DNA from: Thermosphaera sp.
GTDB taxonomy: Archaea; Thermoproteota; Thermoprotei_A; Sulfolobales; Desulfurococcaceae
Direction of reading: 5' to 3'
NCBI GenBank assembly: GCA_038827615.1
Contig: JAWBNK010000001.1
Span: 496,290-560,289 of the forward strand
Length of the DNA: 64,000 nt
Both the position numbers and the translations under genes were made by a program. Shown piece after piece: positions 1 through 64,000 of the stretch; position 1 is the stretch's first letter; each line of letters opens with the position of its first letter. The notes beneath the pieces were generated by a model that had not been told where the DNA came from, did no database searches, and saw only the letters and a program-made list of their open reading frames with translations.

Positions 1-409
1 CTCCCCCGATCAACGCAACATTGTTTTCTCTAAGGATTTTTACCATGGATTCAATGATTATTTCCAAGTCCTTTATCGGAAAACCCTCCTCAACGATAAT
101 GTTGTCCATGAAGGCTACCGGTCTGCTACCCATCATCACTAGATCATTCAATACGCCTGATGCCGCCAGCTCCCCGATATTTCCTCCCGGGTAAAACAAG
201 GGTTTCACGGTGTACGAGTCGCTAGAAAAAACCACGTAGATTTCTCCGACTTTAATGAAGGAGCCATCGTCCAATATATCCAGTCCATGTCCACCAAGTG
301 TTTTACGAAGAATATCTGGAACTTTTCTAACCACTATTTTTTCAATGAACTCTATAGATTCTAAGCCTCCTGCACCTTGAGATAAAGTTATGTAGGTCTC
401 CATCTCCAT
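1..409 (-). CDS. hypE: Hydrogenase maturation protein HypE, N-terminal part (runs off left edge)
   Basis: Translating the complement from the ATG at 409 gives an open frame of 136 codons that leaves the window. HypE dehydrates the carbamoyl group carried on its own C-terminal cysteine, making the cyanide ligand of [NiFe] hydrogenases. The visible part carries the family's N-terminal glycine motif (LSQGAGGLES, with Gln where His is usual), the acidic LDDG segment, and the PurM-like ATP-binding stretch around SDSYTVKPLFYPGGNIGEL followed by NDLVMMGSRP. The C-terminal cysteine motif lies outside the window and cannot be checked. The gene is transcribed away from the FAD-dehydrogenase operon. A TATA-like CTTTATAAC (read leftward from 440) lies about 26 bases upstream of the ATG, the spacing expected for a leaderless transcript. 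AIR synthase or thiamine-phosphate kinase relatives are less likely because the PGGNIGEL and MMGSRP blocks are HypE-like. Confidence 0.85.
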   Translation of the reverse strand, partial: MEMETYITLSQGAGGLESIEFIEKIVVRKVPDILRKTLGGHGLDILDDGSFIKVGEIYVVFSSDSYTVKPLFYPGGNIGELAASGVLNDLVMMGSRPVAFMDNIIVEEGFPIKDLEIIIESMVKILRENNVALIGG

Positions 410-419
410 CCCAACAACG

Positions 420-440
420 CTTTATAACCTTGTTATAAAG
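420..440. promoter_or_regulatory. Perfect inverted repeat overlapping divergent promoters
   Basis: CTTTATAAC and GTTATAAAG form perfect 9-base arms around a CTT spacer. The right arm coincides with the TATA box expected for leaderless hypE transcription leftward. AT-rich TATA-like sequence for the rightward operon follows at about 449-474. A repressor bound here would cover the hypE TATA box and could influence both directions. The regulator is unknown. Confidence 0.5.
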
Positions 441-514
441 ATATCAATTATATACTTAAATATAGTTTATTTATCCATACGGAGAGTCTAAAAACGAGGA
501 ATAGAGGGGTATCC

Positions 515-1975
515 ATGGAAGACTACAGAATCGTTGAACATCCCATAATAGATTTCAAGCGGGGAAGGAGAATCCATTTCACATACAACAATAAAGTTAT
601 TGAAGCATATGAAGGGGAAAGCATTTTAGCGGGACTCTATGCTGCAGGGATTAGGGTTTTTGCAAAAGCCCCTGTAGGAGGAAATCCCAGAGGAGCCTTC
701 TGCATGATAGGGAAGTGTTCCAGCTGTCTGTCGAAACTAAATGGTCTTCCCAACACGAGAATATGCATAGAACCGGTTAGAGATGGTATTAACGTTGAGT
801 TTCAAGATGGAGTCCCAGATAAGCCGCCTGAATCCGTAGGTAATGATGTTTATGAGGAGGAAAGAGACGTTGACGTTTTAATTATCGGCGCCGGCCCAGC
901 AGGACTCAAAGCGGCTGAGATATTGGGATCACACGGTATGAGTGTGTTGGTTGTCACAGATCATTTCAAAGCGGGTGGGCAATTGATAAAGCAAACTCAC
1001 AAGTTCTTCGGAGACACTACTTATTATGGAGGCATTAGAGGTTTTAGAATCGCAGAGAGACTGGTTACAAACCTTAGGGAGATGAGTAATGTGGAGATTT
1101 CGGTAAGAACTTTCGTCTACGGATTCTTTGGGGAAGGATATTTTGGGGCAGAGAAAATTGGCGAGAAACACTACAATCTACTTGTGAAACCTAAGTACGT
1201 TATAGTAGCTTCAGGGGCTACCGAGAGAAACCTATTGTTTGAGAACAACGATCTTCCAGGCATCATGGGAGCTGGAGGGGCTCAAACACTAATGAACGAA
1301 TATGGGGTAAGACCAGGTCGAGACGCCCTTGTCATAGGAAGCGGAAACGTTGGTCTAATAGTAGCCTATCAACTACTTCAGGCAGGGGTCAGAGTCCATG
1401 GTATAGCGGAAGTAATGAAAGAGATTGGAGGTTGGTTTGTTCATGCTGCTAAGGTCAGAAGACATGGAATCCCCATCTATACTGGACACACCATCACAAG
1501 GGCAATAGGCAAAGATACCGTGGAAAAGGCCGTAATAAGCGAGGTAGATGAAAGGTTTCAACCAGTAAAAGGCACTGAAAAAGAATTTAACGTAGATCTT
1601 GTCCTCTTAGCCGTTGGACTTCAACCTAATTACTCACTTTTAAGTCAAATGGGAGCAGTGATGAAATATATTCCCGAGGCTGGAGGGTTGATTCCCTTGA
1701 GGACAAAGTACATGGAAACAAGCATAAGGAATGTGTTTGTTGCAGGAGATTTATCGGGTATTGAAGAGGCCACGACTGCCTTTATAGAGGGCGAAATAGC
1801 AGCTTACACGATCCTTGAGAGAGAAGGGTTCAGTGACGTATTGGATAGAAGGGAAAAAATAGTAAACTACTTATGGAATGAGTACAGAATGTCCCCAGTT
1901 GTAAAGCGGTCCAGGGAGGCTAAACTCAAGGCAACGGTTAGCGAGGCGGAAATGGAGGAACTCAGGAGGAGATAG
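515..1975 (+). CDS. FAD/NAD(P)-binding subunit of amine (proline/sarcosine-type) dehydrogenase
   Basis: The 486-residue protein joins an N-terminal plant-type [2Fe-2S] domain to a pyridine-nucleotide-disulfide oxidoreductase fold. Cysteines 63, 68, 71 and 84 match the ferredoxin-type cluster spacing. An FAD-binding GAGPAG motif follows at about residue 125, and a second dinucleotide motif (GSGNVGL) at about 276. A late GDLSGIEEA segment is the usual FAD-contacting end motif. This architecture is that of fused HcnA/HcnB and of the alpha subunits of dye-linked L-proline dehydrogenase and heterotetrameric sarcosine oxidase. It is the first of four genes separated by at most 2 bases or overlapping, with ferredoxin, BFD and glycine-oxidase-like subunits behind it. 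It probably passes electrons from the amine-oxidising subunit to the Fe-S proteins. The substrate cannot be read from sequence. Start: ATG with GAGGGG 6-8 bases upstream. Confidence 0.85.
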   Translation: MEDYRIVEHPIIDFKRGRRIHFTYNNKVIEAYEGESILAGLYAAGIRVFAKAPVGGNPRGAFCMIGKCSSCLSKLNGLPNTRICIEPVRDGINVEFQDGVPDKPPESVGNDVYEEERDVDVLIIGAGPAGLKAAEILGSHGMSVLVVTDHFKAGGQLIKQTHKFFGDTTYYGGIRGFRIAERLVTNLREMSNVEISVRTFVYGFFGEGYFGAEKIGEKHYNLLVKPKYVIVASGATERNLLFENNDLPGIMGAGGAQTLMNEYGVRPGRDALVIGSGNVGLIVAYQLLQAGVRVHGIAEVMKEIGGWFVHAAKVRRHGIPIYTGHTITRAIGKDTVEKAVISEVDERFQPVKGTEKEFNVDLVLLAVGLQPNYSLLSQMGAVMKYIPEAGGLIPLRTKYMETSIRNVFVAGDLSGIEEATTAFIEGEIAAYTILEREGFSDVLDRREKIVNYLWNEYRMSPVVKRSREAKLKATVSEAEMEELRRR

Positions 1976-1977
1976 AT

Positions 1978-2463
1978 ATGGATTTCAAGAAAACAGGTGT
2001 TATATCTCTGGATGAATTGAAAAAATACGGACTAATTCCAACAAGCGAAAGATTAAGGAAAGGTCCAGTGGCTATTATTGAGTGTCCGGAGCAAATACCA
2101 TGTAATATATGCGTATCTGCGTGCCCTTTTCATGCGATATCTATGGAGAAGGTGTACGAGATACCAAAACTCGATGAAAACAAGTGTATTGGGTGTGGAG
2201 TTTGCGTCGCAAAATGCCCTGGACTCGCTATCTTCGTCGTAGACTTAAGTAAAGAAGATAAAGCATATATCACGATGCCATATGAAATGCTTCCGAAGCC
2301 TGTTAAAGGAGCTAGAGTCAAATTGCTGAATAGAGAGGGAGTTATCGTTGGCGAGGGCATTATCACGAAGGCATGGGAGTACGATAGAACATGGGTTGTT
2401 ACTGTTGAAGTTGACAAAGACTTATGGTTTGATGTTAGAGCCATCAAGGTTGGGGGAGAATAG
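1978..2463 (+). CDS. Ferredoxin-type [4Fe-4S] subunit of the amine dehydrogenase
   Basis: 161 residues. Two ferredoxin motifs lie in the first half: C36, C42, C45, C49-Pro (first spacing five residues instead of the usual two) and a canonical CIGCGVCVAKCP. The C-terminal part (about 100-161) is a small beta-rich segment without a recognised name. It starts 2 bases after the FAD subunit, so the two are almost certainly cotranscribed. The role inferred from the proline-dehydrogenase and HcnABC-like complexes is electron transfer from the flavin subunits to a cellular acceptor. The wider spacing of the first cluster may alter or abolish one cluster. Confidence 0.8.
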   Translation: MDFKKTGVISLDELKKYGLIPTSERLRKGPVAIIECPEQIPCNICVSACPFHAISMEKVYEIPKLDENKCIGCGVCVAKCPGLAIFVVDLSKEDKAYITMPYEMLPKPVKGARVKLLNREGVIVGEGIITKAWEYDRTWVVTVEVDKDLWFDVRAIKVGGE

Positions 2464-2751
2464 ATGTCTGAGCCCGATCCTTCGAAGATAATAGTATGCA
2501 GATGCGAAAACGTTAGTCTTCAACAAATCCTTCAAGCGATCGAGGAAGGAAACGATAATATAGAATTGTTGAAGAGAAGACTGCGAATAGGGATGGGACC
2601 TTGTCAGGGCTCAACTTGTCTGCTAATGGTAGCTAGAATAGTAATGCAGAAAACTGGGAAATCTTTTGAGGAAGTGTTCTTCCCCAGCAACCGTCCTCCA
2701 ATCCATCCTATAAAGTTGAAAACTTTCCTGGGTGATCCACGTGAAGGCTGA
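2464..2751 (+). CDS. BFD-like [2Fe-2S] subunit of the amine dehydrogenase
   Basis: 95 residues. C12 and C14 (VCRCENV) with C47 and C52 (GPCQGSTC) form the CxC...CxxxxC pattern of bacterioferritin-associated-ferredoxin (BFD/Fer2_BFD) domains. This domain is normally the C-terminal part of sarcosine oxidase alpha or HcnB-type subunits and is here a separate gene. It follows the previous gene with no gap and overlaps the start of the next, which supports translational coupling. Expected role: [2Fe-2S] electron relay within the complex. Confidence 0.8.
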   Translation: MSEPDPSKIIVCRCENVSLQQILQAIEEGNDNIELLKRRLRIGMGPCQGSTCLLMVARIVMQKTGKSFEEVFFPSNRPPIHPIKLKTFLGDPREG

Positions 2752-3874
2752 TGTTGTAATAATTGGAGCTGGTGTAACAGGCGTTTTAACCGCTGCAGGC
2801 CTGATGGAGCGTGGCGTTAGAGACATAGTTATAGTGGAGAAATCATACCCGGGATCCGGCGGTAGCTTTAGATGTGCAACAGGGATTAGAGCAAGCTTTA
2901 CAAGCATTGAACACGTTGAGGTCATGAAGAGAGCTATAGAGCTCTGGCCCCAGATCTCCGTCAAGCACAATATTCAATATTCTCGGGATGGATACTTATG
3001 GGTTTTAACGAGGGAGAAAGATGTAGAGTTTTTCAGGAAAGTGGTAGATTTTCACAACTCTCGGGGAGTTCCAACTAAACTCTTAGACCCGAGTGAGGTT
3101 AAAGAGCTGGTTCCATTGATGAGAGTTGATAAGGTGTTAGCAGCAGTGCACGATCCTTTAGCCGGAAAAGCTAACTGCTTTGAGGCGGTCTTAAACCCGC
3201 TCAGGGAGCTACGAAGAAATGGTGTGAAAATTTTACAACAAACCAGAGCTCAGAGAATTATCGTGGAAAACAACGTCGTTAAAGGAGTTGAGACAAATAG
3301 GGGATCAATAATGTCGGAACAAGTTCTAGTGGCGGCGGGCGGGGATTCTCGAGAATTATTACAGACGGCAGGTGTTGACCTTCCCATAAAGAATTTACCA
3401 AAACATGTGATGGTTACTGAGACTTTCAAGAAAATGATCAAACCATTGATTATCGATTGGGCGACATCATCTTACATTCTACAACTATTGCATGGAAATT
3501 TCTACCTAGGAGCGGACATTCCAGAGACTTACGACTCTCCAGGCTATAATAGACTCGAATTCTTGAAGAAAGCTTCTAAGGTTTGGACTGAGTACTTTCC
3601 ATGGTTAAAAGAAGTCTACGTTCTAAGATACTGGACAGGCTACTACGATATGACTCCTGATCATCATCCAATAATTGGCCCAATCAGAGAAATCAACGGG
3701 TTATACGTTGCTGCAGGTTTCAGCGGACACGGATTTATGATGGCTCCCGCTGTTGCAGAAGCTCTTGCGGATTATATGACTGGAAAGAAGCCTATGATAA
3801 AAGAGTTTGAAGCTCTTAACTACGAAAGGTTTAGAAGAGGAGAGCTTATCAAGGAGATAGCGGTTTTTGGATAA
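2732..3874 (+). CDS. FAD-dependent amine oxidoreductase (sarcosine oxidase beta / proline dehydrogenase beta type)
   Basis: Member of the D-amino-acid oxidase superfamily (DAO), about 380 residues, the usual length. An N-terminal VVIIGAGVTGVLTA FAD-binding motif and ...EKSYPGSGGSFRCATGIR are followed near the C-terminus by MTPDHHPIIGP and GLYVAAGFSGHGFMMAP, which match the substrate/flavin region of sarcosine oxidase beta, glycine oxidase (ThiO) and HcnC. It is the catalytic subunit of the four-gene cluster. ATG at 2732 overlaps the preceding gene by 20 bases; GTG at 2741 (overlap 11) is an alternative start. L-proline, sarcosine, hydroxyproline or opine are possible substrates. Confidence 0.85.
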   Translation: MIHVKADVVIIGAGVTGVLTAAGLMERGVRDIVIVEKSYPGSGGSFRCATGIRASFTSIEHVEVMKRAIELWPQISVKHNIQYSRDGYLWVLTREKDVEFFRKVVDFHNSRGVPTKLLDPSEVKELVPLMRVDKVLAAVHDPLAGKANCFEAVLNPLRELRRNGVKILQQTRAQRIIVENNVVKGVETNRGSIMSEQVLVAAGGDSRELLQTAGVDLPIKNLPKHVMVTETFKKMIKPLIIDWATSSYILQLLHGNFYLGADIPETYDSPGYNRLEFLKKASKVWTEYFPWLKEVYVLRYWTGYYDMTPDHHPIIGPIREINGLYVAAGFSGHGFMMAPAVAEALADYMTGKKPMIKEFEALNYERFRRGELIKEIAVFG

Positions 3875-3876
3875 AA

Positions 3877-4335
3877 CTACTTTTTAGGTATCCTGGTCGA
3901 GTCTCCAATGATCCAGTATTCTCCATCCAATCTACGCTCAAGCTTGAAGACTGGAACTTCGTGTTTTACTCTCTCCAGAGCTTCGGTGAGAGCTGGGAGT
4001 ATCTTCTTCCGAGTATCCCCCGAAACAGCTATGGTAAGCGTTATTTCTCCAGGCTTTAAAACGCCGACTCTATGTAAAATGATTATTCCGTTGATACCAT
4101 ATTTCTCAGCAACTTGAGATGCGATTTCGTGTAATTTCTTATCAGCTAGCTCCTTAATGACTTCATATTCAAGTTCGAGAACGTGTTTTTCATCAACGAC
4201 GCCCTTGACTATTCCTATGAACAGACCTATTCCGCCTACACGTCTCCCATTATTGTGTTCAATTAACTCTTGAAGAATAGAATCCAAGCTGATCGTGCGG
4301 TCTTTTTCCAACACTCCTGTTTTAATGTAGACCAT
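3877..4335 (-). CDS. moaE: Molybdopterin synthase catalytic subunit MoaE
   Basis: 152 residues, normal for MoaE. It holds the family pattern HRVGVLKPGE in the middle and the terminal VKHEVPVFKLERR segment with the catalytic-region lysine, followed by a Trp near the end. With MoaD it inserts two sulfurs into precursor Z (cPMP) to give molybdopterin. It is the last gene of a leftward operon, one base after moaD's stop, and its 3' end faces the dehydrogenase operon two bases away. Confidence 0.93.
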   Translation of the reverse strand: MVYIKTGVLEKDRTISLDSILQELIEHNNGRRVGGIGLFIGIVKGVVDEKHVLELEYEVIKELADKKLHEIASQVAEKYGINGIIILHRVGVLKPGEITLTIAVSGDTRKKILPALTEALERVKHEVPVFKLERRLDGEYWIIGDSTRIPKK

Positions 4336-4336
4336 A

Positions 4337-4570
4337 TCAACCCCCTGAGAAAGGCGGCGCCAAATCTACAATATCCTTGTCTTTTAAAACATGCTCTAAA
4401 CCAGCTCTCTCGTGGTTAACTAGAATGATGGGTGTTACCCCTCTGTACTCCAATCCTTTTAGAAGTCTCATTAGGAGGTCTCTAATGGTTGCCCCCTCCT
4501 CAACCTCTACCAATAACTCCTTGCCCAAGATTTCTTGGAATAAGGAGTGTGCTCGAACTAATACCTTCAT
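4337..4570 (-). CDS. moaD: Molybdopterin synthase sulfur-carrier subunit MoaD
   Basis: 77 residues with a ubiquitin-like fold pattern and the diagnostic C-terminal Gly-Gly (PPFSGG), which is adenylated and thiocarboxylated before donating sulfur through MoaE. It lies between moaC and moaE with gaps of 12 and 1 bases. ThiS is an alternative for a lone small GG protein, but the moaC-moaD-moaE order makes MoaD much more likely. Confidence 0.93.
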   Translation of the reverse strand: MKVLVRAHSLFQEILGKELLVEVEEGATIRDLLMRLLKGLEYRGVTPIILVNHERAGLEHVLKDKDIVDLAPPFSGG

Positions 4571-4582
4571 GAATGAACACTC

Positions 4583-5026
4583 TCAACCTTTCTCGCTTTT
4601 TATTTTCGAGACAACTTTAATATCGGTTATCATGGTCTCTGGGTATTGTCCTTCACTATCCTTCTCGTACTTCTTTACCATATCCCATATGTTTAGTAGC
4701 GCTACGGCAACGCCCATGAGTGCTTCCATCTCTACTCCAGTTTTCGCTGTCGTTTTAACGGTAACATAGACCCTTACCCCTTCATCTTCCACGGACAACC
4801 TGGTCTCAACACCTGTTATTGGTATGTTATGAGTTAATGGCAACAGATCCGGGGTTTTCTTAACTCCTAAAAGCGATGCGATCGACGATGCGTCTATGAC
4901 ATTTCCTTTCTCCACTCTCCCACTCCTTATTAGTTCTATAGTCTCCCTCCTCAATTTTATGAACCCAGTAGCAGTGGCCTCCCTGTACACATCAGACTTA
5001 CGAGTTACGTCCACCATATGAACCAT
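4583..5026 (-). CDS. moaC: Cyclic pyranopterin monophosphate synthase MoaC
   Basis: Converts the 3',8-cyclo-GTP made by MoaA into cyclic pyranopterin monophosphate. Seen: MVDVTRKSDVYREATATGFI at the start, LPLTHNIPITGV in the centre, and TAKTGVEMEALMGV near the end, all MoaC signatures. I place the start at ATG 5026 (147 residues), not further upstream. A GGTGA ribosome site lies 8 bases before it, inside the moaA stop region, and the family begins at MVDVT. The gap to moaA is 7 bases. Confidence 0.94.
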   Translation of the reverse strand: MVHMVDVTRKSDVYREATATGFIKLRRETIELIRSGRVEKGNVIDASSIASLLGVKKTPDLLPLTHNIPITGVETRLSVEDEGVRVYVTVKTTAKTGVEMEALMGVAVALLNIWDMVKKYEKDSEGQYPETMITDIKVVSKIKSEKG

Positions 5027-5033
5027 AAATTCT

Positions 5034-5966
5034 TCACCTAATTTGAAACTTGAAATATGGCTCCCTAAGTGCAACAGCTTGCTTAAACTTCTCTATTAAT
5101 CCATTTTCATCCTTGCTTTTTAATTCTCTACTAATATCTACATAAGGTTCTTCGACAAAAATACAAGTTTTAATCCACCCTTCCGGCGTGACCCTTATTC
5201 TAGTGCATTTCGAACAAAGGGAGGGATTTTCAAAACCCTTTATCACGGTAACTTTAATACCGGAGGGCATAGTAAATATCGGTCTACTTTGAAACTCGGA
5301 TATAGAAACATTAGAAGAAATCTGCTTAAGTTTTTCAACGATCGACTCTATATTAACCTTCTGTTCCATATAAACTTTTGGAGGGGTTCCCAGCGGAATC
5401 AACTCGATTACGTTTATATCTAATCCTTTCCTCGAGGCATAATCTAGAACATCGTTGAATTCATTAACATTTATTTTCATGGCTAGAAAATTAAGCTTTA
5501 CCCTTATACCATTCTCCACAGCTAAATCTATACCCTCTAAGATTCTTCTGACGGGAAAATGGGTTCTTGTGATCCTTCTATATATTTCATCGTTGAGCGA
5601 GTGTAGGCTGACGTTAACTCTTTCCAAACCAGCGTTTGCGAGTTTTGGTGCCAAATCTGCGAGAAAGTATCCGTTTGTTGTAATAGAAATATTTTCAATG
5701 GATTTTTTGATCTCCTCTATTATTTCGATGATATCTTTTCGAATTAAGGGCTCCCCGCCTGTTATCTTGAAATCAACGATGCCTAATTTTCTGGAAACTT
5801 TAGCCAAGAACCCATAGTCCTCTGGGTTCAAGATCTCGGTTCTTTTAAGACCAGATAGACCCTCTCTGTGGCAGAAAATACAATTGTAGTTGCATCGAGC
5901 CGTCACTACTAGTCGTACACTATTTACTTTTCTATTAAATCTATCAACGAGATAATTAGAATCCAT
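5034..5966 (-). CDS. moaA: GTP 3',8-cyclase MoaA (radical SAM)
   Basis: First step of molybdopterin synthesis. The radical-SAM cluster motif is C25, C29, C32 (CNYNCIFC), followed by KITGGEPL for SAM binding. A second cluster uses CSKC plus a cysteine 14 residues later (SLCSKCTRIR...KTC), as in MoaA. 310 residues is slightly shorter than bacterial MoaA (about 330), and the C-terminus ends ALREPYFKF without the extended GG tail common in bacterial MoaA, as in other archaea. It overlaps the ABC ATPase gene by 11 bases, so importer and biosynthesis genes share an operon. Confidence 0.94.
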   Translation of the reverse strand: MDSNYLVDRFNRKVNSVRLVVTARCNYNCIFCHREGLSGLKRTEILNPEDYGFLAKVSRKLGIVDFKITGGEPLIRKDIIEIIEEIKKSIENISITTNGYFLADLAPKLANAGLERVNVSLHSLNDEIYRRITRTHFPVRRILEGIDLAVENGIRVKLNFLAMKINVNEFNDVLDYASRKGLDINVIELIPLGTPPKVYMEQKVNIESIVEKLKQISSNVSISEFQSRPIFTMPSGIKVTVIKGFENPSLCSKCTRIRVTPEGWIKTCIFVEEPYVDISRELKSKDENGLIEKFKQAVALREPYFKFQIR

Positions 5967-7074
5967 TAGAGCCCCCTTTTCTAATCAAAACCAATAGCTC
6001 CTTGGGAATCACTATTCCCACACATCTGGCTTGATGTCCATTCAATCTCTTCCACTCATCTTGACTCACATCGACCCTAACATATGAACCAGAGATGTCT
6101 AAGATAAGCGACACCTGAAATATTTTCTCTACGAAGTCAATAATATATCCTTCCAGCCGGTTCACTTCTGGTTCATCTCTACATTTAGGTACTAGGGTTA
6201 ATCCAGTGCTCGGGAAGACTAGGTTAACAACGTCTCCTTTACCGAATTTATCATTTGTACGAGAGGAAGTGATTAGGTAGGATAAACCTCCTAACACTAC
6301 TTGATACATACCCGGTCCCCTAACTTCATGAATTAACCCGGGAACGATGTTGAATCCCAGACTCCGGGCTAAGTATTCATTTTTTGAAATCTCATCAACT
6401 TCCAGCGAAGAGATGTAGGATAGGTTTCTGCTTCCCAGGACCAGTAGTTTACCCCTAAACCAAAAGGCTTCTTCAATACTGTGTGTGGCAATTATTGTTT
6501 TTATCCTGTACATCTCAAGTAGTTTTTTCAATTCTTGGTGAAGCAGAGGCCTGCTGACAGGGTCGATGGAAGAGAATGGTTCATCGAGTAAGAGGAGCCG
6601 GGGGTCAGAGACAAGGGCCCTGGCTAGTGCTACTTTTTGTTTTAACCCACTGCTTAAAACCGGGGGTTTTAAATCAGCATATTCTGTCAGGCTCATAGTC
6701 TCCAGAACCTTATTTACTCTGATGAGTTTTTCAGCGGTAGATATCGGCTTTTTTGCCAGAGCCAGCAGTATATTCTCCCTCACAGTTAAGTGGTCGAACA
6801 AGGCGTAGTCTGAGGGAACGTAGCCGACACCCCTCAGGTGCGGAGGAACGCTGACTGAAGGTTTTTTATCAGTGCGATTAGATTCGAATAAAATATTGCC
6901 GTCTAAGACTATTCTTCCGTGAAGCGGAGTTAACAAGCCGGCAACGGCTTTTAAGAGCGTAGTCTTTCCCGAAGCATTAGGACCCATTAACACTCCTGTT
7001 TCTCCATCTTGGATTTCAAACGTTATGTCCTCCAAGATGATGTTGGAACCATGTGCTACTGTTAATTTTTCCAC
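5956..7074 (-). CDS. Molybdate/tungstate ABC transporter, ATP-binding protein
   Basis: 372 residues. Walker A GPNASGKTT, signature LSSGLKQKVALARAL, Walker B RLLLLDEPFSSID and the H-loop histidine in IATHS make a complete ATPase domain (about 1-230). The last 140 residues are a beta-rich regulatory tail (TOBE/MOP-like) typical of ModC/WtpC. It sits between moaA and a molybdate-type permease. Start is GTG 7074: the in-frame codons upstream run into a TGA. Molybdate versus tungstate cannot be decided from this subunit. Confidence 0.88.
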   Translation of the reverse strand: MEKLTVAHGSNIILEDITFEIQDGETGVLMGPNASGKTTLLKAVAGLLTPLHGRIVLDGNILFESNRTDKKPSVSVPPHLRGVGYVPSDYALFDHLTVRENILLALAKKPISTAEKLIRVNKVLETMSLTEYADLKPPVLSSGLKQKVALARALVSDPRLLLLDEPFSSIDPVSRPLLHQELKKLLEMYRIKTIIATHSIEEAFWFRGKLLVLGSRNLSYISSLEVDEISKNEYLARSLGFNIVPGLIHEVRGPGMYQVVLGGLSYLITSSRTNDKFGKGDVVNLVFPSTGLTLVPKCRDEPEVNRLEGYIIDFVEKIFQVSLILDISGSYVRVDVSQDEWKRLNGHQARCVGIVIPKELLVLIRKGGSNGF

Positions 7075-7089
7075 AAGTAGGATGGTTCA

Positions 7090-7851
7090 TCACCTTTCAA
7101 GCATGTTCATAAACATGAGGAGTGCGAAAGCCAGCATCACATAACCGGCGAGTACATACGCCAGGAGTGCGAGATCTCCGTATTGGTTCACCAGAAATAA
7201 TGCGATGGGGAGTGTAACCGTGCGACCCCTTATACCTCCTCCAAGAACTAGTGAAGCGCCGAAATCCCCAAAGGCGCGAGCGAAGATTAGCATTGCTCCA
7301 GCTATTACTTGGGGTTTTAATAGGGGGATGAATATTTTGTATAGTCCTTCAATTCTACCAAAGCCCAATGTCCTGGATACTTCCAGTAGGGAGGCTGGAA
7401 TCGTTCTAAATAGGGAAGTATAGTATATGAGAGCTAATGGAAAACTTAGAAAAACTTGAGCCAGCACTATTCCTTTGGGATCGTTGATGAAATTGAATGA
7501 ATCATTAAGGAGCTTCCCTACGGGATTCTTAACTAAAAATATTAGTAAAATCAATCCAGTAGCGGAGGGGGATAAAATGTATGGTATAGCAAACAGCGAG
7601 CTTATCACGTGTTTACCTCGAAACCATTTCTGCGAAAGAAAATATGAAACCGGTAATGTTAAAGCTATAACTATAGTCGTGGATACGAGAGATGTAACGA
7701 GCGATAGCCATATGGAGTTGAAAACTTCCTGAAGTAATTCTTTATTGGTGATCGAAGATATTAATGCCAGGTAAAACACAGTCACAATCACGTTGATATA
7801 AAGAGCCAGCAACACAACCAAGATTACTACGGCAGTCTTGTACTCACCCAT
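7090..7851 (-). CDS. Molybdate/tungstate ABC transporter, permease
   Basis: 253 residues, about six membrane helices, with the EAA-type cytoplasmic loop (SLLEVSRTLGFGRIEGLYKIFIPLLKPQ region) and ARAFGDFGASLVLGGGIRG, which is the ModB/WtpB/CysT signature. It overlaps the binding-protein gene by 8 bases and is followed by the ATPase after 15. It forms the membrane channel of the oxyanion importer. Confidence 0.9.
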   Translation of the reverse strand: MGEYKTAVVILVVLLALYINVIVTVFYLALISSITNKELLQEVFNSIWLSLVTSLVSTTIVIALTLPVSYFLSQKWFRGKHVISSLFAIPYILSPSATGLILLIFLVKNPVGKLLNDSFNFINDPKGIVLAQVFLSFPLALIYYTSLFRTIPASLLEVSRTLGFGRIEGLYKIFIPLLKPQVIAGAMLIFARAFGDFGASLVLGGGIRGRTVTLPIALFLVNQYGDLALLAYVLAGYVMLAFALLMFMNMLER

Positions 7852-8719
7852 ATTTTACACCTAGAATGCAAATGCTGGGCAGGGTCCAGCCAACATTATC
7901 GTACGGGGTTATTAATTGTAAGTCTTCTAGACTTGTGATGTATCCATAACGTCTTAACTCACCATTCTTTTTAGCGTATTCGAGAATACTTTTAACGACA
8001 TGCTCCGCAACCTCGCTATTGTTGCTCGTCTTTAAAACCCCTATGAGCTGACACTCTATTCCCGGAATTTCATCCTTGTCAAGCCAGACAATATCCAGCT
8101 CGTTAGGATTCCAATAGTATATAAAGTGCCAACTAATTCCAACAGGAAGGAGCCCGAGTGAGACTTGTCTTGCAAGCTCGTTTATATCCGAGAAAATGAC
8201 AATTCTATCCTTGACTCTCTCATATATTTCGTTTTGCTTAAGCACTTCGACAGCTATTCTACCAGCCGGAGATACGTCAGGATTCGCTATGCCTATGGGA
8301 ACATTTTTTTCGGCTAAATCTTTGAGCGAATGAATCCCAGCAGGATTTCCCTTGGGAACGATCATTGCAGGAATCGAATACGATAATAAGAATATTTTTT
8401 CCCTATGAATAAATCCTTCTTCCACCAGTTTTTCCATATACATTGAGTCAGCCGATCCGAACACGTCTCCTCTTTGATCCAGTTTTAACCTATTCACCAA
8501 TGCTCCAGTCGGCTGTACAATCGTTAATATCCGGTATGTTTCAGAGTTTTCATTGAAATAAAGTATAGCTTTTTCCAGCGGTCGGTAGACCGCAGGAGGG
8601 GTTAGGAAAATCAACTCAATTTTTTCCCTCGGCTGGTTTAATATAGATCCGTAAACTATAAACAAGGTGATAATGGAGATGGCGGCTATTCCTAGTAAGA
8701 AATATGTTCTTCCCTTCAT
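7844..8719 (-). CDS. Molybdate/tungstate-binding extracellular protein
   Basis: 291 residues. It has an N-terminal signal anchor (about 6-26, no lipobox cysteine) and then a periplasmic-binding fold: LIFLTPPAVYRPLEKA, QPTGALVNRL, GDVFGSADSMYMEKL (usual ModA GDVFASAD position) and VPIGIANPDVSPAGRIA. The GSAD and DVSPAG blocks are those of ModA/WtpA/TupA. It is linked to the permease by an 8-base overlap. Lack of a lipobox suggests membrane anchoring by the uncleaved helix. Tungstate is a reasonable guess for a hyperthermophile, but not shown. Confidence 0.85.
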   Translation of the reverse strand: MKGRTYFLLGIAAISIITLFIVYGSILNQPREKIELIFLTPPAVYRPLEKAILYFNENSETYRILTIVQPTGALVNRLKLDQRGDVFGSADSMYMEKLVEEGFIHREKIFLLSYSIPAMIVPKGNPAGIHSLKDLAEKNVPIGIANPDVSPAGRIAVEVLKQNEIYERVKDRIVIFSDINELARQVSLGLLPVGISWHFIYYWNPNELDIVWLDKDEIPGIECQLIGVLKTSNNSEVAEHVVKSILEYAKKNGELRRYGYITSLEDLQLITPYDNVGWTLPSICILGVKYG

Positions 8720-8728
8720 GCGTCTCCC

Positions 8729-9727
8729 TCATTTTTTATTCAACTTTCCTAGGAAGTATGAAGATAACCCTCCTTCTCCGAGTTCCGCTATGAAGTCTCT
8801 CGTGGGTTCAACATTGCTGACGATCCAGGGCAATATAACATCTAGAACATTGTAATCGGGGAAATAGATCATTCCGCTGGAGACGCCCAATATTGCTTTG
8901 CCCTCACGGTAAGCCAGCATTGACATAGTCGTAGGTTTAATTGGTATCCCGTAGAACACGATTTTATCAGCTATTTTCCTTATCGCCTCGGGAGTCTTAT
9001 CTGTTGGGTCTACACTCATGCCACCTGAGACTACCACTGCATCGCTCACTTTTAAAGCTTCGATAATTGTATCAGCAATCTCGTTTTCATCATCACGACT
9101 CTGCGCGTAATATACTTTCGAGCAACCATACTCTTTTATTTTTCTCTCTATTATTGGGCCGGCTAAGTCCTCTTTTAACCCGTCAACTATTTCATTACCA
9201 GTTACTACTATTCCAATCTTCTTAATCCTTGATGGATGCAAACTTATCAATGGATAGTCTTTTTTAAATTCGTCAATAAACTCATTAAACAAACTGGTAG
9301 GTATTGTTAATGGAACCATGTCGACTACTCCAATAACATCTCCTACTCGGGCAAAAGCTCCGTTTCTGACGGTGATCAATACGAAGATTCCTGAGAGGTT
9401 CAGCTTTTTAAGACCTTCCCTGTTGACGAGGACCAGACCGTCTTCTCGTGCAATGAGAAAAGCTTTTCCCTCGGATCTTGGCAAAACCTCAATGTGATCA
9501 CTTACTACAACTTTTCCCAGTGCTACAACTGCCTCATCCTCCCAAACACCACTATCTTTTCCTTCCTCAACATACACGTAGTAATGCCCATGCTTCTTCA
9601 GAAGCTCAACGTGCTTATCCTCTATGATTTCTCCCCTTCTTATAATAGCACCCTTAAACTCTGGTGTGATCGCTGATAGGTCGAGAGCTGTTCTGTACCC
9701 AACGGCTTCATCTACTTTTTTCTTCAT
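8729..9727 (-). CDS. Molybdopterin-binding protein (MoeA/CinA-like domain)
   Basis: 332 residues. The N-terminal 160 residues resemble the MoeA linker region (ARVGDVIGVVDMVPL). The C-terminal part is a MoCF/MPT-binding domain with IGIVVTGNEI, GPIIERKIKEYGC and VVSGGMSVDPTDKTPEAI, the GG(x)S...DxT pattern of MogA/MoeA. It likely binds molybdopterin or adenylylated molybdopterin during metal insertion. It is the first gene of the leftward Mo/W operon, 9 bases before the binding-protein gene. It is shorter than full MoeA (about 400), so it may be an archaeal variant with a partner elsewhere. Confidence 0.8.
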   Translation of the reverse strand: MKKKVDEAVGYRTALDLSAITPEFKGAIIRRGEIIEDKHVELLKKHGHYYVYVEEGKDSGVWEDEAVVALGKVVVSDHIEVLPRSEGKAFLIAREDGLVLVNREGLKKLNLSGIFVLITVRNGAFARVGDVIGVVDMVPLTIPTSLFNEFIDEFKKDYPLISLHPSRIKKIGIVVTGNEIVDGLKEDLAGPIIERKIKEYGCSKVYYAQSRDDENEIADTIIEALKVSDAVVVSGGMSVDPTDKTPEAIRKIADKIVFYGIPIKPTTMSMLAYREGKAILGVSSGMIYFPDYNVLDVILPWIVSNVEPTRDFIAELGEGGLSSYFLGKLNKK

Positions 9728-9819
9728 TTTAAAGCCCTATAAATGTGAATTAATGTATTGACATTTAAAATTAGTCATAGTAGAAAGTAAAACGATTTTA
9801 TTGACCGTGAAAACAACCG

Positions 9820-10722
9820 TTAGACGGGCTCTTTAACTCCCCACAGCCTGACTTGCATTTCGGCGTCGTACATTAACACTACTATTTTTTCTAAATCTTT
9901 CCCGTTCCCTCTATACTCGACTCCCTCAATTCTTCCTTTGAACCCTGTTATGACTCCTTGAGGCGTCACAAATAAGTACATATCGATTTTTCCATCCAAT
10001 GATTTTAGAGTCAATATTGCTAGATTGTAGGCTCTCATCTTCGCCAAGTTGGATTCTATTATTTCCCTAATACTGTGCACGCTCCACACTGGTTTCAGCG
10101 ATGTTGAAGCTATCAAGTCGGATTTAAGTAGCAACATTGCTAGAGAAAACTCATCATAGAGTTTTTGAACATCGATTTTGACCTCTCGAGTTTGGAGCGA
10201 TTCCTTGGGAGTTTCAGCAACGACTTGTTTTCCCTCAATCTTAGGTGATGGAAGCCGTTGCGGCTTTTCACTCGACGAAAGAGTTTTCTCAACCGGAGTC
10301 GGTTTTGGAGCTTTAACTATGTAGTCCCTTAGTGAATCAAGTATTGGAATGAAGAATTTATCACATACGTCTCTCGTGGAGCCTTTGCATTCAATTTTAA
10401 TATTTGTGTGAACCGCGTAGAATATTTCAAGAATTTTAACCGTCATAGTGAAATCTAAATCCTCTGACAAGCCCTCTATAATGATGGTATCCTCCCCGAC
10501 TTTTCTCGCATCAATCTTCATTGATATTTTCTTGCTCGAAACGATAGAGGGTTTGTAAACCCACGAGATCTCAACGTTATTTATCTCTCCTGAAGTTTTC
10601 GGTATCCTTAAAAACTCGAATAGCGCTCCAAGGTTTAGTAAAGATGCTTCGATTTCACGTTTAGAAACGGGAAGTATTAGCAATTTCTCATATTCTTTTT
10701 TAAACTGTTTTGACTGTGACAA
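9820..10722 (-). CDS. Unknown two-domain protein with proline-rich linker (possible SRPBCC-like N-domain)
   Basis: I do not recognise a family with confidence. I start it at TTG 10722 (300 residues) because GGGAGGGTG lies 5 bases upstream and AT-rich promoter sequence lies just beyond. Residues about 1-150 alternate beta strands and end in a helix (FFIPILDSLRDYIVKA), which in outline resembles SRPBCC/CoxG-type lipid- or cofactor-binding folds. About 150-190 is a Pro/Ser/Lys-rich linker. About 190-300 is a second alpha/beta domain. No signal peptide or membrane helix is visible. Its promoter faces that of an HTH regulator, and it lies next to the molybdopterin operon, which suggests but does not prove a link. 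Confidence 0.6.
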   Translation of the reverse strand: MSQSKQFKKEYEKLLILPVSKREIEASLLNLGALFEFLRIPKTSGEINNVEISWVYKPSIVSSKKISMKIDARKVGEDTIIIEGLSEDLDFTMTVKILEIFYAVHTNIKIECKGSTRDVCDKFFIPILDSLRDYIVKAPKPTPVEKTLSSSEKPQRLPSPKIEGKQVVAETPKESLQTREVKIDVQKLYDEFSLAMLLLKSDLIASTSLKPVWSVHSIREIIESNLAKMRAYNLAILTLKSLDGKIDMYLFVTPQGVITGFKGRIEGVEYRGNGKDLEKIVVLMYDAEMQVRLWGVKEPV

Positions 10723-10857
10723 AGTAGCACCCTCCCTGTTATAATCATTAAACAGATCAAAATAAATATACATAAAAAGGATCGGGCCGTTACTAACTTT
10801 GCGCTCCAATAACAATGTTTATTAGCTTTTTTGACGCTAAAACACCCTGGTGGTGTT
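10723..10857. promoter_or_regulatory. Divergent promoter region between unknown gene and HTH regulator
   Basis: 135 bases. Leftward: an AT-rich TATA-like segment (TATATTTATTTTGATC read on the minus strand, about 10758-10773) precedes the GGGAGGGTG ribosome site. Rightward: GTTTATTAG at about 10818-10826 is a plausible TATA box for the HTH gene. The AAAACACCctggtGGTGTTTT sequence at 10840-10859 is a near-perfect inverted repeat (AAACACC/GGTGTTT) overlapping the HTH ribosome site and start, and could be an autoregulatory operator. Confidence 0.4.
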
Positions 10858-11232
10858 TTGAAGTCTTTCTGCGAGATATACAATAGAAAGATACTTCCAG
10901 CTGTTAGAATGTACTTAAGTAGAAAATTGGTTTTAGAATACAATCTTAGCCAATTGGATGCGGCAAAGATCCTGGGGTTGAAACAGTCGTTGGTGAATTA
11001 TGCAGTCACAGGAAGGCGAAAAAGCAAGTATTTAGATGTAATTATTAGTTTCCACGATTTCAAGGAGTATTTGGACAATTTGGCTCTGGAAATGTCGAAT
11101 AAGAACTATGTGAAACCATACGCGTGTGAACTCTGTCGGTACCTATTGAAGACGAACCTAGCAGACGAGCTCCTCAAAGCTATTGAAGAAAATCCAAGCT
11201 ATGTCTACAAGGATTCACAATCCTTCATATAG
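10858..11232 (+). CDS. HTH transcriptional regulator (COG2522-like)
   Basis: 124 residues from TTG 10858, chosen because GGTGGTG lies just upstream and because the family starts close to KSFCEIYNRKILPAVRMYL. The helix-turn-helix is ...YNLSQLDAAKILGLKQSLVNYAVTGRRKS (about 34-62), an XRE-like motif. The C-terminal part holds a CELC pair (YACELCRYLL), as in archaeal COG2522 regulators. An inverted repeat overlapping its start suggests autoregulation. Its 3' end overlaps the convergent ogt gene by 8 bases. Confidence 0.75.
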   Translation: MKSFCEIYNRKILPAVRMYLSRKLVLEYNLSQLDAAKILGLKQSLVNYAVTGRRKSKYLDVIISFHDFKEYLDNLALEMSNKNYVKPYACELCRYLLKTNLADELLKAIEENPSYVYKDSQSFI

Positions 11233-11596
11233 TCAACCATCTTAGATCGTAGAAATTTAATGAACTCACTTTACGGGCCCCTTTGGCTAGAGCTTTTTCA
11301 ATAACCAGAATTTTCTTCTTGACGTCGCGTCCGCCGAATGAGTATCCACCAATATCGCCTGTCTTATGAACAACTCTATGGCACGGAATAATGAGAGGAG
11401 CTGGATTATGCTTTACGCAGTTCGCCACGGTCCGAGGATGAATTTTGAGCAAATCTGCCACGGCCTTGTAGGATACCACTTTACCCAATGGCACAAAGCT
11501 GATTATAATCAAAACTGCTTCGCAAATCTCGGGGGACCTTGCCTCGCGTATCCCAACCTTGCCTTTAGACACTTCAATAATGATCACGTATCTCAC
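11225..11596 (-). CDS. ogt: Methylated-DNA-protein cysteine methyltransferase (short form)
   Basis: Suicide repair of O6-alkylguanine: the alkyl group moves to the cysteine in IIPCHRVV (C72). The DNA-binding helix with its arginine finger is in HPRTVANCVKHNP, and GKVVSYKAVADLL is the usual first helix of the C-terminal domain. At 123 residues it lacks most of the N-terminal RNase-H-like domain present in typical Ogt (150-175), which makes it a minimal form. Start is GTG 11596. It converges on the HTH gene with an 8-base overlap. Confidence 0.88.
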   Translation of the reverse strand: MRYVIIIEVSKGKVGIREARSPEICEAVLIIISFVPLGKVVSYKAVADLLKIHPRTVANCVKHNPAPLIIPCHRVVHKTGDIGGYSFGGRDVKKKILVIEKALAKGARKVSSLNFYDLRWLTI

Positions 11597-11649
11597 TATT
11601 ACAGCTTTATATTTTCACTAAGAAATATTTTTCAAACTAGGTTTAAACC

Positions 11650-12132
11650 ATGAAACCGTCAATTGAGGTTATCGTAGTCAGTGATAGAGTTCATGAAGGA
11701 CAGATGGAAGATGTTAGTGGAAAAACGGCTAAGAAAATGATAGAGGACAGAGGATTGAGCGTGGACGCAATTCATGTCATACCCAATTCTTACCGTGAGT
11801 TGATCAGGATTCTTCGGGAATCCAAATCCAGAGTACTCATATTTATAGGGGGAACAGGCCCTGGTCCGAGAGACTTAACCGTTGATGTCGTATCAAGCCT
11901 TGCTTGGAGACACATCCCCGGCTTCGGCGAATTGTTCCGAACCAAATCATTTGAAGTTAAAGGTTATAGGGGGATCCTCTCGAGGTCTGAACTCTTCATA
12001 CTTCACGACGGGAAGGTGGTTGCCTGCCTTCCTGGTTCCCCTGAAGCCGTTGAGCTCGGGGTTAACATTCTGCTTAGTATCATTCAACATTTACTAGAGG
12101 AGGTGGATAGATATGAAGGCAGTCATGGGTGA
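11650..12132 (+). CDS. moaB: Molybdenum cofactor biosynthesis protein MoaB/MogA
   Basis: 160 residues. The MoCF fold is clear: VSDRVHEGQMEDVSGKTAKKMIEDR at the start, FIGGTGPGPRDLTVDVV in the centre, and ACLPGSPEAVELG at the end. It adenylylates molybdopterin before metal insertion (MogA activity, which archaeal MoaB proteins carry out). It serves the same pathway as the operon at 4-10 kb but is transcribed separately rightward. The next gene begins inside its last codons. Confidence 0.92.
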   Translation: MKPSIEVIVVSDRVHEGQMEDVSGKTAKKMIEDRGLSVDAIHVIPNSYRELIRILRESKSRVLIFIGGTGPGPRDLTVDVVSSLAWRHIPGFGELFRTKSFEVKGYRGILSRSELFILHDGKVVACLPGSPEAVELGVNILLSIIQHLLEEVDRYEGSHG

Positions 12133-12835
12133 AAAAATCTGTAGCATATCGTTTGACGTATGGGGTACCCTCATAGATTTAAACTCGTTTTTGAAGCAAA
12201 TGGCTGGCTATGCGAAGGAGTCGATAAAAAGATCTGAAATAGATCTTTATAAAAAAATACTTGAGGCCTATGAAGCATCTAAGAACATTCGGAGACGAGA
12301 TCCCCAAATAAATCCATTAGAACTTTTGGAGAAATCCCGAGAATTAATGGCTAAGGCTCTTGATACCTCGCCAGAACAAGTCGACCTCTTAATAAGTGAT
12401 ACTATTTCTAAATCTAATGTGAATTCATGGGTTTATGACGATGTTTTGCCGTCTCTTGGAAACCTTAAGGCAATGGGTCTCAAGCTTGGAGTTATAGGCA
12501 ACGTATTATTTTGGTCCAGTGATATTACGAGGAAATTGCTAGATAGAGTCGGCTTATCAGGGTTCTTCGATGTTTTCACATTCGCAGACAAGACTGGGTT
12601 TTCTAAGCCGGATAGAGAAATTTTTCTAGAATACTCTATGGCGATCGGATGCGAGCCTGAGAGAATTCTACACATTGGGGACAATCTAGTTGAGGATGTA
12701 GGAGGGCCTTTATCGGCAGGATTCTACGCGGTATTGATAAGAAGGGGGCATGGTAAAACTATAGTCGTTAGTGATTTGCGCGTAGCGGTAATTAGAGACA
12801 TGCGCGAGCTCGTAGAAGTGATTAGCTACTTGTGA
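12113..12835 (+). CDS. HAD-superfamily hydrolase
   Basis: 240 residues. Motif I is SFDVWGTLID, motif II falls near GVIGN, the motif III lysine is in FSKPDREIF, and motif IV is HIGDNLVEDVGGPLSAG, the haloacid-dehalogenase/phosphoglycolate-phosphatase arrangement with an alpha-helical cap between about residues 20 and 110. Start ATG 12113 is supported by GAGGAGGTG 7 bases upstream; it overlaps moaB by 20 bases. Substrate unknown; a small phosphorylated metabolite is likely. Confidence 0.85.
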   Translation: MKAVMGEKICSISFDVWGTLIDLNSFLKQMAGYAKESIKRSEIDLYKKILEAYEASKNIRRRDPQINPLELLEKSRELMAKALDTSPEQVDLLISDTISKSNVNSWVYDDVLPSLGNLKAMGLKLGVIGNVLFWSSDITRKLLDRVGLSGFFDVFTFADKTGFSKPDREIFLEYSMAIGCEPERILHIGDNLVEDVGGPLSAGFYAVLIRRGHGKTIVVSDLRVAVIRDMRELVEVISYL

Positions 12836-12845
12836 GGAAATCCTT

Positions 12846-14276
12846 ATGGAGTCGCTAGGTAAGTATAGAGAGAACATTTTGAATGGGCCTATTGGGAGAA
12901 CATTACTCTGGCTTGGATTACCCCTAATGCTGGTCCAGCTGGTGAATATCTCGTACAATCTAGTCGACTCCTTTTGGCTCAGCAGGTACAATGAAATAGC
13001 TCTCGCTGTTCCGCGACAGGTCTGGCCGACTTTCATGTTTCTAAATTCGATCATACATGGGTTAATGACTGCAAATCTCGCAATAATCAGCCAGCTAATA
13101 GGGGGCAGGAGGTACGATGAAGCACACAAGACCGTTTCACAATTCATAACTGTTGCATTAGTCCTCAATATCGGTCTAGCGATAGCTTACTTCTATTCTA
13201 GACCATACATCTTTAAACATCTTGTTCAAACCCCTCTAGCCCTCTACGATGACGTTCTTGGATACTCAGGTGTAATATCCCTAGACATAATTCTCTCGGC
13301 TCTAACACTATCATACTCGACTATTCTTCAATCAATAGGCGATACAAGGACACCTGCATACGTGAATCTAGTTGCAGCCTTCACCAATTTCATCCTAGAT
13401 CCTCCATTTATAATAGGCCTCAGCATTAATGAATCCCTCGTAATACCCCCTATGGGTGCTGTTGGAGCCGCTGTCGCCACAGTGCTTTCTAGGTTTGCGG
13501 GACTGGCCGCGCTGATACTATTCCTGAGAAGGCGATACCCGTACCTGGCTCCCCGCCTCACTAGAAGATTAGATAAGAACTGGGTTTTGATGAGCCTTAA
13601 AATCGGGGCACCCGTGACTTTGATGATGTCATCCAACTCGCTGGCATTCATGTTTCAAAACGCATTGATCAATCAATACGGTGAATTCGTAGCGGCGGCA
13701 GCCGCCATAGGATTCTTACTGATGGATTTAGCAGACGCGTTTCTATGGGGCTTCACCAGTAGCGTAGCGGTGATGATCGGCCAATCACTTGGGGCCAACT
13801 TAACAAACAGGGCAAAGAGAGTGGCGAGGATCGCATCACTTTACATATCCGTGTCAACTGGAATAGCCGCCTTGATAGTATACGTGTTTAGAAATTACTT
13901 TATAGGTATATTTGCTCAAAACTCTATCGTATACGAGGAAGCTCAAAGATTCGTGGCCTTATTCCTTCCCAGCCTGCCGTTCTTCACGCTATTCTTTATA
14001 GGAATGTCTGTCGGTAGAGGGGCTGGAAAAACGCTGATTCCCACAATAATAGGGATGGTACGGCTCTGGGGGATTAGACTCGCTCTCGGCTATTTTCTCT
14101 CCTTCACGATGGGATTGGGCACTATGGGGATATGGATCTCAATGGCAATTAGTAACTACCTCTCCGGGATTGCCATGTATTTATGGGTTCACAACGGATC
14201 TTGGGCTATTTCACTATTCGCTAGCCAAGAGAAGATAGGCAAGATGGGTATAGGTAACAGGGTAATGAATAAGTGA
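12846..14276 (+). CDS. MATE-family multidrug/organic cation efflux protein
   Basis: 476 residues with about 12 hydrophobic segments in two similar halves, the MATE length and topology. LWLGLPLMLVQLVNISYNLVDSFWLSR at the start and the equivalent LKIGAPVTLMMSSN near residue 250 are the two family-typical first helices of each half. Exports cationic compounds by Na+ or H+ antiport. GAGGAAA precedes the ATG. Gap to the HAD gene is 10 bases, so it may be cotranscribed. Confidence 0.88.
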   Translation: MESLGKYRENILNGPIGRTLLWLGLPLMLVQLVNISYNLVDSFWLSRYNEIALAVPRQVWPTFMFLNSIIHGLMTANLAIISQLIGGRRYDEAHKTVSQFITVALVLNIGLAIAYFYSRPYIFKHLVQTPLALYDDVLGYSGVISLDIILSALTLSYSTILQSIGDTRTPAYVNLVAAFTNFILDPPFIIGLSINESLVIPPMGAVGAAVATVLSRFAGLAALILFLRRRYPYLAPRLTRRLDKNWVLMSLKIGAPVTLMMSSNSLAFMFQNALINQYGEFVAAAAAIGFLLMDLADAFLWGFTSSVAVMIGQSLGANLTNRAKRVARIASLYISVSTGIAALIVYVFRNYFIGIFAQNSIVYEEAQRFVALFLPSLPFFTLFFIGMSVGRGAGKTLIPTIIGMVRLWGIRLALGYFLSFTMGLGTMGIWISMAISNYLSGIAMYLWVHNGSWAISLFASQEKIGKMGIGNRVMNK

Positions 14277-14338
14277 GTAAAAATTTAACATGTAATTCCA
14301 TAAAACAATCTCGTAGAAAGCTTTTCGAGGTGTTTACG

Positions 14339-15529
14339 ATGAGGATTGTTGGAATAGATCCGGGAACCAAATCAATGGACCTATGTCTCCTAGAAAACGG
14401 TAAAGTAGCAAGTGAAGCAACAGTTGAGACGAAAACAGTAGCCGAGGACCCCAACGTACTCATAAATATTATAAATGATATGATGCCCCTAGACGGAATA
14501 GTGGTGCCTTCGGGCTATGGAGTCGAAGTAATGGATTTAAGCAGTATTCCTCATGACGTGTTAGAGGATTGGTATTATACTTTCGTGCTAGCGACCACCA
14601 GGGAGAATATAGAGGAAGGTGTTCGAAAAGGAGTCGTAGGTGCTAACATTTATTATGCAATGGTTAAAATCATAAAGAGATTGTACGATTATGATGTTAG
14701 AAAACTCCTTATTCCAGGAGTAATAAATCTTCAAAGCGTTCCCCTGCATAGAAAGTTAAACAAGATTGATATGGGAACGGCCGACAAACTAGCTGTTACG
14801 GTTTTAGGAATACATGAGGTTGCTTTAGAATACGGTATCCCCTACGACCGAGTCAACTATATCCATGTGGAGCTTGGGTTCGGATACAACGCCGTTATAG
14901 GAGTGGAGAGAGGTAAAATAGTAGATGGAATCGGAGGATCATTCATGCCCGGACCAGGGTTTTTAACAGCGGGAGCATTGGACTTGGAAGTTGCTCAAGC
15001 ACTAGGGTTGATTGAGAAGAAAGAGGTTTTTACAACAGGGTGCGCTTATCTTGCTCGTGTAATGACTCCCGAAGAACTGGTTGAGAGAGCTGAGAATGAT
15101 TGGCGAGCTAAGATTTGCCTTGAGGCATTCATCGAGGGCATCGTCAAAGCAGTCTATTCAGTTAAAAGTAATGTGAGAAATCCATTAACTATATTGGTTT
15201 CAGGAAGAGTTGCAAAAATACCTCAAATCAGAACTGTGATTGAAGAGCACCTTGCAGACGTAGGAAGGGTCAGGGTTATGAAGGGTTTACAAGGGGCAAG
15301 GATTGTTAAGGAAACAGCACAAGGGTATGCCGTCGTTGGGGACGGGTTAATGAACGGACTTTACTCCGATCTAGTGAAGCACGTTGAGATCGACCGTGCT
15401 GTTGGAAGCGCTTTGGATTACGTGTTGCTTTCTGTCTTCAAGGATAGTAGGTTGGGGAGGAAATTTGCCGAGTTGAGAGAGGTTGGTTTTAAGAGCGAAG
15501 CTTTTAACAAAGCATGGTGGGGGATGTGA
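14339..15529 (+). CDS. DUF1464 protein (predicted sugar/acyl kinase-like ATPase)
   Basis: 396 residues from ATG 14339, picked because GAGGTG lies 6 bases upstream and the protein then opens with the ASKHA-type phosphate-binding motif MRIVGIDPGTKSMDLCLLENG. HVELGFGYNAVIG and DGIGGSFMPGPGFLTAGALD follow in the middle, and ILVSGRVAKIPQI in the adenosine region. This pattern is that of archaeal DUF1464 (COG2441, sometimes called predicted butyrate kinase); the true reaction is unknown. It is translationally coupled (GTGA overlap) to the DUF447 gene and then to an RFAP synthase gene, so a role around the pterin cofactor, for example phosphorylating an intermediate, is a reasonable hypothesis. Confidence 0.75.
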   Translation: MRIVGIDPGTKSMDLCLLENGKVASEATVETKTVAEDPNVLINIINDMMPLDGIVVPSGYGVEVMDLSSIPHDVLEDWYYTFVLATTRENIEEGVRKGVVGANIYYAMVKIIKRLYDYDVRKLLIPGVINLQSVPLHRKLNKIDMGTADKLAVTVLGIHEVALEYGIPYDRVNYIHVELGFGYNAVIGVERGKIVDGIGGSFMPGPGFLTAGALDLEVAQALGLIEKKEVFTTGCAYLARVMTPEELVERAENDWRAKICLEAFIEGIVKAVYSVKSNVRNPLTILVSGRVAKIPQIRTVIEEHLADVGRVRVMKGLQGARIVKETAQGYAVVGDGLMNGLYSDLVKHVEIDRAVGSALDYVLLSVFKDSRLGRKFAELREVGFKSEAFNKAWWGM

Positions 15530-16140
15530 ACCTTCGAGAAGGAGTTTGGTATGAATCGATATTCAGCGCCTTCATAACATCAAACCCCTATTTCACTCCT
15601 TTAGGTTTCCGTGTCAGCCAGAGGACAATAGAGCTGAAAATTTATCGAACAACGAAGGTGTCACTACTCATAGACTTGCTTGATAAAGCAGCTTTGAATG
15701 TGGTCGATGACCCATATTTATATTATTTGGCGACTTTCAAAGAAGAAACAGGTGGAATCCCTCAAAGCGAGATCAGTTTCTTGAATGGAATTCCAGTCCT
15801 GAAAAAAGCCTACGGGTATATCTTAATGAAGAAAAGAGGATTGGTGAAACACGAAAATACCTATCATGCGAGCTTTGAGATAGAGGAGATCGTCGAAAAT
15901 CCCCTTATTCCAGAGATCTTGGAACCCTATTCGAGATGCAGGGTGTTTCTAATAGAAATGATCATTTATGCTTCGAAGATAAAGGCCATGCGTGAAACTC
16001 TTGATAGTGATCTGCTTAACAAACTTAAGAGACAGGTGGAGGATTCCTATAAAATAGTTGAGAAAACCTGTTTTAATGAAAAAGACTTGAAACTAGCTAA
16101 TGAATTAAAGGAGATGGTGGCTCGGTGGTTGAAGAGATAA
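15526..16140 (+). CDS. DUF447 family protein (FMN-binding split-barrel-like)
   Basis: 204 residues from GTG 15526. That start overlaps the preceding stop as GTGA and has GGTGGGG just upstream. The N-terminal half matches the DUF447 pattern: GVWYESIFSAFITSNPYFTPLGFRV, IELKIYRTT and NVVDDPYLYY. This resembles flavin-reductase-type split barrels. The C-terminal 60 residues are helical. To my knowledge DUF447 proteins often lie beside beta-RFAP synthase in organisms that make methanopterin-type cofactors, which is exactly the arrangement here (15-base overlap). No reaction is assigned. Confidence 0.72.
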   Translation: MNLREGVWYESIFSAFITSNPYFTPLGFRVSQRTIELKIYRTTKVSLLIDLLDKAALNVVDDPYLYYLATFKEETGGIPQSEISFLNGIPVLKKAYGYILMKKRGLVKHENTYHASFEIEEIVENPLIPEILEPYSRCRVFLIEMIIYASKIKAMRETLDSDLLNKLKRQVEDSYKIVEKTCFNEKDLKLANELKEMVARWLKR

Positions 16141-17054
16141 TAATATCTGCGCCGGCACGTCTGCATCTAGGCATGATCAATCCGTTCAACAGGGATTTGA
16201 GACTGTACACAAGCGTGGGTCTTGCGATAGATCATCCGAGGACAACAGTGGTAGTCAGAAGAAACCGAGAGTTATCCATAAACGGACCTAGGAGTTTCGA
16301 GATAAGGGAGAGAATATACCCTTTAGTGAAAAAATATAATCTACAGGAAGGTGCCGTTGAAGTAATAGAGTCTATTCCTAAACATGTAGGGTTGGGTTCG
16401 ACCACTCAGCTTTTATTATCAGTTGCCAAAGGGCTTTTAATAGCTAATGAGGTCGAGTTTGATATTGAAGAAGTATCATCAATGTTAAGGGTTGGCGAAA
16501 TATCGGGTGTTGGGAAGTATGCTTTCCAATATGGTGGTTTTATAGTTGACTCAGGTGTGAAGAATAAGAGTTTTCCTAAACTTTACATGAGGCTTGATTT
16601 TCCCGAGGAGTGGGGGTTTATCGTAGTAGTTCCGAATGGTGTGGGACTCACTGACGATGAAGAGAAGAGGGTTTTCAGTCAAGCGTTCCCTGTTCCAGTC
16701 TCACTGATCCACGAGGCCTCGTTTCATCTATTCGTAGAAATGATACCATCACTGAAGGAAAAAGACCATGTAGGGTTTGCTGAGGGGCTTGAAAAATTTC
16801 AGCTAACTGTTGGTAAAATGTTTAGCGAATACCAGGGAGGGGTTTTTTCTACCTACTCAGAACGAGCAGTTCATACATTGAAGAAACTCGGTATTCGAGG
16901 TGTGGGGCAGTCTTCATGGGGACCGGCAGTGTACGGATTCCTGCCGAGCATTGACGAAGTTGATTATATTAGACAGAGAATATTGGATCAATTAAACGCC
17001 CGGGTCTATGTTGTTCGACCAGATAACAAAGGGGCTGTAGTAGAATACAAGTAA
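16125..17054 (+). CDS. Beta-ribofuranosylaminobenzene 5'-phosphate (RFAP) synthase
   Basis: 309-residue GHMP-superfamily protein. SAPARLHLGMINPFN is the N-terminal GHMP segment; IPKHVGLGSTTQLLLSVAKG is the nucleotide/PRPP-binding glycine-rich loop; IRGVGQSSWGPAVYGF near the C-terminus is the RFAP-synthase block. The enzyme condenses p-aminobenzoate (or p-hydroxybenzoate) with PRPP, releasing CO2 and PPi, the first committed step of the (tetrahydro)methanopterin arene-ribitol part. GTG 16125 overlaps DUF447. Its presence in a non-methanogen implies a modified folate of the sulfopterin or methanopterin type. Confidence 0.88.
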   Translation: MVEEIIISAPARLHLGMINPFNRDLRLYTSVGLAIDHPRTTVVVRRNRELSINGPRSFEIRERIYPLVKKYNLQEGAVEVIESIPKHVGLGSTTQLLLSVAKGLLIANEVEFDIEEVSSMLRVGEISGVGKYAFQYGGFIVDSGVKNKSFPKLYMRLDFPEEWGFIVVVPNGVGLTDDEEKRVFSQAFPVPVSLIHEASFHLFVEMIPSLKEKDHVGFAEGLEKFQLTVGKMFSEYQGGVFSTYSERAVHTLKKLGIRGVGQSSWGPAVYGFLPSIDEVDYIRQRILDQLNARVYVVRPDNKGAVVEYK

Positions 17055-17065
17055 ATAGGGCTAGG

Positions 17066-18553
17066 TTATAATGCCATGGCTGTTCCCTCGCTCCTCGGAT
17101 CATTCCCTAGAACTATGTTCTCCAACGTTATAACTCCTACGTGGACATGTCCAGGGGAGCTGTATGGTTGAATAATGTTAACCGGGATATTACTTGAGAC
17201 TGGCGGCTTTAAAGGCTGCTCCGCTACGACTTGTTGATGACCATAAGGTATAGTATATAGGAATCTTGGAGAGTCCAAGGCACCTGGAATACTCATGTGG
17301 TAAACGAATATATTCTCGTAAACTCTCAGATGAAGTTGTGGTCTGTAGTCTCCCCCTACACATCCGATAACGTATTTCTCTTTATCCGTTGAAACTCCCA
17401 GCACCGATAAAGTGTGAAGGGGAAGCTTCTTCGGGGCAGGACTGTTAGGCAAGCCCTTTGATTTCGCGAAGCCTATTCCCCTGTTCTGAACGGGAAACCC
17501 TCCTGCCACAAGTCCAGAGCCGAAGGGATGGAATAAGCTTTGGATAAAACCGATGGTTGCTTCCCCGTCGGACACGATGAAGAATGTGGTATCGCCATCA
17601 CCGACTGCCTCATTAGGACTTCTATGATCCTGGGGTAGCCTAGAATAATGAACGTAATCGTAGGGATTTATTGTAAGATAGTCTGGGTCCCCGAGATAGT
17701 TGTCTCTGAACATATAGGATACTTCTATTGGATGCGACCATGCCAGGATTCTGGAGGGATCGTTAAAATCATACTTATCCAATCCGAGCTCATGTAATGC
17801 TGAGATCAAATTTAAAGTGACAATACCCTGCGAGTTAGGTGGGAGCTCGAATAACTGTTTTCCATCAAGCTCAAGCTTTAAAGGGTCCACTCTCCAACCT
17901 TCATGCTCCATGAAGTCCTCCAGCCCCAAGTCAACACCCTGTTCTTGGAGTTCGGCCACCAGTTCTTCCGCGATCCTTCCATAATAAAACTCATCCCACC
18001 CTCTTGTTGCTATCATTCTAAGCGTTCGAGCGGCATCCTTGTTGGTGACGAGAGATCCGACTTGAATATTGCTGAAATATTTCGACCACTTGTAAGGAGA
18101 CAACTTATCGTGATAAGATTTTGAAGAATGAGCTAAAAACCAGCCAGCTCGAAAACCATTGTAGGCGATCGAAATTGCCCGTCTTAACAACACGGATAGC
18201 GGCAGAGTTCCATATTCCTCGTTGATCATCCCCCATAAATAGACAAGCCCCGGGATTGTGACGGTTAAGGGACCCACCTCGGCCTTCACTTCTAGATACT
18301 TGTCGGGATCGAACCCTGAGGGGGATCTTCCAGAGGATGCGTACGCGATTACTTCATCATTGACAAATCCTAATAAGAATCCATCCCCTCCGGGGCCTCC
18401 CATTTGAGGTTGAACAATCGATAGAACACTGCTTACGGCTATGGCGGCATCGAAGGCGTTACCACCCTCCTCGAGGATTTCTATACCTGCTTTTACAGCA
18501 AGATAGTGATCTGCAGTTACCCCTTTCTTACCGAGAGCGATTTTAACTGGCAC
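17066..18553 (-). CDS. Gamma-glutamyltransferase-like Ntn hydrolase
   Basis: 495 residues. GGNAFDAAIAVSSVLSIVQPQMGGPGGDGFLLG is the GGT opening, and SGRSPSGFDPDKY holds the arginine that binds the glutamyl carboxylate in GGTs. The autoprocessing site is GDGDTTFFIVSDGEATIGFIQS, in which the Thr after DT becomes the nucleophile. The usual DTTH histidine is replaced by Phe. No signal peptide is seen, so it is probably cytosolic, unlike bacterial GGT. It converges on RFAP synthase (11-base gap) and lies 28 bases behind the CoA-transferase gene. It may act on glutathione-like peptides or on gamma-glutamyl tails. Confidence 0.85.
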   Translation of the reverse strand: MPVKIALGKKGVTADHYLAVKAGIEILEEGGNAFDAAIAVSSVLSIVQPQMGGPGGDGFLLGFVNDEVIAYASSGRSPSGFDPDKYLEVKAEVGPLTVTIPGLVYLWGMINEEYGTLPLSVLLRRAISIAYNGFRAGWFLAHSSKSYHDKLSPYKWSKYFSNIQVGSLVTNKDAARTLRMIATRGWDEFYYGRIAEELVAELQEQGVDLGLEDFMEHEGWRVDPLKLELDGKQLFELPPNSQGIVTLNLISALHELGLDKYDFNDPSRILAWSHPIEVSYMFRDNYLGDPDYLTINPYDYVHYSRLPQDHRSPNEAVGDGDTTFFIVSDGEATIGFIQSLFHPFGSGLVAGGFPVQNRGIGFAKSKGLPNSPAPKKLPLHTLSVLGVSTDKEKYVIGCVGGDYRPQLHLRVYENIFVYHMSIPGALDSPRFLYTIPYGHQQVVAEQPLKPPVSSNIPVNIIQPYSSPGHVHVGVITLENIVLGNDPRSEGTAMAL

Positions 18554-18581
18554 AGTAAAACTCCTCCACCTAGACGTGTGC

Positions 18582-19760
18582 TCACGGGTAAAAAACTACT
18601 CCATTTTCCTTTAATTTTTTGATTTCGTCCTCCGAGTATCCGAGTTCCCTTAATACTTGCTTAGTGTCTTCACCTAGTACTGGAGGTGCTTTAACGCTTA
18701 CAGGCCTTTCTCCATTAACGTAGCCGGGGGATGTTAGTTGAGGTATACTTCCTAATTTAGCGTGTTTGACTTGGAAAACCATACCTTGGCTGCTAACGTA
18801 GGGATCTTTGAAAACCTCATCTAACTCGTACACTGGTGCAGCGGGTACTCCGGCTTCTTCCAGTTTTTTGATCCAATAGTCCCTAGTGTTTGTTGAGAAA
18901 ATCTCTTGGAGAAGGTGAATTAATAAATCTCTATTTGCAACTCGATCTGGATTCGTTCTAAAGCGTGGATCACTTGTCAACTCCTCGTGTCCGATGGCTT
19001 TGCAGAAGTTTATCCATAATCTATCATTGGCTGCCGCAACAATGAACCATTTACCTTCACTGTCCTGAAAAGCCTGATATGGTACCATAGAGGGGTGTGC
19101 ATGACCCATTCTCCTCGGCTTTCTTCCAGTAGTCAGATACATCATGGGGACATAGCACATCGAGAAAATGGCGGTGTCATACATTGGTATCTCTAGCTTT
19201 ACTGGCCTAACGTTGCTGTAAAGACTTGCGAGTATGTAGTTGACTGCTACTAAGCCGGTTATTACATCAAATAGAGCGAAACTCACCCTGACAGGCGGAG
19301 CTCCTTCCTCACCGGTGGTAGTCATCAATGCCGACATTGCTTGAATAATTAGATCATAAGCAGGTTTTTGCTCATAGATGCTGTCCTTTTTAAACCCCTT
19401 GATGCTAGCGTATATGAGATTCGGATTTAATTTCACGAGCGTCTCGTAATCTACACCTAGTTTCTCGGCAACCCCAGGTCTAAAGTTTTCTATGACTACG
19501 TGCACCTTCTTGACGAGTTCATAAATTATTTTCAATCCCTCGGGATCTTTCAAATTTACAACAACACTCTTCTTTCCTCTGTTAATAGAGAGATAATAGG
19601 AGCTCTCCCCATTAACGAATGGAGCCCAAGTCCTCGTTTCATCTCCGGTCGGAGACTCTATCTTGATGACCTCTGCACCGAGGTCAGCTAACACCATTGT
19701 TGCGAAAGGACCTGCAAGGGTGTGACTTAAATCGAGGATTTTAAGCCCCTTAAGCAGCAT
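18582..19760 (-). CDS. Family III (CaiB/BaiF) CoA-transferase
   Basis: 392 residues. Family III hallmarks: ILDLSHTLAGPFATMVLADLGAEVIKIE at the start, INRGKKSVVVNLKDPEGL and VIENFRPGVAEKLG after it, and the catalytic aspartate region RVSFALFDVITGL (about residue 170). It moves CoA between carboxylic acids through an aspartyl-CoA anhydride; the substrate cannot be read. It follows the KaiC-like gene by 34 bases in a leftward run with pterin genes. Whether it belongs to the pathway or is only adjacent is open. Confidence 0.88.
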   Translation of the reverse strand: MLLKGLKILDLSHTLAGPFATMVLADLGAEVIKIESPTGDETRTWAPFVNGESSYYLSINRGKKSVVVNLKDPEGLKIIYELVKKVHVVIENFRPGVAEKLGVDYETLVKLNPNLIYASIKGFKKDSIYEQKPAYDLIIQAMSALMTTTGEEGAPPVRVSFALFDVITGLVAVNYILASLYSNVRPVKLEIPMYDTAIFSMCYVPMMYLTTGRKPRRMGHAHPSMVPYQAFQDSEGKWFIVAAANDRLWINFCKAIGHEELTSDPRFRTNPDRVANRDLLIHLLQEIFSTNTRDYWIKKLEEAGVPAAPVYELDEVFKDPYVSSQGMVFQVKHAKLGSIPQLTSPGYVNGERPVSVKAPPVLGEDTKQVLRELGYSEDEIKKLKENGVVFYP

Positions 19761-19794
19761 TACGATTCACCAATAGATTGATAATTCATTGAAG

Positions 19795-20586
19795 TTAAAA
19801 TTTATTTTTTGAAGATTTCAAAACCACAGGTTTAACCCCTTCTTTGTCAATGGTGAAAAGCGTCCATACAGCCTTGTGTGGAACTCCTTTCATCTTTCTG
19901 ACTAGTATTTGTCTTAAGGAAATTTCAAGCTCTCCGAGTTCCCTCTCCTTTAGGCTTCCTAACTCGATTATTCCATCGACGAGATGTTCAATGTTGAGGA
20001 GATATGATAAGAAATCTTCAGTTGAGGTATGAAGCGATGCTATCGTCGCAACACCCCGGTGTTTGGCTATGTTTGCTCGAATAGTTTTGACAAATTCAAT
20101 GATCCTAGTAGGATCGAGAGTTATCATGATTTCATTTAAACTATCTATTATCAGCACTCCTGTATTGTTCATTTTAAATGAGTCGACATTCTTTATGAGG
20201 GAGTAAACCACGCTCTCTATGTCGTTGGGATTGACCTCATCGATCACCATTGGGTGCGCCCTGCCCTTCTTACCTTTTATCAGGTAACTGAACCCGTCTA
20301 TAATGCCAAACCTTTGTTCCCTGAATGCGGTTTCGACGTCGGTATTATAGGATTTCAATTGCTCTACTATCGTTGCTGGGTCGTCGTCAAGAGTCAAGTA
20401 TAAGAGAGGCTCGCCCTCGGTGATCACCGATTTAGCAATATTTGCCAGCAAGACGCTTTTTCCTGCCCCTCCTTCTCCAGCTATAATTATGAGGGAGTTT
20501 CTCTTAACCCCTTCTGGTAGAACGTAGAGTAAAATATCTACATTAAATACGATCTTATTGCTTGACAAAATTATCACACAATACAA
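19795..20586 (-). CDS. KaiC/RadA-like RecA-superfamily ATPase, single domain
   Basis: About 260 residues. Walker A GEGGAGKS (about 35-42) and Walker B GVLIIDSLNE fit the KaiC/GvpD/FlaH group; no DNA-binding extension is seen. An ATP-dependent assembly or regulatory role is typical of such stand-alone proteins. No strong ribosome site marks the start: TTG 20586 is the longest choice, while GTG 20577 or TTG 20568 (behind GTGAT) are possible. It lies 80 bases behind the dihydropteroate-synthase-related gene, in the same direction. Confidence 0.72.
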   Translation of the reverse strand: MYCVIILSSNKIVFNVDILLYVLPEGVKRNSLIIIAGEGGAGKSVLLANIAKSVITEGEPLLYLTLDDDPATIVEQLKSYNTDVETAFREQRFGIIDGFSYLIKGKKGRAHPMVIDEVNPNDIESVVYSLIKNVDSFKMNNTGVLIIDSLNEIMITLDPTRIIEFVKTIRANIAKHRGVATIASLHTSTEDFLSYLLNIEHLVDGIIELGSLKERELGELEISLRQILVRKMKGVPHKAVWTLFTIDKEGVKPVVLKSSKNKF

Positions 20587-20666
20587 AATGTTACATAGCC
20601 CTCTAATAAATCAGACGTGTTTTCTGAAACTCAAGGATGACGTATATTTGCAGAGTTTATCAAGAA

Positions 20667-22208
20667 TCAAATTGGCTCTCGATCCGGGAATAAATCTGAA
20701 TCTTGAACGTAATCCTTCCCTAGCTTCAACGCGATCTCCGCCTTACACAGTTCTCTACCCAGATAATAGAAGTGTTCAGGCTTCGTTGCCAACTTTCTCT
20801 GCAAGATTTCACCAATAATCAGCGATGGGTCGTCTCCAATAATCGATATACTTGGAACCATAGATCCATGGTAGTAATGTTCTACAATTATGGACTTGCC
20901 CGCGTGATCCACGTAGATCTTGAAATACCCAGCGGGGTCGGCCGTGTGGGGGACACGTTTGCTGGCTACAGCAGCATTTTGAACGTCTTTGGGTCTAACA
21001 CCTCTACGCCTCTTATCTTTGCAGACGAGTAGATTGAGCGTGAAATCTTTTGGGTACCGCCCCTTCTCTCTCGCAAGAAGCGCCATCTCTATCGCTGTCT
21101 TGAACTCCCTTATAGAATTAGTTGTCTTAACGCTTGCTTCGGTTAAAAGGAATAATTCTACACCTATCTCAACACCTATTGTTGCTAGAACAGCGTTTAC
21201 TCCAATACTGTCTGCATCGATGAGTTCTACATAATTACTGACCCCCATTAGCATGGGGACGTCGGGAAAATGCTTCTTTACTTGGATGTACGCGTATACG
21301 GATTCTACGAACCCCTTCATCGGGGGGTAGAGGACAGGATCTAGAAGGATCTTCTTATGCCCTTGCCTCAGACCTTCCTCTAGACCTTTCTTTAAACTGA
21401 TCACTTTCTCATCAGCGGAGATTGCATTGTGGTCTGGGATTATTACTATGGCTGTTTTCTCAAACGACTGTTTGAATAATGATTTTTGAAGAAACTCGGG
21501 GGTGAAACTGAGAAGAATGTCGAATTCCCCATCTTGTAAGGAAGCTATCTCTTCTTGGCGTGGGAAGTCTACCCCAAGTGGAACGTCTAGCTTCTTTCTT
21601 ATCGATTTTGAGACATCTAGTAACTGTTCGAGGGTCAATCGACTGGTCCCAAGCACAATGATATCAGCTCCTTCAGACAAGTACCTCTTAATATTAAAGA
21701 GGACATCTTCAACGTTGTCGTGTTCGTTTAAGAATATTTCACCCGCTATTAACGGAAATCTGCTCGTCAGGGGTTTACCGCCTATGCGGGTTTGAGAGTT
21801 CTCGGCCTCTTTTCTCAGCCTGTCAAGTATCTCCTTCTCGCTCATCCTTTTATTTTCTGAAACCAGTTCATCAAGCGGATTTAGAGTAGATAGCTCTCCT
21901 CCATTCATTAAGTATTCGATCATAAATGGGATATCGTCGGCATATAGACAACCCTTGTAAACCGGTTTTCCAAGCCTTTTACTCACTTCTGCTAAATCCC
22001 CTTTAGTCATTCCGGGGACAATGATGATGTCCGACCAGTCGACATGCTCCTTGTAGCGGGGGAGTTCTCGCAAGAGGTATTCGCTGGTCATCATCGCGGC
22101 AACGGGTATCGGTAGCTCGAGAACCTTCATGTCAACCTGAGTAATGTTTTTAACACTCTTGTGTATAAGGGGAGCGGCAACTCTTCCAGTAACTAAGAGT
22201 ATCTTCAA
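20667..22208 (-). CDS. Dihydropteroate synthase-related protein (archaeal TIGR00284 type)
   Basis: 513 residues, far longer than bacterial FolP (about 280). The N-terminal domain (about 1-140) begins MKILLVTGRVAAPLI and holds IIVPGMTKGDL. The central part (about 150-360) is TIM-barrel DHPS-like: FPLIAGEIF, GADIIVLGTS, PLGVDFPRQEE, KKILLDPVLYPP. The C-terminal 130 residues resemble the small slr0651-type (DUF4346) domain (IYVDHAGKSIIVEHYYHG). This three-part layout is that of the archaeal proteins found where bacterial DHPS is missing, and it is thought to join the pterin and RFA-P halves of methanopterin. Starts at TTG, two bases after the previous stop. It follows mptA-mptE-mptD and the DmrX-like gene, which strongly supports that role. 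Confidence 0.88.
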   Translation of the reverse strand: MKILLVTGRVAAPLIHKSVKNITQVDMKVLELPIPVAAMMTSEYLLRELPRYKEHVDWSDIIIVPGMTKGDLAEVSKRLGKPVYKGCLYADDIPFMIEYLMNGGELSTLNPLDELVSENKRMSEKEILDRLRKEAENSQTRIGGKPLTSRFPLIAGEIFLNEHDNVEDVLFNIKRYLSEGADIIVLGTSRLTLEQLLDVSKSIRKKLDVPLGVDFPRQEEIASLQDGEFDILLSFTPEFLQKSLFKQSFEKTAIVIIPDHNAISADEKVISLKKGLEEGLRQGHKKILLDPVLYPPMKGFVESVYAYIQVKKHFPDVPMLMGVSNYVELIDADSIGVNAVLATIGVEIGVELFLLTEASVKTTNSIREFKTAIEMALLAREKGRYPKDFTLNLLVCKDKRRRGVRPKDVQNAAVASKRVPHTADPAGYFKIYVDHAGKSIIVEHYYHGSMVPSISIIGDDPSLIIGEILQRKLATKPEHFYYLGRELCKAEIALKLGKDYVQDSDLFPDREPI

Positions 22209-22210
22209 TA

Positions 22211-22927
22211 TTAAACACTCTCAAGAAGTTTCAATATCTCACGGGGATGTTTTATTATTTTGACACCAGGCATCTCTTTCAAATTATCCAGGATCATCTT
22301 GTAGTATGCATTGGGCTTTAATGTTATTTCGACGTCGAATTTTATTGCATCAAAGGGACAGTGGTCGAGACACTTGTAACATTTTTTGCATTTAAATGGT
22401 TCAACCCTTACTATCCAGTAATCGTCCCTCATTAGGGCTCCAGTTGGGCAGGCATTTGCTGCCACACATTGACTACACTGGGAGCATTTCCTACGATCGA
22501 CTTTTAAAGGAATCCTGCTTGATGTTTCAAAATAATCAACGGGGAGAATAAACAATTCTATATTGTTTTTCAAAGCGTGGGAGGCTAAATTAGTCACTAA
22601 AGAGTCCGATATCCCGTAAATGATTTTGCTCGAAGTATTCAAAGTAGCAGGCGAGATAACCGCAAATCTATAAATATCTGAATAGAGCCTTCCCGTAGAG
22701 GGAAAACCAGGGGCTTCTCTGGACTCAAGCACCAGCCCTGTTGGGTATGGCCCCTTTAAATTATCTGCGAGTCTGGCGGTAAGACCATAGTAGTCGAGTA
22801 AAGCCTCCCCGGCTTTAGAACAATACACTGTTACAGGGATCTTCAAGTGAAGTAATTCTAGGATGGTTTCAACTGATTCCTCTAAAAAAGGTCCTGCGCC
22901 CGTTATACCCCAAGCAACAGCACCCAT
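22211..22927 (-). CDS. Archaeoflavoprotein fused to 2[4Fe-4S] ferredoxin (DmrX/AfpA-like dihydropterin reductase)
   Basis: 239 residues from ATG 22927. The N-terminal 140 residues are a UbiX/Dfp-like flavoprotein (GITGAGPFLEESVETI, VISPATLNTSSKIIYGISDSLVTNL). The C-terminal part carries two clusters, CSQCSQCVAANACP and CKKCYKCLDHCP. This fusion matches Methanosarcina DmrX, dihydromethanopterin reductase, and archaeoflavoprotein AfpA. It would reduce dihydro- to tetrahydro-pterin with ferredoxin electrons as the last step of the cofactor pathway. It sits between mptD and the DHPS-like gene with gaps of 3 and 2 bases. Confidence 0.82.
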   Translation of the reverse strand: MGAVAWGITGAGPFLEESVETILELLHLKIPVTVYCSKAGEALLDYYGLTARLADNLKGPYPTGLVLESREAPGFPSTGRLYSDIYRFAVISPATLNTSSKIIYGISDSLVTNLASHALKNNIELFILPVDYFETSSRIPLKVDRRKCSQCSQCVAANACPTGALMRDDYWIVRVEPFKCKKCYKCLDHCPFDAIKFDVEITLKPNAYYKMILDNLKEMPGVKIIKHPREILKLLESV

Positions 22928-22930
22928 CAA

Positions 22931-23317
22931 TTATCTTTCCTCTTTAATTTCTTCAATGTATGCGAGGTTATAATCTAACTCTGGGACGTATCTAAGTGAT
23001 GCCTTGACGACGGCCTTGCCGTACTTTACGACCACATTTACGACCATGTTTCTTGTTTTTAAAGTTGAGTAATTGTAGGGTGAATCAGAGTTCTTGAAAT
23101 CAATGTTGATTACCACCTTGGCATCCTGCTTAAAAGGCTGTGCTTTAATTGCGTTTTCAATAACTTTTTCGAGAGCCTTAGCATCTTCGGGTGTTTTCAC
23201 CGGGATACCTGTGAATTGGTGTACAACCATTCCTAGAGCTATTCCGGCTTCAAAAGCCGCCCTTTCCCGATCGCTAACTTCTCTATGGAAGTATTTTCTC
23301 GCCGGGTCATAACTCAT
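22931..23317 (-). CDS. mptD: Archaeal dihydroneopterin aldolase MptD
   Basis: Cleaves 7,8-dihydroneopterin to 6-hydroxymethyl-7,8-dihydropterin and glycolaldehyde. 128 residues from ATG 23317. The start is set by GGAGGTGG 5 bases upstream, and it overlaps mptE by 11 bases. The helix ERAAFEAGIALGMVVHQFTGIPV is the characteristic MptD (DUF372) segment, and the tail VKASLRYVPELDYNLAYIEEI closes the fold. It is unrelated to bacterial FolB. Flanking mptE and mptA confirm the assignment. Confidence 0.92.
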   Translation of the reverse strand: MSYDPARKYFHREVSDRERAAFEAGIALGMVVHQFTGIPVKTPEDAKALEKVIENAIKAQPFKQDAKVVINIDFKNSDSPYNYSTLKTRNMVVNVVVKYGKAVVKASLRYVPELDYNLAYIEEIKEER

Positions 23318-24047
23318 GAATGCCACCTCCCACATGTAGGAACTGAACTCCTCTTTCTTGAAGGCTCTTCAGTAATAATCTCGCAATTTCCAACTTCCTC
23401 TTTTTAACTCTCTTATTGAAAGGAACCAGTTTCCCGGGGCATGAGTGCGGCTCTCCCATTAAATCGAAACCAGCTAAGTAGTTTCTATTAATGCCCAGTG
23501 CTAGTGCAACGAAAACTCCTCGATCACCATCTGTGAAGCCTCCGAAATTATAAACATGAGGTCTTGGTTCAACTTGAGTTGAACCTAATAAACGTCCTTT
23601 GAACATTGGAACGAATCTTGTAATCCTATCAACATTATCTCCGTGTGCATGTATAATTGTTACTGCGCCATTAAGGGAAGCTCGGAGAATATCAGCAATC
23701 AAGCCATCGAGATCTGAGACGATAATATTGGGGATTATGTTATGTTTTAGAAGGATCGTAGTAGCGCCATCAGCAGCTATAAGGAGTTTTCCACTTAGCT
23801 CTCCCTTCTCAACGAGATGTTCAATATCTTGCACTAGACTCTCTCCACAACCGAACACTATCGCCTCCTTAACTCCAACGAACATCGTTTTAAGCTCTGC
23901 ATATTCCATGACGTAAGGATGCGAGCTTAATACGTTGCTTAATAGATCAGTAGCTTCTTGATCCGCCTTGAAGTTTAAGCTCAGATTCTTCATTATAATG
24001 TTTTCATATATCTCCATCCACCAGGATTTCTCTACGAGCCAACTCAT
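23307..24047 (-). CDS. mptE: 6-hydroxymethyl-7,8-dihydropterin pyrophosphokinase MptE
   Basis: 246 residues with the MptE (DUF115) core LLIAADGATTILLKHNIIPNIIVSDLDG, followed by IIHAHGDNVDRI and NFGGFTDGDRGVFVALALG. The acidic SDLDG and HGDN motifs bind Mg-ATP. It activates the pterin alcohol for coupling to RFA-P. The start ATG overlaps mptA's stop (ATGA), with GGTGA six bases upstream; the stop overlaps mptD. It is the archaeal replacement for FolK. Confidence 0.92.
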   Translation of the reverse strand: MSWLVEKSWWMEIYENIIMKNLSLNFKADQEATDLLSNVLSSHPYVMEYAELKTMFVGVKEAIVFGCGESLVQDIEHLVEKGELSGKLLIAADGATTILLKHNIIPNIIVSDLDGLIADILRASLNGAVTIIHAHGDNVDRITRFVPMFKGRLLGSTQVEPRPHVYNFGGFTDGDRGVFVALALGINRNYLAGFDLMGEPHSCPGKLVPFNKRVKKRKLEIARLLLKSLQERGVQFLHVGGGIHEL

Positions 24048-24907
24048 TTATCTTCACCATAAATGTGCTCAAATTCTTTAACATGTCCTCCTACTCGGCT
24101 GACTACTCGGTATTGGTGGATGGTTTCAAAAGACACTACTTCGACAAATACCGTGTCATTTGGATTGAGGATTTTACCGTGTTTTTTAAAAAACATTGTT
24201 AAAACTTTTCTCGCAGCATCCTCAGTGAACCTCGGCTCAGAGAATATTTTGTTCACGAAAATTGCTTCCTCCTTCCTAGATAAGAGATTTATTGGCATGT
24301 TCACCGTGTTTATCAACAAGTCGAGGAGAGTGAGCGGAGATATGAGTTGCATACTGGATTCAACTCTTAATGATACTCTAGCTTTCTGCATGTGGGTTGC
24401 CTGAGTATTAAATAAGAAATTTGAGACCTTGAGGGCACAAGGGCATGCTAAAACATCCTCGACCTCAGCATAGCTTACCCACCTAATAACTCCCTGAGTC
24501 TTCTTATAAATTACACTGCATCCTAAAATCGCGTGATTAAGACCCTTATTGCTTTCGAAAAAATATTCTCCATGAATTTCTATTATTGCTTTTTCAGCGT
24601 AATCATTCGATTCAAAGATTTTCACAGCTAAGTCCAGTATCCCATCAAACCCTTTTTCTTGAATCAGATTATAATTTTCCCATATTACTCTATATAATCG
24701 TGACAAATGCGCACCACGCAACTCCTTGGGTAGGTCGACATAAACATTAAAAACGGGGATTAGAAACCCATTTCCAATTCGCAAAGGGGGGAGCTTGATA
24801 TCGGAGATTCCCACACTATCGATCGGTATAGGGTATTGGGGTTTTTCGATATGAACATCTGGTAGTTCATTGCTTCTCATCGAGTATGTCACTTCCGCTT
24901 GTTTCAT
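24044..24907 (-). CDS. mptA: GTP cyclohydrolase MptA (FolE2/IB type)
   Basis: 287 residues. Converts GTP to 7,8-dihydroneopterin 2',3'-cyclic phosphate with Fe(II) or another divalent metal. LPDVHIEKPQYPIPIDSVGISDI at the start, KGAHLSRLYR-like (RGAHLSRLYRVIWE) in the middle and EDVLACPCALKVS with the metal-binding cysteine are GTP-cyclohydrolase-IB features, as is HLxR. ATGA overlap with the thioredoxin-like gene in front. The next enzyme in the methanogen route, the cyclic phosphodiesterase MptB, is not in the window. Confidence 0.92.
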   Translation of the reverse strand: MKQAEVTYSMRSNELPDVHIEKPQYPIPIDSVGISDIKLPPLRIGNGFLIPVFNVYVDLPKELRGAHLSRLYRVIWENYNLIQEKGFDGILDLAVKIFESNDYAEKAIIEIHGEYFFESNKGLNHAILGCSVIYKKTQGVIRWVSYAEVEDVLACPCALKVSNFLFNTQATHMQKARVSLRVESSMQLISPLTLLDLLINTVNMPINLLSRKEEAIFVNKIFSEPRFTEDAARKVLTMFFKKHGKILNPNDTVFVEVVSFETIHQYRVVSRVGGHVKEFEHIYGEDK

Positions 24908-25446
24908 AATTTAACGGGACTTTTTACTTCTCTTGTAGCCTTCTCGAGAAATAACTGAATCGCGTCTGTCAATTGGTCCATTCTTTTGACGCCCTCGATC
25001 TTTTCTTGCCGAACTATCCTTCCATTATCGGAGTAAAGTAGCAGAGTTGTTGGTGATGCATGAATTTCATATTTGAGAAAGCTTCCGCTAGCTATCTCAG
25101 AGTCGCACTCTCTTGCAAACCAATCACATAATACTATGACGTAATGACTCTTAGGGAATGTTGGGCCAATCAGTTTAACAAATGGATACCAGTAAGAGTC
25201 GTATGCTCTGCACGCGGGGCATTTGGCATTATCGAAGTAAATTACGTACAATCCATCCTCCCATGGATTGAAAAAGTCTCCATTAATGTACTTCAATACC
25301 CATTTTGCTTTCATCGGGTCAAACACGTAGATTCCATTGGGGGCCTCCGGACCAACAGCGTCGACCTCCAGCCCTATCTCAGGCTTGTATTTCTTCTCCG
25401 GTCTTTCCAACAGCTTCTTAAGCAACTCTATAATCTCATCGTTCAT
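24904..25446 (-). CDS. Thioredoxin-fold protein with CPAC motif, head of the pterin operon
   Basis: 180 residues from ATG 25446, which has GTGAT just upstream. A thioredoxin-like domain spans about 60-170: YVIYFDNAKCPACRAYDSYW holds the CPAC redox pair, and the cis-Pro region is HASPTTLLLY. A third and fourth Cys (VLCDWFARECD) are extra. The N-terminal 55 residues are charged and lack a signal peptide, so it is probably cytosolic. ATGA overlap with mptA means coupled translation. It may keep the cysteines or Fe(II) of MptA or the DmrX-like protein reduced, or belong to the oxygen-defence block beside it. Confidence 0.75.
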   Translation of the reverse strand: MNDEIIELLKKLLERPEKKYKPEIGLEVDAVGPEAPNGIYVFDPMKAKWVLKYINGDFFNPWEDGLYVIYFDNAKCPACRAYDSYWYPFVKLIGPTFPKSHYVIVLCDWFARECDSEIASGSFLKYEIHASPTTLLLYSDNGRIVRQEKIEGVKRMDQLTDAIQLFLEKATREVKSPVKL

Positions 25447-25572
25447 GGTAATCACTCATATTATATTTATCAATATTATAAGGAATTTATGTTTTAATGA
25501 TATCCTTTGAACCTCTTGAAAAAATAAACTTATTAGATAGTTTTATTATTTTCTAAATTGGTGAGACTAAAA
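25447..25572. promoter_or_regulatory. Divergent promoter between pterin operon and superoxide reductase operon
   Basis: 126 bases, very AT-rich. Leftward, GATAAATATAATATG (about 25457-25471, minus strand) is a TATA candidate for the thioredoxin-mptA run. Rightward, AAATAAACTTATTAGATAG (about 25522-25540) lies 35-50 bases before the SOR start. The octamer ATATTATA is repeated directly at 25459 and 25474 and could be a regulator half-site pair. The Lrp-type regulator of the SOR operon is the obvious candidate. Confidence 0.4.
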
Positions 25573-25944
25573 ATGGGGTTAAAAGAACTCATCTATGAGC
25601 CGGGAACCGCAAAAGGGGAGGCCTTAGCAAAGGTTGAGTCGCACACTCCTAAAATAGATGCACCCGAAGTCGTAAAGGCTGGAGAAGTATTCAAGGTTAA
25701 GGTATGGGTTGGGCCCCATCCAAATACAGTGGAGCATAGTATACGATGGATAGAGCTGTATTTTGAAGAGCAAGGAAGGCCTTTCAATCCCGTACTGATA
25801 GGTCGGTATGAGTTTACACCTGTGTATAGTGAACCGATCGTCGAGACTTATATCAAGCTGTCTAAATCAGGAAAACTGATAGCATTAGAATATTGCAATC
25901 TACATGGATTGTGGGAGTCAAGCAAAGAGATACGAGTGGAATAA
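25573..25944 (+). CDS. sorA: Superoxide reductase (neelaredoxin type, one iron centre)
   Basis: Reduces superoxide to peroxide without making oxygen. 123 residues from ATG 25573 (GGTGAG 8 bases upstream). Centre-II ligands are all present: H24, H49, H55, C108 and H111 (ESHTP, HPNTVEH, YCNLHG). The mobile glutamate (E22) is kept, but the lysine that normally follows it (EKH) is Ser23, giving ESH. No N-terminal desulforedoxin domain, so it is a 1Fe-SOR. Followed by two cotranscribed genes, a CxxC protein and an Lrp-type regulator. Confidence 0.94.
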   Translation: MGLKELIYEPGTAKGEALAKVESHTPKIDAPEVVKAGEVFKVKVWVGPHPNTVEHSIRWIELYFEEQGRPFNPVLIGRYEFTPVYSEPIVETYIKLSKSGKLIALEYCNLHGLWESSKEIRVE

Positions 25945-25945
25945 C

Positions 25946-26245
25946 GTGACCTCCAAATACGAGCTAAGAGGTAAGATTTTTTCCTCAATACTTAATTATA
26001 ACAGGATGAGAAGCCCGGAAGCAACAGCATCGCTTCTCGAATTTGATGAAGATAATCAATCATTTAAGGTCGAGTTTTCCGGACCGTTTTGCCTATCATG
26101 CGGAGTAAAGGATTGGATCGAGGATCTGGCTTATATCCTTAAAGAGGAAGGAATTGATGCAGAATTGAAAGACTATATTGAGAAGGATGAGTTTAAAATT
26201 GAGGCCACATTTAAAGTTACGGTGGTGAAAGACGATGGACATTGA
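25946..26245 (+). CDS. Small unknown CxxC protein cotranscribed with superoxide reductase
   Basis: 99 residues from GTG 25946, one base after the SOR stop; a longer frame reaching into sorA exists but would duplicate its end. I recognise no family. Visible: an acidic alpha/beta protein with a central PFCLSCGVKDW motif, in which the two cysteines follow a beta strand and precede a helix (DWIEDLAYILKEEGI), and a C-terminal strand ATFKVTVVKDD. The CxxC could be a thiol redox pair or half of a metal site. Its place between sorA and the regulator suggests a role in oxidative stress. Confidence 0.7.
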   Translation: MTSKYELRGKIFSSILNYNRMRSPEATASLLEFDEDNQSFKVEFSGPFCLSCGVKDWIEDLAYILKEEGIDAELKDYIEKDEFKIEATFKVTVVKDDGH

Positions 26246-26675
26246 CGAGATAGATATGCTTATTATCAAGGAGCTGTCTGAGAACGCTAGGAAAACCTAC
26301 AGTGAGATAGCTGACAAGTTGAATTTAAGCGATGTAGCGATAATAAAGAGAGTAAGAAAACTTGAAACTGAGGGAGTCATTCGAAAATACGCCCTAGTAG
26401 TTGATGCTGGAAAGATAGGCTTTAAAAAGATCTCGTTTACTGGTATCAACGTTAAGCCAGAAAGACTTTTCGAAGTTGTTAGAATATTGAAGGAGAAAGA
26501 TTACATTAAATACTTAGCTATAACCTCAGGAGACCACGAGTTATTAGCGGTAATCTGGGCAAGAGATAGCGAAGAATTGCAGAGAATTCACATGGAGATT
26601 AGTAGCATTGAGGGAGTGATAAATATATATCCTGCTATATTAACGGATATTGTCAAAGCGGAGCAGTATGTTTAG
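26235..26675 (+). CDS. Lrp/AsnC-family transcriptional regulator
   Basis: 146 residues, full family length. The N-terminal winged HTH is EIDMLIIKELSENARKTYSEIADKLNLSDVAIIKRVRKLETEGVI; the C-terminal RAM/ACT-like domain runs from about 65 to 146. ATG 26235 has GGTGGTGA just upstream and overlaps the CxxC gene by 11 bases. Position at the end of the SOR operon suggests control of this operon, perhaps also of the divergent pterin operon. Confidence 0.9.
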   Translation: MDIDEIDMLIIKELSENARKTYSEIADKLNLSDVAIIKRVRKLETEGVIRKYALVVDAGKIGFKKISFTGINVKPERLFEVVRILKEKDYIKYLAITSGDHELLAVIWARDSEELQRIHMEISSIEGVINIYPAILTDIVKAEQYV

Positions 26676-27523
26676 TCTTCAATTTTAGCCTTAAAATTGT
26701 TAGAGCCTGAGTTATTACGCCTAAGTCTTATCCTATCCTATTCACATGCTAGGGATTAATACTTTTATGATTGTCATGTTTGATTTTCTCATTTTCTCCT
26801 CATGCTTGAAAAAGGGAGAGAGCACTAGCTAATAATCAGTCACTGCTTTAAAGCGTTTCAACAGCTACAAAACCGATTATGATTCGAGAGTTTCACGTTT
26901 CGCTTTTTATTTTAACTCGACTAGGAATTGTTTTCAGGGCCTAGAATCCTAATTAATCCTTTTAAGAGTAAAATTATCGATCGTTGCCGTGATGAAGGGG
27001 CACCGTCTTCAACGCTGTTTTCTGGAAGGACTAAAAATTCTATCCACCTAAAACCCTCACCGGAAAGTCATGTGCTCTATTAATCAGGTTATAAGTACTA
27101 TAATACTCCCTATAATAAATAGGGAAGTCGTCAGGCTGGAATCATGTCCTCCTTTGTTCAGGCCATCCCCATATATTTCATCTATCAAGACTCTAAATGT
27201 ATAAGGTAGCAAATACATGGCAATGCATTCGTTAGAGTCATTAACCGAGGGCTCCTAATCTCCTCTAAGAGCTTTTTGCTACGGGTCATACAAACCCTAG
27301 AAATGATCATAATTTTCTCCTGCTGAACCTTTTAGACACGCTAGGGGGTTGTAATTGTCGTGGGCCTCGCTGTTACCTTATTTCTCACCGTGCATTTATT
27401 TCTTTAATCAGATAGTGTTAGACAATATGCTTTCCTGACTACCGTCTCTAACTGTTTCAAGTTGAATCCGTCCTCGTCAAACTTATTTTCATTCATCACT
27501 TAGTTGGGGTCTTCAGGATTCAT
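26676..27523. other. 848-base stretch without a recognisable gene
   Basis: Both strands are broken by stops in all frames. I find no tRNA-like T-loop, no rRNA and no clear C/D box pair. Two things stand out. An inverted repeat TCCCTA-7-TAGGGA at 27107-27125 sits beside a TTATA-AGTAC-TATAA mirror at about 27090-27104. A 30-codon leftward frame at 27404-27496 begins MNENKFDEDGFNLKQ and has no recognisable homology. The stretch may hold the leader of an unseen RNA, decayed genes, or simply promoter-distal spacer. It is by far the longest gap in an otherwise packed window. Confidence 0.6.
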
Positions 27524-28732
27524 TTAAGCCGAAAAAAGTTTGTCAATTTTCTCTTCTATACTTCTTCTAACTAGCAAGTGCTGGCCAGCTCTAAACTCTA
27601 ATACGTCAACATAAGGATAGTTCTTTCCTAAGAATAATTCTTTGAGCTCAGAACCCGCTTTTCCACCCCAGCCGTATAAACCTATTATCAATAGTTTTTT
27701 GTTTACCGGTGTTTTCTCTATTATCAACTCGCTGACGAGTCTGGCGATTGGGAAGGCTCTTGCCTCATAAGTTGAAGTGGCTATTATTATGTTTTGTGCT
27801 TGGTAGGCGTCCGCTATTACATCGCTGAGATCGCTGTGAAAAGTATCTGTGAATTCACGAACATTATAGTCCACTTTTCTCTCCTGTAGTATTTTCTCAA
27901 TAATTTCTACGACATCCCTTACGAAGCCGTACATACTGGTATATACTAATAAGGTCTTGCCGGGTATCCCCTTGCCCGCGCCAAGCAATTTGTAAATATT
28001 AAGCAATCTAGCGATGTCGGCATCCCTATAGAGAGGGCCATGCGATGGTAGAAGCATACTAATGGTCAGACCCGTTTGTTCAATCTTCTCAACATTCTTC
28101 ACCACCCAATCCCTGAAGTGTCCAATTATGTTAGCAAAATATTTGACAAGATATCCGTCAAACCTCTTCTTTTCATCACTATTCAATTCATCATAGAATA
28201 GTGCATTGGGAATTCCGTAAGAGCCAAAAGCATCGCATGTGAAAAGGAACTGTTTCTCAACTACATATGTCATAATAGTTTCAGGCCAGTGGAGCCATGG
28301 TGTGTGCAGGAATTTCAAGGAATACTCTCCTACTCTGAACACCTCCCCGTCTTTTACAGGTCTGAAGTTTGGGGCGACCTGATAAAATGACTCAATCATG
28401 GCTCGCGTAAGCTGTTGTCCAAGCAACGTTATGTTAGGGTTCATTTTCAATAAATGCGGTATTGAGCCGCTGTGGTCGGGCTCCATATGGTGTACTACCA
28501 AGTATTTAACATCTCTTGGATCATAATGCTTAATTATCTGCTCTGTAAACAATTCTCCCACAGAACGTTTCCAAGTATCAAAGACCACAATTCCATCGTT
28601 GGTCTCGAGAATATACGAGTTATATGTAACACCCTCAGGGATACTCCATAGTCCCTCGAAATACTTGGTTTCAACATCTCTATACTGGAGTAAGTACAAG
28701 TTATCGTCTATTCTCGAATAATTAATATTCAT
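27524..28732 (-). CDS. Flavodiiron protein (A-type flavoprotein, oxygen/NO reductase)
   Basis: About 402 residues from ATG 28732. An upstream ATG at 28759 exists, but the family normally begins about where MNINYSRIDDNLY does. The N-terminal metallo-beta-lactamase domain holds the diiron ligands: HHMEPDHSGS (HxExDH), then LHTPWLHWPETI, CDAFGSYG and LPSHGPLYR. The C-terminal flavodoxin domain starts at LLVYTSMYGFV. It reduces O2 to water (or NO to N2O) with electrons from a rubredoxin or ferredoxin; no rubredoxin gene is in the window. It lies next to peroxiredoxin, in the same direction. Confidence 0.93.
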   Translation of the reverse strand: MNINYSRIDDNLYLLQYRDVETKYFEGLWSIPEGVTYNSYILETNDGIVVFDTWKRSVGELFTEQIIKHYDPRDVKYLVVHHMEPDHSGSIPHLLKMNPNITLLGQQLTRAMIESFYQVAPNFRPVKDGEVFRVGEYSLKFLHTPWLHWPETIMTYVVEKQFLFTCDAFGSYGIPNALFYDELNSDEKKRFDGYLVKYFANIIGHFRDWVVKNVEKIEQTGLTISMLLPSHGPLYRDADIARLLNIYKLLGAGKGIPGKTLLVYTSMYGFVRDVVEIIEKILQERKVDYNVREFTDTFHSDLSDVIADAYQAQNIIIATSTYEARAFPIARLVSELIIEKTPVNKKLLIIGLYGWGGKAGSELKELFLGKNYPYVDVLEFRAGQHLLVRRSIEEKIDKLFSA

Positions 28733-28810
28733 AACCCATCCCTGTTTATCATCAATCAAACCTGTAGAATAAATGATTTACTCTTTAAGGAGACGTGTCA
28801 ATGATTGTTT

Positions 28811-28817
28811 AAAAAAA
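28811..28817 (-). terminator. T-run terminator after peroxiredoxin
   Basis: Seven T on the minus strand immediately follow the peroxiredoxin stop codon. Oligo-T without a hairpin is the usual archaeal termination signal. Confidence 0.45.
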
Positions 28818-29519
28818 TTAGGGTTTGGAAGCTCTTTCAAGCCACTTTCTAACTTCCTCTATCTCCTCCTGTGGAACTTTGCCCTCCTCGTAGCAGAACC
28901 ACCAATCAAAACACTTAAACTTCATTGGCCTTTCTTTCGCGTCCATCACATTATTGGCAGGTGGGACTATAAGGGCATCCTTTATGAGTTCATTGTTAGG
29001 CCATAAATGCGGAACCGCCCTCTTGTATTTATCGTTTAATTGAAGGGCTTTCACAAGTCGTAAGATTTCGTCGATATTTCTACCAGCTTCCTGCGGATAG
29101 TATAGGATAGCTCTTATTATTCCTTCGCCGTCGACGACTATCACGGCCCTGACAGTGTGAGTCGCGCTTTGAACGTGTAGAAAACCAAGTTTTCTACCAA
29201 CCTCTCCATTAGGATCAGCTATTATCGGAAACGGTATTTCGACTCCGAGTTTTTCTTTAATCCATTCAATCCATTTGATGTGAGAGAAGACGCTGTCAAC
29301 ACTATGTCCCAGCAGTTCAGTATTTAGTCTTTTAAAATCTTCATATCTCTTAGCGAATCCAACAAATTCTGTTGTACATACCGGAGTGAAGTCGGCTGGG
29401 TGGCTAAATATTACAAGGTATTTTCCCTTGTAATCGTCTGGAAGTTTTCTCTTGCCGTGAGTCGTAACGACCTCCATCTCGGGGAATTTCTCACCTATCA
29501 ATGGTATTTGTCCTACCAT
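28818..29519 (-). CDS. Peroxiredoxin (archaeal Prx6/AhpC type)
   Basis: 233 residues. The peroxidatic cysteine is in [14 protein letters not shown], preceded by the FSHP strand; the conserved arginine lies in [13 protein letters not shown]. The long C-terminal arm with a WWFC cysteine ([12 protein letters not shown]) matches the decameric archaeal Prx6-type proteins (Aeropyrum, Pyrococcus), where extra cysteines act as resolving residues. GGTGA lies 4 bases before the ATG. It removes the peroxide produced by superoxide reductase. Confidence 0.94.
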
Positions 29520-29678
29520 TTTCTCACCAATTTTTCTTAATTCTCATTTAGGTTTTTAAACTTTATTGTTTTGATAATTGACAAATATATATTTTTTTCG
29601 AAAAATAATGTAAATTTATGAATATCGTAGATAATTTGATGAGGATTTTCAGGATGTGACCGAGTGAAGGTGTAATGA

Positions 29679-30410
29679 TTATTGTTTTGCCATGTAGAGT
29701 GCTAGTGCTTTGTCAAACGTGATCAAGTGATGCAGGTATGCGTATATTAATCCTAAACTCTCTCTCAGGGATTCTAGAACCCCTATCTCATGGCTTCTCA
29801 ATAGGAGCTGATTTAATATCTTTCTAAAATCTTCATGTTCTTTAACATGTTTTTTCATTCCTTGATACTTGCTTTTCCTCATTAGCTCTTCTTCAAAACT
29901 GAAGTGGTTGTTAATTTTATTTATGAGAGCTTCTAAGAATTCAATAGAATTGTTTGGATCTTTCATCAACTTTTTGATGAAGTCATTCCACATATTCAAT
30001 AGTTCTTTATGCTGGGAGTCAATTGGTTCATATCCAGTATTCATCTCATCCTTCCATTGAAGAGAGGGAAGTATCAATTTATATAGGGATATCAGGGATT
30101 CATGTAGGCTCGAACAAAAAACCTCTGGTATAATAACATTGTTTGACTCTAAGGGTTCACATCCAGCTTTTATAAGGCGCCCCTCCTCGAAGAGAAGAAG
30201 ACATTTCGCTTTCAAAAAATCGTTCCTTATTTCAATATAGAAGTAGTCATCTTTTGACGATGTAGCAACCACTTTTAACACATGCTCTAGGTCTCCTTTA
30301 ACCCTATCTACTATCATTACCTCCGATATGTCTAGCAGTGTGTTTATCTCCTGTATTCCCGATTTAACGCCTAGATTGATCGCCTTCAAGCAGTTTTCAT
30401 AAATGCTCAT
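29679..30410 (-). CDS. Hemerythrin-domain protein with unknown N-terminal domain
   Basis: About 243 residues from ATG 30410 (GTG 30419 possible). The C-terminal 125 residues are a bacteriohemerythrin: LQWKDEMNTGYEPIDSQHKEL, HFSFEEELM, HVKEHEDF and HHLITFDKAL supply the five His, one Glu and one Asp that bind the diiron-oxo site. The N-terminal 115 residues are alpha/beta with no name I can give; single cysteines are at VFCSSLHE and KAGCEP. The fusion suggests an O2 sensor or an O2-delivery protein for the flavodiiron protein. The gene is separated from peroxiredoxin by 159 bases, so it has its own promoter. Confidence 0.85.
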   Translation of the reverse strand: MSIYENCLKAINLGVKSGIQEINTLLDISEVMIVDRVKGDLEHVLKVVATSSKDDYFYIEIRNDFLKAKCLLLFEEGRLIKAGCEPLESNNVIIPEVFCSSLHESLISLYKLILPSLQWKDEMNTGYEPIDSQHKELLNMWNDFIKKLMKDPNNSIEFLEALINKINNHFSFEEELMRKSKYQGMKKHVKEHEDFRKILNQLLLRSHEIGVLESLRESLGLIYAYLHHLITFDKALALYMAKQ

Positions 30411-30548
30411 ATATCCCACTTTTGTATTGTGGAGTTAATTTTAAATTAATGTGTATTTAAATTTTGTTATTTCAATTAGGACATAGATTTATATACTTGT
30501 TTTAAATACTAATATCAATGATCATTAATCAACGATGGGTCTATAGGA

Positions 30549-32201
30549 TTGATTGAAGCATATATTCCAATATACGTGCGTGTCACTGATGGTGAGTTAG
30601 AAGTGGAGTCTCCAACATCGCCCTTTATCCCCTTCAACGGTCAAATCAAGGACGCCATTTATGGTTACATAGACTATGTGAAAGGATTTGAAGACAAGGT
30701 TATTGATTCGTGGCCTCTACAGAGATTAAGATACATATATCAGTTGCAGGCCGCTCACTTCATTTATCCAAGCGCGACTCACACCAGATTTGCCCACAGC
30801 ATTGGTGTAATGCATTCTTCGTTTAGGTACATCTCTCATCTTCTTAAGACCTCGTATCATCTACCGCTAGATAGCGTGTTCAGATCGGAATTAGTTCAAT
30901 ATCAAAGGGAAATCATATTTGCATCCCGACTGCTCGGCCTGATGCATGATTTAGGGCACGGCCCTTTCAGTCACGCCTTCGATAAATACGTGTACAAGAA
31001 CAGGGAGTTTGTTGGATATCGAATAGGCAACCATGAAGTTATCAGTTATCTTATCTATAGGGATTTCTTACGAGATAAAATACTTGGTTATGCAAGAGAA
31101 TATGAAAAAACACTTGGTATTAACCCTGAAAAATTGATTTCACTGCTTGATGATGGAATGAAGCCTCCTCGAGGGATGAAAGAATTCACAGATCTCATTA
31201 ATCGTTCGTTGTTAAAAGACTTCGACTTCTATGACCCTATATCAGTTGGAGGGGTCAGCAGCATAGTCAGACTTGTCGTGAGAGACTATGCCTACACCAG
31301 CGATATTATGGACTACTTGAAAAGAGACAGTTTTTTCACAGGAGTTCCTGTCGGAGAGATTAATGATGATTGGATCATTCGGAACACTTATTTACTAGAA
31401 AAAGGAGATTCGATCATCCCCGGGGTCTCCAGGAAATCATTAGATGAGATAGCGAGGCTTTTCGATGCGAGAATAATAATGTATAAAAACGTATACTTAC
31501 ACCCAGCTAATGTTGCCTTCATTGAAACGATCGGCTACCTGATGAGTTGTGTTAAAACACGAATAGTTGAGGTTATTGAAAACATGTTAAGTAGTCCTGA
31601 AAACCTCGTGAAGTACTCGCTCCTGACTGATCACTCCCTTTATGCCATGCTGAACTCATTAGTGTTTCAAGACGCCTCTTACTACGAGTGTGAAGATAAG
31701 GTGTTTGCAAGAAAGGCAGCTGAAAGCATATTCATTCATAGAAAACCTGTTTGGAAGATGATAGGGCGATTCTCATACAATCTCAACCACGCCAAACACT
31801 TATTCGGAGAGCGATTCGGCGATGCTATTCAAAGACATTTGAAAGATAAGATTTCGGATGAGATCTCCAATCAGTTGAGGTCAAAAGGCATCGACAGGGG
31901 TGACTTGATTGTTATAATAGACAAGATCGACATCTACCCATCGGCTGGATCAGAAATTCTCAACAAAATACATGTAGTTGAGATAAGGGATAACAAAGTT
32001 CTTGATGCAGAAGAGCTGAGCTATGATAGATTTGCCGAGCAGTACGGATTAATACCGACCGCGCTTTTCACAATTTATATTGCAAGAGAGAAATATAATG
32101 ACTTGTCTGGAGACGACTTAAAGAAGGCCCAAAGTAGTGCACAGGAGATTATAAACGAGGCTCTCTACGGTGGTGGAAGAGAAGCACCAGAGACGAGTTA
32201 A
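30549..32201 (+). CDS. HD-domain phosphohydrolase (dNTPase/SAMHD1-like)
   Basis: 550 residues, TTG start (no in-frame ATG nearby; TATA-like ATTTATATAC at about 30487-30496). Metal site: SATHTRFAHSIGVMH gives the first histidine, LLGLMHDLGHGPFSHAFD the HD pair, and the later DYLKRDSFFTGVPVG an aspartate. This is the layout of archaeal and bacterial dGTPase-like HD proteins. The C-terminal 200 residues are less conserved. It probably hydrolyses (d)NTPs or related nucleotides. It is not the short MptB-type HD phosphodiesterase of the pterin pathway. Confidence 0.85.
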   Translation: MIEAYIPIYVRVTDGELEVESPTSPFIPFNGQIKDAIYGYIDYVKGFEDKVIDSWPLQRLRYIYQLQAAHFIYPSATHTRFAHSIGVMHSSFRYISHLLKTSYHLPLDSVFRSELVQYQREIIFASRLLGLMHDLGHGPFSHAFDKYVYKNREFVGYRIGNHEVISYLIYRDFLRDKILGYAREYEKTLGINPEKLISLLDDGMKPPRGMKEFTDLINRSLLKDFDFYDPISVGGVSSIVRLVVRDYAYTSDIMDYLKRDSFFTGVPVGEINDDWIIRNTYLLEKGDSIIPGVSRKSLDEIARLFDARIIMYKNVYLHPANVAFIETIGYLMSCVKTRIVEVIENMLSSPENLVKYSLLTDHSLYAMLNSLVFQDASYYECEDKVFARKAAESIFIHRKPVWKMIGRFSYNLNHAKHLFGERFGDAIQRHLKDKISDEISNQLRSKGIDRGDLIVIIDKIDIYPSAGSEILNKIHVVEIRDNKVLDAEELSYDRFAEQYGLIPTALFTIYIAREKYNDLSGDDLKKAQSSAQEIINEALYGGGREAPETS

Positions 32202-32250
32202 TCAATATTTTAAATTGAACAAAGCTGTCTTGTTAGATTAGGTAACTGAT

Positions 32251-32754
32251 ATGGCAGACGCTATATTGACCCACCTGTTAATAAGCGTTCTCCTCGGCTT
32301 CCTCCCTATCAGCGAAGTAAGAGGCGCTATCCCATACGCGCTCGTAGTGGGTGATGGAAACATGCATATCATGGGAATATATATATTAGGAGGTGTGTTG
32401 GCGAACCTTTCAATAGCGCCAATAGCATTGAACATCTTGGCGCTTGTCGAGAGGATTATCATGAGCAATAGATTTCCTCGGAGGATAAGACGGATTTATT
32501 TTAAGATTGTCGAGACAGCCATGAAAAAGGCTCAGCGAATGGAAAAAGTAACTTTCATCTCGTTGATATTGTTTGTAGGAATCCCGCTCCCTGTTACGGG
32601 AGCTTGGACCGGTAGCTTAATAGCGTTTCTCCTTAGAATGGATAAAAAGAAGGCAATACTAGGGATCAGCTTAGGAGTAGTAATAGCTTCATTCATAGTT
32701 TTCATCGTCTCTTATCTCGGGATTTCCATCCTGAAAGCCTTGTTCATTATCTAA
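32251..32754 (+). CDS. Small multidrug-export family membrane protein (COG2426)
   Basis: 167 residues with four to five hydrophobic helices. LLGFLPISEVRGAIPYAL near the start and FVGIPLPVTGAWTGSLIAFLL in the second half are the paired E-R-G-A-I-P / P-L-P-x-T-G-A-W motifs of the Sm_multidrug_ex family (PF06695). Transport substrate is unknown despite the family name. Its TTAGATTA promoter region is short, and it may be read through from the HD gene (49-base gap). Confidence 0.85.
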   Translation: MADAILTHLLISVLLGFLPISEVRGAIPYALVVGDGNMHIMGIYILGGVLANLSIAPIALNILALVERIIMSNRFPRRIRRIYFKIVETAMKKAQRMEKVTFISLILFVGIPLPVTGAWTGSLIAFLLRMDKKKAILGISLGVVIASFIVFIVSYLGISILKALFII

Positions 32755-32824
32755 AAGCAGCATACGAATTATTTAACGGATTTATAGGACCTAAGTCATT
32801 ATATTCTCTCAAGGTGGTAATGGA

Positions 32825-33637
32825 ATGGCTTTTCAAAGCGTTGGAAAAACGATTAGGCTAAAGAGAATACTTCCGGACGGGAAGTCTGTTGTCTTCGCGT
32901 TTGACCATGGAATTGAGCACGGTCCAAGCGATTTCACACCTGAGACGCTGGATCCTAGACCTCTTATACGTAAAATAGTCGATTCCGGTGTAGATGCTAT
33001 AATGTTAACCCCAGGGCTTGCCTATATCACTCGCGACTCATGGATCGGTAAGACAAGCCTTATCGTCAAGATAACTGGAAAAACGAATCTACGTCCAGAG
33101 GATCAAAAAATGATTCAGAGTATCATTGGTTCTGTGGAAGAGGCTGTAGCGTTGGGCGCTGACGCAATAGCGGCTACAATATACTGGGGGTCTCAATATG
33201 AAGACTCGATGGTTTCCCAATGGTCCTTGATAAAAGAAGAGTCTGAAAGCTACGGGTATCCTTGTCTACAGCTTGCGTATCCTAGGGGCCCTACTATCAA
33301 AAACATGTATGATGTTGAAGTAGTCAAGTACGGAGTAAGGGCGGCGATTGAGGTTGGTGCAGATTTAATCAAGACCTATTATACGGGGAGCCTAGACACA
33401 TTTAAGGATGTTGTGAAGGCAGCCTCGGGAATCCCCGTATTGATGAGTGGTGGAGCGCCAAGGAGAAGTTTCTTAGAATTCCTAAGAGATGTCGAGAACG
33501 TGATGAAAGCAGGCGCAAACGGCGTTGTTGTAGGCAGGAATGTCTTCATGCATGAGAAGCCTGAGGCGGCTATTAAGGCAGTGATGAAAATAGTCCATGA
33601 AGGTTTCAGTGCCGAAGAGGCCTTCAAGATCATCTGA
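32825..33637 (+). CDS. fba: Fructose-1,6-bisphosphate aldolase, archaeal class I
   Basis: 270 residues, DhnA/FbaB family. FAFDHGIEHGPSDF binds substrate phosphate near the start; the Schiff-base lysine is K183 in ADLIKTYYTG; the phosphate-binding end is PVLMSGG...GANGVVVGRNVF. It cleaves or forms fructose-1,6-bisphosphate. GGTGGT lies 6 bases before the ATG. A PfkB kinase follows after 17 bases, giving a kinase-aldolase pair. The ADH-synthase paralogue (aromatic pathway) is the main alternative but is less likely in this context. Confidence 0.9.
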   Translation: MAFQSVGKTIRLKRILPDGKSVVFAFDHGIEHGPSDFTPETLDPRPLIRKIVDSGVDAIMLTPGLAYITRDSWIGKTSLIVKITGKTNLRPEDQKMIQSIIGSVEEAVALGADAIAATIYWGSQYEDSMVSQWSLIKEESESYGYPCLQLAYPRGPTIKNMYDVEVVKYGVRAAIEVGADLIKTYYTGSLDTFKDVVKAASGIPVLMSGGAPRRSFLEFLRDVENVMKAGANGVVVGRNVFMHEKPEAAIKAVMKIVHEGFSAEEAFKII

Positions 33638-33654
33638 ACCCTGGTGAAAAGTGG

Positions 33655-34578
33655 TTGTCGGATAGCCTAGATGTAGTCACCGTGGGACATGCCCTTGTAG
33701 ACATTAGAATACTTGTGGACAGTTTCCCGGGTATAGATCAGGAGAGCAAAGTACTGGAGCAGTCATGGGGGAGCGGGGGCTCGGCAGTTAACGTAGCAAT
33801 TGGAGTCAGAAGATTGGGGTTGAAATCCGGAATACTTGCTAAAGTTGGATTCGACAGCTTTGGACGAATAGTTGTGGACGATCTCCTTAAGGAGGGGGTC
33901 GACATAAGTGGTTTAAGGATAAGCCTTGGCCAGACCGGCTTCACCATTGTGGCGATCAATCGAAAAGGCGAAATAACCATGTATGGATTCAAGGGTGCTG
34001 CCGAATCCCTTGAACCCTCGGACCTCAGCGAGTACGCCATATCCAGAGCAAGGTGGGTTCATATAGCTAGTCTCAGGCTTGACACGACAATTGAGGCGCT
34101 GCGGATGGCCGAAAAATATGGATTAAAAACCTCATGGGACCCGGGCAGGGTTCTCGCGGCCCAAGGCTTGGACAAGTTGAAGCCGGTTGTATCTAGAGTG
34201 AACATTGTATTCGTTAACGAGAAAGAAGCTAGACTTTTAACGGGTTTAGAAGACTATAAAGAGGCTGCACGAGCTATAGCCTCCGAGGGGGTTGAAACTG
34301 TCATAATTAAAAGGGGGGCAAAGGGGGTTTATGCTTATGGAAAAGAAATTGATGAAGATATATCAGCATATAAGGTGGAAAACGTTCTCGATACAACAGG
34401 GGCGGGAGACGCTTTCGCATCGGGTTTCATCACAGGGGTTTTGAGAGGGTATAGTTTAAGGAAATCCCTTCAGTACGGAAATGCTGTGGCAGCGTTGAAA
34501 ATAGCTAGCTTAGGCTCTCACTGTGTTCCAACACATGATGAAGTTGTCAGGTTTATTTGGGAGAAGGAAGGAATTTAA
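33655..34578 (+). CDS. PfkB-family sugar kinase (candidate ATP-dependent 6-phosphofructokinase)
   Basis: 307 residues from TTG 33655 with GGTGA 8 bases upstream. GGSAVNVAIGVRRLG is the first PfkB signature; VLDTTGAGDAFASGFITG holds the catalytic aspartate and anion hole. ATP-phosphofructokinases of Aeropyrum and Desulfurococcus belong to this family, and the aldolase gene 17 bases upstream makes fructose-6-phosphate a plausible substrate. Nucleoside or other sugar kinase remains possible. Confidence 0.85.
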   Translation: MSDSLDVVTVGHALVDIRILVDSFPGIDQESKVLEQSWGSGGSAVNVAIGVRRLGLKSGILAKVGFDSFGRIVVDDLLKEGVDISGLRISLGQTGFTIVAINRKGEITMYGFKGAAESLEPSDLSEYAISRARWVHIASLRLDTTIEALRMAEKYGLKTSWDPGRVLAAQGLDKLKPVVSRVNIVFVNEKEARLLTGLEDYKEAARAIASEGVETVIIKRGAKGVYAYGKEIDEDISAYKVENVLDTTGAGDAFASGFITGVLRGYSLRKSLQYGNAVAALKIASLGSHCVPTHDEVVRFIWEKEGI

Positions 34579-34616
34579 ACCCTTCCCACATTTTTCTAAA
34601 CAGAGAGGATCATTCC

Positions 34617-35885
34617 ATGTTTATCAAGGTTCTAAGATGTAGTAGGTGTGGGCGGGAGTATCTTCTAGAATCTAAACCTGTTCTCTGCGAAAATGATGAC
34701 CTAGGTAGATTGGACATAGTTTATGATTATGAAAAAATTAGAGATATCTTAGACGTTGAGGGGCTTACAAAAAGGCCTTTCAACATGTGGAGATATTTTG
34801 AGTTCCTACCGGTTCCAGGGGAAGAATACGTAGTTTCCTTGGGGGAAGGCGGTACACCACTTCTGAAGGCTTCGAGGCTCGGAGAGGCCCTAGGATTGAA
34901 AAACCTTTATATAAAAGACGAGACAAGAAATCCCACTGGAAGCTTCAAAGATCGAGCTATGAGCGTTTCCATCTCCATGGCTAAGTTTTTCGGATTCAAA
35001 AAAGCAGTGATCGCGAGTAGTGGAAACGCCGCGGCATCGTTAGCGGCATACGGGGCTAAGGCAGGGATAGACATCTACGCGTTCGTCCCGGATTTCGCAG
35101 GCTATGGAAAAATTGCACAACTATTATATTATGGGGCGAAAGTTTTCAAAGTCAAGTGGACAGAGGCAGAAGATCCAACAGTTAAAATGATGAAGCTACT
35201 TGTCGAAAAATACGGATTCTACCCCAGTCCGAGCTTTGGTGTTTACAACCCTTATCAAATCGAGGGGCCGAAGACAATATCAATGGAAATTATTGAACAG
35301 TTGCGATGGGAGGTTCCAGATCAGGTTTTCATACCGACTGGCGCAGGTAGCTTGCTAACGGGGGTCTACAACGGCTTCAGAGATTTTAACCTAGTGGGTC
35401 TTACGGCAGAATATCCCAAGATGGTGGCCGTGCAACCAGAGGGAAACCACCCTCTAGTTAGAGCTTGGTTGGAAAGGCAAGACCCATTCAATATTAGACC
35501 ATGGGAGAGACCGCCTGAAACCATAGCCACAGGGCTCGAGGACACGCTTCCATGGGACGGTGACGCTGCTCTTAAGGCTATTTACAATACAAAGGGCTAT
35601 GGCGTCGTAGTTTCAGATGATGAAATAGTAAGAGCAATGAAATTGCTCGCTAGCCTGGAGGGCATATTCGCTGAACCTAGTGGGGCAGCTGGATTAGCGG
35701 GCTTGATAAAAGCTCTAGATGAGGGGAGAGTTGATCGTGACGAGACCATCGTTGTATTGGTGACCGGTCATGGGTTGAAAGACCCTGATATCATTAGAAA
35801 GACAGCTGGAGATGCTCCATCAATAAACCCAACCATTGAAGATCTTGAAGAAGCTTCGAGAAAATATTATGGATTAAAACTATAA
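34617..35885 (+). CDS. thrC: Threonine synthase
   Basis: 422 residues from ATG 34617 (GAGAGGATC upstream), because the protein then opens with the zinc-ribbon-like CSRCGREY...VLCEND of archaeal ThrC. The PLP lysine is in NPTGSFKDRAMSVS, the phosphate-binding loop is in SGNAAASLAAYGAKAG, and GTGS-like PTGAGSLLTGVYNG follows. It converts O-phosphohomoserine to threonine. Gap to the kinase is 38 bases. Confidence 0.93.
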   Translation: MFIKVLRCSRCGREYLLESKPVLCENDDLGRLDIVYDYEKIRDILDVEGLTKRPFNMWRYFEFLPVPGEEYVVSLGEGGTPLLKASRLGEALGLKNLYIKDETRNPTGSFKDRAMSVSISMAKFFGFKKAVIASSGNAAASLAAYGAKAGIDIYAFVPDFAGYGKIAQLLYYGAKVFKVKWTEAEDPTVKMMKLLVEKYGFYPSPSFGVYNPYQIEGPKTISMEIIEQLRWEVPDQVFIPTGAGSLLTGVYNGFRDFNLVGLTAEYPKMVAVQPEGNHPLVRAWLERQDPFNIRPWERPPETIATGLEDTLPWDGDAALKAIYNTKGYGVVVSDDEIVRAMKLLASLEGIFAEPSGAAGLAGLIKALDEGRVDRDETIVVLVTGHGLKDPDIIRKTAGDAPSINPTIEDLEEASRKYYGLKL

Positions 35886-35958
35886 TTTTTCATGCCATAG
35901 GATTATCGGGACGGCTTACAGTTTTTACCGCGTGAGACACAAATTTTGGGAATTGGGC

Positions 35959-36603
35959 ATGGTGTTTGTTGACTGTTGGAATATCTGCAACGAAGCTTTG
36001 AAACACACGATCTCGTATTTCAAGAATATTCCAAGGTATAGACAGTGGGGATGGAGAAACCTGCCCCTAGAACAATATCTGAAGGGAGACGTTCTAGATA
36101 TTGGCGCTGGCCGAGCTTATTATCATGTAGGAGGGAGATCAATTCAAGGAAGAGTGATCCTCGTAGATCCAATTTACGAGAACGTAGAAGGGATTTTCAA
36201 GACTATGATTAATTTCATAACAATTAATGGAGATGGGCTATCCTTACCTGTTCGGGATGGTTCAATCGATACTGTTTTATCTCTTGCAACTATCCATCAC
36301 ATACCTACCAAGGAGTGTAGGAGGACCTTTCTGAAAGAGATTTACCGAAGTCTGCGACTTGATGGTGTATTGATACTCACTGCATGGTCTCCTCAGCGCA
36401 TACCCGTGGGGGAGGAGGTTTGTGATGGAATATTAATTTCATCGAGATTTGGATCGAGATTTTACCATTTCTATTCTAAGGAAGAGTTGATCGAGGATCT
36501 TGAATCAATCGGCTTTCGTGTTTTAAGGCTTGAAAACTTTGTTGAAAACCCCTTAAAGCCCAGTTTGACGAGAAACCTTCTAGCAGTTGCTCACAAGGGG
36601 TAA
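35959..36603 (+). CDS. SAM-dependent methyltransferase, Trm9-like
   Basis: About 214 residues; ATG 35959 is preferred, GTG 35932 would add nine. Motif I DVLDIGAGRAYY binds SAM; LPVRDGSIDTVLSLATIHHIPTKECRRTFLKEIYRSLRLDGVLIL is very close to the motif II-III region of yeast Trm9 and ALKBH8 methyltransferase domains, which methylate carboxymethyluridine at the tRNA wobble position. Target inferred only. It converges on cdd with a 2-base gap. Confidence 0.75.
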   Translation: MVFVDCWNICNEALKHTISYFKNIPRYRQWGWRNLPLEQYLKGDVLDIGAGRAYYHVGGRSIQGRVILVDPIYENVEGIFKTMINFITINGDGLSLPVRDGSIDTVLSLATIHHIPTKECRRTFLKEIYRSLRLDGVLILTAWSPQRIPVGEEVCDGILISSRFGSRFYHFYSKEELIEDLESIGFRVLRLENFVENPLKPSLTRNLLAVAHKG

Positions 36604-36605
36604 GC

Positions 36606-36995
36606 CTAGAGTTTGAAAGGGCTTGGGAATATGCTGGACAACCTTGTTTCGATCTTTTTGCGAGATGTTACACTATAGAGGATTAGTTCGACATCCGGAT
36701 TAAACTCTGCCATGAATTGTCTGCAGGCCCCACATGGGGGAATTGGGTCCTGCAAATCCGTCACGACTGCAATCTTAATCGGTTTAGTTTCCCCATCACT
36801 CACCATTTGGACTAATGCAGCCCGTTCTGCACAAATTGTTAACCCATAGCTCGAGTTTTCAACGTTCACACCTGTGTAAATCTTACCGTTGGACCCTAGC
36901 ACGGCCGCTGCCACGTGAATCTTGCTGTAAGGCGCATAGCTGTTCTTCAAGATTGAAGTTGCTTTTGATATAAGGGTTTTATTAATATTGCTCAT
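36606..36995 (-). CDS. cdd: Cytidine deaminase
   Basis: 129 residues from ATG 36995, which forms a 4-base ATGA overlap with ileS and has GGAGTGATG upstream. Zinc site: CAER (TICAERAAL) and PPCGACRQ; the substrate-binding segment is GVNVENSSYGLTICAE. Tetrameric-type CDA. Deaminates cytidine and deoxycytidine for pyrimidine salvage. Cotranscribed behind isoleucyl-tRNA synthetase. Confidence 0.93.
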   Translation of the reverse strand: MSNINKTLISKATSILKNSYAPYSKIHVAAAVLGSNGKIYTGVNVENSSYGLTICAERAALVQMVSDGETKPIKIAVVTDLQDPIPPCGACRQFMAEFNPDVELILYSVTSRKKIETRLSSIFPSPFKL

Positions 36996-39900
36996 ACTGG
37001 CATCACTCCAATATAGTAAGTCTCTCCATCGATATCCCATTCTTTGACATCCCCCATAAAGCCTTTTATAAGAGCTGGTTCAGAGCTAATTATTATTTCA
37101 CACGCCCTGGTCTCGTTTGCTATGTAATTTGCTCTGGATTTTACAGCGTTTTCTCTCTCAGTTGGTGTTATTATTACTACTTTAATCTTGGCGTCAAGAG
37201 GGAGATTCAGCATTTTCCTCATAACTTGTATTCTTCTTACCAAGTCCCTTGCTAATCCTTCTGCGACTTCTTCTTCGCTGAGACGAGTATCCAATCCAAT
37301 ACTCCCCCATTCAGTGTCGACTACAGAGTAACCTTCAATGTAGTAGGGTATTATTCTCACACAAGACGAGTCGATAGTTATTTGTTCTCCTTGTATTATT
37401 GCTTCATGAGCGCGTCCATTAAGTACGTCTCGAGCTATTTCTTCCTGATGATGCAGAATGTAATCAACTACCTGTTTAGTCTTCTGCTTGAACCTAGGAC
37501 CGATGACACTGTATACTGGCTCTACCTTGTATCTTGTAACCTCCTGCAGCATGGATACGGGTTTGGCATCAACTCCTTTAGTATTGGTGATTAGTTTAAT
37601 CAATTCGCTATTTTCGGCAACGGTTTCAATTATTTTTAAATCGTTTGAGTAAACAGTTAGTTTTTTAACAGGTTGTCTTAGCTTCAACCCCGCTTTCATC
37701 CTAGCTGTAGCAGCCGTTTCAAAGATTTTCTTGATAATATTCATAGTCTCTTCAGATTTGGTATCTATGAATGTTTCATCCGCTTTTGGCCACTCGAGTA
37801 AATGAATACTCTCTTCCTTCCAGACTTGTTTAAACATTGACTGATAAATATACTCGGTTATGAAGGGCACAAAGGGGGCAAGCATTCTCGCTAGTTTTTC
37901 GAGAACATAATATAAAACTGTATATGCTGCCAACTTGTCTCTCGTGTTCTCTTCTACCCAGACTCTAGACCTTATCAATCTTATATACCAGTGGCTTAAG
38001 TCTTCAATAGCAAACTCGCGGAGAAGCCTAACAGCAGCGTGGACTTCGTATTCCTCAAGGTGGCTTGTTACTTCTTTTATTAACGTGTTGACTCTGCTGA
38101 GAATCCATTTGTCCTCGAATCTCAACGCATCTAAGTACTGTTTAATATCATTCTGTTCTGGATTGTATTTGTCAAGATCCATGTATGTTTTAGCGAAGAC
38201 GTAAATATTCCATATGATCGATAGGTCTCTGGCGACTTCCTCAATGCTTCTCCATGAAAACCTGGCATCCTCCCATGTTGTGTTCGAGAGGAGCCAGAGT
38301 CTTAGCGGGTCTCGCCCAACTTTTTCGATTGCCTCGTTGGTTCCAACATAGTTTCCCAAACTCTTGTGCATTTCTCTTCCTTGCTCATCTAACATGAAGC
38401 CGTGAACCAGCACGTTTCTATAAGGTGCCTCATCAAACCCGAGTATCCCTGCCCTAAGGAGGGAGAAGAACCATCCTCGAGTTTGATCGTGGCCCTCTAT
38501 GATGAGATCTAGCCTAACATCTCCAAGATCCTCCTTACCTGGATGTCCTTTTGCTGCATAGAAGCATACACCACTGTCGAACCATACATCCATAACATCT
38601 GGTACTCTCTTCATTTCCCTTCCACACTTTGGACACTTTAAAGTGACTTCATCAATCCATGGCTTGTGAAGCTCCTTGGGACGGTGTCCTCCTAAGGCAA
38701 ATATTTCGTCAATACTTCCAATCACTACTTTGTGACCGTTGGGACAAATCCATATAGGGAGAGGAGTTCCCCAATACCTTTGTCTCGATATCACCCAGTC
38801 CTGTAGGTTCACTATCATTCCATTGATCCTATCAAGGGCCCACTCTGGTATCCAATTTACTTTTTTGACTTCTTCAAGGAGCTTATCTTTTAACTTTGAT
38901 ACTTTGATTACCCATTGTTGAGTAGCCCTTAGGAAGACAGGGGTTTTACATCTCCAGCAGACTGGGTACTTATGTCTTATTGACTTCTTGCTCAGGATGG
39001 CGTTCTTTTTCTCTAAATCCTCTATGATTACTGTATTAGCCTCTCGGACGTAGAGCCCTGCATATTTTCCGGCCTCAGATGTAAACTTTCCCTCATCGTC
39101 AACGGGGCTTGCAATCAGGCTTACTCCATTCCTCATGGCTACAATGTAGTCTTCGAAACCGTGGCCCGGTGCCGAGTGAACGAGACCTGTTCCTTCGTAC
39201 ATGGTAACAAACTCGGGAGCCGGCAGAACAGTGTGGTATTTCTCAAGCTCAGTTTGAATAGGAACAACATCCTTCAACGGATGAGTGTATTTAACTCCCA
39301 GAAGATCCTTCCCCTTTATTCTCGCGACTACTTCATATTTTTCGATACCTGTATCTTCTAGAAAAGCCTGCAACCTAGCCTCAGCTAAAATCAAATTTTC
39401 ATCTCCAACCTTTATTTTAACATAATCAGCATCAGGATGTATCATTACAAAAGTGTTCGAGGGAATAGTCCATGGAGTAGTCGTCCAGATAACGAGGAAT
39501 GTTTTCTCCTCACCTACTACGGGGAATTTTACGTAAATGCTTGGGTCCTCAAGTTCCTTGTACTCGATCTCGTATTCTGCAAGCGTTGTAGAACATCTAG
39601 GACACCAGTGGACAATCCTAGCCTCTCTGTCAAGTAATCCTTTTTCATCCGCCTTCTTGACAAGCCACCACGAGGCTTCGATGTATTCGTCTCGTAATGT
39701 TAGATAGGGATTTTCCCAATCCATGAAAACTCCGAGATCGATAAACCATTTTGTCATGGCTTGGGCATTGGTTAGAGCCAAATTCTTGCATTCATTTATG
39801 AATCTGTCGACCCCGATCTTTTCCTCTATCTCTCTTTTGACCCTTAAGCCTAGTTTTTGTTCAACCTTAACTTCTATCGGCAATCCATGACAGTCATAAC

Positions 39901-40165
39901 CAGGTTGGTCATAGACTCGGAAACCCTGCATTCGCCTAAATCTCAATATAGAATCCTTTAGAGACTTATTCCATGCAGTACCAATATGTGGTATTTCACC
40001 TGACGGGTATGGTGGTCCATCAATAAAATTGAACAGTTTCACTTTGTTGGAATTTTTCGCTTTTAGGATTTTGTAAATAGACTTCTCATTCCAGAAATTT
40101 AAAACAGATTCCTCTACTTTTTGAAACTGGTATCTCCCTTCTAGTTGCCAGCCATCACTACTCAC
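36992..40165 (-). CDS. ileS: Isoleucyl-tRNA synthetase
   Basis: 1057 residues, full archaeal/eukaryal-type length. HIGH motif is PPYPSGEIPHIGTA; the KMSKS motif appears as EMHKSLGNYVG. The CP1 editing domain spans about 200-400 (IWTTTPWTIPSNT at its start). CWRCKTP and a CPKCGREM zinc pair lie in the middle. The C-terminal anticodon-binding region starts at about 650. Located upstream of cdd in a two-gene leftward operon. Confidence 0.97.
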   Translation of the reverse strand: MSSDGWQLEGRYQFQKVEESVLNFWNEKSIYKILKAKNSNKVKLFNFIDGPPYPSGEIPHIGTAWNKSLKDSILRFRRMQGFRVYDQPGYDCHGLPIEVKVEQKLGLRVKREIEEKIGVDRFINECKNLALTNAQAMTKWFIDLGVFMDWENPYLTLRDEYIEASWWLVKKADEKGLLDREARIVHWCPRCSTTLAEYEIEYKELEDPSIYVKFPVVGEEKTFLVIWTTTPWTIPSNTFVMIHPDADYVKIKVGDENLILAEARLQAFLEDTGIEKYEVVARIKGKDLLGVKYTHPLKDVVPIQTELEKYHTVLPAPEFVTMYEGTGLVHSAPGHGFEDYIVAMRNGVSLIASPVDDEGKFTSEAGKYAGLYVREANTVIIEDLEKKNAILSKKSIRHKYPVCWRCKTPVFLRATQQWVIKVSKLKDKLLEEVKKVNWIPEWALDRINGMIVNLQDWVISRQRYWGTPLPIWICPNGHKVVIGSIDEIFALGGHRPKELHKPWIDEVTLKCPKCGREMKRVPDVMDVWFDSGVCFYAAKGHPGKEDLGDVRLDLIIEGHDQTRGWFFSLLRAGILGFDEAPYRNVLVHGFMLDEQGREMHKSLGNYVGTNEAIEKVGRDPLRLWLLSNTTWEDARFSWRSIEEVARDLSIIWNIYVFAKTYMDLDKYNPEQNDIKQYLDALRFEDKWILSRVNTLIKEVTSHLEEYEVHAAVRLLREFAIEDLSHWYIRLIRSRVWVEENTRDKLAAYTVLYYVLEKLARMLAPFVPFITEYIYQSMFKQVWKEESIHLLEWPKADETFIDTKSEETMNIIKKIFETAATARMKAGLKLRQPVKKLTVYSNDLKIIETVAENSELIKLITNTKGVDAKPVSMLQEVTRYKVEPVYSVIGPRFKQKTKQVVDYILHHQEEIARDVLNGRAHEAIIQGEQITIDSSCVRIIPYYIEGYSVVDTEWGSIGLDTRLSEEEVAEGLARDLVRRIQVMRKMLNLPLDAKIKVVIITPTERENAVKSRANYIANETRACEIIISSEPALIKGFMGDVKEWDIDGETYYIGVMPV

Positions 40166-40228
40166 TAACCATCACCGTTAAAACACTATCCATCATAAGG
40201 GGCATTCAAGCTTTAAAATATGTATTGC

Positions 40229-40996
40229 TTAAATAAAAGCTAATACTATGTAAACGAGAATTGCAAGCGATATAGCGACAAGAAATATCATACCCAAGGG
40301 GTTTAACTTGAAGATTAGTCTTGCAAAATAGAGTATAGTTTTCGAATCGAGCTTGGAGGTTCCTTTACTTCTTGATTTAAACTCATAAGGTTCTTCACAA
40401 ATCACAGCTTTATTCGCAAAAGTTAAGATTTCAACTAGCGCTTTATACCCTCGCGGTTCAACCGGTTTCCATTGTTCAACTATTTTTTTCTTCACTAGGA
40501 AGAAGCCGCTTACGGGATCCTTGATTCCGCGGGCTTGTTTGATGAGGAGTCGAGATAGAAGGATGGCTCCAATCGAAGTGATTCTCCTGATCAATGGAAA
40601 GCCTATTACCTTGCCTCCTTCAACATATCTCGAAGCAATTACAATATCGCAATCACGCGCCCTTTTTAGGAGGTGCAGGATAGTAGATGGGGGATGTTGT
40701 AAATCAGCATCCATAACGATTATGACGTCTCCCTCCGCATGTAATATCCCTGTATGAATCGCCGAGGTCAAGCCCATTTTTCCTGGACGAGTAATAAGTT
40801 TAATTGGATATTTGGCTGACAGTTTTTTAGCAACTTCCCCAGTTCCATCGGTGCTATTATCATCGACTACAATTATCTCGAAGGAGCCGATGTTTGCGAG
40901 TACTTTCGCAATCTCAGGGATAAGAATCGAAATGTTCTCTGCCTCATTGTAGGTGGGAAGTATTACCGAAACCCTGTCACTCGCCAAATTAAGCAC
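40229..40996 (-). CDS. Dolichol-phosphate mannosyltransferase-like glycosyltransferase (GT2)
   Basis: 255 residues. VSVILPTYNEAENI opens the GT2 fold, VVDDNSTDGTGEV and IIVMDADLQHPPSTI give the nucleotide-sugar and DxD motifs, and DPVSGFFLVKK is typical of DPM1/Ppm. One membrane helix (about 235-254, LGMIFLVAISLAILVYIVLA) anchors the C-terminus, as in DPM1-like archaeal enzymes. It transfers a sugar to dolichol phosphate for N-glycosylation or lipid glycans. Start GTG 40996; TTG 40987 behind GGTG is an alternative. Confidence 0.88.
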   Translation of the reverse strand: MLNLASDRVSVILPTYNEAENISILIPEIAKVLANIGSFEIIVVDDNSTDGTGEVAKKLSAKYPIKLITRPGKMGLTSAIHTGILHAEGDVIIVMDADLQHPPSTILHLLKRARDCDIVIASRYVEGGKVIGFPLIRRITSIGAILLSRLLIKQARGIKDPVSGFFLVKKKIVEQWKPVEPRGYKALVEILTFANKAVICEEPYEFKSRSKGTSKLDSKTILYFARLIFKLNPLGMIFLVAISLAILVYIVLAFI

Positions 40997-41111
40997 CGTT
41001 AAAACCGATGAGGGCAGGAACTTATAAGATTATGTCGATTAAGCCTGATACTGATCATATAAAAACATTTATATTTTTGTGGGCAGTAAAAATATACTTA
41101 ATGGTGAGCAT

Positions 41112-42488
41112 ATGAAAACTAGTATCCTTATAGCGGTCTTCATTGTATTAATAATAATATCGGGGGCAATAGGTTACATCGCGGGCCAACAGACAGGAGC
41201 ACCCGTCCAACAATATACTCCCCCAGAGAAAGTTAAGGCAGCGTTCATATACGTCGGACCCGTCGGAGACGCTGGCTGGACTTACATGCATGATATTGGA
41301 AGAAAATATGTGCAAACATTATTCAGCGATTGGTTGGAGACTACGTACGTTGAGAGCGTGACTCCCGATAAAATTGTCTCAACCGTGGACGACCTTGTAT
41401 CTAAAGGATACAATGTCATCTTCACCACATCATTCGACTTCATGGATGCCACTATAGAGGCTGCTAAAAAACATCCAAACGTCTTGTTCTTCCATTGCTC
41501 TGGTTATAGGAGAGCCCCTAACGTTGGGACCTATTTCGCGGACCTGTATGAAGTATATTATCTTAATGGGCTAATGGCAGGCGCTCTCACTCAAACAGGG
41601 CAAATCGGATATGTAGCCGCGTACCTAATCCCGGAGGTTGTGAGACACATCAACGCGTTCGCGATTGGAGCGAGAGAAGTTGGCGATGCCCTTGGAAAGA
41701 ATATCACGGTTCACGTGATTGAAATAGGTAGCTGGTATGATCCAACAAAGGCCAGACAAGCATCGGATACGTTGAAGACTCAGTTCAACGTCGATGTTTT
41801 AGCCTTCACAGAGGACTCGAGTGCTGTGATAGAATATGGAGAACAAAACGGTGTTCATGTTTTCAGTCACTACGGTCCAATGCTCAAGTTCGGTCCCACT
41901 TACACGGTCAGCGGCCAGTTGGTGAGATGGGAGGTTATATACGCTGATATTCTCGTGAAGGTCAAGGCCGGAGTGCTCACTCCTTATAACTTAGATAAAG
42001 TTGATTACTGGTATCTTCTCAGCTCCGGAGCAGTCGACTTAGGCGCCGACATCGGTGATGATGGTAGGCCAGTAATGATTAATCCACGCTACGAGCCAAT
42101 ACTGAAGAATATAATGGTAACCGACAAGCTGACTGGTGAACGCATCAGCGTTTATGACTTGGTGATGAGAAGATACTGGCAGATGAGAGGAGCATTCGCA
42201 GTCATACCATTACAATTCTCCTCAGAGACCCATAAGTATGAGAATGTAATCTCCATCAATATAAACTGGGGCGGTCAGATAGGGGTCAAACCATATCCGA
42301 TAGCTTCTGAATTCGATCCATTCACAGGACCATTAACTGGATATTGTCTCATGAGCGAGCCTTTATCTACATGGTGTAGTGGAAAGACTCCTGGATCAAC
42401 AGTGAACATTCCATCTGGCGTGAGACTTGGTCACGAAGACTTGTGGAACATGGATTACTTCATGAGTTATGTCGTCAAACATGGATAG
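41112..42488 (+). CDS. BMP-family ABC substrate-binding protein
   Basis: 458 residues from ATG 41112 (GGTGAG 5 bases upstream; TATA-like TTTATATTTTTG about 40 bases before). N-terminal signal anchor at about 4-25 without a lipobox, then a Thr/Pro linker and a Med/PnrA-like fold: AAFIYVGPVGDAGWTYMHDIGR, FTTSFDFMDATIEAAKKHPNV and GQIGYVAAYLIPEV. BMP proteins bind nucleosides, and relatives bind riboflavin or other small molecules. It heads a complete importer with ATPase and two permeases. Confidence 0.88.
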   Translation: MKTSILIAVFIVLIIISGAIGYIAGQQTGAPVQQYTPPEKVKAAFIYVGPVGDAGWTYMHDIGRKYVQTLFSDWLETTYVESVTPDKIVSTVDDLVSKGYNVIFTTSFDFMDATIEAAKKHPNVLFFHCSGYRRAPNVGTYFADLYEVYYLNGLMAGALTQTGQIGYVAAYLIPEVVRHINAFAIGAREVGDALGKNITVHVIEIGSWYDPTKARQASDTLKTQFNVDVLAFTEDSSAVIEYGEQNGVHVFSHYGPMLKFGPTYTVSGQLVRWEVIYADILVKVKAGVLTPYNLDKVDYWYLLSSGAVDLGADIGDDGRPVMINPRYEPILKNIMVTDKLTGERISVYDLVMRRYWQMRGAFAVIPLQFSSETHKYENVISININWGGQIGVKPYPIASEFDPFTGPLTGYCLMSEPLSTWCSGKTPGSTVNIPSGVRLGHEDLWNMDYFMSYVVKHG

Positions 42489-42509
42489 GCGTCATCCCAC
42501 ACCAACATA

Positions 42510-42515
42510 TTTTTT
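42510..42515 (+). terminator. T-run after BMP gene (possible partial terminator)
   Basis: Six T about 22 bases after the stop, within the 89-base gap before the ATPase gene. It could give stronger expression of the binding protein than of the downstream genes. Confidence 0.3.
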
Positions 42516-42577
42516 ATATCTATCCTCCTATATTCTTCATGCAAATCCGGTGAATAAATACGAGAGGGTAATCGATA

Positions 42578-44083
42578 GTGGATTCTGAGAAAATAGAGTT
42601 ACTAATGAAAAATATAACTAAAACATTCCCAGGAGGAGTTATAGCATTAAGGGATGTATCAGTAAGGTTGACGGGAGGCGAATTCACCGCTCTTGTTGGC
42701 GAAAACGGAGCTGGCAAATCGACCCTGATGAAAATCCTATATGGAATATATACTTATGATAAGGGTGAAATCCTACTAAATGGAAAACCTCTTTTAATTA
42801 GAAAACCATCTGACGCTATTAGAAATGGAATAATCATGGTCTCGCAGAGCCCGCAACTCATAGATAGGTTGACAGTGGCGGAGAATCTAACTCTAGGTTT
42901 AGAGGGAGTTAGACTACTCTCTGGGTTTTCTAATGCTGTAAAGCTGGTTAGGGAGTATAGTGAGAAGATAGGAGTAAAGATTAAACCCGAGGATAGGGTA
43001 TGGTCCTTAACATATACCCAGAAGCAACTAGTTGAAATCGTGAGGGCTTTAATCCTAGGGGCTAAAATATTGATCCTGGATGAAGCTTTAACATATCTAC
43101 CAATAGAAGAGCGCAAAAGGTTCTACACGTTTCTACAAGAGTTCAAACAGAAGGGAGGTACTGTTGTCGTTATCACGCACAAGATCCCGGAGGCGCTTGA
43201 GGTAGCTGATAGAATAATTGTGTTGAGGAAAGGATCAGTCTCAGGTGAGTTGACCCGGGAAAACGCGACTTTAGACAAGGTTAGAGAACTAATGTTTGCT
43301 GAAGCGGCTAAGGAGATATCATACGATCGTCTCCCAACCTCGGTAATTGGAGAAAAAATCGTTATCGAAGCGAAAGACGTGTGGGTTGAAGGGGATTACG
43401 GTGTTCCCGTAGTTAAAGGAGTTTCGATAAGAGTTAGAGAGGGCGAGGTCGCTGGTATTGCGGGAGTGGTGGGAAACGGTCAAAGAGAGTTCCTAGAGGC
43501 AATAGTAGGGCTTAGAAAAATCTCTAAAGGAAAAATCTTTGTCGAAGGAGTAGAGACTACGAATAATGAGATGGGAAAGACGAGGAGCATGGGAATAGGT
43601 TTCATCCCTGACCTTCCATTAAGGTTTGGAATATCACAAGACAACAGCATTCTCGAGAACATAGCTGCTCTTTTTGAAGGGAAAAACCTCCTTGTAGACT
43701 GGGAGAGAGTGAGAAGCTTGACGCGTGAAATAATTAAAACCTTCAACGTGCTGACCCCTAGCGAGGAGGCCCCAGTAAAAATCCTTTCAGGAGGAAATCT
43801 AATGAAGGTTATCGTGGGGAGGGAATTAAATTATAGTAGGAAAGCCCTTATCGCCTACAATCCCACAAGGGCGCTTGACGAGATTACGGCCGTCCAGGTT
43901 AGGAGGATCATTAAGAATAAGAGTATTAGAGAAAAGATCGCAGTCTTGTTTGCGAGTGAAGACCTTGACGAAGTCTATCAGCTAAGTGATACTATCTACG
44001 TCATGAATAGTGGGAAACTCCACGGTCCCTTCGACCCTGAAAAGACCCCGAGGGAAGACATTGAAAAACTAATGGTGATGTAA
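42578..44083 (+). CDS. Nucleoside-type ABC transporter, duplicated ATP-binding protein
   Basis: 501 residues, two tandem ATPase domains as in YufO/NupA and RbsA. The first has GENGAGKST and Walker B AKILILDEALTYL, with LTYTQKQLVEIVRAL in place of a canonical LSGGQ. The second has GVVGNGQREF (degenerate Walker A) and ILSGGNLMKVIVGREL with AYNPTRALD. Such asymmetry is normal for the family. GTG start with GAGAGGG upstream. Followed by two permeases with 1-base gap and ATGA overlap. Confidence 0.9.
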   Translation: MDSEKIELLMKNITKTFPGGVIALRDVSVRLTGGEFTALVGENGAGKSTLMKILYGIYTYDKGEILLNGKPLLIRKPSDAIRNGIIMVSQSPQLIDRLTVAENLTLGLEGVRLLSGFSNAVKLVREYSEKIGVKIKPEDRVWSLTYTQKQLVEIVRALILGAKILILDEALTYLPIEERKRFYTFLQEFKQKGGTVVVITHKIPEALEVADRIIVLRKGSVSGELTRENATLDKVRELMFAEAAKEISYDRLPTSVIGEKIVIEAKDVWVEGDYGVPVVKGVSIRVREGEVAGIAGVVGNGQREFLEAIVGLRKISKGKIFVEGVETTNNEMGKTRSMGIGFIPDLPLRFGISQDNSILENIAALFEGKNLLVDWERVRSLTREIIKTFNVLTPSEEAPVKILSGGNLMKVIVGRELNYSRKALIAYNPTRALDEITAVQVRRIIKNKSIREKIAVLFASEDLDEVYQLSDTIYVMNSGKLHGPFDPEKTPREDIEKLMVM

Positions 44084-44084
44084 A

Positions 44085-45254
44085 ATGATCAGACTCATAG
44101 TTTTGAAAAGAACTAAGCCATTAAGATACAGCAGGTTAACGACGGTTACCATTTCACTACTAGCTGGCATCCTGCTGTATACTTTAATCCTAGGTGTTAT
44201 CGGAATCAACCCGTTTTTAACATTATCGATAATCTCTTCATCCTTTGTGTCTAGCGGGGTGATCAAGGACTTCATTGTGCTGACAATCCTGGGCTATGCT
44301 CTTCTTATTGCATTCAAAGGAGCCCTGTGGAACATAGGAGCGGAGGGGCAATTCTACATGGGCACAATTCCAGTTATATACCTCACAACCATCCTGTTTT
44401 ACACGCGCGAACCAGTGAGTATAGCTCAGTCTATAGGCGTAATAATGTGTTCGATTCTTCTAGCTATAATATTCGGTGCATTGTGGGGAGGCTTAGCTGG
44501 AATCATCAAAGCATACACGGGAGTCGACGAGGTACCCGTGACACTTATAATGAACTATATAGCGTACTACTTGGTTAACATCCTGATTCTAGGGCCGTTC
44601 CAAGGAAAGTACGTATACGGATACAAGCGGACTGACTTGATCCCTGAGCCTTATCAACTCAGTATAAAGGTTCAATTAACCTTTACTGGAAACCCAGTTA
44701 TCGATGCTGCATTATCTTTCATCAGAGAGCTCATGATCTATGGGTGGTGGCTGTTAGCGTTGCTTATTGTAATAATGGCAGTATGGTGGTTCTTCAATAA
44801 GACTTCGCTTGGGTTAAAAGTCAAAATCCTTGGGTCAAACCCAGAGTACCTTGTAACCACTGGTTCGAGTGTAAAGAAGTTGACAATAATAACTTTTGCC
44901 ATCTCAGGTGGTTTGGTTGGACTAATGGCTGGACTTTATGTGCTTGGATATTTACTGAGACTCGAATACCCGATAGAGGGACAAACAGCCGGGTATGGGT
45001 ACTTAGCAATCCTGGTAGCTTGGCTATCTCTGCTCGATATAGCTCTCGTACCCGTCTCCGCATACATTATCGCGAGCTTAACAAACGCTGGGTTGACTCA
45101 AAGCGCTATTCCCGAGGTAAAGCAGGCACTTCAGCAAGCAGGTTTCGCAGGGGCGGAGATGTCTTTTAGATGGATTATGGTTGGCTCAATACTGCTAACC
45201 TACTCAGTGTTGAGATTTCTATCGGATTATGAGATTAGGGTGATTAGAAGATGA
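44085..45254 (+). CDS. Nucleoside-type ABC transporter permease 1
   Basis: 389 residues, about 8-10 membrane helices, BPD_transp_2 family (YufP/NupB). The cytoplasmic segment GLKVKILGSNPEYLVTTGSSVKKLTI and the helix AISGGLVGLMAGLYVLGY are family-typical. It starts one base after the ATPase stop and ends overlapping the second permease. Confidence 0.9.
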   Translation: MIRLIVLKRTKPLRYSRLTTVTISLLAGILLYTLILGVIGINPFLTLSIISSSFVSSGVIKDFIVLTILGYALLIAFKGALWNIGAEGQFYMGTIPVIYLTTILFYTREPVSIAQSIGVIMCSILLAIIFGALWGGLAGIIKAYTGVDEVPVTLIMNYIAYYLVNILILGPFQGKYVYGYKRTDLIPEPYQLSIKVQLTFTGNPVIDAALSFIRELMIYGWWLLALLIVIMAVWWFFNKTSLGLKVKILGSNPEYLVTTGSSVKKLTIITFAISGGLVGLMAGLYVLGYLLRLEYPIEGQTAGYGYLAILVAWLSLLDIALVPVSAYIIASLTNAGLTQSAIPEVKQALQQAGFAGAEMSFRWIMVGSILLTYSVLRFLSDYEIRVIRR

Positions 45255-46153
45255 ACGGATTAGAGAGCCTCATTGGTTTAATTGAAGGAATAGGAGCCGC
45301 ATTCATCACTTTCTATCTTGTAGCCCTAGGCCACAGCATATTTGAAAAAGCCGGATTGCTCGACCTTGCAATAGATGGAGTATTCTTCATGTCCACGGGG
45401 GCAGCGGTTCTAGGTGCAGTGGCGTTCGGCAATCCCGTAATAGGTAGTATCGTGGCTATGTTGATAGCATCCATGTTCGGCCTCTTAATGGCTTATTTGT
45501 TAACTTCTCTCCCAATAAGTCATGGAGCCGTGGGATTATCCCTCCAGTTCCTTGGTTACGGTTTGGGTATCGTGTTGGGGTATCCGTTGAGGCAAACAAT
45601 CGGCGCACTGTATGCTTATTGCTATACAGATGAAGTTTTGATAGAGTTGATCATTGTGACTATAGTTATAGGTGTCGTAGCCCACTTGTTGATCGAGAAA
45701 ACGAAGATAGGTGCTGCAATAAGGGCTGTAGGCGAGAGTCCGCATGCCGCATCATCTCTAGGCGTTAATATCTTATTCACGAGGCTTGTAGCAGGAGCTA
45801 TGGGCTTCGCCTTGATGGGACTGGGCGCATCCTTCTTCCCGCTCCTATGGCAAAAGTACTGGGATATTAAGGTGTATACCCTCGGATACGGCTGGCTCTC
45901 TTTCACTATCGCTCTCGCGGCCGGTAGGCATCCTATATTCCTGATACCAATGGCTTTGTTGTTCGGAGGACTAGTGGAGTATAGCGTAACTATCCAAACA
46001 CTATTCAAGTTACCTCCAGATGTGGCGAAACTGATTCCATTCGTAGGAGCATTAGGAGCGATGTTAACCTACAGCTTTACGAGATTGAGAAGAATATTTG
46101 CCTCTCCACAGAGTCTGGGCAAGGTATATTACAGAGAGGAGAAAACCGTATAA
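45251..46153 (+). CDS. Nucleoside-type ABC transporter permease 2
   Basis: 300 residues, about 8 membrane helices, BPD_transp_2 family (YufQ/NupC). Early GHSIFEKAGLLDLAIDGVFFMSTGA and later KIGAAIRAVGESPHAASSLGVN are the conserved blocks. ATGA start overlap with permease 1. Completes the importer. Confidence 0.9.
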   Translation: MNGLESLIGLIEGIGAAFITFYLVALGHSIFEKAGLLDLAIDGVFFMSTGAAVLGAVAFGNPVIGSIVAMLIASMFGLLMAYLLTSLPISHGAVGLSLQFLGYGLGIVLGYPLRQTIGALYAYCYTDEVLIELIIVTIVIGVVAHLLIEKTKIGAAIRAVGESPHAASSLGVNILFTRLVAGAMGFALMGLGASFFPLLWQKYWDIKVYTLGYGWLSFTIALAAGRHPIFLIPMALLFGGLVEYSVTIQTLFKLPPDVAKLIPFVGALGAMLTYSFTRLRRIFASPQSLGKVYYREEKTV

Positions 46154-46154
46154 G

Positions 46155-46180
46155 TTTTTTTATTTCTCTTTTCCTTCCTT
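46155..46180 (+). terminator. T-rich terminator after ABC importer operon
   Basis: A run of six T, then a pyrimidine-rich stretch starting two bases after the last stop, in the 55-base gap between convergent operons. Confidence 0.5.
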
Positions 46181-46208
46181 CATAATTTCTTGTATTAATG
46201 GAAGGCTT

Positions 46209-47840
46209 CTATTCGAAAACACGTAGATATAAGAGTGTGGTCTCCTTGCCCAAGAGAGAAATTAATGGAGCAGCCCTCGGACCACTATCTTTCCCAATGA
46301 ATAGTTTGTAGAAGATTTTATAGTATTCTCCGACCTCTTGGGGAGTTAACCCTTGAGTTGCATTCATCATAACATTCTTAATGTTTTCCTCAGTCCATTC
46401 TTTTAGAGTCTTCAACCCTTCTGAAAGTTTCTTGAAAACGGAGAGGAATTTCACGGGAATATTTAACTCCTCAACTCCTGAAGGGGGTTGGACAAGGCTG
46501 AACACCATATTCTCGGGTCCGTATTTTTTAACCCACACTGATGCTTTCGACATTGTTTCTATGACTCTCCTTATTCCGAAAATACTTGGGTTCATGGGCA
46601 GATGACCACTTAGCTGGAGCCTTTTCACTACTTCGCTTGACCATTTTTCTCTCGGGAGTATTTGAGAAAGTATGGCGAGATGTGTATAAGGAACTTGTTC
46701 AGGAGGGGTCTCGGGGGGGTTAGACCCTGGGTAGCTTAGCTCGTAACTTCTTTTCAACAAAATCTCTTCTTCCTTGTCCTTTCCACTTTCAATTCCATAG
46801 TAGATCCTTTCTGCCTTAAAGTATTGTGAGTAGTACTGAGGTATTTCATGCAAGCTGACGCTATATTTTTTCATAGGAGGCGTCTTCAAAACTATGAACC
46901 TGTAAATGTGGGGGTGAGCTACTTCGATCCAGTCTTTTGGCGTAAAGCCGAGAAAATCACTGCTTCCCATGTCTACTTCGCTGCCGTCGGGCTTCCTGAG
47001 CGCCACCCACTCGTAAGGCAAGCCAAATGGAGGGTTGATCTTATACACATTGACGGCTAAGTCGACACAGCTGTCCCTGCTTCCGCCTGGCATCGCATGA
47101 TCTTTCCCATAAGGCTCGAAATCAACTCCAAGCCCACTCCATACCGCAACCCACTCTATCCGCCACATTAATTTGCCATTTGTGAGGCTGGTTTTGCCTT
47201 TAAAGCCGCAGTGTTTGCATTCGTATTCAACGGCGTCGTCTATTATGTTAACTGCTTCCGTAGTGTCTATTCTGCCGCAATTCTCACATACAGGTTCTAT
47301 GGGGATCCAAGAATCCTGATATGGTTTTCTTCCACGATACTTATTCACAATTCTCCTAATTTCTTCTTTTTTAGCTATTGTTTCCTTTATGAAAGAGAGA
47401 AGAAGTTTTTGATACATCTCAGTAGTTGTTATTATTTCGATTTCTCCGTCCGTGAACTCTTTTATGAATGGCCCAAAATCGTCCCAGAAATGTTCTACCC
47501 AATTAGAGTGGCATCCTTTAGGGTCAGGAACCCTTATCAATGGCCATCCTTTGTACTTCTCCGCCTCTTTGGGATCGGGGAAGGCATTTAATTGGGCTTG
47601 TTTAGCCTTCCAAGCGTCCTGGGTGTAGAGAGTTAAATATTGTTTGATCTTCAATCCTCTCGAGGACAGTATTCTCCTCAAGGTCTCAGTTATTATTACC
47701 TCGCCTCTCAACCTCCCAACGTGCTGAAGACCAGATACTGATAATCCACCGTTGAACACGTAAGTATCCTTTCCACGTTTTATTAGATCTTCTTGGACTT
47801 GGTCAGCAAGTTCATCGATCCAATGTTTCTTAATACTCAT
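46209..47840 (-). CDS. lysS: Lysyl-tRNA synthetase, class I
   Basis: 543 residues. The class I signature is GGLSVSGLQHVGRLRG (HIGH-like), and the second signature is DMGSSDFLGFTPKDW (KMSKS-like). A zinc ribbon, CENCGRID...CKHCG, lies at about 185-215. The C-terminal 150 residues are the helical anticodon-binding cage. Class I LysRS is characteristic of most archaea. It has its own promoter, divergent from the MFS gene. Confidence 0.95.
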   Translation of the reverse strand: MSIKKHWIDELADQVQEDLIKRGKDTYVFNGGLSVSGLQHVGRLRGEVIITETLRRILSSRGLKIKQYLTLYTQDAWKAKQAQLNAFPDPKEAEKYKGWPLIRVPDPKGCHSNWVEHFWDDFGPFIKEFTDGEIEIITTTEMYQKLLLSFIKETIAKKEEIRRIVNKYRGRKPYQDSWIPIEPVCENCGRIDTTEAVNIIDDAVEYECKHCGFKGKTSLTNGKLMWRIEWVAVWSGLGVDFEPYGKDHAMPGGSRDSCVDLAVNVYKINPPFGLPYEWVALRKPDGSEVDMGSSDFLGFTPKDWIEVAHPHIYRFIVLKTPPMKKYSVSLHEIPQYYSQYFKAERIYYGIESGKDKEEEILLKRSYELSYPGSNPPETPPEQVPYTHLAILSQILPREKWSSEVVKRLQLSGHLPMNPSIFGIRRVIETMSKASVWVKKYGPENMVFSLVQPPSGVEELNIPVKFLSVFKKLSEGLKTLKEWTEENIKNVMMNATQGLTPQEVGEYYKIFYKLFIGKDSGPRAAPLISLLGKETTLLYLRVFE

Positions 47841-47921
47841 AACGACTCCTCTTTTCGTGAGTTATTATTTTACGAGTATTTATTTACCCTTACCCCTCTT
47901 TAATAACGCGTGAGGGTTGGA

Positions 47922-49085
47922 ATGAGAAGAGCTCTCATAGTGTTTATGTTGTTGGGTTTGGTATCCCTTTTTGCGGACATCACATATGAGGGGGCAACAT
48001 CAATCAGAGGAGGATATCTATACCTCATAGGAGCCACAGCAGTAGTAGCAGGCTTTGTTAGAGTGAGCGAGATAGTAAATTATTTCACTCGCTTTTTGAG
48101 CGGCCTATTAGGCGATTACTTCAAAAGCTCGAAAACCTTGTGGGGTCTTGTCATCATTGGATATGCTATAAATGTGGTGGCTATCCCACTTTTAGCGTTT
48201 GCTAGGAGATGGGAAGAAGTTCTGGCATTAGTTATTCTTGAGAGGATGGGAAAAGGTTTGAGAGCCCCAGCTAGAGATGTAATTTTATCAGAGGTTTCCG
48301 AAGAGATGGGAAAAGGGCTCGGCTTCGGGATTCATGAGTTTCTCGATCAGTTTGGAGCCTTTTCTGGTCCGCTGATAGCTTCAATCATATTGTTGAAAAC
48401 CGGAGGAGACTACGGCTCAGCGTTTATAGCTCTAGGATTTCCAGGACTCGTCGCCGTTGGCTTTGCGATATCGTCAATGATCCTCTATCCAAATCTAAAG
48501 ACGTTTAACCTTTCCAAAAGAAGTGTTGGAATAAGAGGGCTTGGCAAAACCTTCTATATTTATTTGGCTGGCTTAATGATCATGTCAGTAGGTTTTCTCA
48601 GTTGGGACTTATTCACATTTTCAATTAAATCTGAAGGAATAGTGGGGGACGAAATAATACCTCTGTTCTACACAGTAGCAATGCTTATAGATGGATTGGT
48701 TGCAATCCCCATAGGCATTCTTTACGATAAAATAGGAGTTTCAAGCATTATATCTGCACCGGTAGCATTGATAGTCTCAACACTATTCCTATCTCCCCGT
48801 GCAGAGCTCCTTTTTGTATATTCCGCTATATGGGGTTTTGTAATGGGAGTGTTCGAGACAAATGTTAGAGTAGCCGTTTCAGATATAGTAAACCCGGTAC
48901 AAAGGTCCCTTGCTTACGGAGTCTTCGGCTTGTTTTATGGGTTCTCACTAATGATAGGCGGTCTTATCCAGGGAGCTGTCTATTCATGGGGATTTACTTA
49001 TCTTAAGGCCCTTATAGTGGTCTCTGAAACCATATCAATTGTAATATTCTCATATCTCGCTTATTCTCTTCTTCGCAAACAATAA
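47922..49085 (+). CDS. MFS-family transporter
   Basis: About 387 residues with about 12 hydrophobic segments. ERMGKGLRAPARDVILSE in the loop after the fourth helix is a motif shared by a group of archaeal and bacterial MFS proteins of unknown substrate; FADITYEGATSIRGGYL is in helix 1-2. ATG 47922 has GAGG six bases upstream; GTG 47910 is an alternative. It stands between LysRS and LeuRS genes. Confidence 0.85.
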   Translation: MRRALIVFMLLGLVSLFADITYEGATSIRGGYLYLIGATAVVAGFVRVSEIVNYFTRFLSGLLGDYFKSSKTLWGLVIIGYAINVVAIPLLAFARRWEEVLALVILERMGKGLRAPARDVILSEVSEEMGKGLGFGIHEFLDQFGAFSGPLIASIILLKTGGDYGSAFIALGFPGLVAVGFAISSMILYPNLKTFNLSKRSVGIRGLGKTFYIYLAGLMIMSVGFLSWDLFTFSIKSEGIVGDEIIPLFYTVAMLIDGLVAIPIGILYDKIGVSSIISAPVALIVSTLFLSPRAELLFVYSAIWGFVMGVFETNVRVAVSDIVNPVQRSLAYGVFGLFYGFSLMIGGLIQGAVYSWGFTYLKALIVVSETISIVIFSYLAYSLLRKQ

Positions 49086-49140
49086 ACTTAGATTAATTAA
49101 TTTAAGCACTATGTTATTATTAAGACTTAGGTGTTTGTGC

Positions 49141-52047
49141 TTGATAACTGGCAATAAAAGGGAATTCATCGAGTGGTTAAGAAACATTGAAACGAAATGG
49201 CAGAAGAAATGGAAGGAAATGAGGATTTTTGAGCCAAAAGTGGAAAAAGAAAAGCCCAAGTACTTCTTGACAGTCCCTTACCCCTATACTAATGGACCTC
49301 TTCATATAGGTCATGGGAGGACGTATACTGTTGGAGACATTATTGCAAGGTATAAGAGGCTCATCGGGTTCAACGTGCTCTTTCCCATGGCCTTTCACAT
49401 TACTGGGACACCGATAATCGCTATCTCCGAAAAAATTGCTAAGAACGATGCTAAAACGCTAGATATGTATCGGACATATATTTCTTACTACATAGATGAT
49501 AAAGAAGAGGTAGAAAAGATTCTTGAATCATTCAAGGATCCCTTGTCGCTCGCAACCTTTTTCGCTGAGAAGGTTCAATCTGATTTTGAAGCCTTGGGAT
49601 ACAGTATAGATTGGCGTAGAAAATTCCACACTGGAGAGCCAATATACAATGCTTTTGTAACATGGCAGTACGAGAAATTGAGAGAGCTAGGCGTGGTTGG
49701 AAAAGGAGAACACGTGGTAACATATTGTCTCCTACACAGGCAGCCTGAAGGGGAGGACGATATTCAAGATGCGGATGTTAATCCTGTCGAGATACTAGAG
49801 TACACTGGGATTAAATTTAAGATAATTGATAGTGATGCATACCTGCTTGCTTCAACCCTTAGACCTGAAACGCTTTTAGGAGCAACTAATCTGTGGATTA
49901 ATCCTGAAGCCGACTATGCATTGTTGAGTTTTAACGGTGAAAAAATCATTGTCTCTAAAAAAGCTTTCGTTAAGCTAACACACCAGCATCCTGAAAAGGA
50001 TATTCAAATAGTTGAAGTATTCAAAGGAAGAGAGCTTATTGGAAAACGAGTATTATCTCCGCTCGGTAATGAGCTAATTATTCTACCAGCAGGCTTTGTT
50101 GACCCTGAGAACGCTACAGGAGTCGTTTACTCCGAACCTAGTGATGCTCCATACGATTATGTGGCATTAATGGAGTTAAAGACGAATAAAGAGTTGATCC
50201 TTCGGTACGAATTAAACCCGGATGTTATTAACGCATTGAATCCAATACGTATCATCGAAGTTCCAGGTATTAATGATCACCATGCAAAAATAGTCGTAGA
50301 GAAGTACGGAATCCAGACCCAATTTGATGAGAAACTTGAAGATGCCACTAGAGAAGTCTATAGGGAGCAGTTCTATAATGGAAGGTTGATCGTTGACAAT
50401 CCAGAGTTCAAAGGCTTGAGCGTTCCTGAAGCAAGAGATAAGATGAAATCCAAACTGCTAATGGAGGGCAAAGCGATTATTGTGCATGAGCTGAATCGGA
50501 AAGCATATTGTCGGAGCGGAGGGGAGATAATAGTAGCTAAGATAAAAGACCAATGGTTCATCGATTACAGCGTTCCATGGTGGAAGGAGAGGACGAAAAT
50601 ACTTTTGGAAAAGAAACTCCAGATAGTGCCACCCAAATATCGTAAAGCCTTCCAAGATGTTATCGAATGGATAGAAAAAAGACCGTGTGCAAGAAAAAGA
50701 GGACTAGGGACGAAACTTCCATGGGATAATGAATGGATAATAGAGAGTTTAAGCGACTCAACCATCTATATGGCCTTTTACACCATTGTTCATAAAATAA
50801 GAGAGCACAGGATTCCGCCGGAAAAGCTAACAGCGGACCTTTTCGATTATATATTTCTCGGAAGGGGAGATGTAAATGACGTGAGCAATAAAACTGGGAT
50901 ACCATCTGAGATAATTGATGAAATGAGAAAAGAGTTTGAATACTGGTATCCAGTTGATCACAGGCATACTGGGATTCCTCACATTAGCAATCATTTAACC
51001 TTCTACCTCTTTCACCACACCGCCATTTTTCCAGAGGAGAAGTGGCCTAGAATGATTTCACTGAACGAGACGGTTATAAGAGAAGGAGCAAAAATGTCGA
51101 AGAGTAAAGGGAACGTCATTCCATTAAGAGATATTGCTAAGATGTATTCAGCGGACTTATTTAGATTTTACATTGCGGGAGCCTCGAGCCTCGACAGCAT
51201 CTTGGATTGGAGAGAGAAAGAGATAGAGTTAGTATTGGACAGCCTCTACAAGTTTGCTAACCTCGTAGACTCCCTAAAAAACATCGAGGGTTTTATTCCC
51301 AATGACTACTATGGCAGATGGTTTACTAGTAAATTCAGGAAAATCTTAACAGATTCAAGGAAAGCCATGGATTCTCTTGAGATAAGAGACTATTTACAAA
51401 TCGCATTTTATAGAACTATGAATCTCATTGAACAATATCGAGACTTGGTTGGAGAAGAATATTTGAAGGCTGTAAAATACGTTGTTCCCGATTGGCTTAA
51501 GATCCTAAGCCCTGTAATACCCCACTTGGCTGAAGAATTAAATGAAAGGCTTGGTTCCGATGAACTAATAAGCACGTCGAAGTGGCCCTCTGAAGAAAAA
51601 TATCCAGTTGAAGAGGAGTTAGAGGGGCTTGTTGATTCGCTGTTTTCCTTGATTAACGATGTCAAGAAAATAGTTGAGGTTATGAAAAAACCAGCCTCGA
51701 GAGCTGTGATAGTCGTAGCACCCGAATGGAAAAGGGAGGCTATTCGTTTATATCTAGAGAAGAAGAGCATTAAGACTCTCATTGATGAGTTGAAGGGAAA
51801 ATACAATTTGCGAAATAGAGAATTGGAGATCGTTGAAACCATTCAGTATTTCCAGAAAAACCCTAATGAAGTAATCGTCAAAACTACGAGTAGGAACGAG
51901 TTCGACATTCTGAAAAGTGCTATTCCATTTATTGAGAGGAAGACGGGGTTAAAAGTAGAAGTACTATGGGAAGATGAAGCAAGGGCTCGTGGAATACCCA
52001 AGAGCGAGAAATCTCAGCCTTTAAAACCAGCCATATACATAGAATAG
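49141..52047 (+). CDS. leuS: Leucyl-tRNA synthetase, archaeal type
   Basis: 968 residues from TTG 49141, supported by AGGTG seven bases upstream; an ATG at 49111 would add ten residues but lacks such a site. HIGH motif is VPYPYTNGPLHIGHGR; KMSKS is GAKMSKSKGNVIP. The CP1 editing domain begins around TLRPETLLGATNLWI. The domain order is that of archaeal/eukaryal LeuRS, which is longer than the bacterial form (about 860). Confidence 0.96.
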   Translation: MITGNKREFIEWLRNIETKWQKKWKEMRIFEPKVEKEKPKYFLTVPYPYTNGPLHIGHGRTYTVGDIIARYKRLIGFNVLFPMAFHITGTPIIAISEKIAKNDAKTLDMYRTYISYYIDDKEEVEKILESFKDPLSLATFFAEKVQSDFEALGYSIDWRRKFHTGEPIYNAFVTWQYEKLRELGVVGKGEHVVTYCLLHRQPEGEDDIQDADVNPVEILEYTGIKFKIIDSDAYLLASTLRPETLLGATNLWINPEADYALLSFNGEKIIVSKKAFVKLTHQHPEKDIQIVEVFKGRELIGKRVLSPLGNELIILPAGFVDPENATGVVYSEPSDAPYDYVALMELKTNKELILRYELNPDVINALNPIRIIEVPGINDHHAKIVVEKYGIQTQFDEKLEDATREVYREQFYNGRLIVDNPEFKGLSVPEARDKMKSKLLMEGKAIIVHELNRKAYCRSGGEIIVAKIKDQWFIDYSVPWWKERTKILLEKKLQIVPPKYRKAFQDVIEWIEKRPCARKRGLGTKLPWDNEWIIESLSDSTIYMAFYTIVHKIREHRIPPEKLTADLFDYIFLGRGDVNDVSNKTGIPSEIIDEMRKEFEYWYPVDHRHTGIPHISNHLTFYLFHHTAIFPEEKWPRMISLNETVIREGAKMSKSKGNVIPLRDIAKMYSADLFRFYIAGASSLDSILDWREKEIELVLDSLYKFANLVDSLKNIEGFIPNDYYGRWFTSKFRKILTDSRKAMDSLEIRDYLQIAFYRTMNLIEQYRDLVGEEYLKAVKYVVPDWLKILSPVIPHLAEELNERLGSDELISTSKWPSEEKYPVEEELEGLVDSLFSLINDVKKIVEVMKKPASRAVIVVAPEWKREAIRLYLEKKSIKTLIDELKGKYNLRNRELEIVETIQYFQKNPNEVIVKTTSRNEFDILKSAIPFIERKTGLKVEVLWEDEARARGIPKSEKSQPLKPAIYIE

Positions 52048-52089
52048 CGCGTAGATTTTTCCTATAAATTTTGAAACAATATAAGCTGG

Positions 52090-53181
52090 ATGGGCATAAT
52101 GGCTGAAAGAAACAATCTGGGGAATTTTACATTAAAGACTGGTCTCCCTTTTCCCGATGAAGTTTCGAGCATAGTTTTCAATGAAAAATTGTTCATGACA
52201 TCTTATTTGAAAACTTTAGCTGGAAAGGGGATAATAATAGAAGAGGTGAAAAAAGCCTATCTGAAGCCGGAGTATAGAGATGACATTGATGAAGTCTTCT
52301 CTGCGAATAAAATGAATAGCGAGATTTTGAAAATTGAAAATCTAACTGGATTGTTCGTAAAGGTGCCTACTGGGCTAGTACTGGATTCTCCACTGTATTA
52401 TTGCTTTATCTTGGGTTCGCGCGGATTCTATCAGAAGGTCTTAAACGTTATAAAAATAGAGGACAATGCTAGAGTTACTTTAGCGAAAGGATGTGCTGCC
52501 ATCGTTGATGAAGGAGTTCACTCAGCATTAACGTTAATCAGTATTGGTGAAAAAAGCGACGTTACAAGCATAATGATTCATAATTGGAGGATCAACGTAA
52601 AAGTCGGGGCTAAAACTAAAGTGGATGTTGGCATAGGCTCGGTATTCAGGGAATACTACGTCAAACTAACTCCGGTGAACACTATAAGCTTGACAAGCGA
52701 GATAGACGCCCAGGCGTATTCCCGGGTTGAAGTGTACTCTTCGACTGTGGGACACAAAAACTCTCGCATAAATCATAACACTGTTGTCAGGTTGAAGGGG
52801 GAGGCCTCTTCAAGTGTAGTAAACGTTAAGAGCGTTGCTCACGATGGAGCGTTTGTGAAGCATAACATTATTTTAGAGGCTTTAGCCGATAGTACTAAAG
52901 GTCATGTGGAGTGTAGTGGCTTGCTCTTAGGTAATGCTATTTTCGAGACAATTCCTGCATTGAAGTCAACATCTATGAATTCCGAGCTCACGCATGAGGC
53001 GAGCTTGGGGAGAATTAAAAGCGACGAGATTTTCTATTTGCTTACGAGAGGTTTAAACGAGGAGGAAGCCGTGAGGCTTGTGGTTATAGGGTTTTTATCA
53101 CAGCTTTACAGCGGTCTTCCAAAGCAATTAAGAGAATATTTGGTATCAATAACTCGAATGTTTGTTTCAAAAACTCTTTAA
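52090..53181 (+). CDS. SufB/SufD-family Fe-S cluster assembly protein
   Basis: 363 residues (ATG 52090; ATG 52099 behind GGATGGG is possible). The right-handed beta-helix SufBD core is clear at the C-terminus: NHNTVVRLKGEASSSV, HDGAFVKHNIILEALADSTKGHVECSGLLL, then THEASLGRIKSDEIFYLLTRGLNEEEA, the characteristic closing segment. It scaffolds Fe-S cluster assembly with the ATPase SufC. No sufC is adjacent or elsewhere in the window, which is unusual since archaeal sufC and sufB are commonly paired. Confidence 0.85.
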   Translation: MGIMAERNNLGNFTLKTGLPFPDEVSSIVFNEKLFMTSYLKTLAGKGIIIEEVKKAYLKPEYRDDIDEVFSANKMNSEILKIENLTGLFVKVPTGLVLDSPLYYCFILGSRGFYQKVLNVIKIEDNARVTLAKGCAAIVDEGVHSALTLISIGEKSDVTSIMIHNWRINVKVGAKTKVDVGIGSVFREYYVKLTPVNTISLTSEIDAQAYSRVEVYSSTVGHKNSRINHNTVVRLKGEASSSVVNVKSVAHDGAFVKHNIILEALADSTKGHVECSGLLLGNAIFETIPALKSTSMNSELTHEASLGRIKSDEIFYLLTRGLNEEEAVRLVVIGFLSQLYSGLPKQLREYLVSITRMFVSKTL

Positions 53182-53218
53182 CAGTAAAACCATATAATCA
53201 ATTATAGAGGAGTCGAGC

Positions 53219-54547
53219 TTGACTCAATCATTCTTAATAAAAAACGTTAAAATACCGGTTGGAGGAGAACTTGTTGAAGGATCTATTTTAATTGAAAACA
53301 AGTATATCACAGCGATATCTAAGAAAGACTTTCAAGCCGACTTCGTCTTGGATGGTAAAGGGTTTCTCGCTATCCCTGGAGGCATAGATATACATGCTCA
53401 CGTGTACGATCCCGAGAAGCCTGACCATGAGGATTGGACCACAGGAAGTCTCGCAGCAGTTTACGGCGGTATAACTACTATAGTGGATATGCCATTAAGA
53501 GTTTTTGTTGACAATATTTCAAGAGCTATGGAGAAGATAGAATCGGCCAAGAGGCATTCTTATGTGAACTTTGGAATAACAGGTGGATTTCTAAATGACC
53601 GGAATTATGACTCGATAGATGAACTACTTAAAATAGGTATAAGGACATTCAAAATATTCACTTGTCGCCCCTTCACAACAACCGAACAATCTCTCGCTAG
53701 AATTTTCAAGAAGGCTTCTACCAAGAATGTAGTTCTAATAGCACATGCTGAGGATGAGGGCATATTGACTATTCGTGAGGAGGAGTACAAATCACAAAAC
53801 GATATAGAGGCGTATCATTTGAGTAGAGACGGCTTAGCCGAGGCAGCCGCAATCATGAAACTAGGATATTACTCTCTTGAAACAGGGGCGTCCTTGCACA
53901 TAGCACATCTTTCAAGCAAGGAGGGCGTGGAGTCATTAGAATTCTTGAGGAAAAGAAATGCAAAAATCACGTCTGAAACATGTCCCCATTATTTATTTTT
54001 CACTCGGGAAGACAGCAAGAAATACGGAACATTTCTGAAAATGGCTCCAACGTTAAAGACTAGTGTAGACCGGGAGGTTTTGTGGAAAGCCCTCTCTGAG
54101 GGCATTATTGACGTGTATGCAAGCGACAATGCTCCTTCACCTAGAGAGTTGAAGGAAACCGACGTGTGGTCTGCATGGGGTGGAATCCCTAACCTCGAGA
54201 TTATGGGGCCCTTTTTGTTCACCTACGGGGTCCTCCAGAGAAGAATAAGTCTTCACAGATTCATAACAGTTTTTTCGAGGAATCCGGCGAAGCTTCTCAA
54301 CGTGTACCCTACGCTTGGGGAACTAGCTGTTGGTAGTGTTGCCGACATCGTAGTCCTAAATACTAGAGAACCCAGAACGATCTCGTCTAGAAATCACCAC
54401 CATAAGGTGGATTGGACGCCTTGGGAGGGAACTACCCTTTATGGACACTCATATCACGCTGTAGTAAGTGGGGAACTAGTGCTAGAGGAGGGTGAGCTAG
54501 TGGGAAGGCCCGGTGATAAATTATATATCGGCTTTATCAATAGATGA
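53219..54547 (+). CDS. Allantoinase/dihydropyrimidinase-type cyclic amidohydrolase
   Basis: 442 residues from TTG 53219 (GGAG 6 bases upstream). Metal ligands: GIDIHAHVYDP (HxH), the carboxylated lysine in TFKIFTCRP, LIAHAED, and LHIAHLSS. The active-site aspartate lies in YASDNAPSPRELKETDVWSAWGGIPNLE, which follows the allantoinase pattern (SDHSPCTPELK...AWGGI), not the DHAPH of dihydroorotase; Asn replaces the usual His after the Asp. It hydrolyses a cyclic ureide or imide ring; the substrate is uncertain. A pyrimidine-pathway dihydroorotase is possible but less consistent. Confidence 0.82.
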   Translation: MTQSFLIKNVKIPVGGELVEGSILIENKYITAISKKDFQADFVLDGKGFLAIPGGIDIHAHVYDPEKPDHEDWTTGSLAAVYGGITTIVDMPLRVFVDNISRAMEKIESAKRHSYVNFGITGGFLNDRNYDSIDELLKIGIRTFKIFTCRPFTTTEQSLARIFKKASTKNVVLIAHAEDEGILTIREEEYKSQNDIEAYHLSRDGLAEAAAIMKLGYYSLETGASLHIAHLSSKEGVESLEFLRKRNAKITSETCPHYLFFTREDSKKYGTFLKMAPTLKTSVDREVLWKALSEGIIDVYASDNAPSPRELKETDVWSAWGGIPNLEIMGPFLFTYGVLQRRISLHRFITVFSRNPAKLLNVYPTLGELAVGSVADIVVLNTREPRTISSRNHHHKVDWTPWEGTTLYGHSYHAVVSGELVLEEGELVGRPGDKLYIGFINR

Positions 54548-54562
54548 GAGAAGGGTTGAAAT

Positions 54563-55186
54563 ATGACGGACATGGTGATAATATTTATCTCTTATTTTAC
54601 TCAACTCCTCGCTATAATGAACCCATTCTCGGCAATCCCTACTTTTATATCCCTGACCGAGGGTTTATCGCATGTTGATAGGGTAAACATCGTGAAGAAG
54701 GCGTACTTGGCTGGATTAACAATATTGATTTCTTTCACTCTAATAGGTAAGTACATCCTTGAAGCGTTTAACGTTTCACTACCAGGCTTGAGAGTAGGCG
54801 GTGGGATAATATTGATGACAATAGCTTTGGATATGCTTGGAGAGATGCCTAGGACCAAGCAAGTGAATCCTGGTGATATTGCAGTTGTGCCGATCGCCAC
54901 TCCTCTCATAATTGGACCCGGCACGATTACCACGGTGTTGCTATTGACTTCGACCGATTCATCCCCAATCAACATCTTATTGGTTTTTGTTTCAGGATTG
55001 GTGGCTTGCACTGCTACTTTCGCGATACTTTTGGTAAGTGATAGACTCGTCAAGTATTTGAAGGTTTCGACAGTGAAGGCTATTGGCAGATTCATGGCGT
55101 TAATTATCGCTGGCGTAGCCGTTGAGATGATTGCCTTGGGTGTTTCTCAATACTTCCGTGAACTCTCCTTGTGTCATTGCCCATAA
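54563..55186 (+). CDS. MarC-family integral membrane protein
   Basis: 207 residues, six hydrophobic helices. The two family repeats are visible: LAIMNPFSAIPTFISLTEGLS near the start and VPIATPLIIGPGTITTVLLL in the middle. Function of the family is not settled despite the name. It lies 15 bases behind the amidohydrolase gene and converges on the CDF gene with a 5-base gap. Confidence 0.88.
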   Translation: MTDMVIIFISYFTQLLAIMNPFSAIPTFISLTEGLSHVDRVNIVKKAYLAGLTILISFTLIGKYILEAFNVSLPGLRVGGGIILMTIALDMLGEMPRTKQVNPGDIAVVPIATPLIIGPGTITTVLLLTSTDSSPINILLVFVSGLVACTATFAILLVSDRLVKYLKVSTVKAIGRFMALIIAGVAVEMIALGVSQYFRELSLCHCP

Positions 55187-55191
55187 CCGTG

Positions 55192-55983
55192 TTAAGAATC
55201 AATTTTCCCCTCGACGCAGAGGTCTATTCCGTAATTGTTTTTCAAAATAGCCTTGAATTTAGCAACATCTTCACTCCTAGGGTTGCCCCTCAATAGTAAG
55301 TCTCCGTGAAACTTCGCTTGAGAAACTTTTCGTAGCCTCAGACTTTCAATCTTAAATCCATGTTTACCAGCCTCATTAACGATAGTCTCATAAACCTCCA
55401 ATGGGGGAGCCGAGTCGACCATTATTTCGATCAAATCTCCTCCAGCGCGAAAAAGTTCATAGAATATGAACCCGGTGAGTGCAATAGCCCCAACGTAGTC
55501 TATCATATATGAGTACACCGCGCCCCCTAGGGTAGACACAATTCCAACTCCAGACTCTATGAACTCACTGGCAGTGAACTCCCCGTACGTCCTGAAACCA
55601 GCTGACATTCGCCTAGATAATAGCACTGGTGGAGCATACGCAACTATAGATGCCACTGCAAGATAGAATGCCTCGAGGCCGACTCTGTACTCCCTTGTAG
55701 ATGCTAGTCTAGAAATGGATATTCCTGCTACGAACGAGTAGGACAACATAGTAATCAATACACCCACATACTCAAACCTCTCATGTCCGAAGTGGTGATC
55801 TGAGTCTGGTGGCATGACAGTCCTTCTCCTCAAAGCCAAGACTGCGAATAACGCGAGTAGGTTTGCAAAGCTCGTCAAAGCGTCAACAAATAGCGCATTG
55901 CTTCCGAAGATCAATCCCCCTGTTACTTTCAGAAAGCCCCCGGCGATACTACCAGCAATTATTAATGCGAGTTTTCTATTCAT
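55192..55983 (-). CDS. Cation diffusion facilitator (CDF) family transporter with atypical metal site
   Basis: 263 residues with about six membrane helices and a C-terminal cytoplasmic ferredoxin-like domain (about 190-263). The helix 2 metal motif, normally HxxxD or DxxxD, aligns here with T37xxxN41 in VDALTSFANLLA. Helix 5 reads TASEFIESGVGIV, with acidic residues where HxxxD is usual. The cytosolic loop HHFGHERFEYVGVL is family-typical. Metal specificity is therefore unlikely to be classical zinc. Promoter TTTTATCAC upstream. Confidence 0.82.
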   Translation of the reverse strand: MNRKLALIIAGSIAGGFLKVTGGLIFGSNALFVDALTSFANLLALFAVLALRRRTVMPPDSDHHFGHERFEYVGVLITMLSYSFVAGISISRLASTREYRVGLEAFYLAVASIVAYAPPVLLSRRMSAGFRTYGEFTASEFIESGVGIVSTLGGAVYSYMIDYVGAIALTGFIFYELFRAGGDLIEIMVDSAPPLEVYETIVNEAGKHGFKIESLRLRKVSQAKFHGDLLLRGNPRSEDVAKFKAILKNNYGIDLCVEGKIDS

Positions 55984-56176
55984 TTTAACACCCTTTCGTG
56001 ATAAAAGTATTAAAGAAGAGAGACTTTTAATAATCCATGATTCACCCGTGATGAGCCACGGCGTGATGACTAGGGGATGATATAGTCCCGCATATCTGAC
56101 AACAAAGTTTCCGTGGAGCTTACGGCGTTATGTTTTTTATTTACCTTAGAATTCAAAATATCTTGTGGTGAAACCT
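55984..56176. promoter_or_regulatory. Divergent spacer with repeated GTGATGA boxes
   Basis: It carries the leftward CDF promoter (TAATACTTTTATCAC on the minus strand, about 55998-56012) and the rightward ferredoxin promoter (TTTTTTATTTACC region, about 56132-56145). Between them GTGATGA occurs at 56048-56054 and again at 56063-56069, with CTGA at 56096-56099; see the finding on a possible C/D RNA. Confidence 0.35.
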
Positions 56177-56416
56177 ATGGCTCAATATAGGGTGAAGATA
56201 GAACCACGCGAAAATTGTATATCCGACATGGTGTGTGTCTCTATTTGTCCAGACGTCTTCGAAATGAATCCCGACGACAACAAGTCTCAAATAGTGGAGA
56301 AATATAGAAGCGATGGAAATATTGCGGTGGGAGTCATACCCGAGGACTTGGCCACCTGTGCACAGGACGCTGCGAATGCGTGCCCCGTGCAAATAATCAT
56401 GGTGGAAAAGGTCTAA
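56177..56416 (+). CDS. Ferredoxin, single [4Fe-4S] with Asp ligand position
   Basis: 79 residues from ATG 56177 (GGTGAAACCT just upstream). The cluster motif is CISDMVCVSICP: Asp replaces the second cysteine of CxxCxxCxxxCP, as in Pyrococcus furiosus ferredoxin. The remote ligand is in ANACPV. Two further cysteines (SICP and LATCAQD) could form the disulfide seen in that protein. General low-potential electron carrier. It has its own promoter and T-run terminator, consistent with monocistronic high expression. Confidence 0.92.
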   Translation: MAQYRVKIEPRENCISDMVCVSICPDVFEMNPDDNKSQIVEKYRSDGNIAVGVIPEDLATCAQDAANACPVQIIMVEKV

Positions 56417-56419
56417 ATC

Positions 56420-56427
56420 TTTTTTTA
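56420..56427 (+). terminator. T8 terminator after ferredoxin
   Basis: Eight T begin four bases after the ferredoxin stop codon, an archaeal oligo-T signal. Confidence 0.5.
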
Positions 56428-56477
56428 AAAACATCATCGTTTTACATTAAGCATTGGACAGGTTGGTGATGTTTTTC

Positions 56478-57704
56478 ATGGAAGATGTCTTTAAACAGGT
56501 CCTAGACATCTCTAGGACAATTCTGATCAATAGCGTGAAATACCCAACGGTGTTAGGAGAGTATTATGAGGATTTGATAGATTATTATGCTGAAGAGTTA
56601 TCCAAATACGGGATACACGTTACGATCCACAGGGTTCCGGATGAATACTCGAAAAATGCTCTGTCAAAACAATTCAACCCAGATAAGCCTAGGTACATCC
56701 TGATGGCCAGAATAGGGAAGGGAAAGAGAGTCTTACAATTTAATGGTCACTACGACGTTGTGTCTCCGGGAGAGGGCTGGACTACTGATCCATTCAATCC
56801 TGTCGTGATAAACGGCAAGGTTTACGGTCGTGGAACAACGGACATGAAAGCGGGTATAGCGGCGTTTTTATCTGCTATGATTTACTATGCGATTAAGGGA
56901 GAGGAGCCTGATGTCATTGTTGAGGGTGCGGTGGTTCCAGATGAGGAGATAGGAGGCGCGACCGGAACTGGGTATTTGGTCAATGAATTATCAAGCCGTC
57001 CCGATTTCGCCGTGATTGCTGAGCCCTCTGGGATTGATAACATCTACATTGGTCACCGGGGCAACGTATGGGGGATGCTGAGAATCCATGGAAAACAAGC
57101 ACACGGCTCAACTCCATGGCTCGGAGATAATGCATTTGAAAAAATGATTGTTTTCGCAGATTATTTTATAAGAAATTATAAACCACTGCTTGAAACCAGG
57201 ACGAGTAAGTTTAAATACGAAGATCCTCGCGCTGCACATCCATCAGTGACGCTAGGGGGACGGCTTGAGGCTCCCGGTTCAATTAATATCGTTCCAGGTC
57301 AAGTGGGATTCAGCATTGATAGAAGGTTAATCATCGAGGAAAATTCAGACGACGTGATAAGAGAGTTAAAGGAATTCGTGGAAAGTGCTTCGAGGAATCT
57401 TAATATAGATGTTCAATTTGAAGTAGTAGAACGTTCAAACCCGGTTTACGTAGACGAGAATCATCCCTATTTAACAATGCTCTCTAAAGCGATTAAAGAA
57501 ACACTAAATGTCGAGCCCTCCAAAAGCATTTGTGTGGGGGGACTGGACTTAAAGTACTATCTAGCTAAAGGAATTCCTGCTGTTGCATATGGTCCAGGAG
57601 AAGTATCGATGGCTCATAAGGCTAACGAATACGTTTCACTTCAAAACCTCTATGATATTATAAAAGTCTACATTAAACTTATTGATCTTTTTTCTGATAT
57701 CTAA
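56478..57704 (+). CDS. M20-family metallopeptidase (ArgE/DapE-like)
   Basis: About 408 residues from ATG 56478 (GGTGAT upstream; ATG 56469 also possible). Dizinc site: FNGHYDVVSPGEGW (first His and catalytic Asp), GRGTTDMKAGIAA (bridging Asp), VPDEEIGGATGT (catalytic Glu plus Glu ligand), and MAHKANEYV (last His). A lid domain spans about 190-300. It hydrolyses N-acyl amino acids or dipeptides; no lysine or arginine synthesis genes are nearby, so the substrate is open. Confidence 0.88.
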   Translation: MEDVFKQVLDISRTILINSVKYPTVLGEYYEDLIDYYAEELSKYGIHVTIHRVPDEYSKNALSKQFNPDKPRYILMARIGKGKRVLQFNGHYDVVSPGEGWTTDPFNPVVINGKVYGRGTTDMKAGIAAFLSAMIYYAIKGEEPDVIVEGAVVPDEEIGGATGTGYLVNELSSRPDFAVIAEPSGIDNIYIGHRGNVWGMLRIHGKQAHGSTPWLGDNAFEKMIVFADYFIRNYKPLLETRTSKFKYEDPRAAHPSVTLGGRLEAPGSINIVPGQVGFSIDRRLIIEENSDDVIRELKEFVESASRNLNIDVQFEVVERSNPVYVDENHPYLTMLSKAIKETLNVEPSKSICVGGLDLKYYLAKGIPAVAYGPGEVSMAHKANEYVSLQNLYDIIKVYIKLIDLFSDI

Positions 57705-57730
57705 CCCGCAATACTTGTGAGGTATTCAAG

Positions 57731-58408
57731 TTGAAATTTTTTCAGGAATTCAAGAATTATTACACAATTAAGATGAGCTCAGTATTCAAAGCTATTTTAT
57801 TTCTTGAAGACTTCAAGGAGGAGGCTGAATGCGATCGTTTATACGCTGAATTTATCGGTAGTAAACTAGTTGTGAACCCTGAAAAATGTAACTCAGAAGT
57901 GTTCGAGGCTTTGAATCATTATTCCAATCAATATGAAATACAAGCTGAAACTGGTAGAGTATTCGGTGAAATAGAAAGATTTTATTGGAAGATCGTCGAG
58001 CTCTATGCGGAGGGTCTTAGGCCTGTTTTGAGAAAAGAGCTCTTTAAATCCCCTGGGTCGAAAATAGAGTATTTTCTCTTGGTAAGTCCCCTAGGAGATG
58101 GGGTTTTACTTGAAGGAGAGATGGGAAAAGTAAAAATACCTTGGATAGAGTCTTTTTTCACTGCTCACACTCATCCTGAAGAGACTCTTACTCCGAGTTT
58201 CACTGACTTAGAAACTATTGTTAAATCTCTAACTCTTCGAAGTGTTGGACACTCAATAGAAGGGTATTCTCGAGGGATGGTTATTTTTAGGATAAAGCCG
58301 CTTACAGTTGAACAACTTTTTTACCTCAAAAATGTTAAAAGAGGTGATCTATTATCTTTTATTGAAAGACTCAATCGTGTCGATTCAATAAGGATTACGT
58401 ATCTTTGA
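57731..58408 (+). CDS. Unknown protein with JAMM/MPN-type metalloprotease motif
   Basis: 225 residues. H146-Thr-H148-Pro, then P155-S156-x-x-D159 (AHTHPEETLTPSFTDLE) is the JAMM zinc signature (HxHP...SxxD). Upstream acidic residues at 128-130 (LLEGEMG) could provide the glutamate. The motif sits in a beta-strand/helix context typical of MPN folds. The N-terminal 100 residues are helical and unlike anything I can name. It starts 26 bases after the M20 peptidase and stops 18 bases before the chosen biotin carboxylase start. Possible isopeptidase or metallohydrolase. Confidence 0.65.
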   Translation: MKFFQEFKNYYTIKMSSVFKAILFLEDFKEEAECDRLYAEFIGSKLVVNPEKCNSEVFEALNHYSNQYEIQAETGRVFGEIERFYWKIVELYAEGLRPVLRKELFKSPGSKIEYFLLVSPLGDGVLLEGEMGKVKIPWIESFFTAHTHPEETLTPSFTDLETIVKSLTLRSVGHSIEGYSRGMVIFRIKPLTVEQLFYLKNVKRGDLLSFIERLNRVDSIRITYL

Positions 58409-58426
58409 TCGATGGAGCGGTTCCAT

Positions 58427-59941
58427 ATGCCGTTTCGAATATTTATTGCAAATAGGGGAGAGATAGCCATAAGGATCGCGAAGACCGCTTGGGAGCACGG
58501 CTTTATCCCTATCGGTATATACACGAAAGAGGATGAGCATTCTCTTCATAGGAGATATTTGAAAGACGATAGGGAAGTCTCCAGCTATCTCGACATAGAG
58601 GAGGTGGTTGATGCTGCAGTTGAGTTAGGCTCTGACGCAGTGCATCCCGGGTATGGATTTCTAAGCGAAAACCCAGAGTTTGCAAGAGAGGTTATAAGAC
58701 GTAATATTTTATTTATAGGTCCATCACCCACTGCTATGGAGCTCTCGGGGGATAAATTGAAGGCTAAAGAGGTTGCAAAAAAGATTGGGATTCCAACCTT
58801 GCCATGGATCATTGTTAAAGATGAAAAGGACATTGAGGAATTCGCACGAGAGCACGGCTATCCAGTTTTATTAAAAGCGGTGGGTGGCGGAGGTGGTAAA
58901 GGCATTAGACTTGTACGTGAGGGAGATGACCTAGGAAAAGCTATTGAGGCAGCTTCTAAAGAGGCTATGAAAGCTTTTAACGACCCCAGGGTTTATGCTG
59001 AGCCATTTCTACAGAATGTCAAGCATATCGAAGTTCAGATCATTGGCGATGGTGAGAACATAGTTCATCTTTATGAAAGAGAGTGTAGTGTTCAGAGACG
59101 TTTCCAGAAGATAATTGAAGAGGCCCCAAGCCCCTTCTTAAATGGGGAGGAAAGGAACGTTATCACCAGCCATGCGGTAGAGTTGGGGAAAGCCATAAAA
59201 TACAGTAATGCTGGAACGGTTGAAATGTTATTTGACGTCTCAACTAGGAGGCATTATTTCATGGAGATTAATGCAAGGCTCCAAGTCGAACATCCGGTAA
59301 CGGAGATGATAACGGGGCTTGATATTGTGTTAAAACAAATAGAGGTAACCATGTACAAGGTCCTGGACTTGAAGCAACACAACATCTCATTTCGAGGACA
59401 TGCAATTGAAGCTAGAATATACGCGGAGAATCCTGTTTTCGAGGAACCGGCAGTGGGCGTTGTTAAGAACTACAAAGAGCCTTCAGGACCTGGAATCCGG
59501 GTTGATTCATCCATTGAAGCTGGTTCGAAAGTGACAACTGATTTCGATCCAATGATAGCAAAGATAATTGCTTGGGGTCCTGACAGGAGGATGGCGTTGC
59601 TAAGGCTTGAAAGAGGGCTAAAAGAGTTCGTAATAGACGGATTGATCACTAATATTCCTCTATTAAGAGAAATCATTAGGCACGAAGCCTTTGTCAAAGG
59701 TGTTTATACTACAAAATTCTATTATGAAAATATTGAAAACTTCCGGAGGGAGATATCAAAGAAAATCCGAAGCGAGGCACTAATTATTACAGGGCTTACG
59801 GAATTTGCTGGTAAGGATGTGACTAAGTGGCTAGAGACTTCAAAGAAGCATTTGCAAGCCCATGAAGAGAGCATAGTTAATTTGAAAAGAAAGGCCTGGT
59901 ATTACTACATATCGACTAGAGATAAACTTAGAAGGAAATGA
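58427..59941 (+). CDS. Biotin carboxylase (acyl-CoA or pyruvate carboxylase subunit A)
   Basis: 504 residues from ATG 58427 (GGAG 8 bases upstream). FRIFIANRGEIAIRIAKTA, HPGYGFLSENPEF, AVGGGGGKGIRLV (ATP-grasp loop), HIEVQIIGDG, ECSVQRRFQKIIEEAPSP and EINARLQVEHPVTEM are all present, so the enzyme looks active. Carboxylates biotin on a carrier protein with ATP and bicarbonate. A helical tail of about 55 residues follows the normal domain. No biotin carrier or carboxyltransferase gene is adjacent. Its partners must be encoded elsewhere. Confidence 0.92.
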   Translation: MPFRIFIANRGEIAIRIAKTAWEHGFIPIGIYTKEDEHSLHRRYLKDDREVSSYLDIEEVVDAAVELGSDAVHPGYGFLSENPEFAREVIRRNILFIGPSPTAMELSGDKLKAKEVAKKIGIPTLPWIIVKDEKDIEEFAREHGYPVLLKAVGGGGGKGIRLVREGDDLGKAIEAASKEAMKAFNDPRVYAEPFLQNVKHIEVQIIGDGENIVHLYERECSVQRRFQKIIEEAPSPFLNGEERNVITSHAVELGKAIKYSNAGTVEMLFDVSTRRHYFMEINARLQVEHPVTEMITGLDIVLKQIEVTMYKVLDLKQHNISFRGHAIEARIYAENPVFEEPAVGVVKNYKEPSGPGIRVDSSIEAGSKVTTDFDPMIAKIIAWGPDRRMALLRLERGLKEFVIDGLITNIPLLREIIRHEAFVKGVYTTKFYYENIENFRREISKKIRSEALIITGLTEFAGKDVTKWLETSKKHLQAHEESIVNLKRKAWYYYISTRDKLRRK

Positions 59942-59975
59942 TGGCGGTCCTCTTAAAGTGTTCAATTAGTATGCA

Positions 59976-60013
59976 CGAATATATTCGAATATTTACGTAA
60001 TTTTTATTAATCC
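59976..60013 (+). promoter_or_regulatory. ppsA promoter with overlapping palindromes
   Basis: CGAATATATTCG (59976-59987) and ATATTCGAATAT (59981-59992) are two perfect 12-base palindromes sharing seven bases, directly upstream of the TATA-like TTTTTATTAATCC (about 60001-60013). Likely operator or activator site for a sugar- or redox-responsive regulator of PEP synthase. Confidence 0.55.
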
Positions 60014-60063
60014 TCATCGTTATTTTCTCACATGAATTAAGATTAAGATAGAGATGATATCCG

Positions 60064-62556
60064 ATGAGCGATAAATCAACTCGATTCGTTCTATGGCTAG
60101 ACGAAGTAAGAAAAGAAGACGTTCCTCTTGTAGGAGGAAAAAATGCTAACCTTGGAGAGATGATAGCTGCCGGAATACCGGTTCCCCCAGGTTATGCCGT
60201 AACAGCCTATGCTTTCAAGTATTTTCTCGATAAGACAGGTCTAGGAGAGAAGATATACTCTATGCTTAGGCAACTAGATGTTAACAATACTAAGGCTCTA
60301 GAAGAAACCACGTCGAAGATTCGTGAAATGATAATGAATGAACCCATGCCGAAGGAGGTTGAGGAAGAAATAAAGAAGGCTCACAGGAGGCTTGCGGAGA
60401 GGCTGAACATGCCGGTCGAGGCTGTTAGAGTTGCTGTAAGAAGCAGCGCAACCGCGGAAGACATGCCCGAGGCGAGCTTCGCCGGACAACAAGATACCTA
60501 TTTGAACGTATATGGCGAGGACAAAGTAGTTTACTACGTTAAGAGATGCTGGGCAAGCTTGTTCACGGCTAGGGCAACATTCTATCGTGTCGCACAAGGG
60601 ATTCCCCACGAAAGGACCTTGATGAGCGTTACTGTGCAGAAAATGGTCAACAGCAGAGCAGCCGGAGTCATGTTTACTCTCCATCCGGTAACCGGCGACG
60701 AGAAAGTAGCCGTGATCGAAGGGAGCTGGGGATTAGGTGAGTCAGTCGTAGGTGGTAAGGTAACCCCGGATGAGTGGGTTGTAAACAAGGACACAATGGA
60801 AATAATCGAAGAAAAGATCAATAAGAAAATATTCATGATAACATTTGACCCTGCAAAAGGAAAGAACGTTCACCTCAAATGGGATGATAAGTTAGGGAAG
60901 TGGGTGGCTGAAGAAGGAGAGACTGAGGCTCCACTTGCAAAGATAGCTCATCCAGACAAGCCTGCGTTGGATAAGAAAGAAGTGTTAAAGCTAGCTGAAC
61001 TAGCCAAGTTGATTCAGAAACACTACAATAGACACATGGACATAGAATGGGCCGTGGACAGCGATCTACCCTTCCCGCAGAATGTCTTTATTGTTCAAGC
61101 CCGTCCAGAAACCGTTTGGAGCTTAAAGAAGGCTAAGGAGGAGAAGAAAGTCGAAGTCAAGGGCAAAACGGTGAAGCTGGGTGAAGCGAAAGTACTTATT
61201 AGGGGATTACCGGCAAGCCCCGGCGTTGGAGCGGGAGTAGCCAAAGTCATCCTTGACCCCAAGAGCAAGGAGGCAATGGAGTTCAAGGAAGGTGAAGTCT
61301 TAATTACTAAAATGACTGACCCTGACTGGGTTCCCTTGATGAAAAAAGCCGCAGCCATCGTTACTGATGAAGGAGGCATGACGAGTCATGCCGCAATCGT
61401 CAGCAGGGAACTCGGTATCCCATGTATCGTGGGCACAGGAGGAGCCACTCAAGCGATACCCAGCGGCATAGACGTAACCGTGGATGGCGGGAGAGGAGTA
61501 GTGTATGAAGGCATAGTGGAAGAGCTGGTTAAGCCCAAGGCAGAAGTTGCTCCTCAGGTATCAGGTGTTGCAGCTGTAGGGATAAGTTCCGAGCAACTTC
61601 TACCACTCTACCCAGTAACAGCTACAAAGATTTACATGAACTTGGGTGAACCAGACGCGATAGAAAAGTATAAGGATCTTCCATTCGACGGTATTGGATT
61701 AATGAGGATTGAATTCATTATCACCGACTGGGTCCAATACCACCCATTGTACTTAATTGAGATTGGTAAGCCTGAAGAATTCGTGAACAAGCTTGCAGAG
61801 GGAATAGCGAAGGTTGCCCAAGTCATATATCCGAGGCCAGTTGTTGTCAGATTCAGCGACTTCAAGACGAATGAATACAGGGGACTAAAGGGCGGAGAGA
61901 AGTACGAGCCAGACGAGAGAAACCCGATGATTGGGTGGAGAGGCGTTAGCAGATATATTCATCCAAAGTATGAGCCTGGATTTAGGCTCGAAGTTAGAGC
62001 TATTAAGAAGGTTAGAGAAGAATTCGGGTTAACTAATGTCTGGGTGATGTTCCCGTTTGTGAGGACGACTTGGGAGCTTGAGAGAGCAATTGCAATAATG
62101 GAGGACGAGGGATTAAAGAGGAGCAAGGACTTCAAGGTTTGGGCAATGGCTGAAGTGCCCAGCATAGCATTACTTGCAGACAAGTTTGCAGAATACGTTG
62201 ATGGATTCAGTATTGGTAGCAACGACCTCACACAGTTGGTTCTTGGAGCAGACAGAGACAGCAATATCCTCGCAGAGATGGGATACTTTGACGAGAGAGA
62301 CCCCGCCGTTCTTGAGGCCATAAGAATGATCATTGAAAAGGCACACAGCAAGGGAGCGACAGTCAGTATATGCGGGCAAGCCCCGAGTGTATACCCAGAA
62401 ATTGTCGAATTCCTAGTGGAAGCTGGAATAGACAGCATGAGCGTTAACCCTGACGCAGTCATATCGACAAGGAGATTAGTGGCGAGCATTGAAAGAAAAA
62501 TCCTGCTAAAGCGCCTTGAAAACGTGATGAATAAGCTTAACCAATTCCAATACTAA
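60064..62556 (+). CDS. ppsA: Phosphoenolpyruvate synthase
   Basis: 830 residues. N-terminal ATP-grasp part: [51 protein letters not shown]. The phosphohistidine is H442 in [17 protein letters not shown]. The C-terminal PEP-binding barrel contains [25 protein letters not shown] and the catalytic cysteine C770 in SICGQAPS. Makes PEP from pyruvate, ATP and water; in hyperthermophilic archaea it may also run toward ATP formation. Own promoter with a palindromic element; T7 after the stop. Confidence 0.96.
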
Positions 62557-62563
62557 TTTTTTT
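62557..62563 (+). terminator. T7 terminator after ppsA
   Basis: Seven T directly follow the ppsA stop codon. Confidence 0.5.
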
Positions 62564-62629
62564 AAAAAACATTAGATTTCGAAACATATTTTTAATGGAG
62601 TCCTTAATCAATAATTACTGGTGTTAGGC

Positions 62630-63961
62630 ATGCCGAGAAAAATAGTGATCTTAGGTGCTAGTGGAAGAGACTTCCACAATTTTAACACGTTCTATAGAGA
62701 TAACCCAGACTATGAGGTCGTGGCTTTTCTCCAAACCCAAATTCCAGGAATAAGTGGGAGAAGATATCCACCAAGTCTCGCTGGACCCCGATATCCAGAT
62801 GGAATACCCATCTTGAGCATGAATTATTTAGAGAATATTTCAAAGACCCATGGAGTTGAAGAGGCAGTTCTCTCTTTCAGCGATTTGACTTATGAGGAAC
62901 TAGGTGGAATTGTTTCCAGAGTGGTGGGTGCAGGATTATCGTTCAAGATTCTGGGACCAATGGATACGATGCTGGAAAGCATTAAGCCAGTCATCGCTGT
63001 TACGGGGGTAAAAACTGGTGCTGGCAAAAGCATGGTTTCTAGAGAGTTCGCTCTTGAAATGAGAAAGAGAGGTCTCAAGGTAGGCGTAGTTAGACACCCG
63101 ATGCCGTATGGTGATTTAGAAAAGTCTGCCGTTCAAGTTTTTCACGATTTCAGCGACCTGGACAAGTATGAGGCGACGATAGAGGAGAGAGAAGAGTATG
63201 AGCATTACTTGAAAATAGGTTTTTCCGTGTACGCGGGTGTTGATTACGGGAAGATACTGAGGATTATGGAGATGGAGAATGATATAATACTTTGGGATGG
63301 AGGAAATAACGACTGGCCCTTCTATAAGCCGGACTTCATGGTCACGGTTGCTGATGCCATGAGACCCGGGATAGAAGTATCATCATTTCCAGGGGAAATC
63401 AATTTGAGAATGGCTGATGGAGTAATAATTAATAAAGCGGACCAGGCTAAACCCGGGGCAATTTTGAAAATAAAGGAAAACATATCTTCAAGGAACAAGG
63501 ATGCTCTTATAAGTGTTGCGGAGAGCGAAGTAGTTGTCGACAAGCCCGACTTGATATCTGGAAAGAAAGTACTCGTGGTTGAAGACTCTCCAACAGTCAC
63601 GCATGGCGGTGCTAGGTATGCGGCAGGCTACGTCGCAGCAGTGAAATATGGTGGCGAACCAGTCGATCCCAGGCCATTCGCTACAAACTTCTTCAAGAAA
63701 ATGTTCGAGGAATACCCGCACATGGGACCGGTTCTTCCAAGCACTGGATACAGGCCAGATCAATTGAAAGAGTTGGAGGAAACGATAAATAAGGCTCCGG
63801 TGGACACGGTCGTCTTGGGGACTCCTTCAGATATCACCAGGTTGATTAGGATAAATAAACCGGTTGTTAGGGTAGAATTTAGGTTGAAAATAATTGAAGG
63901 ACCTGACGTAAAAGACTATGTCGAAATGTTCTTAGAGAAGGCATCTAAGAAGATAGTTTAG
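62630..63961 (+). CDS. Cyclic 2,3-diphosphoglycerate synthetase-like P-loop protein
   Basis: 443 residues from ATG 62630 (GGTG nine bases upstream; TATA-like ATATTTTTAATGG before it). RKIVILGASGRDFHNFNTFYRD opens the N-terminal domain; the P-loop is AVTGVKTGAGKSMVS (about residue 125); PDFMVTVADAMRPG and ADGVIINKADQA (NKxD-like) follow. Similar to archaeal cDPG synthetase, which cyclises 2,3-bisphosphoglycerate with ATP to the thermoprotectant cDPG known from hyperthermophilic methanogens. Adjacency to PEP synthase fits lower-glycolysis metabolism. A GTPase of other function is possible. Confidence 0.78.
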   Translation: MPRKIVILGASGRDFHNFNTFYRDNPDYEVVAFLQTQIPGISGRRYPPSLAGPRYPDGIPILSMNYLENISKTHGVEEAVLSFSDLTYEELGGIVSRVVGAGLSFKILGPMDTMLESIKPVIAVTGVKTGAGKSMVSREFALEMRKRGLKVGVVRHPMPYGDLEKSAVQVFHDFSDLDKYEATIEEREEYEHYLKIGFSVYAGVDYGKILRIMEMENDIILWDGGNNDWPFYKPDFMVTVADAMRPGIEVSSFPGEINLRMADGVIINKADQAKPGAILKIKENISSRNKDALISVAESEVVVDKPDLISGKKVLVVEDSPTVTHGGARYAAGYVAAVKYGGEPVDPRPFATNFFKKMFEEYPHMGPVLPSTGYRPDQLKELEETINKAPVDTVVLGTPSDITRLIRINKPVVRVEFRLKIIEGPDVKDYVEMFLEKASKKIV

Positions 63962-64000
63962 TGTTTTTTCAAAATCGCTAACACGCCAACTCCTATGCCA
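63958..64000 (-). CDS. C-terminal tail of a leftward gene, probably a membrane protein (runs off right edge)
   Basis: Read on the minus strand, 13 codons end in TAA at 63958 and spell GIGVGVLAILKKH: a hydrophobic helix end followed by lysines, as at the C-terminus of many membrane proteins. It would overlap the stop of the preceding gene by four bases, tail to tail. Too short for a product name. Confidence 0.3.
   Translation of the reverse strand, partial: GIGVGVLAILKKH

Follow-up and report, generated by a model that had tools for sequence, protein, structure and literature searches.

A putative tetrahydromethanopterin/sulfopterin-type gene island in Thermosphaera, with DUF1464 and DUF447 as candidate pathway enzymes

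Gene content and layout of the island

The host archaeon, a heat-loving, peptide-fermenting member of the genus Thermosphaera, carries an island of modified-folate genes in the 64,000-nucleotide stretch of DNA that was analysed here (the window). The island is arranged as two converging runs. The rightward run, on the plus strand, comprises DUF1464, DUF447 and RFAP synthase (RFAPS); the leftward run, on the minus strand, opens with a thioredoxin-like gene and continues through MptA, MptE, MptD, a DmrX-like reductase and a TIGR00284 protein. All of the genes named in an earlier note on this DNA proved to be real and to lie where it had placed them. The assignments below are based on Pfam and NCBIfam profile scores.

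14339..15529, plus strand: DUF1464 (PF07318, 265 bits), ASKHA-fold ATPase, predicted hydroxyl kinase
15514..16140, plus strand: DUF447 (PF04289, just 32 bits against a cut-off of 24), candidate flavoprotein reductase
16125..17054, plus strand: RFAPS, mptG-type (TIGR00144, 116 bits against a cut-off of 113.5), clade A by its tree
17066..18553, minus strand: GGT-like protein (PF01019), putative local passenger, conserved as a neighbour only in Thermosphaera and Desulfurococcus
18582..19760, minus strand: CoA-transferase family III (PF02515, 388 bits), putative local passenger, same distribution as a neighbour
19795..20586, minus strand: KaiC-like ATPase (PF06745, 83 bits), putative local passenger, same distribution as a neighbour
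20667..22208, minus strand: DHPS-like TIGR00284 protein (355 bits against a cut-off of 257) with DUF6513 and PterinBD-DUF4346 domains (PF14251, PF20123)
22211..22930, minus strand: DmrX-like dihydromethanopterin reductase, a flavoprotein with two 4Fe-4S motifs (PF02441, PF00037)
22931..23335, minus strand: MptD, archaeal dihydroneopterin aldolase (PF04038, 121 bits)
23307..24047, minus strand: MptE-like 6-hydroxymethylpterin diphosphokinase (PF01973, 79 bits), in ATGA overlap with MptA
24044..24907, minus strand: GTP cyclohydrolase of the MptA/FolE2 family (PF02649, 136 bits)
24904..25455, minus strand: CPAC protein resembling thioredoxin, which opens the leftward run; it has no Pfam match and a counterpart at the homologous place only in Thermosphaera (loci L092 and L093)

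In the leftward run, the thioredoxin-like/MptA and MptA/MptE junctions measure -4 nt each (ATGA), that between MptE and MptD -29 nt, and those that follow 0 nt (MptD/DmrX-like) and 2 nt (DmrX-like/TIGR00284). On the same strand, TIGR00284 is succeeded by the KaiC-like, CoA-transferase and GGT genes, after gaps of 80, 34 and 28 nt, respectively. Successive genes of the rightward run overlap by 16 nt, and 11 nt separate the end of RFAPS from the GGT stop. The start of DUF1464 was placed at 14339, giving MRIVGIDPGT, and a further in-frame GTG lies upstream at 14273.

The cyclohydrolase, MptD and MptE families are all encoded, their Pfam scores being over the cut-offs. The names MptA and DmrX-like hold at the family level only, because the cyclohydrolase scores 116 bits with TIGR00294 (MptA; cut-off 220) and 88 with FolE2, both under their own cut-offs, and the DmrX-like protein scores 175 bits with TIGR02700, under a cut-off of 251. 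RFAPS scores 153 against 328 with the stricter equivalog model NF040726, below its cut-off. MptB is missing from the window, as the earlier note had observed, and none of the six HD-domain proteins encoded in the genome (e.g. G000:C1:830478 and G000:C1:176012) could be assigned to it.

Recurrence of DUF1464 and DUF447 across archaea

The folate substitutes of non-methanogenic archaea are known only in part, with respect to both their chemistry and their genes. In phylum-wide scans of a single set of 300 genomes, DUF1464 was detected in 80, and matches over cut-off were obtained for DUF447 in 99, TIGR00284 in 77 and RFAPS in 97. RFAPS lies at most 10 kb from DUF1464 in approximately 32 of the 80 genomes, by a hand count of match positions, and these represent some 10 families; one or two such cases would be expected by chance at these genome sizes. 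Among 31 mpt clusters, each with at least three of five known genes, DUF447 is present in 28 and DUF1464 in 24, the latter figure being biased upward since the set was partly fetched by DUF1464. The two families recur alongside mpt genes in 24 distinct gene orders in Thermoproteota and beyond, and the association recurs in Hadesarchaea (L174, L177) and Archaeoglobi (L187, L189). The comparison across Thermoproteota that had been suggested earlier thus finds both families alongside mpt genes, and DUF447 widely adjoins RFAPS or mpt genes across genomes. These neighbourhoods show DUF1464 and DUF447 to be, as far as genome context can tell, core members of a modified-folate pathway in non-methanogenic archaea, which bears out the earlier description of a methanopterin/sulfopterin-type cluster in a non-methanogen of which both are real members. 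Clustering of all neighbour genes revealed one further recurrent neighbour only, a family of ~250 aa that adjoins TIGR00284 in four families.

The distribution of DUF1464 has its limits. Of four archaeal controls, it matched Sulfolobus acidocaldarius and not Methanocaldococcus jannaschii, Methanosarcina acetivorans or Haloferax volcanii, and it is therefore not a universal H4MPT step. Some relatives (G149, G214) carry RFAPS and DUF447 without DUF1464, and one (G155) is devoid of all three, yet has ThyX; a joint loss of carrier synthesis and ThyX in the latter was consequently rejected.

Each of the putative passengers was found in 3 of the 31 mpt clusters, exclusively from Thermosphaera. In Desulfurococcus, the GGT, CoA-transferase and KaiC-like genes accompany the RFAPS side, and they are absent from the other sampled lineages; MATE and HAD genes likewise recur only in Thermosphaera and, partly, in Desulfurococcus. 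Rejected as pathway parts on these grounds, the GGT, CoA-transferase, KaiC-like, thioredoxin, MATE and HAD genes are, judging by their distribution, lineage-local passengers held by local synteny. The list of candidates for missing steps drawn up in the earlier note is thereby reduced to DUF1464 and DUF447, its KaiC-like, CoA-transferase, GGT-like and CPAC thioredoxin members being dropped, and the glutamyl tailoring also envisaged there found no support anywhere in the data.

RFAPS and DUF1464 each contain a clade B that receives 100/100 support in its own tree. Clade A DUF1464 sits in mpt clusters, and clade B forms a two-gene unit with RFAPS, with neither DUF447 nor TIGR00284 adjoining. This RFAPS_B-DUF1464_B pair accompanies complete A sets in several Thermoproteota, both RFAPS clades being present in G161, G179, G019 and G237, and metagenome-assembled genomes of Methanosarcinales display the arrangement RFAPS_B-DUF1464-DUF1464. 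The two phylogenies show DUF1464 to have been co-duplicated with RFAPS, and hence to be tied, on tree evidence, specifically to this enzyme. A more tentative suggestion is that archaeal aryl-riboside chemistry includes a new kinase step, carried out by DUF1464, and that a second C-aryl-riboside compound, other than the folate-type carrier, could be the product of the B pair.

Predicted activities and the proposed pathway

The AF2 model of DUF1464 (pLDDT 93.9) yielded butyrate, acetate and propionate kinases as its top 39 Foldseek matches, and butyrate kinase is its nearest relative by Foldseek and by sequence alike. The fold match to such kinases (1saz, 1x9j, 1g99) covers the whole length (E 1e-13, TM ~0.6), with a profile match at E 1e-8. 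However, the segment of DUF1464 that aligns to the substrate-binding ERSG/RSG loop of butyrate kinase 2 (positions 200-212) has no conserved Arg or Lys in 49 sequences, and invariant PSGYG and RKxNxIDxGTxDK blocks are found instead; an Asp (D144) of DUF1464 is also invariant. A role as a carboxylate kinase was consequently rejected: the fold is suitable, but the substrate-binding Arg is missing. DUF1464 is predicted to act on the aryl-riboside branch as a hydroxyl kinase that depends on ATP, with the substrate or the product of RFAPS as its candidate substrate. In the literature collection that was searched, no paper names DUF1464, COG2441 or PF07318.

A profile built from 19 relatives of DUF447 matches 2nr4 with E 1e-17, and profile matches to the solved DUF447 structures 2nr4, 2iml, 2ptf (MTH_863) and 3b5m range from E 1e-9 to 1e-17. 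These entries carry no function name, and the window copy is divergent, with 11-25% identity to relatives. The literature on Methylobacterium Orf7, a possible DUF447 protein, provided no functional data.

SHMT and ThyX are encoded in the genome, and Mch, taken as the mark of a methanogenic or methylotrophic C1 cycle, has no PF02289 match there; thymidylate and glycine synthesis are therefore the most likely uses of the carrier. Taken together, the gene content makes it probable that the organism synthesizes a tetrahydromethanopterin/sulfopterin-type C1 carrier of its own by means of this island, with DUF1464 as hydroxyl kinase and DUF447 as reductase, and with the GGT, CoA-transferase, KaiC-like and thioredoxin-like genes as lineage-local passengers. 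By family membership, the pterin half would be built by MptA, MptD and MptE, and RFAPS would convert PRPP and an arene carboxylate into an aryl C-riboside 5'-phosphate; the two halves would be joined by the TIGR00284 enzyme and the ring reduced by the DmrX-like enzyme. DUF1464 would use ATP to phosphorylate a hydroxyl group, either of the compound that RFAPS consumes or of the one that it forms, acting neither as a carboxylate kinase nor as an Fe-S activase, and DUF447 would be a flavin-type reductase, most plausibly one that opens the ribofuranose ring reductively to give the 1-deoxyribitol. The finished carrier would then be passed on to SHMT and ThyX. Two unassigned families are hence singled out from a run of candidates as concrete proposals for unsolved pathway steps.

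Alternative readings and related systems

DUF1464 could instead contribute to the construction of the side chain in non-methanogens, acting on the tail of an already assembled pterin by phosphorylating one of its ribitol or ribose hydroxyls. This is a rather doubtful prospect: DUF1464 occurs mainly outside classical methanogens, where side chains differ from that of methanopterin, and it also resembles ROK sugar kinases (6jdb, TMt 0.67), but its pairing with RFAPS alone in the B module points to an aryl riboside rather than to a finished pterin.

It is unlikely that DUF1464 supplies the phenol-to-aniline step that is missing from methanopterin biosynthesis, in which it would take the hydroxybenzene riboside phosphate formed by RFAPS from 4-hydroxybenzoate and activate its phenolic oxygen for replacement by an amine. 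Its ATPase fold and its tie to RFAPS would suit such a role. In M. jannaschii, an N-succinyl arene intermediate is cleaved by PurB, the upstream enzyme not being named where this work is cited (White 2011, as cited in PMC3261824), and this precedent also favors the idea. In the window genome, no PF00425 match to a chorismate-binding (PabB/TrpE) enzyme was found, all 14 controls having one, which closes the known route from chorismate to pABA. However, M. jannaschii performs the conversion without DUF1464, and the known second half of the route is missing, since no TIGR00928 match to PurB was found in the window genome (G000), G185, G232, G002 or G101; the PurB route was rejected on this basis. 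With both enzymes lacking, the genome encodes neither of the known ways to obtain the arene amine, which, together with the co-duplication that ties DUF1464 to a specific enzyme, narrows a vague gap to a few enzyme assays.

That the cluster yields ordinary tetrahydrofolate or a shared precursor, its RFAPS-like gene having another role, is very unlikely. Haloarchaea, which use folate, carry RFAPS-like and DUF447 proteins, and their HVO_2628 is thought not to be an RFAPS (PMC8305020); in addition, the D19 site of the window RFAPS is occupied by Asn. The D19N enzyme of Methanothermobacter thermautotrophicus, however, retains activity (PMC6787355), and the window protein keeps R26 in the alignment as well as the glycine-rich and QSSWGP motifs; it scores over the TIGR00144 cut-off, as does the TIGR00284 protein over its own, and sulfopterin is used by Sulfolobus, of the same order (PMC3697235).

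It is highly improbable that DUF1464 and DUF447 are neutral neighbors held by local synteny, as the GGT, CoA-transferase, KaiC-like, MATE and HAD genes at the same place are, given an association that persists over so many gene orders and families and given the co-duplication of DUF1464 with RFAPS. Scarcely credible is a role for DUF1464 in the ATP-driven activation of electrons to low potential, on the pattern of the activators of 2-hydroxyacyl-CoA dehydratase and benzoyl-CoA reductase. Its profile resembles 4eht (E 0.005) and TIGR00241 (E 1e-4) weakly, but the role was rejected because, in 49 sequences, Cys makes up no more than 45% of any DUF1464 column and a shared site for a bridging 4Fe-4S cluster is thus lacking.

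The preferred reading, a tetrahydromethanopterin/sulfopterin-type carrier, can be set beside two known systems. Methanopterin biosynthesis in methanogens (MptA, MptB, MptD, MptE, RFAPS, TIGR00284, dihydromethanopterin reductase) draws on the same enzyme families to make the pterin and the arene riboside, to couple the two and to carry out the reduction; the island differs in having DUF1464, which matched neither the M. jannaschii nor the M. acetivorans control, and in its window without MptB and its genome without Mch and PurB. The second is the Sulfolobus system, whose SHMT uses sulfopterin (PMC3697235), S. acidocaldarius having DUF1464, DUF447, RFAPS and TIGR00284 and no Mch, like the window genome; in Sulfolobaceae, however, the genes are scattered and DUF1464 is shorter, at ~300 aa.

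Island and host

The window, G000:C1:496290-560289, belongs to a genome (G000) of 1.36 Mb that is 99.98% complete, and its source genus is Thermosphaera, whose type species is a hyperthermophilic, strictly anaerobic fermenter living on yeast extract and peptides (PMC3035292). ORF calling and HMM scans recovered every gene named in the earlier note, and its reading of the region as a modified-folate island holds: the MptA/FolE2-family cyclohydrolase, MptE, MptD, the RFAP synthase (RFAPS), TIGR00284 (the archaeal DHPS-like coupling enzyme) and a DmrX-like reductase are all present, and would together cover most of the known route to the methanopterin skeleton. The run from MptA to TIGR00284 is joined by ATGA overlaps and tiny gaps, and that of DUF1464, DUF447 and RFAPS by overlaps of 16 nt. 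MptB was not found within the window; six HD-domain proteins are encoded in the genome, MptB candidates at best, among them:

L197, G000:C1:176012-176317: HD-domain protein of about 202 aa, possible MptB candidate
L201, G000:C1:830478-830717: HD-domain protein of 260 aa, possible MptB candidate

The genome encodes SHMT and ThyX and a search for Mch in it was negative, the same pattern as in Sulfolobus acidocaldarius, one of the controls; sulfopterin is the cofactor with which Sulfolobus SHMT works (PMC3697235). The carrier would shuttle one-carbon units from serine to dTMP. A natural loss pair is provided by two sister species of one genus: G155 lacks DUF1464, DUF447 and RFAPS yet has ThyX, and G044 has the whole cluster (locus L095). 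Window positions 25558-26675 hold a desulfoferrodoxin/superoxide reductase-like gene, then an orphan of 113 aa and a regulator of the AsnC type; the first of them starts 102 nt away from the thioredoxin-like gene, which is on the opposite strand.

Neighbours that belong to the pathway

A single set of 300 Thermoproteota genomes was scanned for four families, yielding DUF1464 in 80, DUF447 in 99 and, over the cut-off, TIGR00284 in 77 and RFAPS in 97. By a hand count of listed positions, DUF1464 lies within 10 kb of RFAPS in about 32 of its 80 genomes, spread over about ten families, against the 1-2 genomes expected from random placement. Neighbourhoods were then compared in 60 fetched regions, together with 80 named loci that carry DUF1464 in GTDB genomes, and mapped with the window proteins and HMMs built from them. 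Among the 31 clusters carrying at least three of MptA, MptD, MptE, TIGR00284 and RFAPS, 28 contain DUF447 and 24 contain DUF1464, a share inflated by the many loci fetched through DUF1464 itself. The rearrangement of these clusters into 24 distinct gene orders, together with the unbiased phylum scan, is stronger evidence for the association, and bears out the earlier proposal that both DUFs are members of the island; DUF1464 also accompanies mpt genes in Ignisphaera, Vulcanisaeta, Bathyarchaeota, Hadesarchaea and Archaeoglobi.

The GGT-like, CoA-transferase, KaiC-like and thioredoxin-like proteins, also put forward as candidates for pathway steps, find no such support: like the MATE and HAD genes, each occurs in 3/31 clusters, exclusively from Thermosphaera. 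In Desulfurococcus, the GGT/CoA-transferase/KaiC block adjoins RFAPS and the mpt run lies elsewhere, a case of local synteny.

TIGR00284 is directly flanked by a protein of about 250-290 aa from an unnamed family in four loci from four families (L072, L073, L074, L075), and a second, shorter TIGR00284-like protein, mostly of about 400-460 aa with the C-terminal part of the model unmatched, is encoded in addition to a full-length one in the genomes G113, G290, G012, G060, G267, G272, G277 and G256. Four genomes (G017, G049, G134, G235) carry the RFAPS-DUF447-DUF1464 triple with no TIGR00284 match; there, either coupling is performed by another DHPS or the triple has another role. In Vulcanisaeta sp. 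JCM 14467 (L157), the DUF1464 and TIGR00284 genes each seem split in two, by a frameshift or a draft error.

A second RFAPS-DUF1464 pair

In a tree of 48 RFAPS proteins, 12 form a clade (RFAPS_B, support 100/100) distinct from that of the mpt clusters (RFAPS_A), with its own DUF1464 clade and mostly away from mpt genes:

L058, L063, L070, L099, L100, L103, L107, L108, L111, L163, L169, L173: loci of RFAPS_B

RFAPS_B adjoins DUF1464 in 10/12 cases, and in two genomes lies apart from a lone DUF1464_B; none of the 12 adjoins DUF447 or TIGR00284. The DUF1464 tree likewise parts RFAPS_A-adjacent from RFAPS_B-adjacent genes by a 100/100 branch. Both RFAPS clades occur together in G161, G179, G019 and G237, and in three Methanosarcinales MAGs (L163, L169, L173) RFAPS_B is followed by two tandem DUF1464 genes. 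Having duplicated yet stayed paired, the two families most likely act on one common compound. The B module is a lead that could go beyond the known pathway type.

Predicted chemistry and arene source

The AF2 model of DUF1464 (pLDDT 93.9, pTM 0.94) has butyrate, acetate and propionate kinases as its 39 best PDB matches (E from 5e-15, TM 0.5-0.6), followed by ROK sugar kinases, and the sequence profile agrees (butyrate kinase 2, E 1e-8). Among 49 relatives, the positions that align with the ERSG loop of butyrate kinase hold no conserved Arg/Lys, and there is no conserved cysteine. Invariant in them is an RKxNxIDxGTxDK block (window protein residues K139, D144, G146, T147, D149, K150), which sits in the region of the acetate kinase family's catalytic His, where an invariant Asp would suit a base for a hydroxyl acceptor. 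These features lead us to predict that DUF1464 is a hydroxyl kinase, probably acting on the substrate or product of RFAPS.

The DUF447 profile matches the solved structures 2nr4, 2iml, 2ptf and 3b5m, of which 2ptf is FMN-bound. Since the part of the molecule that derives from RFAPS has its ribofuranose ring opened by a reduction that is not known to have an assigned enzyme, the most economical proposal is that DUF447 is a candidate flavin reductase for this step. Its presence in methanogens and haloarchaea as well argues for a broader role than that of DUF1464.

No chorismate-binding enzyme (PabB/TrpE family) was found in the window genome by a search positive in 14/14 controls, and PurB, which in M. 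jannaschii cleaves an N-succinyl arene to give the aryl amine (PMC3261824), was not found in it or in G185, G232, G002 and G101. Both known aryl-amine routes are therefore missing, and from this absence in a near-complete genome we infer that the arene is imported or made by some other route. How the RFAPS of M. thermautotrophicus binds pABA is influenced by D19 and R26, and its D19N variant retains activity whereas R26A is inactive (PMC6787355). By alignment, the window RFAPS has Asn at the D19 site and retains R26; RFAPS_A proteins of several Sulfolobales-order lineages (e.g. L086, L095, L098, L106, L109) lack both residues, and clade B mostly keeps both. This sequence pattern suggests that the arene substrate of RFAPS may differ between lineages.
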